Positions 1 through 64,000 of a DNA stretch of 64,000 nt are shown piece by piece. How positions within the stretch are numbered: position 1 is the first letter of the stretch; every line of letters starts with the position of its first letter. The notes under the pieces are model-generated. The model searched no databases. It was not told the origin of the DNA and was given only the letters and a program-made list of their open reading frames with translations. Both the position numbers and the translations under genes were made by a program. Where the stretch lies: NCBI RefSeq assembly GCF_041381155.1, contig NC_091139.1:9052383-9116382 (forward strand), in the 5' to 3' direction. The stretch is from Argopecten irradians (Eukaryota; Mollusca; Bivalvia; Pectinida; Pectinidae).

Positions 1-110
1 AAAATTCGTTGTTTTTTCCGTTCTTTGTCTTAGATGACAAATCTTATTGTAGGTTATAGAAGTTGATCTTTGTTTATGAGATTTTAAAACTATGCTGTTC
101 TTTGTTTCAG

Positions 111-3100
111 ATGTTAAAGTTCGGTGTAGGCAATAGATGGGCATATACACCAGTGATGCTCACCCAATTTACACAATGCATACCGAAAAGACTACAAGCA
201 CAAGGACATAGCAATTTCGCAATCAACTACGATGTATGGTTAGCGTTAAATCATAGATTTAGGCAAAGGTAATGTCAAGTGAATATCCTATAATCTGTCT
301 AATAATGCAGAAGAAAATCAACTATCCAAAGTTAGTTATATCATATATAGATATAGGTATATTGTATCATATTTTCTTACACATTTTTTTTAAACATTTT
401 TTTATTCAACATTGCATGTAAATATCAATATATGTTCCTATTTCCATATTTCATGATTTTATTTTTAAACAATCTAACATCTCTCTCTCTTTATTGCGAA
501 CCATCCATCCAAATCCCCTTAATATAAATAAACGCATTTTTAAAAGAAAAAAATATATCAAGAAAGACAATTCTTTGTGAAGTAAAATAAAAAAAATAAA
601 ATAATCTATATTAAATGTGATCAAACATTTTTCACCAATTCTGTTTACTCTATAAATTTCGACTCTTTATTGTTTTCTGCAGAGTTGTTGACCCGAACAA
701 AGACATCATGACCGCTCGATGGAACCTATTTGAGGACACAGATTGGTGGATGCCAGTAACAGAGGGGTTCTGGGAAATGAGGAAAGTGAAAAATCGTATG
801 CAGAAAGAAAAAGACGAAACGACAACAAAATCATACATAGCTGACTTTCCGGGTAAGAAATGTGGAACATTGAAGGCCTACTCTTGAGCTACACATATAG
901 AGTACATTAAAATCTGCGTTAGTGGCCATCTCTGTACAAAGACCACCCGTTTATTAAGATCACTTTATCGAGGTCCTAAAATAGTAATTTTGCCCTGTGT
1001 ATAAAGACCACTTGGCTAAAAGGACCATTTTGCTTTGATTCCTTTGTGTGGTCTTGACAGATAGGTTTGCCTGTATATTAAGTTATTCTTAACGAATGTA
1101 GGCCACGGAATATCGATAACCACCATAGATATTATTAAATGATGTGTTATTTCTAGACATCATGAATAGTTGTTGTAAGCAAGACTTAAATATAAACTGA
1201 CAACGCACTATTAAAAGAGCATTATTATCTCTGACAGGTTTAATTTAAATACAGTGACACTACTAAGCAAACAGTTTTATTTATTTATTGGAACTGTATA
1301 GTTTTATTTTCTTTACAGGAAACCATACATCGTTCTCCATAAATGATATCAACGCTATAAATTCTATGGAATTGCTGAAGGGCACTGTTATATTAGAGAC
1401 CATTGGACAAGCAAATGTCACTTTTGAAGCTGGGGGGAAAGCCGAGGTAGGTCTTGAAGTTTATTTTCCACATATTTTTATATATCTTATATAGGTCTGG
1501 TGACCTTAGTAAAGTGATATAAAGATCAAATTCTGCGTTTGAATACATTATTCGTTTAAAATGGCCAAGTTCGTACAGTAGAACCATACACTCTAACTAC
1601 ATTGCAAATTTTAACCGCCGTTAGATAAGTATGCAATAAATTGTGTCTCAGTTACTATCTGGAAAAGACTATAAGTAAAGTATAGAATGTATTGTGTTTC
1701 AGTTGCTCTCTGGAAAAGACTATAGGATCCATACTATATAATGTATAGAATGTATTGTGTTTCAGTTGCTATCTGGAAAAGACTATTAGATCCATACTAT
1801 ATAATGTATAGAATGTATTGTGTTTCAGTTGCTATCTGGAAAAGACTATTAGATCCATACTATATAATGTATAGAATGTATTGTGTTTCAGTTGCTATCT
1901 GGAAAAGACTATAGGATCCATACTATATAATGTATAGAATGTATTGTGTTTCAGTTGCTATCTGGAAAAGACTATTAGATCCATACTATATAATGCATAG
2001 AATGTATCGTGTTTCAGTTGCTATCTGGAAAAGACTATAAGATCCATACTATATCGCCCTCCTATTATGTACTCTCAAGACAGATGTTGTCGAATAACAC
2101 GAGGTTCAATAGGTACAAAGAGGCACTGGCGCAGAAGAAGAGTGGCCAAGGTAAGTTGTCAATGCTTTCCGTACCTCGCGTTCTTTATTCTCGCAGATAG
2201 ACTGCGGATATATGATATTCCATTAACTAAAATTAACTGAAAAAATGATGGAAAATAGCAGAATAAATGTCTCTACTCGTAGCGAAGAAACACACATTTT
2301 CAGAATGGCCACTAAAAGGATCCCGTTTTTAAAATTATATAAATACTAATATAAGTCTTTCGACACGACACCTGCTACATATGTGTTACATTTTATTTCT
2401 AAATCACAAAATAATGATTTATTTCGCTTTAATTTAATTGCAAGTATATTAAATATGATAGTATTTTCTGTAAATACTTATTAACACGTAATCTAACTAA
2501 AGCTGATCATCTGTGAATTTACAACATAATTGTATCGTCTTAAGACTAAGTCTGATCGCAATTATGTTCTAATACTATGTTTTAATGCACAAACGATAAA
2601 CAATTTACTCGTTAACATCGATAACAGAACATGTTAAATAACTTATAAATCATTTTCGATGAACTTGGTGCAAGCACGCGAGGATTCATATTTCGAGAGA
2701 AAAACCTCGCTTTACCCCTGGGGTTTTCACGTTCGTGCCAGTGTTCAATCCCCACCCTCTTAGCTAAAAAGAGAATGATTATCCGCTACACCACCAGAAA
2801 CCCTCTATAACATGCGTATACAATAGTCGAACTACTCCGTAGAAGTAGTTTTATTTGGAAATTACTTTTTGAACTTTGACGAAGTGGAATTTTAAATTTC
2901 AATTTTCTCTTGATTTGCAGACCCAAACGGAACATTATTGAAGGAATTCGACCAAAGAGAGCTACATATGTTCAATTTCATTTTGGAAAAAAAGAAGAAG
3001 GATTCAGATGCGAAGAAATTCGGTCCAGACTGGAATTTGGAAACCTTCCTGACATTCTTGAAACATAAATATACCGTTATGAAACATGGGTATGTTGGTT

Positions 3101-3862
3101 TATTTGCGTTTTTGTAAAGCCAAAACATTTGTATAAAACCCATGATTTTCTAATATAATGATGAAATTAGTTTAAACTTTGAGAAACTAATGATTTTAAA
3201 CGGTTGCCACTTTCAGCACTTTTGTGTTCAAGATTTTTTCTGTATTACCCATATTTTATGCATACACATGTATAATATTAATGCAAAATAAGAATCAATT
3301 AAGGACCTTTGTTTAGGTTCATATGGTGTTATACCGCCCGGGTAGAATTAATATTTTTAATCCTACCTGGGCGGCATAATAGCATATGGACCAAAAAAAG
3401 GGTCCTTAATATCTATATAAGATACGTAGTTTCTTTAACAAATGTCAAAAACATTCTCCATCGTGCATTTTAATAACAAGAAAAGCTATGACCGTAGGAT
3501 GCGACCCTGAAAAAATGCAACGTTCCGGCAATGTTGTCACAAAAGAAAAAATGGAAACACGGAGTCGATAAACTGTATATTTAACGTCACATGACCATAT
3601 ATTAACCAATGAGAATGGTGAAAAATCTTAGCATATCAAATATAAGATGTTATAAAGTTTTTGATTATGTATTTAGAATTGTGAATATTTTAATGCCTCT
3701 TCAACTTGAACGACATGAACTTGAACATGCGCATTGCTTATTATAGGACATCTTTTATTTGTTCTATGTTTATGTTTTAGATTGATCATATCCATGGCAG
3801 CCATTCGGAGTATCGCAGGCGGAGAGCCATTTACTAAATACATCACTCGAAGACCATTTTGA
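111..3862 (+). CDS. GGCX: Gamma-glutamyl carboxylase-like gene 1, 3' part
   Basis: Vitamin K-dependent gamma-carboxylase, C-terminal part only; the earlier exons lie before the window. Coding exons are 111-268, 683-852, 1319-1446, 2018-2150, 2921-3089 and 3781-3862 (stop TGA at 3860). All introns are GT-AG and the phases join without a break. Matches to the vertebrate enzyme are visible in order: NYDVWLALNHRFRQR (human FDIW..NDRFQQR), DPNKDIMTARW, YIADFPG, the LLKGTVILE beta-strand stretch, LSGKDYKIHTISPS, and a C-terminal helix exon ending TRRPF. The third exon (128 nt) has exactly the length of its counterpart in gene 2. The family acts in the ER membrane, converting Glu to Gla with vitamin K hydroquinone, CO2 and O2. 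The catalytic lysine region is not in view, so activity cannot be judged. The acceptor at 2017 sits in a tandem array that copies it six times. About 40% identity to gene 2 in the DPNG exon marks an old duplication. Confidence 0.92.
1632..2017 (+). repeat. 63-bp tandem array duplicating a splice acceptor and exon start
   Basis: The unit carries TGTGTTTCAG followed by TTGCTATCTGGAAAAGACTA. The last unit runs into the true exon at 2018. Acceptor-like AGs end at 1651, 1702, 1765, 1828, 1891 and 1954, and the true one at 2017; all but the first spacing are exactly 63 bp. Each upstream copy reads LLSGKDY and then meets an in-frame TAG, or a TAA a few codons later. Using a decoy acceptor would therefore truncate the protein. 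Confidence 0.95.
2720..2803 (-). other. tRNA-like sequence, possible tRNA-derived SINE head
   Basis: On the minus strand a segment starting GGGTTTC has an A-box-like TGGTGTAGCGG, a 5-bp anticodon-type stem CTCTT/AAGAG around a 7-base loop, a weak B-box-like GGATTGAACAC, and a closing GAAAACCC. The T-stem does not pair well, so a working tRNA is unlikely. It lies in the intron of gene 1 between exons 2018-2150 and 2921-3089. Confidence 0.3.
3298..3410. mobile_element. Hairpin MITE, 113 bp
   Basis: An imperfect palindrome: ATTAAGGACC at the left pairs with GGTCCTTAAT at the right, and the arms continue through CATATGG...TACCGCCCGGGTAG and its complement around an AT-rich loop. It has no coding content and sits in the last intron of GGCX-like gene 1. 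Confidence 0.75.
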
Positions 3863-3916
3863 ATATTTTCGTGACGAACACATTTTACACACGAGTTTAG
3901 GTAATGAGATTGTTTT

Positions 3917-4099
3917 ATGTACCATGTGATACCAGATAACGTTTGCGCGGGACTATTGTTTCTATTGGTGATGGAATGGCGTCACAAGATGATATCCCGC
4001 GCTAATGTCATTTTACCAGGGGGATTTCAAATAGATAAGTTCCATCACCTGTGGTTATACTACTCCCGCACAAACTTCATCGGGTATCACGTGGTACAT
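3917..4099. mobile_element. MITE family A, copy 1
   Basis: Terminal inverted repeats begin ATGTACCATGTGATACC and end GGTATCACGTGGTACAT. The body carries GATAACGTTTGCGCGGGAC and its complement. The same element, inverted, is at 21258-21444 in the last intron of gene 2. This copy lies about 55 bp after the stop codon of gene 1, so it is probably transcribed as 3' UTR. A 118-codon open frame starting here is incidental. Confidence 0.82.
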
Positions 4100-4291
4100 G
4101 AATTATTCCCATTTACCATCATGATTGCATCACAAACATGTACCATGATGATTGTACCAAAATCATTCTACCTGATGAATAAATCTGTATCCCGAATATG
4201 TTTTGAATGTTTTTTTCTTGATCACATGGCGTTCAAATTTTGCAATTTTGCATTCCATTTATATTGTCAATGAAGCTCACAAACCAATCAT

Positions 4292-4316
4292 AATAAAGTT
4301 ATATAATCATAATAAA
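4292..4316 (+). promoter_or_regulatory. Tandem polyadenylation signals, GGCX-like gene 1
   Basis: Two AATAAA hexamers (4292-4297 and 4311-4316) lie about 430-455 bp after the stop codon. Another AATAAA lies near 4974. The first pair is the more likely 3' end. Cleavage position is not visible from sequence alone. Confidence 0.5.
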
Positions 4317-5343
4317 GTTATATAATAATAATCATAATTAATACATATCGTCATAATAGTGATTTCGTACAAGGATGTAATGAACACAAACTTTCGTGGT
4401 AAGAGAAATAATAAAGGGGACAGCAACATTTAACATTTATTGCTCTTCTGTACTACACTTGTATTATAATCTGAACACTAAAACGTAGGCCTAATTAAAT
4501 CTCACAATTTTTTTATTCATATGGGCCACGCGTAATTTTTTTTTCTTATTCTATAATTATTTTTCATGTTTTTGCTCTTTCCTTGATTATACAAGTTACC
4601 GGGTTTGTATTTATCTAAGTGTGTAAGCACATTTGTAGCATTAGTACTCCACAATGAAGAAACGAAATTAATTTATTGTGCGTTCTTAATAATTCTGAGA
4701 TAGATAGATATCTTTCAATAAACTATATTATAATGCACTTAATAAATTTGGTGTTACAGTAGCTAATTTTAACAGCTTATATAGTGAAGGGAAATATTAA
4801 GAATACAATTTATTTGTAGAGAAAAATATAAGCGTCATTATATTATATTATGAAACCATCAACACTATCTTTAACCTTTCAAAACGAATGTAGAGACAAT
4901 TTTAAATTATTATATTGAATTGAGAATGAATAGTCTCGATGCTGTTCGGATCTCTCGTGGCTAAATAAAGTTGATATGAAATCTTTATTGTTTTTTTCCA
5001 CTTCAATTCTCTTTATTTTCCAACTGAGATTCATGATGAGCGAGATTATGCGAAATCCGGTACCTATCAGTATGATAAGCTAGTAAATCAATTGCTTTTA
5101 GGGAAAACGATTTTATACTATGGTCTCTGTTGGAATAACTGTTTTTTTTCTTTCTTTTTTTAAGTCAAATCATGGTTATTATTACCAAATTCAAAGGCAA
5201 CTGAATATTTTTAAGGAACATAATGTTTTCTTGTAGTCTATAAATTTAGAGATATTTTCAAAGATGAAATTTATGTTGATAATTCTTTTTCGTCGCTTAT
5301 TGTGGGATATTTTTTAATCACAATTCTTTTATTCAAAATTGAT

Positions 5344-5470
5344 TAAGTATTGATGTCACTATTTTTTAATTTCATCGGGGTATGAAAAAAAAATTGTTTG
5401 CAAACTGTGTGAATCCGCGAAGCGGATTCTCATAAAAGTTAAAATTAAGAAATAGTGACATCAATACTTA
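5344..5470. mobile_element. Hairpin MITE with 27-bp terminal repeats
   Basis: TAAGTATTGATGTCACTATT at the left is mirrored by AATAGTGACATCAATACTTA at the right. The loop contains the small palindrome ATCCGCGAAGCGGAT. There is no coding content. Confidence 0.78.
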
Positions 5471-6946
5471 TAATTAATTTTATATTCTATTTGATAAAAT
5501 GAAGTATGTTTAAATGTAACATTATAGTGGTTTTTCAAGGGATTATTTTTTCCGAATCAATACGCAACGTCAATGTCTCTATTGTGACGTCACGATAACA
5601 TCGGGGTTTCGCGCCATTATCGGATTTTTTTCATAGTGGTATGCAAATAAAATATTGGCCAATCAGAAGCCAGATTTGGTATGAAAACAAAGAAAAATTA
5701 ATTATTTGTAAATGACAATAAAGATACCTTTCGTAGACGGACTTCAGACAATTTCCATATTTCATAATTCTATTTTTAAACAAGCTTACATCTCTCTCTC
5801 TTTATTACAAACCATACATCCACATCCATTCAATATAAACAAACACAATAAATAACCACACAACCTTATATTTACACTTGCTAGGCTTGTTCACTATACG
5901 CAAATACTAGCCGATTTTGTTTACCATAACTGCATGGTAACATTGAACTTTGAACTTGCGTATAAAAATTTTCAATACAACATAAAGGGGCTACTTTTTA
6001 AAAAAGAAACACATGGTTTTGTTTACATGTTGACGCAACATTACGTGCATATTGTTGTTTTTCATAGAATTTTGGAAAAAATAAACAATACATATATGCT
6101 TCATATTGATATATGATACAAACATTTTTTTTAAATTAACAATTGTATAAAGAAACGGGATAAAATATCCCGACCGGGGCGACGTGCAATGCTTTCATTT
6201 TTGTTAAAAATGATGGATGTCAAATGTAAACATTACCATTGTGTCTGTGTCCTACGATCGAGTCTTTGGCGTTGACGGACGTGAGACCCTCTGACAGAGC
6301 TAGGTTAGTTATAAACATTCTCTTGTCTTTGTTCTTTGAGATTTTAATCATGTGTATTTTAAGACATGCACCGCTAGTAATCCACGTGTTGACAGTTACG
6401 CGTTACCACAAATACATTGTATCCATCGAACATAAGTGAAGTTGTTCCATTTATCAATAACGATGGATCTAAGCGTATATTATATAATCACATGGCTCCT
6501 AAGGATATAATATCGTCAAGTCAGACGACAATCTCAAATACATTGAGCTACTTGTTTTGACAAGTTCGGCAAACTCCAGTGTGTAAGCGTGCGCCAGCTT
6601 CGCCTCGCCGGTCACCGAGTTCACACATGTGACCGAGTTAAATACTTTATGTTATTACTCTATATATTAACTTTTATCAAAATTAAATATATATTTAAAG
6701 TTTTGATCTGATTAAATATAATCATCTCTGAAATTTACTTGTTTGTAATGTTTATTTCACACTAAGATATTGAACTTTTTTGTCGTCGCGGATGAATAAT
6801 TCTACCTTACGTGAAGAGTCATCATTCGCTGTTCAATTGAGTAAGCTCCTTCCACTTTTGACCGACTTTTATTGATTAATTACGTCACTTTCAAATGACG
6901 ATTTTATCACATAAAGTATAAATAAAAAGTCGTGTGAGTGTAAACA

Positions 6947-7098
6947 TAGGGATTTGATTTCGTTCTTATGTTAACCATGCTTGTATGGAGCAATTCTTCT
7001 AAGAATATATTCAATATGGGGCGTTACCCAGAGAATATCTTCTTAGAGGAATTGCTCCATACACGTATGGTTAACATAAAAACGAAATCCAATCTCTA
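6947..7098. mobile_element. Hairpin MITE, Tc1/mariner-like ends, 152 bp
   Basis: The left arm TAGGGATTTGATTTCGTT pairs with AACGAAATCCAATCTCTA at the right. The inner arms (TTATGTTAACCAT, TGTATGGAGCAATTC) also pair. TA at both outer ends would suit a TA target duplication. The Tc1/mariner label is inference. Confidence 0.72.
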
Positions 7099-7650
7099 TA
7101 TAAAGCTGGGTGTTCACGTGGGATAACATTTTGCGATTTAAACTAAAGACAAAGAAAATTAAATTTAAGCAAATTGGGATTTTTCATGGTATACTTCTTT
7201 CAATATTTACTCAATATTATACGGCTCAATTTCTTGTGATCCTAGTAATATCCTGCAAAATTGCGAAAACATCAACCTCACGAAAATAACCGGTTTTACG
7301 ATATGTTACTCTGAGGAATTTTGATGAATAATTAGAAAGGTTAGTGTTTTATCTAAAATGTTTAGCTCATCAGTGTCCTGACTTATGATTTCGGCATAAG
7401 GAGACGACCTAGTTCACTTAACCATGTTTTCCTTCGTCAGTGCGAATTGTACGAAATGGTAGCACATTTACATAACTTTATTCCATACTAGAAGTTTTGG
7501 CACCAACTTGTATAGACAGATGAGGTAGATGATTGATGACATCGTATTCATCTCATACCTCGTCCACAGCCAGCCTATCTTATCACACATGGATAGGGGA
7601 CGTTCATCACTAGAGGTTATATGTAGCTTTATAAGACACATTTAGACGAA

Positions 7651-10600
7651 ATGGCGTCTTTGTCGAGGAGACAAACGAAAATTAACCAAAGTGGAAGAAC
7701 AGATTTTACTGAAAACAATGGGAAAGACTTAGGACCTGCACCGAAGACTGACATTGGTGGCTTTAGACAACTATTTGGTTTTGAATTGCGGGATTTCACA
7801 TCGTGGCGATCTTTTGTAAGGTTACTATGTAGACCGACCGACCCAGCCGCTATAGGGGCACTTCGATTTTTCTATGGTAATGTATCTATTGTTAACAGTT
7901 CAATTAATATTTAAACAATCACTCCTACTTCTGCCACACATACGTCAATAGTTCGAATAATACAATTATAGTTGTCTTAATAACTAGGTAAACCATGCAC
8001 TTTGGTATATCACAGTTTATGTAAATTTTGCAGAATGTATCCACTTGTTTCAGTATACCTTTAAACATTAATTAAAGTATCAGATTACAGAATGGTTGAA
8101 AGTTCTACAACATCTTGCAGCTATGATCATTGAATAAGGCTATTATATTATTACAAACTCTTGGAATCTATAAGGACTAAATAATGACAGTTATTTTGTT
8201 CTTATATACTTTAACAGAAATTAGAAGTTCAATTTCTTTAATCATCTTTCTGCTTCAACATTATATCTAACTTATATTTTTTTTATAATTTAGTTTATAA
8301 CCTTTTATATATGTTTCATTGAAATCACTAGCTTATTTAATATAATTCCCAGCTCTGCGTATCCCAAAAGATATACCCCGAAGGTGTTTTTGTAGAGTGA
8401 ATGTCCTCAGAAACTTTAAGCTACCTAGACGTGTGGTTTATGTATAGCCAAGGGGCAATTGAACCACATTGGTAGCCCTGCTGATATCAATGTTAAAAGC
8501 TAAGTTATGGTGAAAATGATAATTATCCAGTCTTTTGAGTGTAAAGTTGTCACATCCCTTTACGGTCCATCGATCAAATGAGTAGGATCAAGAAAAACAA
8601 ATTCCATCTGCAGAAACTGAGTATTTAAGAAAATGATGTATTTTTAATGGAAAACGAAGAAGATAAATATGTTTTTGGTTTTGGTCAAAGTTGTTGTGAC
8701 TGTTCCCTTAGTACCAACGAAACGAATTGTATATTTTCTTGTTATCTATTAGATTTTGGCACATAATACATAGTGTCAAGATAGCTTAATCCTGACAACA
8801 ATTTTCATTTAAAAACTGTCCTTCCTCTAGTTTTACATCTGACCCTGAACACTTTGTTATGTTTTACTCATTACTTCTCCTCTGTTTCAGATCTTACTTC
8901 ACCACTAAAAAATGCTAATTTATTAATTTGCTATTTTGCTAATTTGCTAATACATAATAAGTGTCAGTTTGCATGTTTTGATGTTTACTGATTTAGTCCC
9001 AGTAACGATGTTAATCCTTAGTGGTTTTCAATCTCGACCATCGAGTCTATTAATAATTTTAGGGTTAAAGACAAAAATGTAATTCGGTCATCCTCCCCCA
9101 CAAATTAATTTCATTTGTAAAACACTGTGCGTCTTATTGTCCAAATATTACCTGGAATGATGTAACTTCCGCTTCCTGTTATAATCACGGAGGATCTACA
9201 CATGTTTACTTTCACTTTTGTCCCTTTCCACAGGGTTCTTGCTATTTATTGATACACTGGAGGAGAGAGGAATGGGACAACAGGCCTACAGACGCTGGTC
9301 ACCTGACAGATGCTATGCTCCAGTGTTCGACTTCATTAAGCCCCTCTCAGTAGCATGGATGTATCTACTGTATTTCATAATGCTTCTAGGTACGCCTTTA
9401 CACAGGAAAACAAATATCAGTAAAACGCTGTCATTTGTATCCACCAAGAAATAAATCAACGATTTTAATTTATTCGTATCTACATAAGGTGTAGAAAAAT
9501 ACAGCCATTGATAACTATATACAACCGTCACTATATAATAAATTGAAAAGAAATATACCATGACACTTCAATCAGTATATCGGTCATATTAATTACTCGA
9601 TGTACCAATACTCGACTAGTATAATCATGGTACAGGTTTAAGTCAACAAAACTACTATTGCATCTCTTTCTCTGTTAAAATTAAACGCTGTGGTCCGTAC
9701 TGAATGCTCGTTTTGCATTTTTACCTGCAATTGGTATCATTGGGTTTGTGTAACTATGGTTACACGTGATATTCTGCTACATGCATCATTAGTATAATAT
9801 TCAGGTCTGTCTATCCATAGTAGTATGATTTATTCTACAGCCACAATTGATATAATAATGAGACTTATGTTTTAAAAGTAAGAGAAATATTTGTTTTAAC
9901 CACCGTTGGTATAATGTTGGAGTCTGTGTATCCATATTGTAATATTTCGTTACGGCCATTGTTAGTATAATCATGGGGTTCGTGTTTCCATTGTTACATG
10001 TGCTATTTTGCTACAGTCATCATTGGGATAATGTGTGAAGTTTTTGTAGCCATGTTTACAGGTGATATATTGTTACAACCACCATCGGTATGATATTGAG
10101 GTATATATCTCCATCCTAACAGTAATATTTCGTTACAGCAACCACTGGTATAATGTGTGAAGTTTTTGTAGCCATGGTTACATGTGGTATTTTGTAGCAA
10201 CTAACGTTGGTATAATGTTAAAGTTTCTGTAACCATGGTTACAAGTGGTATTTTGTTACAGCTACCATTGGTATAATGTTGAAGTTATGTAACTATGGTT
10301 ACATGTGGTATTTTGTTGCAGCTACCATTAGTATAATGTTTGGGTTCCTGTACCGCTGGTCACTGATGATATTTACCGGTGTATATTGGTACATAATTTT
10401 ATTGGACGGCACGGTGTGGAACAACCATTCCTATCTATTCGGATTACTCGCCTTTCTTCTACTTCTAACTGACGGTAACCGATATATGTAAGTAAAATCA
10501 TAGTTATAGTCGTAATATCACATTAATGTCAATCGTCAGCATTATGTCTTCTTAGTTAGAAGTTATCAACATACGAATGTAGACATAATTTATTTGTTTT

Positions 10601-13600
10601 CATTGTCGATCAATAGTATTATAGCTGATGCGTTTCATAAACCCTGGTATACTTTTCCGTCGCAGCCGCATATATCATTCATCAGAAATGAATTGGATAT
10701 AAAAATAAATATAAAAAAAATACATTTAGAATAATCAAGCTTGTATATACATGTATATTCAAAACGTTAATATCCCTATCTAAATGTTTTATAAATTCCA
10801 TATTTTATTGACATTAATGCATAAATCACACAGCACATTTTGTTTTTAATTCAAACATTCCACTAAGACGGCTTTCTAGCCGAATATTTCAATTTAACGA
10901 CATAATTTGATTGTGTAATCATGTGTTTGATTGTTATGATGCCAATGCTATCAATACATGGAAAAGACTTTTCTGTTTGATAGTCAATTAACAGCATTTA
11001 GTAATGAGTATGCCTTTCAGACTAAATGAATAAATTTATTACCTAAACATTTACCAAAGTTTACACCATTCAGGTCAATAGACGGTTTGATTTGGCCAGA
11101 AATTCGGAACCAGGCAGTCCCGTTATGGAATTACACAGTCATGCGATTTCAGGTAGGTAAAATTAAACGGTTATAGTTATAGCATATAATATCTTATTAT
11201 TGTGGTCCTTTTAAATGTCCCTTAAATCACAGGATTTTAATTTTTAGTAGCACTATGGCGTACAAAATTACGATGACGGCCATTTTGGCATATTCTCATA
11301 GACTCCTAACCACAAGATATTGTTTCCTGATGTCTCATCACAGTTTATATCTAGAGGTCACAATCACCTATGTCACATGACACTAAAATACTTATATAAT
11401 ATACCGTCATGTTGAATGAAACACACCAAATTAAGATAAAAAATAAAATATAAAAAAATATCGTCTAATTTACAAAATGGTCCTGTCTAGACCAGAAATA
11501 GAATTTATCTAGTAATATATGAATAATTATGATGATAATGCATTTCCCAAAAATGTAATGATAAAATCCATCTTTATTTGGTAGAATTTGTTTTATTAGA
11601 AATAATGCATCAACTACAGTAGACTATACATAAATGAAAATTGACTTATATCACCAAACACAGAAGCAGGTGAGAGGGCATCTTCTAGGTAGCTAGCTAT
11701 CTGACTTTAATTTATATAATGACCATAAACGTTATTTGTTTAAGAATTTAAATTTATTTGATATATTGGAGCTATACTGTTTTGTGTAAATCAATTTAGA
11801 TAATTGGACACAACACTTGCAACGTTCCGTGTTAACTCCATTCAATATTTCCACAATGACACAAGTATATCTAAAAGAACATTATTTCAGTTTAAACAGT
11901 AGACAATAGTAATTTAAACAATTGACATATAAGTGTATGCATATGAATACAAAACACAGAATATTTGGTAATTGAAAAAAACCCATAAAGAATATATTAA
12001 TTCCTTTCCAAGATTATTGTTTTTAAACGGGTTAAACATTGTAATTTTTAGACAAAGAATGATACGCTTAAAGACACTTTATTTTTTAATTTAGGTATTC
12101 ATTGTGTACTTCTTCGCCGGAATAAAGAAACTAGATCCAGAATGGATGTATGGTTGGTCTCAGATGCACGTGTCTGGTAGTTGGGTATTTGATATTTTCA
12201 GGTAAATATGATAACTGTTGAACACCCGTTTGCAGTTAAGCCATTTCGATATCTATTTGAGGTGCTATACCACTGACAAATGGTATTTATATAAAAACAG
12301 GAACAGACAAATTATAATTTTCTTCGGTAAACAAGTTACTTACTTTACACTATTGCCATCATTGAAATTTTTTTGCTTCTTATCTTAATTCAGAATAGAG
12401 GTATCTAAAATAATCTAAAATAATCAATTGCATCCCGAGCACAACTCCATGACACTATGCTTACATTATTTTGTATATGGAATGAGACACTAATTGTACA
12501 GAAAATCAAACACATTATCTAATATGATTCCTGTTCTAATTATAGATATATAGGCTCTTTATGTTCATATAATCTGATTTTATGAAGTCTTATATATTTT
12601 TTTTCAATTTTGCGGGCGTCGATGAGCAAAAACCAGTTTCATAAGATATCAAATGAAATGAACACAAATTTAAGTTTTATAACTTAACTTCTTACATCAA
12701 AGTACATGCAACATTCAGCGGAGGCCGCCATTTTTTCACGGCGTCGAAATTCTGACCAAATTATTCTTACGACATATGCAAGATATTACACGGGCTAAAT
12801 CACTACATTGATGTAGGTATCGAGCGGATTATGTGATATATATACACAATTATAAATATTTTTGTCCAAATTATGATTATCGTTCATGCTCTGTTGGCGA
12901 TGGAGCACCTTTGATTATTGTTACATGTATAATTTTATGTTTTAACAGACCTTTTCTGACCGATGACCAAATCGACCTGTATGTTGTACACTGGATAGGC
13001 TGTGTACTAGACATGACGCTGGGATATGTTCTTTTCTTTGATAAAACAAGAGTGTTCGGCCTGATTTTCGGCTTCACCTTCCATGCTATGAACTCTCAAA
13101 TATATAGTATAGGTATGTTATCTAACTAACTATCAGTTTCCTATAATTGTAACTATAAACTATGAAAAAGTAGTTAACACTTTCATAATAACAATTAACA
13201 CAGAATAAAATGTGTGTGAAAATGGAAAGTGCATATTGAAGTCAAAAATATGATGTTAATAATTTTGCAATATTTTATTCATTTTATATATACTTTATTA
13301 AATGTATCATAGTTAGATTTATATAAAACATACCAACATAAAATAAACATAACCGAATTATATACAATATTTCCTACAGATATCTTCACAATGATATCAT
13401 AGTAATTGACATCTGATGTTTTTATCAAGTTTATAAAGTCAAAATTCTGCTGCTTCAATAGAACAATAGACAGTGAAAGGTATTTTGATCTTTTAGGTAT
13501 GTTTCCGTTTATTGGAATGGCTACTATGACGGTGTTTTGCTATCCAAATTGGCCCCGAAAGTTTTTCAGGAAAATTCTACCCTGGAGACAACCAAGCACA

Positions 13601-16600
13601 TTCCGCAGCAGTCGCCATTGTTTATATTCAAAGGGAGACACCAAACCCGAGTCAAGGTCCAAACAGGTATATAACTACCTGTAATTGACCTAATTTTAAA
13701 CATGTTCAATAGTGTTATGAACTTTGCTGGCTTCGTCATTATTTTGTATATATACGCTAAAAAGAATTAAATACCTCCATTACTGGAGATCTGTCCAGTT
13801 GTAGACATCGGGCCAAGGGAAGTAATTCGCTATATAATGTCTTCATAACATTATAATAAATTGTTTATTAACACAGATGCAAGAGGAACAGAATGTGCCA
13901 CCAAAGGACTGCCCAACTAAGCCAGGACGCTATCATATACTCAGCACATTCTTTGTCATTGTCTACATAGCTGAGCAGGTGTTTCTACCGTTTTCATTTG
14001 GAGTATTTAAGGTAAATCGTTCATGAGTAACTATAATACATTAAGCTCTATGAATACAGTTATTTAGGGACATATGGACATGATTGAAGGACATAATCTA
14101 AATATGGTAAATTCGGATGTATTCAAGAGAATTAATTTTGCGAAATAGTTTGTGTTGTTGTTATTTTCGCGACAACCCCGCCAGTTTTATTTTTATTTAG
14201 CTATCTTTCATACTTAAACAAATCGCGAAATATATCTTTTCGTAGTTAGCACAAATTTCCTCCTTACGTAAGTTTCAGCGTTAAACATGTTTAAATCGGT
14301 TCAAAGCAAAGATAACGGCAATAAAATTATTACCATCGAATTAACCTTTTGTGGTTATGGTACTGGATGGTGCCTTATAGACCAGAGTTTCGAAGTATTT
14401 GGTATGTATATATTATAATTTACAAATTTTAAATATTGGCTGCGCTAAAATGTTAGATTAATATCGAAAATTGGTACATAAATAAATCACAATTCTGCAA
14501 CTATTGGTACAACATGTATAAATGCAGTTACTGAATTCAATTCAAGGAGCAACTTTTCTGGTGCGAAAAGTATCAAACCATAATTATCACTAAAACTTAA
14601 ATAAAAATATTCCTACCTTTATCTCGTAGATCTTGATTATTGTTGATATCATACAGGGCCTTGACAACGACATCGGAGGGGTATACGGTTACAGCTGGAA
14701 CATGATGATCTATTCTCCTGACCCGTACATCAAAATTTACATCAAAGATCTCGATACAGGAGAGAAAACAGATATTTCAAAACTGGTATGGAATGGTTTG
14801 TTTTTATTTCTGTTTGAAATAACGAAGACAAAAATGTATGAAAAATACGTTATGTCATTATATTTGCTTGAATTCATTCCTTGGCATTATTCAGGTAAGC
14901 CATAAAAGTGAAAGGAACCGTTGGTCATACAACCCGTACATGCTTCTTCAGTACACACAATGTCTGGCTCGTAAAGTAGATGTGGATGGGACTTTGGCTG
15001 GATCTTTCGCCATTACTTACGATATATGGATCAAAGTTAACAGACGGTTCAGACGTAGGTAGGGTTAAACTATATTATAAGTATTAACTTATTTTATATA
15101 TCACCATATTTCATATAGATTATTGTTTTATTTTACGTAAAGTCTTTTTATATATTACCGTATTTTATATATTTCCTTATTTCATATATGACCTTATTTT
15201 ATGTATTTTATTTTATATATTACCCTATTTAATATATTGCCTTATTTTTAATATTACGTTACTTTATATATTACCTTCTTTTGTATATAATCTTGCCTTA
15301 TTTTATATATTATCTTATCTTATATATAACTTTATGTTATATATACCTTATTTCCTTATTATATGTATTACAATATTTTATATATTACCTTATTTTATAC
15401 ATTGCCTTATTTTATATTTTACCTTGCTTGACTTTATGTATTATCATATTTTATAAATTGTCTTATTTTTATACTATCCTATTTTATATATTTCCTTACT
15501 TTATATATTACCTTATTTTATATATTATCGTGTCATAGTCCTTAATATGATTTTATAATGAATCTACCAGGTTCAATTAGACGAGTTATCATCATGTTCA
15601 AAGAATGTTTAAATATCTTTTCCTCGAATAATGACAACTGTGTGAAAAGTATAATATCTAACCTTCGATATTGTCTACCAGCATTTTCAAAACGGATTAT
15701 GCTAATCTAACTATTACAAATACAAGCAAAGATTATCATTTTAGCAGTTAAGATTCAATATCCTTTTATGCTTATTGGGAAGATTAGTAAATTAACAGAT
15801 GTTATGATGGGTTTATGCGCATGTCTTTCAGTGACGATGCAAATGTTGAAGTACAGCCTCATCACAATGTCGTCATTCTTGCGATGATGATTTTGATGAT
15901 GAGATTTTATATATATATATTCTTTCGACAGACTCTATGACCCTGATAAAGATATGTTAACTGCAAAGTGGAGCCTATTCTCGAAGACCGACTGGGTATT
16001 ACCGCCATTAGAGAACTACTGGGAGATGCGAAACAAGAAATCGGAAATGATTCATAAACGTAACGACACAGTTTTTCGATTCCAAGCAGACTTACCAGGT
16101 AGGAAAAGAAAATACTAATGATATATTATGCCATGGACATAAACAATAGTAGTAATATTTAATTCAATTTTTTTCGACATTTAATTTGACTAAATCATGC
16201 TAGTTCTATATGATAATCATCACATAACTAGTAGTTATAAGTACCGGCTACACTTTCAATTTCTTTCTTACGGTGACTTCGTGTTGAATGTTACGTCTCC
16301 GTCTATCGAGATAATTGTGAGACTTCACATACTGATTTTAATATGATGGTTAATAATGACGTCACGATATTGTAGATCGGCCGTTTGTGATAAATAAAGT
16401 ATTATGACATTGCAACAGTACCATTGTACACTTGCATTGCGGCGTTTACAAATTGTCAATATTACATGGCACTATAGGTCAGTAATGGGGGTATAATGCT
16501 TAAACAAAACTGATATTGTTTAATGTTCAAGACTTTTTGTTTTCTGTTAAAGGATATACCAACACTATTAAGCTGGATAATACCAATGACTTTACCATTG

Positions 16601-19600
16601 AAGTTATGAAAGGGAAAATAAACCTTGAGGATCCAATACTTTCTCAAAATACTACTTTACAAGAGGGAGAGTCATTACTGGTCAGTATAATCAAAGATAT
16701 AACAGTAGTCAACCTTCGCTTAGGTCCATATGTCGTTATACTAACCTTGGGGAATTTCATAACGACAAAAAAACTGTGGGTTATTATCATCTACCATTTT
16801 ACCTGGCGGAATAAAACCATGTTTACCAAATAAGCATTTCCTGATTGTTATAAAATCCTATATAACATATGATAAAATAATAAATACTTATTGTAGACAC
16901 TAAACAAAATATTGCTTGCTACAATATCAACGTGTCGAAGCATACGCGAGAAAGAGTTGCCGTGTTAAATTCACGCAGGAATGTGCACTTTTATAGTGAA
17001 TATATATGTATAAACTTAATTGATTGCGGTAGAATGACTACAACAAGAATGCCTACAGTTAGCGGTTTATATACCGCGATAATAGACCTACGGGTGTAAT
17101 GTAGGTTCAGCAGTCGCGAGATTTATTCCCCAAGCTGATGGTTTTAACTACCATAAAACCGAATGAAACGCAAATCACCGGTGTTTCTTTACATGAAACT
17201 AGATTTGTCGCCGTAGGCATCTAAAACTGGAACACAGAAGATATAAACACTTTATGAAATGTTGCGATGGCATCGTTTATTTTTAAGGTTTCACATTTTA
17301 AAGTTGTTTAAGGATTGAACTGATATTTTAAATATCGTATCTTTTGTTATATAATAATTTCGTAAACTTAGATACAGAAATATGACGAACAAAACCAAAT
17401 TTACACACCACGCTATAGTATTGGTTTCCTGTGGCGTTATAACGATGTCAATCAAACCAGATTCCCAATACATTTTGCAGAGAGCTGATCGTTTATGATG
17501 TCTGAAAATATGGTTTATTTTTCGGGGTCTATGACTTGACAAAAAAATATTTAACCAGTGCAAATCGCTTTAAAACCATCATGTATCAAAACCATCATGT
17601 ATCATTTATTTCATAACTCCTGCAAAAATTCGAACTGTTCTTTTTTATTCAAACATCTATATCAAAACTTCCTAAATCAAATTTGATTTTAATTTTAATT
17701 TTTTTTGTTAAAATCAAAACATATTAATTGTACCTACATAAATTGCAATTTTTGATGAACATATAACGTATGGCAATTGGTAAGATATATATGAAACCTT
17801 CTTGTTTCGTGAGCACTGGGCATGAAGTTAAATTTCTTTATTCTTCAGTAAGTGAATTTTCTAGGAGAGATTTTAGCATCAGTTCTAACGTAAGTCCTGG
17901 ATTTCCAGGAGAGATTTTAGTATCAATTCTAATGTAAGTCCTGGATTTCCAGGAGAGATTTTAGTATCAATTCTAATGTAAGTCCTGGATTTCGTGTGTC
18001 TTTAACATCGTATATGAACTTACAGTTGGGATATTGACTCACCTAGGCTTGTGGTAACCTTCACGTAACACCATGATTCACCAGAACAATGACACAACAA
18101 TTGGTCCTAATATTCTTTTGAAATGCAAACTCTTTGTGATATCGTAATATACTAATGTAGGATAATTGAGTTCGCATGGACTATAAAGATGGTAAACTAA
18201 CTTATCCAAAATTAATACAGCATCTTTGGAATTACAAAACACATTAGTTCTGTTTACAATCCAGCAAATATATAGAAATATAGAGTGTTTTTTTTATTGT
18301 TCAGCTTCCAGCAAGAGATAAATTACTAGTCCATACCATATCTGATGAACCTTCTTACATGAGTATCAGTAAGCCAAAGGATACCAAGTTTGAAAGGTAC
18401 ATGAAGGCAGTGGAGGCCAAAGAAAATGGCGAAGGTTTGTATAGATAAATTATACGATAAAGAAGAATGATTCCATGAATGTACAGGCGATTGTGTTCAT
18501 AATAAGTGCATATTATTATCATTAGCGTTCTTAATAGTGTAAAGCTTGTTATTTCACAAAAAGGATGAATTCGAGAATGTTTGTGTCACTGTGTTCATAA
18601 AAATGACATTTCATTTATCTTAAAATTTGAATTATCATTAAAGTTCTATTTGTAAAACATTTCATTCCAAAAAGATGGAGTGGTATCAGGGATATTCAGG
18701 TCATTGTGTCCATGATTAAGATATTAGAATGACATTTGAAATATCTAAAATATTAGAATTACCGTCAACGTAGTTTTTTTGTAAAACTTGTAATTTGACA
18801 AAGAAGGAATGGTTTCCTGGATATTCAGGTGATTGTGTTTATGTTAAGGACATAAAAATGACTTATATCAATAGCGATATATTGGTAGAATTTGTAAGTG
18901 TCATAAAACAAAATGGATAGTTTCATTGATATATAGGCCGCTGTGGACACGCTGTGGATTAAGACATAAGAATGACATTTGATTTTATCTAAAATACCGA
19001 AGTTATTCTTAGCGTTCTATTTGTAAAATTTGTAATTCCAGTGTCGATAATATTCAGGTCACTATGTGCATAGGTACATAAAAATGACATTTGAAATATT
19101 AGAAATATCGGAATTATGATTAATGATATATTTTAAAACTTGTAAATCTACAAAGAAGAATGATTTCAGGGATGTTTAGGTCACTGTGTTCATGCTAAGT
19201 GAAAAATTCAATTTGTAATATTGGAAACACATGTATTGGAATTATCATTAGCGTTCTATTGTTAAAACTTGTAATTTTCAACATGTTTATCTGACAGAAT
19301 GTCGTTATCACACTCTTTAATGGCGGTAATTTCTCGCTCCCACTGTTACATAATTATCGTTCTAATCAAGGGTTTGGTTTCTTAATGTGCCATATGGTAA
19401 CGCTGTCGGCCTTTCTTTTGAGATTGTTACTTAACACATGTACACTGTATTTAGACAGAAAACATGTATACTGGTCTTATTTACTGTCAAACAATTTTCA
19501 AATAAAAAAAAAACAACAACAAGAAACAGAGTGGATGTATGGATAATGATAGTAACACCTGGAGTATGAAGAATGACTTTATAATATTACCGTTCTATGA

Positions 19601-22488
19601 ACAAATACAGCCATTTCGAGAGCGTTGAAGTAATATTTAAAAAAAAAAAGTTTCTGGGACACCCTCTGGTTATAATAGTTTGTTGTAAGTGTTGCATAGT
19701 CAGCTTAAAGAAGCTGTAGTATATCATTGCTGATATAGTTCTAATGTATAACTATTGATGACTTTGAAACACTAGTTTAACGAAAGTTGGTGTTAAACGT
19801 TTATCTCTAGGTGCTCCGTATACTTGTGTCAAGCCTGTGTCAAGCCTGTGTCAAGCCTGTGTCAAGCTTGTGTCAAGCCTGTGTCAAGCTTGTGTAAAGC
19901 ATGTGTCAAGCCTGTGTCAAGCTTGTGTCAAGCTTGTGTCAAGCCTGTGTCAAGCTTGTGTAAAGCTTGTGTCAAGCCTGTGTCAAGCTTGTATCAAGCT
20001 TGTGTCAAGCTTGTGTCAAGCTTGTGTAGCTTGTGTCAGGCCTGTGTCAAGCTTGTGTCAAGCCTGTGTCAATCTTGTGTCAAGCCTGTGCCAAGCTTGT
20101 GTCAAGCCTGTGTCAAGCCTGTGTTAAGCTTGTGTCAAGCCTGTGTCAAGCCTGTGTCAAGCTTGTGTCAAGCATGTGTCAAGCCTGTGTCAAGCCTGTG
20201 TCAAGCCTGTGTCAAGCTTGTGTCAAGCTTGTGTCAAGCATGTGTCGAGCCTGTGTCAAGCTTGTGTCAAGCCTGTGACAAGCCTGTGTCAAGCTTGTGT
20301 CAAGCCTGTGTCAAACTTGTGTAGCTTGTGTCAAGCCTGTGTTAATCTTGTGTCAAGCTTGTGTCAAGCTTGTGTCAAGCCTGTGCCAAGCTTGTGTCAA
20401 GCCTGTGTCAAGCTTGTGTCAACCTGGTGTCAAGGTTATGTCAAGCTTGTGTCAAGCCTGTGTCAATCTTGGGTCAAGCTTGTGTCAAGCCTGTACCAAG
20501 CTTGTGTCAAGCTTGTGTCAAGCCTGTGTCAAGTTTGTATCAAGCTTGTGTCAAGCGTGTGTCAAGCGTGTGTCAAGCCTGTGTCAAGCCTGTGTCAAGC
20601 CTGTTTCAAGCTTGCGTCAAGCGTGTGTCAAGCCTGTGTCAAGCCAGTGTCAAACTTGTGTCAAGCCTGTGTCAAGCTAGTGTCAAGCCTGTGTCAACCT
20701 TGTGTCAAGCCTGTGTCAAGCATGTGTCAAGCTTGTATCAAGCTGATGGATGACAAACGCTACCATGATAATTCTAAACAAATGCAATTTCCTTTTCACT
20801 GTTATTTTGTTTGTGGGTTTACAGATCCCGATGGAAAGCTAATGAAGGAATTCGACAAGGAAGATATTTATGGCTTTGACCTGATGATAGATGAAATGAA
20901 AAAGCAGAAAGAGAGACCTTACGGACCAGACTGGTGCTGGGAAGGTTTCGTCTCATTCATTAAAACGCGACTCTTCCTGTTTAAACATGGGTAAGAACAA
21001 CAATTCTAGAAGTTATCAATGCATGGATTCTAGCGCAAATTAAGTAGATGAAACCAATTATTTAATCTTGTAAAAACATTTAAATAATTTTTTATACAAA
21101 TATTTTACACATTTTTAACAATTTACATACATGTATATACATTAATTAGAAAATTTAACGAGAGCATTTATAACATATAAAGTAATTTTGATAATTAAAA
21201 TTTTAAAAAATATTTAGAAGAAAAAAGTACACATTATAAATATACTGGAACTAATTCATGTACCACATAAAACACGATAATGTTTGCGCGGGACTAGAAT
21301 CTCCAGTGGTGATAGAACATAACTTTTTGTAATCTTCTCGCTGAAATGACGTTAGCGCAGCGCGGTATATCATCTTTTAACGTCATTCCATCACCAAAAG
21401 AAACAACAGACCACACAAACGTTATCAGATATCACGTGGTACGTGAGTAAGTCTCAGTTACATTTATTGAATCAGGCATGCAATATAATGAAATATGATT
21501 GGTGATACAGATTATTATATAGGAACCATTAAGTAACCTACATTGTAGGTAGCGTGATGCACTAGCACAAATTCATAATAGGATGTTTTTCTCTAACGAA
21601 TCTCGTGCGGGATAATGAAAATACGATTCATGGGTTATATTCAATTTTGATTAACTTTTATAATCAACGGATCTCAAATAAAATTATAAAGCTTTGATAA
21701 AAAATAACTGTACATGGCTAGAATGACTTAAATTAAGAGATGCAGATTGATTCGTGCAGCGTTCATTTTCATTTTTCATTCAAACTTGGAAAAAATATAT
21801 GATAAATTTATTACCTTATTAGTTTGTCATTAAAATAAGTTAAGAAAAGCATCACTCAGAATTCATCAAATTAGCTCAGCGATGAAATTTTTGAATTAGA
21901 TGTTTATAGGAACCTATCACTATTATAGCTTTTTATTAATTGTTACCGGTAAAATATTTGTCCAATGAAGAGACAAGAATAACATGAAAGATATTTGCAT
22001 ACTAGATGAAATAGGCAGATACTTTATCATCAAACGTCCTGAAAACATATTCCTTTACATAAGAATTTAAAATACATTTGATGATAGTAAATACTTCATA
22101 TGGTATCATTATCATTTTTGTTAATAACTGTTCAAAAGACGTGTCGGTGATTGTATGTTTTGAGTTTGTTTACTGCTTGAGACATTGTGTTCTATAGAAA
22201 CACAATCTATTGATATACCTGTTGCTGACTCTTCTATACCATTTCTGACGTCTCATGACTTTGGATTCCATTTTTCTATGACTATGCTTTTTTTACTGAG
22301 TTTTTCTAATACTTGTTTCTGCTTTATACCGGGATAGTAATAATTTTTCTCACAACTGCACTCTTGCAGACTTACCTTAAATATTATTCTATTTCAGACT
22401 TTTCTACGCGTTTGCAGCTGTGCGAAGCATTCTTGGGGGAAAAGCGTTCGAGGAATATGCAAAAAGTTCAAAAACCTATTTTGGCTAG
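7651..22488 (+). CDS. GGCX: Gamma-glutamyl carboxylase-like gene 2, complete
   Basis: Vitamin K-dependent gamma-carboxylase, a multipass ER membrane enzyme. Coding exons: 7651-7876, 9234-9389, 10322-10487, 11074-11152, 12095-12201, 12949-13112, 13497-13666, 13877-14011, 14657-14785, 14895-15058, 15932-16098, 16553-16680, 18305-18434, 20825-20990, 22398-22488. They sum to 2178 nt, or 725 residues (human 758), with every phase compatible. ATG 7651 is the first after an in-frame TAG at 7624, with G at -3 and +4. Landmarks: RPTDPAAIGALRF near residue 60, WNNHSYLFGLLAF with His163 (human His160), IVYFFAGIKKLD with Lys221 matching the human catalytic base Lys218, HAMNSQIYSIGMF, GYSWNMM, and Cys102/Cys467 aligning with the human Cys99-Cys450 disulfide. 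All key residues I can check are present, so it looks functional. Several introns hold tandem repeats. The 3' splice site of exon 3 is inside one. Confidence 0.95.
9733..10321 (+). repeat. Degenerate ~61-bp array duplicating the exon 3 acceptor of gene 2
   Basis: About ten diverged units precede exon 3. Each carries a TTTTGTTACAG-like tract followed by CTACCATTGGTATAATGTT, which matches the first bases of exon 3 (CTACCATTAGTATAATGTT from 10322). The last unit is the real acceptor and exon start. The inner part often reads GTAACCATGGTTACA, a short palindrome. Divergence increases leftward. The design resembles that at 1632-2017, but the sequence and the intron are different. Confidence 0.9.
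15090..15535. repeat. AT-rich low-complexity array
   Basis: Irregular repeats of CCTTATTTTATATATTA, about 15-17 bp each, fill the 5' half of intron 10 of GGCX-like gene 2. An open frame made of I, L, Y and F residues across it is a by-product of the composition. Confidence 0.85.
17866..17992 (+). repeat. 44-bp tandem repeat, three units
   Basis: The unit is about 44 bp and contains GGATTTCCAGGAGAGATTTT and later CTAATGTAAGTCCT. Units begin near 17855 (partial), 17899 and 17943. Each holds an acceptor-like TTTCCAG and, 25 nt on, a donor-like GTAAGT. It lies in intron 12 of GGCX-like gene 2. Confidence 0.85.
18465..19290 (+). repeat. Degenerate ~130-bp tandem array
   Basis: About six diverged units recur. 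Shared landmarks are GTTCATG near a TCAGGTCATTGTGT stretch, AAAATGACATTTGA, ATTATCATTAGCGTTCTAT and TTGTAAAACTTGTAATT. The array fills the first part of intron 13 of GGCX-like gene 2. It has no coding content. Confidence 0.7.
19533..19585. mobile_element. MITE family B fragment
   Basis: The stretch with ATGATAGTAACACCTGGAGT matches the right terminal repeat of the element at 33670-33955 (GTGATAGTAACCCCTGGAGT). Only the end is preserved. Confidence 0.45.
19822..20744 (+). repeat. 11-bp minisatellite, over 80 units
   Basis: Unit GTGTCAAGCYT, with variants CAAGCTTGTGT and CAAGCCTGTGT, repeats almost without break for 0.92 kb and ends about 80 bp before exon 14 of GGCX-like gene 2. Eleven is not a multiple of three, so all three forward frames stay open and produce long artefactual frames with a 33-bp period (SSLCQACVKP-like); one even runs into the exon. 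Many units contain the palindrome CAAGCTTG. Confidence 0.97.
21258..21444. mobile_element. MITE family A, copy 2
   Basis: Inverted relative to the copy at 3917-4099. It opens ATGTACCACATAAAACACGA and closes TATCACGTGGTACGT. The shared inner blocks are GTTTGCGCGGGACT and ATGACGTTA...CCGCGC. It sits in the last intron of GGCX-like gene 2. Confidence 0.8.
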
Positions 22489-22518
22489 TTACTGAGTCTG
22501 TAAGAAAATTTTACGATT

Positions 22519-22524
22519 AATAAA
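22519..22524 (+). promoter_or_regulatory. Polyadenylation signal, GGCX-like gene 2
   Basis: AATAAA lies 31 bp after the stop codon (TAG 22486-22488). This implies a very short 3' UTR unless a later signal is used. Confidence 0.6.
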
Positions 22525-22639
22525 ATTGTATTTATGAATTATTACTGACATTATCACTTTGAACATTTTACCACAAGCTAACTACAAAAAAAATAGACCT
22601 GTGTGTTTCAAGTTCTTATCCTTTATTGGGAAGTTGCTA

Positions 22640-22737
22640 GGTACTGATCGTTTGAAGGGTTTTCTCCGAGAAATCCGGTCTTTTCCTGCCTCTTAAACAA
22701 GGCATGAAGACCCTAGCTGTCAATCGGGCGTAAAAAA
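22640..22737. repeat. Dispersed repeat fragment
   Basis: Contains TCTCCGAGAAATCCGGTC and then GACCCTAGCTGTCAATCGGG-CGTAAA. The second block recurs in variant form at 29639-29664 (GACCATAGCTGTTAATAGGA-CGTAAA). From memory such strings are common in bivalve genomes, which I cannot check here. Confidence 0.45.
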
Positions 22738-25700
22738 TTATAGTGAAAACGACTTGAAATACATATAAAGGGAAGGAATACAAAGTACAAAACGTTATCT
22801 GATATGCTGATGAATTTGTTATACAGAGAGGTATTATTGGTGAATTAACCAAGGATGTTCGAAGGACCGACACCTTTTTCTGAGAGTTATTATGGCTGGG
22901 CAGTGCGAGCGTCAGACTGCTATATCCGTCCACTATGTCACTGAGGTATTCTGGTCGTGAAAATACTGTTCACCAACTTTCTTTTGCGGATATTAATTTT
23001 TACGATTTCTTTAAGGTATATTTACGGAGATTACGTTTTGCGTTCTAAGATTAATTTAGTATTAAATGTCGTTCAATACAATTGTAGAAGACATACATTT
23101 TTTGGAAAGTACTCCTTTTATAATTTGTGACGGAAAGGAGTGAAATTTTTGCCCTTTCGAACAGCGCAATACACCAGAAGTCTTTGCTCTTTTCACTTCA
23201 CAAAACCGCTTTCAAATTGTGATCTGACAAAGAGTTGGTATGTTAAGTTCAATTTAAAGATGTGTTTTTGATTATCCGCGCTCAATTTTCATTCTTTGAC
23301 GTTTTTAAATTTCTATTTCCACTTTTGTTTTATTAGTTCTGAACTTGTATTGATATCAAATTTATTGTATTTAGCAACTTCAACTGTAAATTATAAAACT
23401 CCTCCTCGAAATTATTTCAAACCCATAGCAAATGCAAAGTAATGAAATCATAGTTAAATACTTCTATTACAAGATACTTTACAGATCTTAAACTAACGCA
23501 AAGCCAACAAATCATACAAGCCATCGAAAACGCTTAATCAAAATAAACAAAATATGATTTCATATATTCTAAAGTATGTACGGATCAAGCTTTCAAAGAA
23601 TCATCAATCTTTTGTAATTGCTATTATCATCTGGATTATATGGTACATACTTTCATTCGTTTTCAGATTATTATCTCAGGTTACTCGTGTCCAATTCCAC
23701 TAATTCGAACATATATCTTGATCTTTTCTTTTCTGGTATATCGATAAAAATGTCAGCTCCGGAACAAAACCATATAATTACATTCTGGCGTCGAGCTGGC
23801 AACACGCGGTTAGGAGCGGAAATCTTACTGTGACTACCCAGTAAGTAATCTATTGTTATACACTATGATAGACAATTGTTTTTCCTTCCATTCCCACCAG
23901 TAAACGATATTACCAAGCGTTTTTATCGCTGATATTTCCCGTAAGATAAATATGTCTGCATTTGCCATTTAATGGCGGTGTTTTCTAAGCATCTACTCTC
24001 TATGTTCCTTTTTTTCACTACCGAGAGTTTTTGTCGGTATCATGTGCTAACTCTTATCCCTGACTTCTTACATCAGAGCATCCTTTGTTCTGATAGTGCA
24101 ATCAACTATCTCTAAGACACAACTTTATGGAAGATCTAAATTCAACTCAGCTGTTTTCATGTATCCTTCCTCCTTCAGTCGTAGCCTTTTAGGAGCCGAT
24201 GTTACAGGAATCATAGCCTCTTAGGAGCCATTACTGGAAAGCTGTTCTTATTTTCAGTAGCACGTTTCCTTTTCGATACATTTACTTATCAGCTATTGAA
24301 GTTGTGTTCTTGTTTTCTTTCTTTTGTTTTGTCAATTTGCTTGTACTTTGTTTGAATATATCCTACTGGGGAATTTAAAGTTGGAAGATATTGCAATACT
24401 CGATAACAGCCAATCGTCTTTCTTTTCATTACAGCCGACCAAGTGTTTTATCCCTGTTAATACCATCCCAAAAATACGTTATTTGCCATTCAGTAGCGTA
24501 GTTTGGTAAGCATTGCTTTCAGAATGTCTTCTTATGAGAGTTTTCTTGGTCTAATAACATTCTGTTGATAATTTTCTTTGCTTTTGGTTGCAATTTTCAT
24601 ATTTATGGTACCTACAAATACCCTTTATTTGTAAATAAAAGAATCTGTAATAAAATTCACAAGTATGGAGCCGATATATCACCACAAGCCCTTAACTACT
24701 GGGTTGCGATTCGAAATCTCACGTTGTAAATTGTTTCTAAATATAGGTTTTCAATTTATTTGTATTTGTGTATTATAACTCACTTTGCGTTAGTGTTGAT
24801 TTACAATGCCAGTTCCATCAGGATCCTCTACATTTGACAATGGGATAATTTCCGTAATAATAAATATCAACTACGTAACAATTATATTATATATAACACA
24901 ACATCGAATCCAATCCGTGCTTAAAATGCTGCTTTTTTTACTCAACTAAACAAACTCTACTGAAAGAAAATACTCTTACACTATAAACCTTGCCATAGTT
25001 AATTGCTCCGTTTTATCTGTTAAGAAACAGAGAAGGGGAACCAGAAAATCGTAAATGGCAGAGATATAGTAGCCGCCGTTACATTGAATCTGTATATGGA
25101 AACACACTGACAACCATTTGTGTCACAAGTTAATGATACATAAATACTAATAAGTAGCTACAGAAAACTTGCTATCCTCAGCACAGCCTATCAGAAGTCG
25201 TGAATTAGTTTCACTGTTTATCGTCTGTTTCATTTGGAAATAATTAATTTATAACCGCAAACATGTTTGTATATATCAGTATACCAGCCAGCAAGAACTA
25301 TATCTATCGGCATGCGGGGAATCATCACAATTAAAATCCATTAATGATTCGTCAACGTAAACGCTATTATCAGGACCCTCCGAAATAATTCATCTAGGAG
25401 GAAGATAGGATCGATATGGAAGTTGTGATACCATATTATGGTTTTGCCATTTCATTTCAAAAATGTTTATTGCATACACAAAAGGGATTTGTATTCAGCA
25501 ACCAAAACCAGTATGAAGAAACATGAATTTTATTTTATGAATTAACAAGAACATAATAATATACATCTAACATAATAGTGTTTCTCCTCCAACCTATCAC
25601 AAACTGTAGTGAAATGTATGTGATTCTGTTAGTTTCAATTACGTATTCTGATACACATAGTAAATAGGAGTATGGTTACATTTTCATCACATTTTTTCTT

Positions 25701-28325
25701 GGCATTCGTTTTTAACTGTATCGAGCTCTGTTGTGCTTTAAATCATTTTTAGGTCCATTGTATTAAAGCATTTATCCGGGAAATGATACATTCTTGTCAC
25801 TTTAGTTTTTGCATTCTTATGGTAATTTTTGAGATTTTGCTCGGATAGGGAAACAATATTCCGATATAGCCAAACGTGTGTATACAGACTGTTTTGCTTT
25901 GTTAAGAAGAAATCGTTTTCGCATTTATACGCAAAAAAACTTGCAATACTTTAATACCAAAACGTTTTCCTAGTAGCGGTTAAAGCAAAAAAAAGCAAGA
26001 ATTAGTGTATTTTGTAGCTGAAACTTTAATGATCAGAGCAACATAAATATCATATTTTAAAGACGACATATATACAATATACTCCGCAAACATTCATGCA
26101 TATCAAACAACTCATTATTAAAGTATCGCTTCAACTTATCGTGTATATACACAAAAAAATATCAATTTTCCATTAAATTCAAAATTTTGTCAAATAAGTC
26201 TCTTTGAGTGGCAATAGCCCGAAACGAGCACAGTGTCATAGTCATGTGTTTTTCCTTTCTTTTTCTTCAATAGTGTGAACTCTTGTTTGAAAATTCCAAA
26301 AATCCATGCGAGAAAAAATGTTTGATAGACAGGTGAATAAGTGTTGTTCTACTGTGCTTTCTCGAAGGTTACAAGAACTAATGATTTTGTTAATTAAAGT
26401 TTGACTCAATCTGACGTCAGAGAGCCTGTGGGTATTCATAGCGGCTGATAATTCAACCGACACAGAACAATTAATTGCAAAGAAAATGAATAACGACATC
26501 TTCCAACAAAGAGCTGGAATCTAGAAATGGATACACTAGCTGGTGTAACCTTAGGGGTCCATATTTGGCAGTTTCGTAAACGGAACCTATTTGGGGGGTT
26601 GAGGGTGGGTTATAAAATGTCGCAGTATTATGATACAATTTGAATTGATTAACTGGAAAACGTAGCAAATAAAAGTTACCATTTTAGCTTTCATTTCATT
26701 AACTTTCTTCAATAATTAAAACTCATAATTGTATTCTATTTTGATAGTATGAGGATCCTTGAAACAATATAAAGAATCGCGTTATCTCATTACTACCAAC
26801 AAATATCCCTGAAATTTTCTATCCCTGAAATTTTCTCCTGAATCTATATAAATCCGTATATGTTATAGGTTTATTTAAGGATTTTTTTTTATTGAATGCG
26901 TTGTTTTACCTAAGACAAACGATTCGTTTCGTGTTCATTTTTTTAAATGACAATATTCGAGGATCAAATAAGAAAAAAAAGTAATAGGTTCATCTTTTAG
27001 AAGCATTGACAAAAGATGCACATTATCATTGCATAACAAAAAAGTATTGAGGGGAAGGATTACACTACGAACATGGGTTAAAAATAGCATAAGTGACATA
27101 AGTCGGATTTTTTCTATAATGGTATGTTAACAATGAATTGCTTATGGAACATATTTCATCAATTAAAATAATTATAAAATTTTCATTAGGTAGGAATATA
27201 CTCTAATTCTCAGTAAAGTTAGCTTAAAATTACCGTCTAAGGTCAAATAATTTAGGGAATACATATGAACGATATACTGATTTGATGTATATTGATGTAT
27301 TGACCGCAATTAGTTTGATTAAACCGGTTCTTGGGTTCTGCAGAGTTTACGCCAGTTGTCGGTCATCACATCCATTCAGTAAGGAATCACCTCATCCAAT
27401 CCTTAAATGAATATTAAGTATATATGGCAACATGCAGCCGCCGGTTTATAACGATATCTAATTGCCAAGTAGTAGTTTTGTATGTAGCTTTATTTCGTTA
27501 AAACCTTGACATATTTTCACTAAACATCATATTTATAACTGAAGGACACATACAATGTATATTATTTATTATCAAATTTCACTCTATATTATGCTCGTGA
27601 CTACAGCCAAAGTATTGCACAAAAAAGGTAGGGTCTTCTCTCGGAAGGGATCACAAGACTTTGAACGAACAAAAAGTGTAATGAATTATTTCCGTAAAGT
27701 AGTCTGTGACAGTTAAATGATGTAACCATGGAAACTGGCTGAAGTGATAAGGCGATAAGTAAAAGAATTCTCCCCTGGATGATAATTACAAATCTACACT
27801 GGAGTATTGTGACAATAAACGGAAACTCTTATTGCGTTCAGTGGAATGAATGTTACCATATAAGGAGCTTATTACATATATCTACAAGATCTTTTATTGT
27901 TAGAAGACAGCAACGTCAGCTAAACCGGAAGTGTCTCGCGTCCAACACTTTGCTTCCGGTATATCACGAAATAAAGTTATCTTCCTTAATAAGATGATAT
28001 TGGCGTTTGAATTAAAAAGGTTTGAACCGTAATGACTTTTCTTGTTATTCTGTATATCCATTATTGTTGAATATACATCTATTGTGATGGTTTAACCTTC
28101 GATGACATGAGGAGATGTTTCTTCAATATTTATGTTTTCTTTGAAACATCATACTGTAGGGATAGATGCTATATATGGTATAATTAGTATTATTTTAGAA
28201 ATCTTTAAATATTATTTATCAAAATCTTCAAGACTTAATGTACGGTATTTGAGACATACTCGTGTTGCGTCTCCAGGGCAAATGTCTACTTGTCAGCGAC
28301 GTAACAGTCTGGTGTATATATGGGT
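22738..28325. other. Intergenic, no gene recognised
   Basis: AT-rich sequence. The open frames here (all under 100 codons) show no family signature, and I see no consistent exon series. Small direct duplications occur (TAGGAGCC near 24190-24225, ATCCCTGAAATTTTCT at 26806-26835). Confidence 0.6.
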
Positions 28326-28482
28326 TACTTTTGGCCGGGATCTAGGGGGATCCACGTGCACCCCCCCCAACTTAACGAACCAATGTTTTTCTGAAGCCTT
28401 ATGACCCACTGATAACGAAATCGAGAGGTAACATTGTATAAACTGTGATATGGTTATGACGTCATCAAGATTGCCGCCATCT

Positions 28483-29180
28483 CGAATTTCACTAAAAATT
28501 GAAAAATAGTCATAACATTGACATTTTTCAACCGAAGAAGACAAATGAGGCATCAAAATGACCTCAATAGAACAACAAATACATATCAGGACCATATAAT
28601 CCAATATATGTAGTTATTTCTACACAGGAAATGAAAAAAAAATCGGATTTTAGCTCAACAATGGTAATTTTTAAGCAAATTTTTCATATTTGGCTTGAGG
28701 CAGCAAAAATGTTTGCCAAGAGCAAACTATTATTTCTAATCAGTTATTTGAGCTCTTATCAATCAGTAAAAACAACACTCGAATTTCACTTAAGATTGAA
28801 AAATAGTCATAACATTGACATTTTTCAACCGAAGAAGACAAATGAGGCATCAAAATGACCTCAATAGAACAACAAATACATATCAGGACCATATAATCCA
28901 ATATATGTAGTTATTTCTACACAGGAAATGAAAAAAAAATCGGATTTTAGCTCAACAATGGTAATTTTTAAGCAAATTTTTCATATTTGGCTTGAGGCAG
29001 CAAAAATGTTTGCCAAGAGCAAACTATTATTTCTAATCAGTTATTTGACCTCTTATCAATCAGTAAAAACAACTCCAACAAAAAAAACCAATGTTAACAT
29101 TGTATAAGCTCCGGTTATGCCGTCATCAAGATGGCCGCTATCTCGAATTTCACGGAAAAGTTCAAAATAGTCATTGACAT
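28483..29180 (+). repeat. Tandem ~297-bp duplication in the left foldback arm
   Basis: Units start with CGAATTTCAC at 28483, 28780 and 29143. The first two (297 bp apart) are nearly identical, so that duplication is recent. The third is more diverged and is preceded by its own copy of the outer-arm sequence (TAACATTGTATAAGCT...GTCATCAAGATGGCCGC). The right arm has only one equivalent unit (31300-31600). Confidence 0.9.
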
Positions 29181-30384
29181 TTTTTCAACCGAAGTAGACA
29201 AATGCGGTATCAAAATTACCACAATCGAACAACAAATACATATAAGGACCAAATAATCCTATATAAATAATGATGTGTATGCAGGAAATGAAAAAACTCA
29301 AAAATGGTAATATTTTAGCATTTTTTTTTATATTTGGCTTCACGCGCCTATAATTGTTTCCCAACACGAAACTTTTATTCGTAATCAATTATTTGACATC
29401 TTATCAATTAGTAAAACAACAACAACAAAAATATATAGAAATGCAAAAGAGAATTATTGTTATACCATCATTTGGTTTACAAAACATCACCGGGTGCGTA
29501 TACAAGGTAGCACTATAAAAAGGACAATAGTTCCACTATACAAGAAGACATAACATGAATATACCGCAGTCTCCCAAAACACGTACCTCGCACAACATAC
29601 ACCCAACACACCGCATACATGGGAGGCCGTAATTACATGACCATAGCTGTTAATAGGACGTAAATCAATAAAAAAAAACAAATACAGGGTATATGATTGC
29701 TGTTTTTTTCCAAACCGCTGACACTACAGTTTCCGGATGTCTTAAAATTTCCTGAAGATAACATTGACAATTAACGATTCATATCTAAACACATTTGACT
29801 TTTCAATTTCCTAACATAATCCATTTTCATGTTCGAAAGTTTGTAGACTAGTAGCTTCTCAAAATGATTTTTTACAGCACAACGCCAACTAATTGGGTAT
29901 GAAATTAAAACTGAAGAAAGCATTTGTTTCCGTTAATACCACGACACTTTCCGAAATTTGTTTCTTTAAGAAATAGCGCATCCACTGTTAACTTTATTTT
30001 TCTGTGTATAACGTAAGGAAATGTCATATGGTTATTGCTGTATCACATATTTCTTTCAATAGTTCTTAATGATAAGCATTATCGTTGTGCGTGCTTTCTC
30101 GCCAGAGTGTCGATGAGCTGATGAGCTGATGTGACATTACATTACCGGTTTACCATCGAGGTTCTAACTTGTCAACCGTCCATGGCTAGAGGTAACATCA
30201 AGAACATCGGGTTCGCGGATGTGGGATCTCATCCTGTTCTCAACCTAGTGATTCACATATCGTATATGATGACCTCTTCGTTAGCTATAGGATGGAAAAG
30301 ACACCAGAGCCACTTTCTGCTAAGGGCTGAGTTGCTTCTCCTTAATTCGTATGAAGCACAATTCCTCATTCTTGTGAACCCTCA

Positions 30385-30567
30385 GTGACCATAGATGGCA
30401 CAGGTGAATTCTTTGAGGTCATAAATGAGGTCTACAGTGAAGTTCCACTCTTTACCAAGTCTGGAGAGCACTGTAGAAAACTTTTTCTTGAGATCCCTCA
30501 ATGGTGTATCCACGCATACACCAGATGCGACACAACCAGTACCTTCAGTGGACATGGGAAAGTCTGA
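30385..30567 (+). pseudogene. Coding relic at the foldback centre
   Basis: The central segment translates to a protein-like stretch with LFLEIPQWCIHAYTRCDTTS and FSGHGK. This recalls an H-A-x-T-G-C-D-x-x-x-x-F-x-G-K-G motif that I associate with uncharacterised, repeat-borne metazoan proteins. The GCD piece is reminiscent of FEN/PIN-like nucleases, but the expected Gly is Arg here. The readable part is only about 60 residues, far short of a protein domain set. Family assignment is tentative and I give no function. Confidence 0.4.
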
Positions 30568-31715
30568 CCAATGAAAAACATTTAACATTTATGACCTCAT
30601 TAAAGACCTCGATGATATCACCTGTGCCATCTATAGTCGCACGAGTATCCACGAGGTTGATGAATAGTGCTTGAATCATTCCACCATTCGAAGAATCTGG
30701 ATCTGGTGTATTTTCCTAAAAGTCTGAAAAAGTATATACGATATGTTATAATCTGAAGGAGATCCCACATCCTTGAACCTGTTGCTCCTAATATAAACTC
30801 TGGCCATGTAGTGTCATATCAGCTCATCGACATCGAAAACGACGCTCTGGCTTTCGACGAATTGGATACTGATATCTCGATAACTCTGATTCGGACTACA
30901 TGTACCAGCGACAAGACAAGCCGAGTCACGTCAGAGGATAGTGCAGTGAGGCGGGAAAGCAAGCACAATGATAATGGTTATAATTGAGAACCAATGAAAG
31001 AAATATGTGACATTGTGGTAACCCTCTGACATTTTGCTTATACTATGCATAGGAAATAAACGAAACTGTAACTTGTCCTACCTAGATATTCTGTCAACTT
31101 TACATTCATGTTTCCTACTTATAAATCGCCAATAGTCAAACTTATTTAAGGAACCTTTAATACACCAGGAAACTGTAGTGTCAGCGGTTTGGAGTTAGAA
31201 AAATAGCATATACCCAGTATACGCACCCGGTGATGTTTTGTAAACTTAATGATGGTATAACAATAATTCTTTTTTTGTATCTCTATATATTTTATTGTTT
31301 TACTGAGTGATTAGAGGTCAAATAACTGTTAACGAATGATAGTTTACTGTTGGTTAACATTTTTGCTGCGTCAAGCCAAGAAAAATTTGCTAAAAAAATC
31401 TCATTTTTGAGCTTAAAATCACTACATATATTGAATTATGTGGTCCCGATATGAATTTGTTGTTCTATTGTGGTCATCTTGATACCTCATTTGTCTACCT
31501 CGGTTGAAAATGTCAATGTTATGACTATTTTTCAATTTATAGTGAAATTCGAGATGGCAGTCATCTTGATGACGTCATAACTCGAAGTTCATCCCAGTTT
31601 ATACAATGTTACCTCTCGATTTCGTTATCAGTGGGTCATAAGTCTTCAAAAATCATTGGTTCGTTAAGTTGTGGGGGTGCACGTGGATCCCCCCTCTAGA
31701 TCCCGGCCTACTTTA

Positions 31716-32080
31716 TGTTATATAATTTTATGTTGTACTAACATGAGTTACCTGTCATTTGTACACGTATGCATTATCTAAACAGAATATATAAGGGGCT
31801 GGGAGTGATATTCAGATATACAGAGTAGAGGGACGGATAGCGGACACACCCTGTGTCTGGTCCCATTTCGGGGCCAACCACAGCATTACTCTGTGTGCTT
31901 GTAATAACCTACACGTATATTGTAAGTTGAAATGGAAATATGCATCACAGAATGAAATAAAAAGTCGACACAACATCGGAGTCCTTCGTCTTTCAAGTTT
32001 ACAACTATAACGCCGTGAACCTCACGAACGATGAACGAACAACCAACTTCAAGCCTTACTACATCATATCCATCGTCATA
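31716..32080 (+). mobile_element. LTR retroelement fossil: LTR plus leader
   Basis: A segment of about 296 bp opens TGTTATA and closes TATAAC (about 32011), as LTRs do. It has a TATA-like AATATATAAGG at about 31788 and an AATAAA at 31956. It is followed by GCCGTGAACC, which looks like a primer-binding leader. The family is probably Ty3/gypsy-like or BEL-like; the choice is open. No coding part follows, so the element is broken and only its 5' end is left. It starts directly after the target duplication of the foldback element. Its age cannot be told from a single LTR. Confidence 0.45.
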
Positions 32081-33669
32081 AACTTTAAAATGTTATATAT
32101 AGGTAGAAAAGACACAGCTTGGTGTATATGCATGTATATGGATATGTACACGTTTCTCGAATAGATATAATATAAAATTATAATGATACATGCAAAGTGT
32201 TAGTTAAAATGCTAATAGCAGTACAGCTTTTTCTTCATTGTCTATTTATCCGAGATTAACAAAAAATAGAAATATTAAATAGCCGTTTACTGGAGAGAGT
32301 GGTGTCAAAAATGTAAAGAAATAATGTTACTAACAATCAACTTTTTGAAATGCCCGATAAATGATCCATGTTGATTTTTTTTCATATTTAGAAAGCTCAT
32401 TTTTTATTTGACGTGCTTGATAAAGACAACTTTCCGGAATAAATGCTTTTGAATTCTTCTACTTTCTGATTTGAGGAAGATCTCGAGGAGGGAGTGGGGA
32501 TGCAAGAACATGACCTGTTCTCACTATACATGATATTATGTCGACTGTTATTAGTACAGTTCGTCCGCACTACTTATCTGGTTGCCGGCTGATAAGATAG
32601 GGATGACCAGTACAATCCGTTAATTAAATGTAATTATGCCTGAAAGAACAACATAATCTGAACCCATCAGAATCATAGACTTCAGAGACTTCAATGATTA
32701 ACAGCTCCAAAATCAAAAGCCGTGAAACCCCATGTAAACACGTTGCATGTTAATCTTAATGTGCATAACAATAATAGAATTTTAACAAAACAAACGATAG
32801 ATTCTTAATTTGGTTAATTTAGAAATTCCAAAGTGAAAAAAATGATCATAACAGTAAGAAAAGATCCAATGTTCTCTTTTTCTAGCTGGAAGTGAATCCA
32901 CTCTGCATAAGGAACACACCAGTGGTATGACCCGAGATATACTTTTCGACCGGTTGTTTGTCATCGAAATATAGGTTCCCGTGTATATGACGACTTACAT
33001 CCGTATAATGTTCTTAAAAACACCTTTAGTTGTCATAGTTGACTACAAAACGTTACGTTTCCGTCTTCGTTTTTTCCCATTTGAGTTTCTTTTAGTAGCT
33101 TTTGAATTTAAAATGTGTTTCAGATAATTACGGTAGCAAGCAATTTTCCATTTGGATTGTTGAGGCGCAAAGTAGAGTTAGACAGTTATTCGTTATTCAA
33201 GCGTCAGGGACATTTAAGGACATTTAGTGTGATATGTGTACTGAAGTGTTAATCACGATCACATAATTACATGTCTTTGATATCGTTTGATATGAACAGA
33301 AACAGAAACAAATACAAGAGTGTTTGGTGGAAAACTAGAGAAATGAATAATTAGTGTTTACGATCAACTTTTTTATTTGTTTTTAAGACAGAAATAATCT
33401 TCATTTCCCCATGCTCCACATAAAGTAGTTTCCCATAACCACGCAGGCACTGTAACTTTTCAAATATCAAAATGGCAGTCTATCCCTATTTCGAAATTTA
33501 ACACAGTAAACTGATGATGCTTGTTACTGTGAAACCAGCCTGATATCTGAAAATGTTACTATTTTACCAATACAAAATGCTGTTTTCCTGAAATGTTAAC
33601 GTCATTTTCACCAAATTCGAACCAGGCTAGTATTTGTTCTCTTTAAACTACCATGTTAATTCCCATTCT
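32081..33669. other. No gene recognised
   Basis: AT-rich sequence without splice-consistent coding stretches or clear repeats. Confidence 0.55.
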
Positions 33670-33955
33670 CGTTTCTCCTGGGGCTACTATCACTGTCGTC
33701 ATATCCATCCTTGGATTATCACATATTAAAACTGGTGATAGTTCAGAAGAAAAAAAAACCTGACCAATCATAGGCCTACAGAGAATTCTTTTGAAGATTG
33801 CAGAGAGAAAGGGAGCGCCGTGTAACATCAGGGTCACAGTCAACCACAGTGGTTCTTTCGATGTCATAGGACCAAATTACATGCTGACATCAGTTTTGCT
33901 ATGACATATTCCAGGAGTGGGTATAACGACAGTGATAGTAACCCCTGGAGTACCG
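33670..33955. mobile_element. MITE family B, full copy
   Basis: The left end CTCCTGGGGCTACTATCACT mirrors the right end AGTGATAGTAACCCCTGGAG, with the pairing continuing about 50 bp inward (GTCGTCATATCC with GGGTATAACGAC). It is non-coding. Relatives are at 38271-38420 (left half) and 19533-19585 (end fragment). Confidence 0.78.
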
Positions 33956-34144
33956 AGGATAGTTATTTCGTGCATTGAGAATTGCCTTTCGCAGTTTTCT
34001 CAGAACGTATTCCTGCAAAAATCTACGAAATGTCATTGTGGCATTTCCAACAAGGTCAAGCGAACTGATCATATATATCAGTGTATAGTTTACTATTTAC
34101 GATTGTTCGTTTAAAATAAAAAAATGGTACAAGGACACGTTCAT

Positions 34145-34251
34145 CTAGATAACAATCCGATTTTATCACTAGAGCCATAAAAGGGAAAATAAACCTAGCA
34201 GATACTATACTTTCCCAAACTATTGTTTTGCGCGATGACGTCTCCTTATTG
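34145..34251 (+). pseudogene. Orphan copy of GGCX exon 12
   Basis: The segment aligns with exon 12 of gene 2 (16553-16680): AAAGGGAAAATAAACCT is shared exactly, and the decoded stretch KGKINLADTILSQTIVL matches KGKINLEDPILSQNTTL. It ends TTATTG followed by GTAATT, so the donor site is kept. One base is missing near the start relative to exon 12, which splits the frame, and the acceptor side is lost. No neighbouring GGCX exons are found within several kb. A short matching intron string (GGCATCGTTTATT at 34283, compare 17271) suggests that genomic DNA was copied, not an mRNA. Confidence 0.8.
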
Positions 34252-34786
34252 GTAATTTCTTCAGAGCTAACACGATATAACGGCATCGTTTATTAAAAGT
34301 TAACATCTAAACCTAGCCATTAATATACCATATGGGTATAATTTATCTGTAGAAGTCGTTGATATTCCCAGGTCTGCGATATATCCATCATTACAGCAAT
34401 ATAAGAACACTATTGTACTACTTTTATTTATTTTATTTCCGCAATACGTGAATGAAACTGGAATAAAAGACAGACGCACTAAAAAGCTGTTTCTAAGTCA
34501 TCGGTTACTTGGTCTTCCTTTTGAGAGAAAATAATTTCACATTGGACGATTTCTGGAACCTAACTTACCTCTATTTTTCTTCGATATTTACCTGCTCCAT
34601 CGATCACACATGACGAGTCCTAATTCGACAAAAAACATTGATTTAGTATTTTGTGTGTTTTTTGTACGTGCATCAGAGAACACAGGTATCAAACATTACT
34701 TGTGGGTTGTTTAGTTTCCGAAGTTTATCGTAACCTTACACTGTTTCACCAGAATGTTGATACATTTCATAATGTAAAATAAGTCT

Positions 34787-35781
34787 TCTTCTTCTTATAT
34801 AGGACACAATTCCATCGATGCCTATGGTTATATTGTGCGGATTGGCAGAGGCGTGAATGTGAAAAAAGAGTGAAGTTATTTACAGTGTTTGTGAAGGTGC
34901 ATGTTATTTTTTATTTTTATTTTTTTAGTGACAGTTATAAGATAAAATATGATAGGAATTTTAGGGAGTGGGGTTTGGGTCTTCGAGTTCTGTTTTTAGG
35001 ATATGTGACTTGAAGACCTCTTGTGTAGTGCTTTGTACTGTAGCCAATGTTAGGATGTTTCATTGTTTAATTGTGTGTGGAAAAAATGAGAGTTTGAATA
35101 TGTCCTTGGTGGCAGCTATATGTCTATATGTGAATGGATGTGATTGTCTCGTCCTGAAGTCTGTCAGATTGAGAATTTGACTATAGTTTATTGCCACATG
35201 ATGGTGTATGATTTTATAAAATAAAATTAAACGTGTTCTTGTTCTGCGTGTTTGTAGTGAGGTCCAGTTGAGGTTTTCCATCATGTCTTGTACTGAACCT
35301 GTGTTGTGGTATCTGCTTGTTTTGTAGCGAGCCTGCTGCTCTGCGTTGTGTTTTTTTCGATTTGCATGATTTGATTTATCTGGTGGGGGTCCCATACGGA
35401 GAAGCAGTACTCCAGTTTTGGTCTGACTATGGATTTGTAAGCATGTTCTTTTATATGTTGTGAGTTTATCTGTAGGTTTCGTTTCAAGAATCCTAGTGTC
35501 TTGTTAGCATTGGCTGTTATGTTGTTAATGTGGGTGTCCCATCGTAAGTTATTTTGTATTGTGACTCCTAGGTATTTGCAAGATGTTACTTGTTGTAATT
35601 TGTGGTAATGGAGTTTGTATGTATAATTGGTCTTTGTGCGTTTGTTTGAGATGCTAAGGACGTTACACTTGTCCGGGTGGAAGGACATTAACCAATCTTC
35701 CTCCCACCTACCTGCTGCGTCTAGATCTTCTTGTAATTTAGGTGCATCTTGTGTGTTATGTATGGTTTTGTATAATACTGT
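34787..35781 (-). mobile_element. LINE, 3' part (end of reverse transcriptase to tail)
   Basis: On the minus strand the decoded piece begins TVLYKTIHNTQDAPKLQEDL and continues with DAAGRWEEDWLMSFHPDKCNV, SCKYLGVTIQNNLRWDTHI, KTLGFLKRNLQINSQHIKE and LEYCFSVWDP. These are standard C-terminal reverse transcriptase and thumb motifs of CR1/Jockey-like non-LTR elements. A frame change near 35390 separates it from the tail piece with DFRTRQSHPF and SFFPHTIKQ. The element ends near 34787 in a short GAA-type tail repeat (CTTCTTCTTCTT on the plus strand). It starts exactly after the FADD motif, which is found at the edge of the 53 kb piece. Confidence 0.9.
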
Positions 35782-38270
35782 AAAATCAGTTCATTTCAGT
35801 TCTTTATTACTTTCATAAATGAGGCGTTAATTATTCAATATATTAATGTAAGTTACTTTGCTGCTGTTTAAACTTAAACCTAAGTCTGTCTACTAATAGA
35901 GGATCTTTTTGTTTTGAATTTTTATTTTTTATTTTTTTGAGAGATTTTACATGGGTACAAAGAGCATTTACATTCAATATTCATTATTTTAATCTAAATC
36001 GTCATAAACATATATGTACTTTGAATTTCTCTAATATTCTAAACCAAGTTATTTACACTAATAGGGAATCTTAATACATAGCTGAAGATATGATATTTAG
36101 AGATTATTATATGGCAATTTTGATATCGCACCCTTTATCACGCCCAGACCGTCCATATCAGCTCAAGGGCAATAATTTATTAGTAGTCATTTTTATAACT
36201 TCAAACGCGATAGCTTATTCCAAATTCTAATTGTCTTAAATCTGTATTTCATGTTTGATGTTTCATGCTTTTGAATTAAATACATAACTGCTTCTTTTAA
36301 AACTGTCCAGTTGAAGGTGTTTATCCAATAGACATCGTTTCTGGATATGAGTAAACTGTCTACTATCTACCCCTTAAATAGACGTGTAACTCAATATAAT
36401 CTAAAAATGTATTGCACAATAATACTGTCTGCTCCCAAGGGGTCACGGCACTCATTTGCAAATATAGATAGGTGACTAAGGCTTTAGGACAATACACGTT
36501 AGAACGTGCACTGTACCATACATATTTATCAGACAATATCACACAACACATATGAACAATTCTGCCTATCTACGTGCAGTGTCATATTGTATATTCTTAA
36601 ATCACATGCTACATGCGTTGATATCGATAGCGATCGCAGTTCAAAAGCTAGAAAACGTCACCAAATCAACGGTTGCAATTGAAGTAGTCTTATAGCACAC
36701 ATGCATTAATAAAGCCGACACATTCCGTTAGCTTAGCAGATCCTTGTGCGATCAAGCGATTACAAAAAGAGCACACCCTTTTACTCTTGAAACGATTATC
36801 GCCTTACATCGTAAGTCATTTAGATAAAATGACCCGCCCATCTGTTCTAGCATGCGATAATTTTGAATGACAATGAACTGGATAAGTTAGGTAAGATGTT
36901 ATTACCGTGTTTACAATTATTTACTGCATGTTGTGGTATTTAATCCACTCACTTTATTAAAGTGAGCGTGCAAGTGATTCTAAATCCTAGCAGGAATAAT
37001 ATGGATCCAGATTACAATTTTATGCTGAGAGGTCAAAAATTTCAGATGACTTACTTTTTATTAATATAGATTTTTCGAAATAAGAATTCATACGAAAATT
37101 GAAAATGTAATTGAAATACTATAGTGGTGTGCTTGATTTTGAGCTATTATGATTCAAAGATAGCCATTTCAGGTAAATTATGACTTTACTGAAATTTTAC
37201 TGTTTTGAGCATACAAACGACAAACTAAAGCAATATTTTACAAATTAGTTGTCTGACAAGTATGAATATTAGCACAGATGACAAAATAGATGTTTTCTTT
37301 TCTCAGACAGTCAACCTACTATAATTGCTCAGAACAGCTGTATATTTTATCCCATTCCCTAAATTTTGAAGATGAAATTATCCCGTTTGTACAATTTTTG
37401 GCAGATCAAACGCATCATAAAAAAGTTCTGATGACTAGCTTTTTCTAAAATTTTGCAGTTCAAAAGAAAAAAAAAGTTTTTTCTAAAACCATCATGAAAA
37501 TAAGGGGTCAGTGTGCTTGGTTTTTGTCCCGATACAATATTGGTTATTTTTCAGCATTTATTGCTAAAAATCAAAATCACTTTATCTTCACTAAAATGTA
37601 AAAATTAAAATTAAAATTAAATTTTAATTTCACACTTAAATGCTTAAAAATTTCATTCCGTTGAACCTAAAAATTATGAACAGCAAACAACATTACCATG
37701 ATATAGCTAAACACGGGCGGGTTAAGTAAAACTATTGAAGTAAAAAAGAGTGAAATTTTACCTCCCTACATATTGTAAGAAATGCACCTTTTTAAAATGG
37801 CCGACAAATTGTTCATTTCTTACAAGCAATAGAGGTTAAATTAATAGAGGTAAAATAAATAATAATATAGATATAGACAAATTGAGACAATTAGTTTTTA
37901 AAAATAACAAAAACTCTTTGATTATTGTTGAAACGAGACTGAAACCTCACCAGAGCAGATCCTTATAATCTCTGTACTGAGTCTAAATATTTAACTTTAA
38001 AAAGAGTCAGTCACTTAAATGACAAAGGGAAGAAAACAATATCAGAACAATAAAAAATTATCCTTGTTTAATCCGAATCTCTGCGTATTCGGGCGGAATT
38101 GCAGTACATAAAACATTATATCCCGAAAATTTTATTATAATTTTGTAACATATAAAACAAACAGATTTTATAAACAGAATAGTGAAAAATAACAGCTCCA
38201 CCATACCCAGCTAATGCTAGTTTTTATGTAGCTTCTTCATTTCGTGCACGAACATATTGGCATATCTTCT
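35782..38270. other. No gene recognised
   Basis: Very AT-rich, with simple runs such as AAATTAAAATTAAAATTAAA near 37600. There are no coding signatures on either strand. Confidence 0.55.
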
Positions 38271-38420
38271 CGATACTCTTGGGGTTACCATCTCTGTCGC
38301 CATATCAACCCTTGGTACATGTCATAGCAAAAAAGGCAAAAACACAACTGACCAACACAGGCCTAATTAGATTTCCTCTGAGGTTAGCAGGCAGCGACGC
38401 CCAATTTCACAGCAACACAG
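38271..38420. mobile_element. MITE family B, partial copy
   Basis: CTCTTGGGGTTACCATCTCT, GTCGCCATATCAACCCTTGG and AACTGACCAACACAGGCCTA match the left half of the element at 33670. The right terminal repeat is missing. It lies just downstream of the P450 stop codon. Confidence 0.6.
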
Positions 38421-38511
38421 TAAACCTTCGCGTACGTAAGTAACAGCGTTTATCTAGTAACTCTATATATCCACTGTTTCATGTCAGAAAAATATATTTG
38501 ATTGACAGAAA

Positions 38512-41500
38512 TTATTTCAGTTTAATGGCCTTGAACTTAAATTCCTGTGGGGAATTTGTTAAGGTCACAACCGGTTCAAGCGTTGGAAGGTTGTCTTCGT
38601 CCTCAGGAAGAAGCTTGAATCGTTGAACAAGTGACGTCAGAAACAGGAAAATCTCCATCCTTGATAGACTTTCACCAACGCATATTCGTCTTCCTGTTAA
38701 ATAGATAAAGAATGATATTCTTCATTGTATTCCATATTTGACTTTAAAAGGGTTACGTCGTGATAAAGTATTAATAAAAGTACAGCTTGTAAGGTATACA
38801 TCTTTTTCATTTGATCAATTTATCACATCTAATTTGACAGTAAGCGTGTGAACTTATAGCGCAGTTTTTAGTGTCTTAATTTTCGAATATTTGCAGTGCG
38901 AAATAACGATTAACAATAATGTAATGTAAATAATTAAAGCCTAAATTCCATGTAGAACCCAGTTGTGTTAACCAATCAAAACGAATTAATTTCACCTGGG
39001 CACACTTACCTAAACCGAAGGCAATAACATAACGTTCTTTGCCATTAAGCTTCCCGTCATCTCCGATAAATCTTTCTGGGTTAAAAGTTTTCGGATCTTC
39101 AAATAGGGACTCGTCAAACATGACAGAATCAAGATTAGGAATAAGGGTATCCCCTTTTCGTAGAGTGTAACCATTTAACTTCGTATTCTCTTTTACTCCG
39201 TGTAGGAGCGAAAATGGAGCGATGTTACCCATGCGCAGTAGCTCATGAATACACGCCTCGGTATAAACCATTTCCGGTTTGTCGTTCATTGAAGGAAAAC
39301 GACCAAATCCGACAACGTCTCCAATCTCTTTTCTTAGTTTGGTTTGTACGTGTGGGTAGTGGATGAGAAACAGGATGGCCCATTTAATTGTAGTGGCAGT
39401 TGTCTCCGTCCCGGCTACATATAAGTTGGTCAATGTTATTCTAAGGTTCTCGTCTGAAAGAAAAATTTATATTTGATAAAATACACGTAAGTCTTACGGT
39501 GATATATTGATGGAAGTAATCAGCGAATGGTGATTACAATGTCTGGATTTCTGTATTGTATACTATTGGATAATTAAATTCTGAAGCTAACGTTTAGATT
39601 GTTTTATATACATGTTTCAACTAAATATGATAAAAAGTTAATTATAAATTCGTCTTGTAAGTGTCAATGTCATTTTTTAAGGCATCATTCAGATTCATTT
39701 CATTTTATTGTTTATATGAATATGATAATATAATATCAGTATACTTAGTTCGGCGCATTCGAATAACCATCTTCAAACTGCTTTCGCAATGCTGAATTCG
39801 TGTAGCGCGGTCATATTTTAACGCATCTGTTCAAGCTCGAAATATTACTATTTATAAGTGTACATTTAAAGTGAATAGTCGGTCAAATAAAACCAGTCTA
39901 AATACGTTCATTGGCCTTCCAAAAATCCTTATATACCAAAAATGACGGTCAAGTTCTGGTTATGTTGTCCAGTTTCGACCATTGAAATTATGGAAGTGCC
40001 TTGTGAAAAGCATGTTTTGAAATAAATTCGTGCAGCTCTTTGAAAAAGAGGCTGTGTGGAAATGTCAACACGGACATAGCTAGCCGGGAGGACGTTTTAG
40101 GATTCCAATAATATAATTAACTTCTTTGCATGATTTTGATAGGACATTTTATTTGTCCATTTCATAAGAAATTATACTGGACACAATTTTTACCGACTTT
40201 AGCCTTCCTTTGCCCGAATATTCACTTTAGAGAACGTTGTATATAGTAAGACAGACATACCACATAAAACATCTGATTCCCCCTGTGCTATTTGCTCTTT
40301 CAGGAAAGCGTCGATAAAATCTTTGGTATTTTCTTCGTCAAACGTTGCTCTGTGTTGATCAATTTGGTCCTGTAGGTGAGATTGAATTTTTCCTGAATTT
40401 TCGACTGTTGCATCGAGTTGCGTTACATCCCCGGGTAAATATCTGTTAAAGAAGATAATGATGCAAAATAAAAAAATATATATAGATGTTCCAAACAAGT
40501 TGTTTAACATGTTCATCACACTCAAGACAGTTAGAAGGCACGAACAGTCACTTTTTGAGGAACTTGTTTATCCTATAACTGTAACAGTTACCGTGACGAT
40601 TTTCTCACCTTACCACATATTACCACATATTACGTTATACATATATTACTACCATTTACTTTTGTGCCTCAATAAACATCAAATATTCGGATGTTAAAAC
40701 TTCATAAAGGCAAAAACTTGCTACAAGTATCGATTTTTCCATTGGGAAACATGAACAGTTATATGATAGACATATTTTACAAGTAGGTATACATGAAATG
40801 CTGTATACATGACGATATATGCGTTAATTTCTCTTTTGGGGATGTTTTTTTTTTAAATCATACAAATGTATTTATAATTATGTTGCAAGATTGCAAGAAA
40901 ATCTTATTTCTTTTGTTATCAACAATATCATTTTTATTCCGTTTATTAAAATATCAATGAAAAAATATTTTCTAGTGGTAAAACTGTTTCATAAATGACG
41001 CCTGCCATACATGTATATGTCAAATATGAGTAATCGCACTTTCTCAAACGAATATCAGTGGTTTAAAGGGAACCAAAATTCATTTTAAAAACACCTAATT
41101 AGCTTGACCTTACAAAATAAACAAATTAATAACAAAAAATATGATATCCAGCAATAAACTCTCCTGCAATCATTAATAATCTTTTAATTTATTATTCATA
41201 CTGCCTTCAGTAAGTTTTTTCTTATTTTTTCTATTGCAATCACACACACCTGAGAAAGGGGAAGAAGATTGCAATACTGGCTTTAGTGGAGAGGACCAAT
41301 TCCTGTTCTAGCATATGAAGCAGCCTCTTGAACTCCTCATCATCGTGGTCATGTCGCTGTCCAAACACAATACTACAGATTATGTTGGCTACACTTATCT
41401 GTGCGATGGCTCCGAGGTAGAAAGCTTCTCCATTCTTGTCAGCTAAAATATTGAGGAATATGGCTATTTCTTGTTGTATTTTCGTCTCAAGTGATCTTTT

Positions 41501-44500
41501 ACCAAAGCCGAATTCTCTCAGTGCTCCGAGGGAAAATGTACGCGTGCTTTTCCAGAACTCTCCCGTGCTGGCGACTATACCTGTAAAGACAAACATCACA
41601 TATCTAATCAATATGGAATAGTACTTGAAAAGTCAAGATTCTCATTTTGTTTTATTCAGCTATTCTTGAAAGAGTTACAACTAACGTATAACCGGTTATT
41701 TTCGTGGAGATGATACTTTCCCGATTTCGCGGGACATTCATTGCACATTCGATCTACGAAATATTGAAAAATGGTTGAAACCTATTACCCTAACATTCAA
41801 ATCGCGAAAAAATGATACCGTTAAAATATTTTATTTTGTTTTTGGTTGAAATCGCAAAGATTATGACCCGCGTGAAAACATACAATGTTACGGCTTGTTA
41901 AGCTGCTGTTAATCTATTAAATGTTATTCTACGTTTTTGGTAATTTTTCGTTGAAGTTTATTTGTTATCAACGGTGTCAAATAAATCCATTTTTTTGCTC
42001 AATAAATTAATACAGGTTATAATTTTACAAATTACGTTATATCTATCTGGATTTCGAAGATTACAAAACAAAAACGACTGGGATTTTGTCTGGTGTTTTT
42101 TATATTGCTTCATCCTTTAAATATATTAACACATTATCCTATCAAAGTAAAATTGTTGAGTGAATTTGCGACCGGTATCTTGGTCCTATTTTTACTGCAA
42201 ACTGTACTGGAAATCTTCTCATTATACACAATGAAAAGGTATTCAGCAACATTTGCATCAAGAATAGGACCACAATTCGGGTCGGAAATTAATTCAGTAA
42301 TTTAACTTTGACAGAATAACTTAATTTGAAAAATGTTATCCGTGTTTAAACACGATTCCTTAACAAACATCATATGTTTATCAGTGGACGTTATCAGAGC
42401 CCCTAAACATTCATAATTATGGAATAGTACTTGAAAAGTCAAGATTCTCATTTTGTTTTATTCAGCTATTCTTGAAAGAGTTACAACTAACGTATAACCG
42501 GTTATTTTCGTGGAGATGATACTTTCCCGATTTCGCGGGACATTCATTGCACATTCGATCTACGAAATATTGAAAAATGGTTGAAACCTATTACCCTAAC
42601 ATTCAAATCGCGAAAAAATGATACCGTTAAAATATTTTATTTTGTTTTTGGTTGAAATCGCGAAGATTATGACCCTTCTCATTATACACAATGAAAAGGT
42701 ATTCAGCAACATTTGCATCAAGAATAGGACCACAATTCGGGTCGCAAATTAATTCAGTAATTTAACTTTGACAGAATAACTTAATTTGAAAAATGTTATC
42801 CGTGTTTAAACACGATTCCTTAACAAACATCATATGTTTATCAGTGGACGTTATCAGAGCCCCTAAACATTCATAATTGCATCTCCAAGTGACTCTGTTC
42901 AATATACGTATATCTACACATTGACCGAAAGTCTGACGCTATGTATTTCTACTCCTCGTGCTCGTTCAAGCACGTGTACCCAACCATAGCAAATATAGTA
43001 ATGCTAGGTTTACACGATGTTCCCGGCGACCACGGTAGCCCCGTTTGCTCGAAACGTGGTGCGCCGTGGAATTTTGGCTACTTTCGTATCTGTATTCAAG
43101 TTGAGCTAGGTCTTGTGAAGTTTTGCCACGGTCTTTTACGGATTACGTGGTGGACCGTGGATATAGGGGAAAGTGCTGTTCCCGGAGGTTAAAGAAACAC
43201 TACGACTTTAGCACAGTCTATGAAGGATACAACTACGTTCTCTCTAGGCCTGTTACGATCTGATGGCGTCTGCTACGTTTTACACGTTTTGATCGAACTC
43301 CAATACGTTTTTCACGGTCCGCCAAGGCCTACTAGGATGAAAGTCTGATGCCGGGCTTTTTGAAGTAACTGAACCAATCTTTATTGCCGAAAATGTCATT
43401 TCAAACACGTTTTAATTACAAAATTTGTTAAAAGCATATTTGGTAAAAATATATATTTATTATAGCAAAGTGATTCTACGCAAATATTTTTTTCTGTACT
43501 TATTTAATCTGCCTTTTGCAATAATAGCTTTGGTGTAATTTGAGGTTTTAAATATGTTTGACAATGACTATTTCTATTTATTAATACAAATAATTCAATG
43601 AAGTAGCAAATATGTACCAGGCCAGGCAATGATACTCCATCATATTTTGCTTGCAACGTAACACCGTAATAAGACGTAACAAGCCGTATCACGTCGGACT
43701 TTCAACCGGTACAAGCCGTGAATTGCCTTGAAAGAACGCATCAAAACAGTTTTCATCCACCTTGGCTTGCCGTAAAAACCTTGACAAACCTTGACAAAAC
43801 GGCACAAAATGTGCAGCCAATCTGCATCAACCGTGATAAAACGTGGAAAAAACGCAACAGAACGTCACAAAACTTGAAATCACCGTGAGATTCCGGAGAT
43901 TCCGGGGAACGTGCTTGCTGCCCACGGACCGTCTTGAAGTTCTGTTACGGCCTCGTACGCATTGTTACGTTTTGTTACGTCAATCCAATTTTATTACGTC
44001 CCGTAGCGGCATCCACGGCATCCACGGTAATCACGACCGCTCACGTTTCAGGCCACCGTGGACAAAACGTGGTGACCGCAAGACAACGTGAGATAACGCA
44101 GAAGGACATGATAGATAAACGTGAGCGGTCGTGATTACCGTGGATGCCGTGCCAGATTTTTAAACTGTCAAAAAATTTGCTACGGCATTTACGGTACAGA
44201 CGGTGAACGCCACAGGACGTAATAAAACGGGATTGACGTAACAAAACGTTACAGCGCGTACGAGGCCGTAACAAAACTTCCAGACGGTCCGTGGTGGAAC
44301 TGGCAGCAAGCACGCCCCCCGAAATATCATGGTGATTTCAAGTTGTGTAACGTTCTGTTGCATTTTTTCGACGTTTTATCACGGTTGATGCAGATTGGCT
44401 GCATTCTGTCGTTTTGTCCAGGTTTGCCAAGGTTTTGACGGCAAGCCAAGATGGATGATAGACGTTTCGATGCATTCTGTCAAGGCACATCACGGCTTGT

Positions 44501-45939
44501 AGCGGTTTAAAGCCCGACGTGCTATGGCGTGTTACGTTTTATTACGGTCTTACGTTCCAAGCAATATATGATGGAGTATCGGTACATATCTGCTACTTCA
44601 TGGAATTGTTTGTATTCATAAATAGATATAGTCATTATCAAACACATTTAAACCATCAAATTATACCGAAGCTATTATTGCAAAAGGCAGATTAAGTGAG
44701 AACCATAACAGAAAAAAAATTGTGTAGAAACACTTGGTTATAATAATTATATATTTATACCAAATATTGTTAAGATTTTATTTTCTTTTAACACATTTTG
44801 TAATTAATACGTGTTTGAAGTGACATTTCGGCAATAAATATTGTTTCATTTGCTCCAAAAAAGCCCGGCATAAGACTTTCATCCCTAGTAAGCCTTGGTG
44901 GACGGTGAAAAACGTATCGGACCTTGATCAAAACGTGTAAAACATAGCAGACCTCATCAGATCGTAACAGGCCTAGAGAGAACGCAGTGGTATCCTTGAT
45001 AGACCGTGCTAAAGCCTTAGTGTACCTTTAACCTCCCAGAACAACATTTCCCCCTATATCCACGGTCCTCAAAATAATCCGTAAAAGACCGTGGCAAAAC
45101 TTCACAAGACCTAGCTCAACTTGAATACAGAGACAAAAATAGCCAAAATTCCACGGCGCACCACGTTTCAGTCAAACCGGAACATAATGTAAACCTAGCA
45201 TAGCATAGTAACATACAAAATGCAAAGTCACGTGCCATACCCGAGCGGTTTGATTGACAGCTGGCGCAACGTCAATAGTAACTTAAGTTATAATAGCTGT
45301 TAGAGGCTAGGGGTTTTAGATATCAAACAATTTGGATACGAATGGAAAAATAACTAGTTAAATTGTTTGATTTTTTTGTAATACTTGCCCCTTGCATTCA
45401 CAGCTATTGGTGGAAAATATAAATGAACGATTATTTTGTATAGCGAGTGACAGAAGACCACAAACAACAATTACTTTCTCTCAATACAACTTATATTGAT
45501 TAATTGATAGTCAAAATAGAATAGACATCATGTACAAACCAGACTGTGTATTGTTTGTAAGAAAAGAAAGCGGAGGGGAAGATGAATACTTACCTTTTCC
45601 ATTGCTTGAGAGAAGCTTAAAGATGATATCATTTGGTCTATCCGATAAGGTGTCTCCATGTTTGATGAAAGCCTCTCTCAGAGTATCATATCCGTTGATC
45701 ACCACCATGTTACAACTACCAATTCGCAATCTAAACACATCTCCATATGTACGTCGTAGCTTCCTAAATGTTGCTGTTCTGTTTGCGATCGCGAACTGCC
45801 CAAAGTTGCCTACCACTGGGTATCCTAAAGGGCCAGGAGGGGAGTTCCTGGGGGTGCATATCTGCTTCAAGAGGAACAGAAGTCCAAATACCCCAAGACC
45901 AATGGTCAGTGGATCCATGGTCAGTAGTGCGTCCAGCAT
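38512..45939 (-). CDS. Cytochrome P450, CYP2-like, complete
   Basis: Haem-thiolate monooxygenase of the ER membrane, expected to take electrons from NADPH-P450 reductase; the substrate is unknown. Minus-strand exons in coding order: 45939-45594, 41580-41250, 40442-40261, 39453-39010, 38693-38512, totalling 1485 nt or 494 residues, normal for the family. All sites are GT-AG with matching phases. Landmarks: a hydrophobic N-terminal anchor (residues about 9-27), the proline hinge PPGPLGYPVVGN, C-helix WKSTR (125-129), I-helix AGTETT (300-305), ExxR ELLR (357-360), FNPERF (410-415), and the haem loop FGLGRRICVG with Cys439, split by the last intron. Every catalytic landmark is present. ATG 45939 has A at -3; a second Met is at residue 8. 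A decayed tandem copy lies upstream on the same strand. Intron 1 (4 kb) holds a duplication and a foldback element. A 159-codon frame opposite exon 1 is a shadow. Confidence 0.95.
41613..42418. repeat. Intronic duplication, copy 1 (806 bp)
   Basis: Starts ATGGAATAGTACTTGAAAAG just beyond exon 2 of the P450 and ends CATTCATAATT. It is repeated head-to-tail by 42419-42878. The sequence is nearly identical over shared parts. Confidence 0.95.
42419..42878. repeat. Intronic duplication, copy 2 (460 bp, internally deleted)
   Basis: Same start and end as copy 1, but it lacks 346 bp inside. The join reads ATTATGACCCTTCTCATT, linking sequence that is 346 bp apart in copy 1. Few substitutions separate the copies, so the event is recent. 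Confidence 0.95.
43001..45201. mobile_element. Foldback element, 2.2 kb, in P450 intron 1
   Basis: Two arms of about 1.05 kb mirror each other almost from end to end. ATGCTAGGTTTACA at 43001 and TGTAAACCTAGCAT at 45188-45201 are the termini. Blocks such as CACGGTCTTTTACGG, CAAGTTGAGCTAGGTCTTGT and CCACGGACCGTC recur complemented in the other arm. The centre, near 44085, has hardly any loop (AAACGTGAGCGGTCGTGATT mirrors AATCACGACCGCTCACGTTT). ATAGTA lies directly left and 3 bp off the right end, a possible target duplication. The element is GC-richer than its surroundings and full of ACGT and CCGTGG motifs. It has no transposase. Confidence 0.9.
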
Positions 45940-47493
45940 GTTGATAGTCCGAGTTTATCTAACAGGTAATGGTCAACACTTTAACTATTTAACGATGGAC
46001 AGTAACTGAGGTCCTGACCTTGATTTCGAAAATCGCGTGATAAATGTGACTAGCCATTACGTAACCACTTGCTGATAAAGGTCCAGATACGATAATACTT
46101 TCAATGTATGTAAAGGTCATTGCATAGCGTTTGAATACTAATTGATTTATTACACCTGAGCAAAGTATGAGTGTAATAAGTCGAGAGGGCTTGTTAACTT
46201 AAGTCACGCCTTTTCATCTCTATACCCGGCACTTCCATTGTTTTATCATTGATTTACCTGCATCTATTATATATTATTGTGAGTACTTTTGTTGTACTAG
46301 GGGTCCTTGGTGCAATCTTTATTCAACAGTTTGTCATTACCTATCATGAGGAGCACAAGAATGTTTTGTAATGTGAAGAGATACTAATTTGGATTTGAGG
46401 AATTCATATTGCACCAAGATTTTTGGGATGTGTACAGTAAGAAACAATAAGACGGTTAGCTTGTGAAAAAGGCAAAGGAATTATTTGTAACGTATTATCA
46501 TTATTGTGTAATTATGTAAAGTATGCAAAATAATGTCCATTTGTATTCTGAATTTATAAAACATAATGCAATAAAACAATGATTAGCGAAACTTTCTGAT
46601 GTGTTCATTTAATAAACATGGTATCTAAAATGTCAAAATTGGTAAGTTAGTCCTTTTCCACTTGAGATACTAGAGATACTATATATACACTTCATACACT
46701 GATAGACCTAATCACTACGACAAGGTAAATTGATAAGTATCTCCCGTGTTTAGAGAATTTGGTACTACTGTCGAATGCACACATATCAAGCCCCTTTCAT
46801 GATCATATAATCATAACTAACCATGAAAGTGAAATATGTGTGGGCTCACCTGTGGTAGCATTTATGAACGGTATGCAGTCACATGTCGGTTGATTGACAG
46901 CTGCCGATCCGTCAATAAGAGTTTCCATAGAGTATGAATATATGTATATACTGTATACGTTTGTTCTGCATGCATTACGATCCATCACTAATTCGAATTT
47001 AGGATATACATGTACATGTAACATACGGGCAAATTTCAGGTATACAATTCACAGTGTCTTGATCCATTGTTCCTACAAAATTCTTACATACATACATCTA
47101 ACAATACATAGCTATATATAAACATATGCATAACTGCAGCGGCGCTATTTCAAAATTCAATATAAAATTGATAATTTATTAACAACTGACAGCTACACGC
47201 CTTTGTAATTTTTACTGTAACAGCCCTCACCATGTACAATTGAATAGTTAGCTATCAAACATTATCTAGAGTTATCATATTCACACAAGCACCATACTGC
47301 TAATTAACCTTCTTTAGCGTGCGGTTTACTTTCGCGGGTAATTTCCCGAATCTGTGTCTCCGTGGATGTAGATTACCATTCAATTGTAATATCTACGGAG
47401 GTTTTGTCTTTGCGAACTTAAAAAAAATCACGGAATTTATTATCCAGGAAGAAAATTGTAAAATTCTATTGTTAAAAAGTACATTCCTTTGGG
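45940..47493. other. Region upstream of the P450; no gene recognised
   Basis: This should contain the P450 promoter. The region is AT-rich. No TATA box could be tied to a start site, and no coding signature is visible on either strand. Confidence 0.5.
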
Positions 47494-47526
47494 TTTTTTT
47501 TTTTTTTTTTTTGGGGGGGGGGGGGG
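47494..47526. repeat. Poly-T/poly-G run
   Basis: Nineteen T followed by fourteen G. Such runs are prone to length errors in sequencing. Confidence 0.95.
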
Positions 47527-47639
47527 TTAGTTTTTTTGTTTTTTTGTTTGATTTGTTATTAAACTTATACCGGTTAACTTAAAATGAATTCATACCTTCT
47601 TTTTTACATTATTTTTGGTCATATCTACTTCACCTAATT

Positions 47640-47900
47640 AATGGTAAATTATATTCTTCTTTACATCATTTATGTTAAATTATATTCCGTTACATTATTT
47701 TGGTAAATTATATTCCACGTTACATTATTTTGGTAAATTATATTCCACGTTACATTATTTTGGTAAATTATATTCCACTTTACCTTATTTATGGTGCATT
47801 ATTTTCCACTTTTTACATTATTGTATATCATCTCTACTTTTTATCATTCAGAGTTATTTATATTCCACTTTACATTATTTCACTTTACATTATTTATGGT
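47640..47900 (+). repeat. 30-bp tandem repeat, AT-rich
   Basis: The unit is about TTACATTATTTTGGTAAATT plus ATATTCCACG. Three units near 47695-47785 are almost perfect, and diverged units flank them. The 30-bp period gives open frames with a 10-residue repeat, which are not genes. Confidence 0.85.
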
Positions 47901-48049
47901 AAAGTATATGGGTGTTAACCTACTACACTTGATAATCGTCTCCTTTGTGTATTCTGATATTTCATTAACTAACAGAGACCAACATATTCTTTAAAAAACA
48001 GAAACAGAACACAAATATCATGGTTTTATGCGCTGAAATGGTTTTACGG

Positions 48050-48345
48050 CATATTGACAGCGCAGGTTAGGTTTCCCCTGCATATAATATTTAGGCAGAA
48101 TAGAAAAATTGAGATCGCAAATTAATTGAGGCACTTTTCCGACCACGTGTTTGAGACATAGGAGAGGAGTGTCTGGTCTCTCTAACTCTACATCGGCCAC
48201 GTACGCCGGCACGTCGGGAGTCCGGGTCAAGCCCGGTATCCCTATCGTCCCCCGACTCCACATTGTGGGTGGGTTCGACGTAAGAAACACCTTTAGAATT
48301 CGCCATAATACTTCTTGCAAACGTGCACTGCAGCTAGCATGAAGC
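48050..48345. other. GC-rich island, possible exon or repeat
   Basis: 48170-48280 is notably GC-rich for this window and is open in three overlapping frames: minus 48018-48320, minus 48091-48306 and plus 48151-48342. None shows a motif I recognise. It could be an exon relic or part of a mobile element. From 48360 short inverted AAGTCTCG/CGAGACTT motifs follow. Confidence 0.3.
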
Positions 48346-48837
48346 CATTTTTAAAACTGAAGATCTCGCGGGATGCGAGATTCTAAAGTCTCGTTGAGAC
48401 TTTCCAAGTCTCGTTTGGCGAGACTTTCGCTTTGCAGGGCTTGATGTTTAGCCTGATGCCGTAAATGCATAATTATATCTTATTGAGGTTTGCGATATGA
48501 AATCGCAATTTTATGATCAAGCAATGGGGACAGCAAGATTTCAGCGCACTACCTGTAAGGCACTGACAAAACTAGACAGATCCTTAAATGACTAATGACC
48601 CTTTTTTGCTAGGCAAAGCTTACTTATTACAATCATGGTCTGATCATCAGTAGATTGTCGATCTACATGTATCTAATAATCGACCTACTTCATGGTATTG
48701 AAAATCCATGTCGATATTATATTACAATGACATGACTGTGACCAGGGGTATCAAAAAAGACGAAATCGTTGATGAATTAAAGGCGTGATTCCAACCAGTG
48801 AAGAGATTTTGAAATTGCAAGGTCTGGGGGATATGCA

Positions 48838-49197
48838 TTGCAGTCTTGAATAGCCTGTATAGTATAGTGATTATTACGAGATTCCCGGAGGATATGCATT
48901 GCAGTCTTGAATAGCATATATAGTATAGTGATTATTACGAGATTCCCGGAGGATATGCATTGCAGTCTTGAATAGCATATATAGTATAGTGATTATTACG
49001 AGATTCGTGGAGAATATGCATTGCAGTCTTGAATAGCATATAAAGTATAGTGATTATTACGAGATTCGTGGAGAATATGCATTGCAGTCTTGAATAGCAT
49101 ATAAAGTATAGTGATTATTACGAGATTCCTGGAGGATATGCATTGCAGTCTTGAATAGCATATATAGTATAGTGATTATTACTACGAGATTCTGTTC
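48838..49197 (+). repeat. 61-bp tandem repeat, six units
   Basis: Landmark GCAGTCTTGAATAGCATATA recurs every 61 bp (CAGTCTTGAA at 48841, 48902, 48963, 49024, 49085, 49146). There are no spacers, so it is not a CRISPR array. It lies 160 bp beyond the stop codon of the P450 pseudogene. Confidence 0.95.
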
Positions 49198-49358
49198 TTT
49201 CTTGTATATCATAAGGAAACCTAATACATGCACATCCATATACAGTTCGTGACACATAAACATATTCAAATCAACTGTACCTCAATGACGTCAGTGTTTA
49301 TCTACAAAACCTTAATAACTTTCGTTTCATGTCAGAAAATGTAGTTGATTGACAGACA

Positions 49359-51973
49359 TTATTTCAGTTTGACGGCCTTGAACTTGTATTCCTGTGGTGC
49401 ATTTGTTAATGTCACCACTGGTTCAAGTGTTGGAAGGTTGTCTTCGTCCTCAGGAAGAAGCTTGAATCGCTGAACAAGAGACGTCAGGAACAGAAAAAGT
49501 TCCATCCTTGCCAGACTTTCACCAAAACACACTCTTCTTCCTGTTAAATAGATAATGATGTGATAGCATGTCACTTTAATGTATTTGTTCGACCGTTGCT
49601 GTTACATCGTATTAAACGAATGACGTTTCAGTTAAAATGAGAAATAACTCCATCAATGTTCTTATACCCATACGTCTATTTGGAGTGCTAAATTACGAAT
49701 ACCAATAATGTAATGAAGAGCGCAGTTCGAATTGAAGCTAAAATAGATATCATCGTCATTATCCGCCACCAGATGAAACATTCCAAAACAGTAGAGTCAC
49801 ATAAACGGCTTTGACGTTAAGATTTGGGACAAAATGTAAATGTACGATTATGTTAAACGATCCCTTTTGACGATTTATCTTACACTAAAGCTTCCATTGT
49901 GAATTTTTCAAATAGAGGTTCCTGAACAAGTGGCTGTTGTTTACCATGTTAATCAAACTCGAATTAGTTAATTTTCAAATTTTGAAAAGACACGAGCTTT
50001 AGCGAAATTTGAAAAATAACTAACGAGAGTTTAGATAAACATGATTAACAACTGTCACGCGTTGGGGAAATTGTTTATCCCATGACTTTAACTCTAAATT
50101 TATACCGTGGTGACCATTTTCTCGTCTTCATTCAAGGAAACTTACCACGATACAATATGCAGTGATATCTTTTCACCATATAATAAAGTGCCTAAATAGA
50201 GTGCCAATATTCTATTGTTTAATACTTTGAATGAGCAAATACCTGTTATAACAGTAAATACAATGCTATTCAAAATAAAATGCGCTATGAAAAGTTGCCC
50301 GAAGTTGAGAGCCAATCGGAATCAAGAGATCTTTGTGTTGACCAATCAGAGGCCGCAAGTGTTTACACACTGGAGTGTGTAAACATAAACGATCACCAAC
50401 TGCTACGGAATTTATCACATGGGTTTTCTTTTGTGAAACATGCATAGTTATGGGATAAAAGTATTTATTTTGTAATCATTGTAATCACAATTTATTAGTT
50501 CGATCGTTTCACGAACTGGGCTTTGGCCCATTCGAGCTGCGATCTCTATTCTTCCGCGTAGATACCTTGGTGCTTTAATTTATCAAAACAAAAAAGTATG
50601 AAGATCACCTGGTCAAACTTACCTAATGAGAAGGCAAGAACCTTACGGTCTTTTCCATTCAGCTTCCCGTCATCCCCGATGGTCCCCGGGACCATAAATG
50701 CATAGTGGTTTTTTAAGGGCGCTATCGATTTTAAATCCCTTTGCGTAATGATAAATTTGCATATTTATAACAATTGCAGTTATTTGAACGACCCTTCAAA
50801 AGATTTAATTTGTACAATTACATTTAAGCACTTCTTTGAGGCTCGAAAAGAGCTAAGATAAGATGACCACAGACAGTATAGTTCATATTAAGGCAAACAT
50901 ACCGCATAAAAAATCTTACTTTCCCTGTGCTATTTCCTCTTTCAGGAATGCGTCGATAGTCTCTGACGTTTTCTTCGTCAAATGTCGCTCTATGTTGGTC
51001 AATCTGGTTCTGTAGGTAAGACTTAATTTCCCCCATGTTTTCGAGTGTTGCTTTCAGATGTGTTAAATCCCCCGGGTAGATATCTGTTGAAAATGAAAAT
51101 GGTGGAAAATAATCATGTAGACATTTAACCAATGCGTATCCAGGTATGTTCTACACATGGTGGTATTTACGTTAGTTTCTCTTATTTCGATTATTTTTGA
51201 ATTTCACGATCCATATTATATTCTAGATTACAAGAAAATATAGTTTTTCATGATAACAACGATATCATATTTATGTGATAAAAATGTAATTTTGATCAAT
51301 CACAAAAAACAGTTTTCATGATATATTTGGTATGATAAAAGTATTTGTTGTTTCATATATAATGCCTGCCATAAACGTCGTTGTCAAATATTGGTATAAA
51401 CTGCACTTTCTTAAACGAATATCCATGGCGGTAAGGGACCAAAATGTATTTTCAGAAGCACCGAACAATAGACTGGCTTGATTTCGCGTAGCAAATAAAT
51501 AAATGAAAATTTAAAAAATATATAAATAAAAATAAAATCACGATATCGTTCAACTTTCCTGAATTCCTCAATAACTTCTGTGTCTATGAAACTCTGGTCA
51601 GTGCAATTTATTTATCTTTCTATTATAATTTTTAATACGAACCTGAGAAAGGGGAAGAAGTTTGCAATATTGGCCTTAGCGGTGAGGACGAATGCCTGGT
51701 CTAACATGTGAAGTAGATTCTTGAACTCCTCCTCATCATGGTCATATCGCTGTCCAAACGCAATACTACATATGATGTTGGATATACTTGTCTGTGCAGT
51801 GGCTCTTAGGTAAAAAACTTCTCCAGTTTTGTCAGCTGATATATCTATGAATATGGCTATTTCTTCTTGTATTTTCGACTCAAGTGATCTCTTACTAAAG
51901 CCGAATTCTCTCAGTACCCCGATGGAAAATGTGCGCGTGCTTTTCCAGAACACTCCCGTGCTGACCACTATAC
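49359..51973 (-). pseudogene. Cytochrome P450 CYP2-like, decayed tandem copy
   Basis: A paralogue of the gene at 38512-45939. Matching pieces on the minus strand: exon 2 at 51973-51643 (intact, same 331 nt, with WKSTR); exon 3 at 51083-50903, with one base gained at the first codons, two bases lost before the IDAF position and a stop late in the exon; only the last 58 nt of exon 4 at 50680-50623 (IGDDGKLNGKDRKVLAFSLG); and exon 5 at 49540-49359 (intact, with the haem cysteine in [13 protein letters not shown] and a stop in register). The I-helix, ExxR and PERF parts are missing, and no exon 1 is seen up to the window end. It cannot make a P450. Exons 2 and 5 remain very similar to the live gene, so decay is fairly recent or conversion has acted. 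Confidence 0.93.
49934..50055. mobile_element. Hairpin MITE in the P450 pseudogene
   Basis: GTTGTTTACCATGTTAATCA at the left mirrors TGATTAACAAC at the right. The inner arms AACTCGAATTAGTTAATTTT and AAAATAACTAACGAGAGTTT also pair, around a loop near 49990. It is absent from the related stretch at 40545 in the live gene. Confidence 0.78.
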
Positions 51974-53097
51974 CTGTGAAGATAAATACCACAGATGAAA
52001 TCAAAATGGAAATGAATTTGAAAGATCAAGATAGTATTATATAGCTATAATGAGGCTTTTCCTTAGGACAGCCAGAATTTTTTAAGGTTGAACAACACAA
52101 CCTCTGTTGCATGATGTTCGATGTATTAAATCTATTTTTCAATGTATACAACCCTATAGAATCCGATGACGATGAAATATTTGTTCATGTAAATGTTTTA
52201 ATTGCTATTCGTAAATAACTACAATCGTTGTAAAGATGTTATCAGAGCCACTGAGTATGCATAATTACATATTTAAAAGTTATAAACATTTACGCTTAAA
52301 GTTGTATTTCTTGTAATTTTCACTGAAACGATATGTCGTTTTAACATTTGATATTTGAACATGGACATGTATCTTGATGATTTAGCTCCCCAAAACCATA
52401 TGTCAGCCTATAAGAGAGCCGAAATCTAGGGATTATATATTCCTGGTTTTGAATAAAACGCCTTCAATCACCGCTTTGTTCAGTACCTTCGGGTTTTGTC
52501 GGAATTCCGAATCGTATCACGTGACTGACGTCCACACGTCCTGCACGTAGTGATCCAGGTAACTAGCGTAAGCGCACATGTGTTTGTTTACGTTTTCCTT
52601 CTGGCTAATATGAGCAAATCGTGCTGGTATATGTCCATAGAACAAGTATTAGAAACATCTAATTCACACATTGCCGTAATTCAATAATGAGTGTATCAAA
52701 TATTGTAATGTGCGAGCATTATTTTCTTTGTAGATCCAGTCTGCTGAGGTCGACCACAATTTTTGTTTACGGTTTCACAACTCTCGTGTTACTTCGAGAT
52801 TGTCGCGACGATGTTCGGAAGAGTTCGGAATGATTCGGCCTCTTTCGAGCCTACTTTTCAAGTGTGCACGTTAAAAAGATTTTTCAATTTTATAATTAAA
52901 AATACTTCCAGGGCTGCAACTTTATAAAAAGTGGTAAAATTAGAAAGTTTAAAACTCAGAGAAACGGAGAAAAATGTGTATAACACTTAAACAGTTTTAA
53001 CTATGACAAAAAGAGCGAAAGTGATAGACCATACAACTTTAAGCTAGTCACTTTAACACTACTATAAGATATTAAAACATGATTTTAGAAATTTAAT
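51974..53097. other. No gene recognised upstream of the P450 pseudogene
   Basis: The expected exon 1 of the P450 copy, with its PPGP hinge, is not found. Near 52230, TGTTATCAGAGCC followed by CATAATTA recalls intron 1 of the live gene (42390-42418), which shows that the duplication reached this far. Confidence 0.55.
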
Positions 53098-54160
53098 ACA
53101 TTTTGTCATCTGCAAAGAGTCTGAGGGTGCTGTGTTTGATGTATGCTGGGAATTCGTTTATGTATATGAGGAAGAGCCTTAGGCCCAAACAGGTTCCTTG
53201 AGGTACTCCTGACGTAACTGGTATTTTTTTCTGATTGTTTCCCTTCAAGTACAACTGTTTGGGTGCGGTGTGATAAGAAGTCTGTAATCAATGTCAGTGT
53301 TTGTCCTGTAATACCGTAATATTTGAGTTTGTATTGTAGGCGATGGTGCGGGACTTTGTCAAATGCTTTGGCAAAGTCCATGATGATGATGTCTGTTTGT
53401 CTGGTGTTGTTATGGTTTTGTATTAATTCATGTATAAAGGTGACTAGTTGTGTTTCGCATGATCGGGACGCTCTGAATCCATGTTGTAAATCATAGAAAA
53501 TGTTATTGTTTTCGAGGTGTTTCATTGTAGAGCTTGTTATAATATGTTCCATGAGTTTGCATGAAATTGAGGTGAGTGAGACTGGTCTATAATGTGTAGG
53601 GTTGTGTGTTTGTCTCCTTTTTTATAAATAGGGTGAACATGAGCATGCTTCCAGTCATGTGGTAGTTTTCCTGTGGTGAGAGATGTTGTGAATATTTTTG
53701 TGAAATTGGGTGCTGTTACGTCTGTTAGTTCTTTGAGTATTTTCCCATGTATTTGGTCTGGCCCTGAAGCTTTATGTGGGTTTATGATTTCTAAGAGTTT
53801 TGTAATTCCCAAGCATGTTATGTGTATTTGAGGTGTATAATGGGGTGTGGTGATTGGCCTTTGTTTGGTATGTTATGGTTTTGTTCTGTTGTGAATGTTT
53901 TTTGAAACTGTTGACTGAGAACTTTTGCTTTTGTAGTGGTGTCTGTTATGAGTTGACCATCTTCACGTAGGGCTGTAATATCATTGTTTTCTTTTCGAGT
54001 TGTTTTGATGTAGCTAAATAATTTCTTAGGGTTATATCGTTTGTGTGTTGCTGGGGTGGTTTGCTCGTCTGTAGGGAGATCTTTAATCATTTTTCTTAGT
54101 AAGAACGGTATGCATTTCGTATCTGTTTTTGTCATAATAGATATTTGTTTCAAAGACAAA
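53098..54160 (-). mobile_element. LINE, 5' part of reverse transcriptase
   Basis: Minus-strand frames decode the N-terminal half of a non-LTR reverse transcriptase: PHKASGPDQIHGKILKEL, LPHDWKHAHVHPIYKKGDK, FYDLQHGFRASRSCETQL, IIMDFAKAFDKVPHHRL, TSGVPQGTCLGLRLFLIYI and finally LRLFADD. Two frame changes (near 53600 and 53225) and a stop near 53815 show it is dead. It breaks off right after FADD at about 53104. The missing continuation (TVLYKTI...) is what begins the piece at 35781. At the other end it is cut near 54160, before any endonuclease domain. Confidence 0.92.
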
Positions 54161-54191
54161 TTAGATTGGAAGTTCTAGATTAAAAGCCCTT

Positions 54192-54406
54192 TTATCTTTC
54201 CACCCACTCAAACTATTTCGTTTCCTGCTCCATCATTACCAATCAATAATACGTCTGACGTCTTGCTTTAACAAGCTACCCTGTCTGGAAATTGTAGGAT
54301 CACGAACAATGATATGGAAGACGGGAAAGTTATTGGACGATTTTAGTTTCACTACCGTGTCGTAGAAGTATGACACAGCTGTAATATTCGGTCTTAAGTT
54401 GAATCT
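54192..54406. repeat. Direct repeat, copy 1 (215 bp)
   Basis: Begins TTATCTTTCCACCCACTCAA; about 95% identical by eye to 54846-55060. It starts about 30 bp beyond the 5' edge of the LINE piece. Confidence 0.92.
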
Positions 54407-54845
54407 TAATCACTAATTAGTAAGATATTTTAATTAAACCACAAATAAAAAAGTACGTTCTAGGTCTTAATAAAAAGCCATAAATCAATATTTCCAAAAC
54501 ATACTAAACGCATGCTCCTATATATTCAATGAGAGGTAGTACGTTCAAATTAGCGTGATCGCAAGGGCGTATGTGACATACAGACACTTCCGCACGCTTT
54601 GTCAAGAAGTAAAGATCACGTAAGAAAATTTTGAAGTTTAATTTTAAAATAAAAAAAACAACAGATACGTTTGACTTGAAGGAGGGCTATTCCGGAGTGT
54701 CCAGAATGTTGCCGTTGTTTTCCGTATTAATTCGGAGACCTAACTGATTTACAAACAAAATATATCACGCTTAAATAATGTGCAGACAATAAAATTAAAG
54801 AATTATGATTTACAGATATCGCTCAATGTGGATTTAATTTCACAG

Positions 54846-55060
54846 TTATCTTTCCACCCACTCAAACTATTTCGTTTCCTGCTCCATCATTACCAATTAA
54901 TAATACGTCTGACGTCTTGCTTTAACAAGCTATCCTGTCTGGAACTTGTAGGATCACGAACAATGATATGGAAGACGGGAAATTTACTAGACGATTTTAG
55001 TTTCACTACCGTGTCTTAGAAGTATGACACAGCTGTGATATTTGGTCTTATATTGAATAT
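54846..55060. repeat. Direct repeat, copy 2 (215 bp)
   Basis: Second copy, 654 bp downstream of the first, with the same TTATCTTTCCACCCACTCAA start and ACACAGCTGTRATATT near the end. It has no coding signal. Confidence 0.92.
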
Positions 55061-55072
55061 AATCAATTTCCC

Positions 55073-55417
55073 GTGGTCAGTGTGTTTTATGCAATTAGGA
55101 TGGCCGTGACATTTATCCGGTTACGTAATAAAATGAAACATAAGAACTTCCATAAGAGGTATCGAAGTAAATTGCCAGAGGATATGTACCCAATCATCAC
55201 ACTCGAGTTTTTATCACAAATGTCAAGAAGGATATACATAGAGCAAAAATTAGGCATAACTCGCGAAGAAATGACTGTTAACAGATCTCGTACAGGTTTC
55301 CAGAAAAAAAAAAAATATCCGAAACATTTTCATCAGCTTCATCATCCGACCTTTTTATTCAGAATAGGCCTAAACACACCATGCAAACACTTGTCTATCA
55401 TCCGTACAGTAAAATGA
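55073..55417 (+). CDS. Open frame of 114 codons, unknown
   Basis: A Met-initiated frame rich in basic residues (KMKHKNFHKRYRSK, MSRRIYIEQKLGITREEMT). It sits right after a direct repeat. I recognise no family. It could be a fragment of a transposable element, an exon, or chance. Confidence 0.2.
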   Translation: MVSVFYAIRMAVTFIRLRNKMKHKNFHKRYRSKLPEDMYPIITLEFLSQMSRRIYIEQKLGITREEMTVNRSRTGFQKKKKYPKHFHQLHHPTFLFRIGLNTPCKHLSIIRTVK

Positions 55418-57827
55418 CAGATACCTCAATAAAGAATGTAGTCCACGGATTTATATCGTATGGTAAATATACATCCATGACAAACATTCAGCATCTCAAC
55501 GGTTATACAATGTACCATCAATAGGTTATATCACAGTAACTTTTCTCGAAATTGATATCATTGAGAAATTTTCAAAATGAAAAAAGAGAAAAAAAAACAT
55601 ATTCTAAAAATTATTGAAAGGTGTCATTGTAATATTTCAAGTCAAACTGCAGCTACATAATTACTTACATAATAAAATTTTAGGCAAAGCCTATCTGAAA
55701 GCGCAGCAATTTATCCATTCTTTCGTTTGTTTGTTTTTTTAAATGTGTAACTAAATAGAAATATGCCAGGTAGATCTAAATAAAGGATTTCCAACGGCGA
55801 AAGAGTAAACTCCCCTGACCCATCAGTCTTACCGATATTGACATGTGTTTTGTTTTTATTGCTTATTGTGTGCGTTGACTAACTGTACTGCTAGAAACCA
55901 TATATAGAATTATCAATCATTAATCATAGCTTTTCTGAATTACTGGCATTGAGTTTATAACAAGAAAAACAATATTAAACATAGGATACTTCTACTTTCA
56001 CTTTCTGCAAAAATACGTGACTGCGGCTACAAATTATATCTCAACGTCATTCTCCATTGCCAGACAGAAAATTCCGAAGCAACTGCTCACTTTTATGTTA
56101 ATATTCAGGACAAAATGTAATTGTTAGATTCAGGTAAGAATAAATTGGAAGGTTTATCTTTTACTTGTTTTCATTTTGAATTTTTGCAAGCATTACTTGT
56201 TTGTAATTACGCGAGAGTGTGACTTTGGATACTGTCTTGCGCGATGCTGGATCTTGTGTTGACTTGCTGTTTCCGGTTTATATGGATGAATTACAAAAAA
56301 TAACGTTACCGAGACACCTCTATCACTAGAGTTCGCTTCGCGAACGGGCCTCCGGCCCTTTCGCTGCGCTCTCTAATATATAGATGTAACGCGGGATGTT
56401 GGTGATACCGTTCCAAAACACAAACCCCCCTTATTTAAAGCGTTGTGGGTTTCTTCTTTTTTTTATGGTCTCACGTCACATTATATATCAATGGAATTGT
56501 TTTTTGATGTACATTAATTCTATGTGAAATATAGGAGGTAAAGCGAAATACAAATACGTTTTAATTGCGTTCAAAATCCCCAAAATACAACGAAAACGTA
56601 TGTAACGCGTAACATTTACCGTCGTGGTTGTTTGTAAAACTGCTCCAAAAACGCGCCAAACATACGTACAAATAAATGAACATAATGCAAGGAAGCGGAT
56701 ATGACGTGACAAATGACGTCAATGACATATCGATGATTTCGGAAGGCGTACATTATGCTACAATGTAATATCTTGATTTATCCTATAAACATAGACATTT
56801 ATAAACAAAAAAAAACATCACTTTCGCTGTCATATTAATCAGTTCTACTAGAAAAAATGATTATCTTACATAATATATACTAATAATAATAAAAAATACT
56901 GTTAGAGGTATCTTCATAATTCCAACTGTTCCGAAATCAGAATGATTTTTTAGTGTTCCAGCAAAATTAGTGTATTTCTTACTTTTTGAGAAAATCAACG
57001 TTTTATGTCCCTGTTCCCCCGATGCGAAAATTCACTTGGAAGGTCTTTATCACTACGGTGTTGATTCCGGTTGAAAACAAGCGCTCTGATGCCCTTCGAA
57101 TTTGCGAATTCAAACTAAACAAAAGTAGCGGAACAATATCAATAAACCAGATATTTTCAGCACTAATATCGATATTAACCAGGCATAGAACTCGATACCA
57201 GATAATAAGAATTTTATATGAAAATATTGCGATATGAGTAAATAAATGATTAATTTCTTTATTCTGATTACCATTTCTAAATTTGACGATTTGACCCCGA
57301 ACATTCCAATGACGTCACTTTTTGTCCTCTATGAGCCCGGGTGAATCGACCTTGCAAGATGACGTTTTGAAGGATTGAATAAGCATTCATTTGTGGTATT
57401 ATGGTGGCGATTTGCACTCATATATAGCTTAACATAGTTTGAAATAATAGTGTTACTTTATCTTGAAGCATTTCATAATTTAAACGTCACTTTGACAAAA
57501 AGAAAAGAAACAGTAGGCCTACGTAGGCTACAATGTAAATCTTACAGTGTTTGTGGATACAATGCTTCGTTTAGTAGATGAAATTCATGAAAGATTGCAC
57601 AAAAACACCATTAACATGCTTCTGAAACATATAATAAATGATTTGAATTGAATATGTTTGACATTGTGTGTAAAAAATCAATTTTGGTCTTTAGCCGTCG
57701 AAAATCGATGAAACCGCGGTACCACTGGGTTGCGAGCAACTATCGAGATTTTTTCGTGTTTTTATTTCTTATTCATTAAAAAAGTAGCGATCTTTGAAGA
57801 CTTAAGACTAAAAAATTTCGGCAATAG

Positions 57828-57864
<37 letters not shown>

Positions 57865-59151
57865 TTTGAGTTGAATGCATCAAATCGGATCTGTTCCCGA
57901 CATCGACTGTGCATTGTATTTTCATGCAACTTAGTAGAATTTTAAGATTCATACGCAGTAGAAAGATATAATTTAAAAAAAATTGTATTGTACAATTCCT
58001 CATTGCATATAACTTTGATATTCCATGGTATAAAAAAAAACTGTCGTTTTCTCCGTATCAACGTAACACGAGCCTGTGCTTTGTCTCGGCGAAATCTAAC
58101 TCATTCCTCTCAGGGGGTGTCTTCACCGATGTTCAAGCATTTCAGAAGAAAAAAAAATCGTATACCAGGTATATTAAAGAACAACAAAAAACTTTGTGAT
58201 TTGTGATCAATGTGTTATTACCATTTTTTACATTTCTTCATGCTGAAACAACAGCTACATGCACATTACATTTACATTTTTTTTTATTTTTCCTATTAGG
58301 AAATACTAAATCATACATCATCAAAAAATATCAATGGTATCTGCTTCTTATAAAAAATCACTGTATATAAAAAAGCAGAAATCTGGCTTAGTGTTACAGA
58401 GCAGATCTTCTGATCTTTCGATTCACCACCGGCGGCAATTTTTTTTTCGTTTTTTTTAAAAAATTTTTTAATATATCATGCAAACATGCCTATTCAAATT
58501 ATTCACAATATCTGGCGAGGGCTACATGTATATGTAGCTCTATTACTACAAAATAAATAATCATATATCTGAGGATTTACATCGGATATATACAGTATCT
58601 TACAGTAACTAGGCCAAGGACGTATCCTTGAATAGGCCTGTTAGTTTTATTTTGGTGTTGATAAGGAAAGACGAGATGACTCCTGTCTCCTGGACATTAA
58701 AACAAATCATTTATTTCATCTAGGCAAATAATTATTTGAAAATTCCATACACCGCCTGCAAGGAGACGTCCTAGGCCTATCGCTAACCACAATGCATTCG
58801 ATCGTGGTCTTATACATATGTATTATGTAACTTTTCATCGATTATTTGATCCAGATATGTCAGTTTTTGACAGTTATATTTAGAATTATGAATATGTTGA
58901 AGGAACGTGTGTACAAGATAAAAAAAACCTATCTCAAATGCTATTCCGGGACCGTGAAATGTAATATTGGTCACCTCAGCCCAATCACAGGGGCACGCAC
59001 ATTATTCATCATGTAAATAATTGCTATTTACGTCATATCCACATGACTGAAAATTGCGAAAAATGAATTATATATTATGTAAGTATCGGTTAGCTTGTAA
59101 TATTAATAATAATATAAAAATGTATATAGCGTTCAACAATCGGAACTATAT
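55418..59151. other. Intergenic, no gene recognised
   Basis: AT-rich sequence. A run of 32 T lies at 57830-57861. A compact palindrome-rich string at 56330-56383 (GTTCGCTTCGCGAAC, GGGCCTCCGGCCC) resembles a diverged one at 50495-50555 (GTTTCACGAAC, GGGCTTTGGCCC). There is no exon series. Confidence 0.55.
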
Positions 59152-59381
59152 TTTCGGTCATCCTGACTACTGTAGTTAGCCAACTTATCAACCGACACCG
59201 TTTGTAAGGCAATACATGGAATGTGTCTCTATCTGGTTGCGTTCATACCACCTTTAACGCAATCAAAACACTTTTCAATCTATAAACATGTACATGTTTG
59301 TACATAAATGTGTCTACTTTTAGAAATTTTAAACTGTGTGGGTTGACAAATTAGGTAACTACGGTAGTCAGGATAACCGAA
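59152..59381. mobile_element. MITE, about 230 bp
   Basis: TTCGGTCATCCTGACTACTG at the left mirrors the right end near 59362-59381 (GGTAGTCAGGATAACCGAA), and pairing runs on through CAACTTATCAACC with GGTTGACAAATT. A smaller inverted pair follows (59381-59400 with 59435-59457). Confidence 0.7.
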
Positions 59382-59689
59382 GGTGGTGGTGATCAACAAA
59401 TTACTTTGGCCTCGTTCAATATACAAATGTTACATTTGTTGATTAACATCACCTCAGGTTAACTATTATGAACTAGAGCACAGTAACTTGTGAAAATTTC
59501 GTTTTTATTACATAATCAATTTTATTGAACAAAATCCTCACAACCGTACTGGACGGGAAAGCTTCAAATCATATTAAAAATTGGCGTCCAGTCCCAGTAC
59601 TTAATGGCATAACTACACTTTTCATGTCGTATTGCATTCTTTTATATTATTAGACCTGCAGCCTTTAAATACACTACATTCGTCGTGTT

Positions 59690-60240
59690 CAATCTCTACG
59701 TGCTTAATCCGAGATCTATAAAGCTAGTACAAAATTGAGCGCGAACCTTTGTGACGTCAGGATAACGTAACTCGCCGTTACACGCGATTTCTCGGAGGTT
59801 TTCTACAAAGTTAGACAACAATGGCAAGGTGTTCCAAAAGCCGTGCAATATAACATCTAGAACCGTGCAATAAGGTTTTTGCAACATTTTGTGTTCCCGA
59901 GGGTAGAATATCCCTATCATTCATGTCCACTTATGAAAGAGTATTTTTCTTTCATACCTCGACGTTTTATTGCAATTTTACAACTATAATATGAATAATA
60001 TTCCGCTATTTCGAAATAAATTCGAAGAAATTCACGGCTGAAAGTCAATTTTTCATACATGAAAAATTACGTGATATTTTCAACAAAAATTCCGTTGTTT
60101 GCATCTTTTATAGTAAAACCAGTCAAGTTTGTGAAAAAAATGTTAAAATTTTAGTAGCCATGCAATACAGTCTCAGGCGGCATGAGTGTATTGCCCTAGA
60201 CCAGCCAGTATTACACCCGTAGGTATGAAAGAAAAAACTT
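59690..60240. repeat. Probable dispersed repeat with inverted CTTTCATACC motifs
   Basis: TTTCTTTCATACC (59948) and GGTATGAAAGAAA (60221) form an inverted pair. The minus strand 59920-59696 is open for 74 codons (start MIGIFYPREHKML), with no recognised domain. I suspect a non-autonomous element but cannot show a second copy here. Confidence 0.3.
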
Positions 60241-60827
60241 TAAATATTTAACAAATATGTGTAGTTAGAAAATCTAGTTTCACTGTATGCGGATAATGAC
60301 ATTATTAGCACATCTGAAAAACTCTTCGTATCGCCCGGATCGGGAGAGGTGTTAATACAGAAGAATAATACTTAAAACATTAATAAAATAGAAAAGTGAT
60401 ATAGGTATCTCTGATTATAAATTCTTTGACATAGACATTAATATGCGAAATACCAATAAGTAACACAAATCTTAAATTTAGGATTTATACTAATTAAAAG
60501 CAGCGCTGCGTAATAAATATGATAACAGTATACATTTTGATATCTATTGCTTTTCTTCAAAACCTACAAAATCTAACAATTGTATGTCTTCGTGGGATAG
60601 TAGTGCTACTTTTAGTCTATATCAGACTATTCTTTGACTCTTAATCTGTTACAGCTATGAATTTGATCGTATTGCTGGTATTGCCATGTCTTATTTGTTA
60701 GTAGACTGATACATCTGACATTTAAACGCCTGTGTTTTGTTGCAGATTTCGCAATAAGATTATTTTAGTACGGATTTTTTCTCGCTTTCAATTAGCGACT
60801 AACTTCAGGTGATATTTTCTGTTGCAG

Positions 60828-60879
60828 ATTTGCCTACGCCTTAACAACAGCAGTGTGTATTGTAGGGAATCTAATTTGA
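60828..60879 (+). other. Possible relic of a GGCX last exon
   Basis: After a good acceptor (TTTTCTGTTGCAG) the segment decodes, in the same phase as the GGCX last exons, to FAYALTTAVCIVGNLI and a stop. Compare LFYAFAAVRSILGG of gene 2. The match is short and could be chance. No exon-14-like sequence is found nearby. Confidence 0.2.
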
Positions 60880-63800
60880 ACTCATTAAGACACAAATTAT
60901 TGCTCACAACACATTGCAAGAGAGTTAAGGGAATGAAAACACATGTATAATTATAATAAATGTTCCAAGCAAAGTCATAACATAAAACAATATTAGGCGG
61001 ATAGTATTGCACATGATTGTCTCATGGGTGTGGTTTAGAATCAACAATACATTTTCAAGCCCTAGTTTCACTAGATTTCCCTAATGCAAGGCAAACTTCT
61101 TGACTTGAAACTCTCTGAACAAAATCTTTACAAAAAGTCTGCAATGTTTCATGGGGTATTTTAAATTAACGATTTTTCTTAATTAAGGAATATTCATGTC
61201 CAGGAAATGTTCCGAGAACGGATATCAATTTCATATAGTTATTTTGTCCGGCACGCACGAACATAGCGATGTAATTGACAATTAGCTACACTCATACACC
61301 AGGATGAAGATCCTCTGTTGCTTGGCTGGATTGGCTGGCTTTGGATATACACATATTTTGTGTTTAAGGATAAATATCATCAACTTTCCGGTCAATTTAA
61401 CATGGAAGTGTGCCAGTTTTCACCAAATATCTATCTTTGTGTTTCTCTTTCGTACGCAAACAGATGGACAAAATTACTCTTATTCATATTTCTGTGTAAG
61501 ATAACGATTCTCAGTTGCAGCTATTATGTACGGTATGCAAGAAGGCACACCAGTTTACTTCGTTTAGGATTTTAAAGTGTTGGTTTTTTTTAATTGATAT
61601 TAAGCATTATAAAATTCACCAATATAGTCAATATTACATAGTATCTGCCCTTTCCTAGACGCTTTGTTTTTGTCTAGTATTACATACTATCCATCATTGT
61701 ATTGTATATGTTGTCACTCTCAAGAAGTCATGTGTTAGGAAAATCGTTGGTCTTATTAGTGTAACGCCATATTAACAGCCATTGTCATATAATGACGTGC
61801 CAGGTTTGTTGGTGGAGAAAAGCCGGAGAAAAAACACCGATCACCGGTCAGTACCTGGCAAATCGCATCCCAGAGGTGGAGAGCTTGTGATAATATGTCA
61901 GGACATCTTAAACACTCGGCCATTTATCGTATTTTATTGTCTCAAATAAAATGCATAACATCTGTTTTATCTGGCATTTTACAGAACAGATGTAACAGAA
62001 ATTAAACAGGAAAGTGACGCTAAATGGGATCTGAACATGGGGATTCCTTGTCAAATATCTATTAACAATAATTGCTTCCATTGCCTTCTTGATCTATTGT
62101 GAATTATGTATTACGTGACTGTGTCCTGATAAAGGGTTGGGCTATATCAAGAACGTCATTGTCAAGATACAGATTACTACATGTAATAAAGACACTACAA
62201 AGCGGCGCTTATCTATGAAATCGGTCTGACTAGCTAGTTTAACGTCTTATGACTATGTTTAGGAAATAGATAATGCGTTATCAGAAATTGTCTGTACATA
62301 TCAGTATCTCGCAAGAGCGACAAGAAAGGCGTATTTTTTGTGATGCCAGAAAAGTAATAAATACTTTCTAGAACGAAAACCAATTAATGAATAGTTTACA
62401 GCATAAAATATCATCAACAGGCTAAATTTTAAGTCGTTTTCGTGATGAAAATGTATTAAATGGGTTTTTTTATTACCAATGATCGTTCGGTTAATTAAGA
62501 CTTCATCTGATAATGATTTACTTGTGCAATGTTGGAAGTGAGAGGTACTACGACCATATCATTACTGAAGGCACCGACAAATTAAAAGGCTTTCGAATGT
62601 CAAACGTAGACTCTAATAAAAAAGAAAATAAAGATATGGACAAACACAGTGATGGAACAGGATTCATAAAAAATGGAAAGTCAGCAATTACGTTGATATA
62701 CTCACATGTGTCCCCACGAGATTGCATCAACTTATTAATTTATCTGGTCACACCTGCGACAGAACTAATGTTTTGTGACGTTCCTGAGCTCCAACATCGA
62801 TAGATAATTATCTGTTGCTCGTACATCGGAGAACGACTTTCGCTAGTTCACAGTAGCTCTGACCCATGCATACGTGCTGAAACACATTATTATAATTATA
62901 AATCAAGTAACCGTAGAAAAGAAAAACAGGTCAAAAAGACGTACATACCGTAGCAAGAGATCTGAAAAGGAGTTCCAAAATAGTATGAATGTTTAGTTTT
63001 GTTAAATTCATTTTGTGAAATTGCAATTGCTTAACGTCGAATTGTGTTTGATCAACGTCGAAATTATTGCTGCTTAGAACAGCGCCGTTACTTACTTCTT
63101 ATTGATTTCTGTATCTCTGATAAAATAAATTATAGGCTTGAAGAAAAAAACAACTTGACATATCGACGAATAGACCGAAACCCGATGTGCACTCTGTTTA
63201 CATGTGTATTTAGGTTGTCATTTTATATACCGATAGACCAAATTATTACCTCGGTAAGCCTCTGAATACAATATATACTAAAACATTTCGGATTTGATTT
63301 TTTCAACAATAAATCCATATTGTTTTGCTTGTATAAAATATGCCAAGTTGCAATCAAATCATTATGTTTTGTTAAATCTTTTGATGTACTTTATAGAGAC
63401 AGATGTAACGTCATCCGAAAACAAACATTTTCCATTAGCTTCACAATAGGAAGGAATATTTCACATAAATCAAGCATAATGTTACCAACGTCACCATGAC
63501 AACGTCATCATTGTATAGGAATCTGACGGGGAATATTGAATCATGAAAATTATGCAATCAAAACAGACGTTTTATCACTAGTTGTTGTGTTGTTAAGGTT
63601 ATGAGGGGATACATATAATGAAAATCTAGCAAGCTGGGTTACATAAAATTTTAACAAGGCTCAACTATTATTATAGTCAAAAGTTATATCCTCATAGTTA
63701 CACTTTGTAAGTGTTGGATTAGGTTGCTCCTTTGGTCAGAAATGTAATAATTATAAAACACTTGACAGCTGATTCAATTGGAACTCCCTGTCTGTTATGG

Positions 63801-64000
63801 AGAACAGTATTGGTAAAGCGTAATTCTCCATTTCTTCGCCACGTCAATTTATCATCTGCCAAAAATAGCACCAGAATAGCACTGCGTGTGTCGGTTTATA
63901 AAATGGAACTATTTCTATTCTGTAAGAGTTGTGTGATGTAAAAAAAACCCAGATAAAACCGGAGAAATTGTATGAACGAAATCTCCTCGAGGTGATAACT
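60880..64000. other. No convincing gene
   Basis: Short frames only. One at 61304 begins MKILCCLAGLAGFG, which is signal-peptide-like, but it has no supporting exons. A string at 61797-61860 (CAGGTTTGTTGGTGGAGAAA...CACCGATCACCGGTCAGTAC) looks like a dispersed repeat. Nothing else is recognised. Confidence 0.5.

Follow-up and report, generated by a model that had tools for sequence, protein, structure and literature searches.

Tandem amplification of a 3' splice site in a GGCX-like gene of a scallop, compared with the mirages of amphioxus

Background

Tandem repeats lying across an intron-exon boundary have been named mirages in amphioxus, where those described include one in the globin gene BflGb6, with a unit of 150-160 bp present six times in one haplotype and three times in another (PMC3087553), and one in Adh3, with units of 10-72 bp (as told in PMC3087553). 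In the lancelet genes PGBD5 and TnC, repeats of 60 and 108 bp are described as including 5' and 3' splice sites (PMC3902484). The conclusion offered in the amphioxus papers is that mirages do not disturb splicing (PMC3087553, PMC3902484), the PGBD5 account stating of the Adh, TnC and PGBD5 repeats that they are thought to leave it undisturbed (PMC3902484). In human, internal tandem repeats have been described at the exon-intron boundaries of duplicated genes, some of them forming new introns (PMC2812944). The man-made constructs of Reed and Maniatis, as related in PMC9225289, placed equal splice sites in competition, and the upstream 3' site was chosen.

The array considered here lies before one exon of a scallop gene, called gene 1, in a window of 64,000 nt (the whole stretch of DNA that was analysed). 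Like the amphioxus mirages, it consists of the 3' end of an intron and the 5' part of an exon, repeated in several units before the true exon, with splice signals kept in many of the copies and with a homogenised middle and diverged edges. Its 63-bp unit is to be set against the unit lengths given above for BflGb6 and Adh3, and its host is a scallop rather than a lancelet; the PGBD5 and TnC repeats likewise belong to other genes and another host, and those of PGBD5 are called imperfect by their describers. The human boundary repeats are, as reported, also boundary minisatellites of duplicated genes, whereas the intron position involved here is an old one. The minisatellite of the human interferon-induced gene 6-16 (IFI6) is reportedly built of units that each carry a splice donor; there is a splice site per unit in both cases, donors in IFI6 and acceptors here. 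Competition between equal sites is shared with the constructs of Reed and Maniatis, in whose description the upstream site was chosen, whereas in gene 1 the productive site is the last. A search of open-licence literature found no mirages outside amphioxus. The kind of element is already known, and novelty may lie in the host phylum and in recurrence at acceptors of different ages.

Results and discussion

Only the 3' part of gene 1 falls within the window, its upstream exons being located in the stretch L003. The gene matches PF22777 with an E value of 9.6e-19, its upstream exon pieces, joined by hand, match PF05090 (HTTM) with an E value of 3.1e-69, and against the solved GGCX chains E is about 7e-25. 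The HTTM and carboxylase lumenal domains of the GGCX family are thus both present, and by these matches gene 1 is a relative of the vitamin K-dependent carboxylase, in agreement with the GGCX-like identity that an earlier, sequence-only reading of this DNA had given it. Since its exons as modelled read open and the HTTM pieces match so well, the gene is not visibly decayed.

The assembly contains two further GGCX-like genes, namely gene 2, downstream in the same window, and one on contig C5. The GGCX protein alignment runs without a gap across 1446|2018 (...GGKAE|LLSGKDYKIHT...), and the equivalent acceptors of the two paralogs, placed by translation and splice signals, are both in phase 0, at window position 18304 in gene 2 (...tattgttcag|CTTCCAGC) and at ...tctatag|CTACCAGC in the C5 paralog. 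Taken together, the ungapped homology and the paralogous acceptors strongly support 2017 as the acceptor that would give the coding mRNA, which bears out the proposal that the last of seven acceptors is the productive one. At the equivalent site of both paralogs, the acceptor scan described below flagged no upstream acceptor copies. The features of the region are listed in Table 1.

Table 1. Coordinates of gene 1, its repeated acceptor and related features in the window
Feature	Position	Strand	Details
Weak decayed acceptor repeat before exon 111	1..135, upstream into L003	+	Three copies, 77-78-bp steps
Gene 1, 3' part	111..3864	+	Exons 111-268, 683-852, 1319-1446, 2018-2150, 2921-3089, last from 3781
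Exon before repeated acceptor	1319..1446	+	Open frame, splice signals, GGCX protein match; donor gtaggt begins 1447
Diverged, shorter first boundary copy	1621..1675, left edge approximate	+	Acceptor ends 1651, weak, PWM -2.21
6.0 x 63-bp array	1676..2054	+	Tandem Repeats Finder (TRF): 63-bp period, 6.0 copies, 96% matches, 0% indels, score 695; acceptors end 1702, 1765, 1828, 1891, 1954, 2017
Productive exon, starts LLSGKDYKIHTISPSYYV	2018..2150	+	Ungapped homology, paralog acceptors; donor gtaagt begins 2151
Gene-2 acceptor-spanning array	9758..10344	+	TRF 9988-10340; unit about 61 bp, 75% match
Gene-2 exon equivalent to 2018-2150	18305..18434	+	Acceptor without array

Counting the diverged first copy, seven acceptor-like sites are found, with last intron bases at 1651, 1702, 1765, 1828, 1891, 1954 and 2017; the first step between them is of 51 bp and the following five are of 63 bp, both multiples of three. 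Each 63-bp unit crosses the intron-exon boundary, with 27 bp from the end of the intron and 36 bp from the start of the exon, and the copy lying at the array's edge, joined to the remainder of the exon, is the true boundary. On the exon side, 35-36 of 37 bases are the same as in the true exon start in five of the decoys, while decoy 1651 is the same at 23 of its first 24 bases and then diverges, with 10 mismatches in 37. Units 2, 3 and 5 of the array are identical, the remaining pairs of units have from 2 to 5 differences, and divergence marks the first copy; slippage or unequal exchange would be expected to leave such uniformity in the middle and such divergence at the edges. When the assembly was searched with the DNA of positions 1600-2160, simple repeats and very common words being skipped, the region itself was the sole match. 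As known here from genomic sequence, the gene-1 array has the anatomical features of a mirage.

These results support the tandem amplification of a 3' splice site that the sequence-only reading had proposed, the TRF array spanning intron end and exon start, and they confirm all seven positions and five of the six steps in its description of six acceptor-like sites placed before the true one, mostly at 63-bp intervals. Of its seven near-identical acceptors six deserve the term, the seventh, 1651, being weak (PWM score -2.2). Correct for every decoy (6/6, with steps of 51 and 63 bp) was its statement that each one keeps the frame and inserts a stop. Measured from any of the seven acceptors, the exon has a length of 1 mod 3, so that the frame is kept each time, and in 6/6 decoys a stop lies 21, 24 or 36 nt beyond the acceptor. 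Each decoy exon extends to the TAA at the head of the following unit (at 1676, 1739, 1802, 1865, 1928 and 1991), a TAG being met before it in decoys 1765, 1828 and 1954. All six decoys would thus supply the premature stop that a poison acceptor needs. Since the TAA common to all of them opens each copied unit, the stops are mostly one copied event, and their regularity is mostly a by-product of the copying of one intron piece, a matter of common ancestry and not of six separate events. That the unit is a multiple of three had a one-in-three chance; the other acceptor repeats reported below have periods near 61, 77 and 42 bp, which are not all multiples.

The question then is what could pick 2017 from among such similar sites. 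A small position weight matrix (PWM), built from 23 other acceptors of gene 1 and gene 2, gives 8.41 for five of the decoys, 8.09 for the true site and -2.21 for decoy 1651, and over the last 20 intron bases there is one difference from the true site in the five decoys and there are six in 1651. Because the five differ from the true site at only 1 of 20 intron positions, local strength cannot decide; choice by acceptor strength, with decoys at 8.41 and the true site at 8.09, was accordingly rejected, and the choice must come from elsewhere. Hiding of the decoys by RNA structure was rejected as well, the segment 1447-2150 having a folding z of +0.99, with 16 of 20 shuffles folding at least as well.

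In human genes, equal sites tend to be picked by cross-exon closeness where the flanking introns are long and by cross-intron closeness where they are short, with a switch between intron and exon definition at about 200-250 nt; the same source describes the upstream preference as reduced, not firmly reversed, for 3' sites (PMC9225289). The introns flanking 2018-2150 are 571 and 770 nt long (other gene-1 introns range from 304 to 1192 nt), and 2017 is the acceptor closest to the donor at 2151 of its own exon. Given these two circumstances, exon definition would favour 2017, by a rule that was measured on human genes. Decoy 1651 would give an intron of 205 nt, near the switch, though the site is weak. 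Some use of decoys is plausible.

Other acceptors were also searched for copies of their junction lying upstream (25 intron and 23 exon bases, compared with Markov-shuffled sequence). The sample consisted of 24 acceptors of gene 1 and gene 2, the paralogs on contig C6, two gene-2 exons being unlocated and left out. Three of the 24 were flagged, and none of one in the C5 paralog. The three are 2017 itself, with 45/48 positions, the gene-2 acceptor at 10321, with 42/48, and that before window position 111, with 32/48. No donor-side array was flagged by the same scan at 22 donors of gene 1 and gene 2, and 3/24 acceptors against 0/22 donors are too few to claim an asymmetry.

In the gene-2 array the true acceptor ends at 10321 and the exon starts at 10322. 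Eight scored upstream copies extend back to 9783, spaced by 56-62 bp except for a single gap of 117 bp; six of them exceed the null maximum of 29/48, that at 9956 equals it and that at 9900 is below it, and near 9842 there is a copy that does not fit the register. The AG is kept in three of the eight scored upstream copies. This array is older than that of gene 1. The repeat before exon 111, in which the exon start recurs at 34 and, beyond the window, at -44, passes the acceptor scan with 32/48 against a null maximum of 26 (40 shuffles), but in the looser scan (L006) its 32 against a null maximum of 30 was below the threshold and did not pass. Aligned over its full length to the true exon, its last copy scores 23, below the shuffle maximum of 37; the upstream copies match each other, at 65 and 63 against shuffle maxima of 41 and 49, respectively.

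The looser scan covered other genes, with 8 loci of the C5 paralog, 10 of a myosin gene and 13 ABC transporter exons; no candidate AG was present in myosin locus L044 or in 4 of the 13 ABC transporter exons. It flagged none of the nine evaluable ABC transporter exons, one of nine in myosin (L048) and one of eight in the C5 paralog (L022, 33/48). The L022 case was dropped because its AG falls among spaced intron repeats, about 140 nt ahead of the domain match. At L048:1257-1525 the myosin exon start TTTTGAACAGTTCTGTATAA recurs twice upstream, with 34/48 and 30/48, in copies 42 bp apart that lie 179 bp upstream of the exon, one of them with an intact AG. The total for other genes is one accepted case, weaker than those at 2017 and 10321, in 26 evaluable exons. 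As to the host, a myosin locus is identical at 208/208 residues to chains 1dfk, 1dfl, 1b7t and 1kk7, with 2ec6 and 2os8 scoring lower; the first four we take to be bay scallop (Argopecten irradians) chains and the other two sea scallop. Searches for a mollusc haemocyanin domain, made without a positive control, and for COX1 gave no match, and it is the myosin that marks the host as a scallop.

The acceptor samples are small and not random, and in them the GGCX paralogs are flagged more often (3/24, one of them weak) than the other genes (1/26 evaluable, one flagged case having been dropped), so that something particular to the gene pair is possible. We see an even chance that tandem amplification of 3' splice sites is recurrent across the scallop genome, affecting a few percent of acceptors and at different ages.

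Minisatellites are frequent in the stretches sampled. With cut-offs of a period of 20 or more, 3 or more copies and a match of 85% or more, there are 10 distinct arrays in 164 kb, a sample taken mostly around the three GGCX-like genes, and one of the ten lies in the 40 kb that came from elsewhere. In the window, an array of 61 bp x 5.9 at 48824-49182, with 96% match, looks as young as that of gene 1. In gene 2, the intron corresponding to that of the repeated acceptor holds, at 17858-17993, a repeat of 44 bp x 3.1 (95%) whose unit contains TTTCCAG and GTAAGT. Another gene-2 intron feature, at 19823-20744, is an 11-bp unit, CTTGTGTCAAG, present 84 times; 80 bp separate the end of this array from the exon at 20825, and positions 20128-20994, extending from the array into that exon, form a frame free of stops. 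Near the C5 GGCX-like gene, L037:5945-9068 is a 44-bp unit x 70 with 88% match. Elsewhere in the window are a direct duplication of 297 bp with 98% match (28481-29073) and, on the minus strand at 39005-39463, a cytochrome P450-like exon (PF00067, E 1.5e-47).

To the reading of the gene-1 array as a mirage-type, near-neutral minisatellite, with exon definition picking 2017 and perhaps some loss to decoys, we assign a probability of about 0.7. A 63-bp piece, made of 27 bp of intron end and 36 bp of exon start, would have been duplicated and later re-expanded, most likely, from the pattern of the units, by slippage or unequal exchange; 2017 would be chosen via exon definition and give the coding mRNA, some transcripts may take a decoy, meet a stop and be degraded, and copy number would be expected to drift nearly neutrally. 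The sequence-only reading had left the choice between neutral expansion and a poison-acceptor dial, and it is the former that is better supported, because minisatellites are frequent in the sampled stretches, acceptor arrays of other ages and periods exist and the amphioxus mirages are reported to spare splicing; the dial has gained no positive evidence. Such a dial, in which decoys compete with the true acceptor, the share of transcripts lost to decay depends on copy number and the array is maintained by selection for setting gene-1 output, would draw on the frame and stop found in 6/6 decoys, on five decoys as strong as the true site and on the statement that upstream sites would win under intron definition (PMC9225289). 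The regular stops, however, go back to one copied TAA, the equivalent acceptors of both paralogs do without an array, and the keeping of AG in 3/8 scored gene-2 decoys is unlike decoy upkeep, though at another site, and we consider the dial improbable.

Somewhat less improbable, but still unlikely, is a costly accident, with decoys taking a large share of the transcripts of a low-output gene 1 and the array tolerated through the other gene copies. The local equality of decoys and true site and the upstream preference described among equal 3' sites (PMC9225289) would both lead to it, and the assembly does have two further GGCX-like genes; yet gene 1, with open modelled exons and its HTTM match (E 3.1e-69), shows no visible decay, and normal splicing is what the amphioxus accounts report for mirages (PMC3087553, PMC3902484). 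Mis-assembly as the source of the copies, or of their number, is the least credible of these readings, and very much so. Short near-identical repeats are hard to assemble, and one amphioxus mirage is described as aberrantly assembled in a draft (PMC3087553), but the units here carry ordered distinguishing substitutions and the left-edge copy is diverged; the copy number of the array may be off, its existence hardly.

Conclusions

Classical tests of competition between equal 3' sites were man-made, whereas in gene 1 five locally matching decoys precede the sole productive site, so that junction use there bears on cross-exon pairing versus upstream-acceptor preference in a mollusc. How such decoys may decay is exemplified by the old array of gene 2, where 3/8 scored decoys retain AG. 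The scallop acceptor arrays would carry mirages from amphioxus into a distant phylum. If they should prove recurrent genome-wide, mirages would be no lancelet peculiarity, and each would offer, as a natural series of copy numbers, a test of cross-exon against cross-intron pairing.
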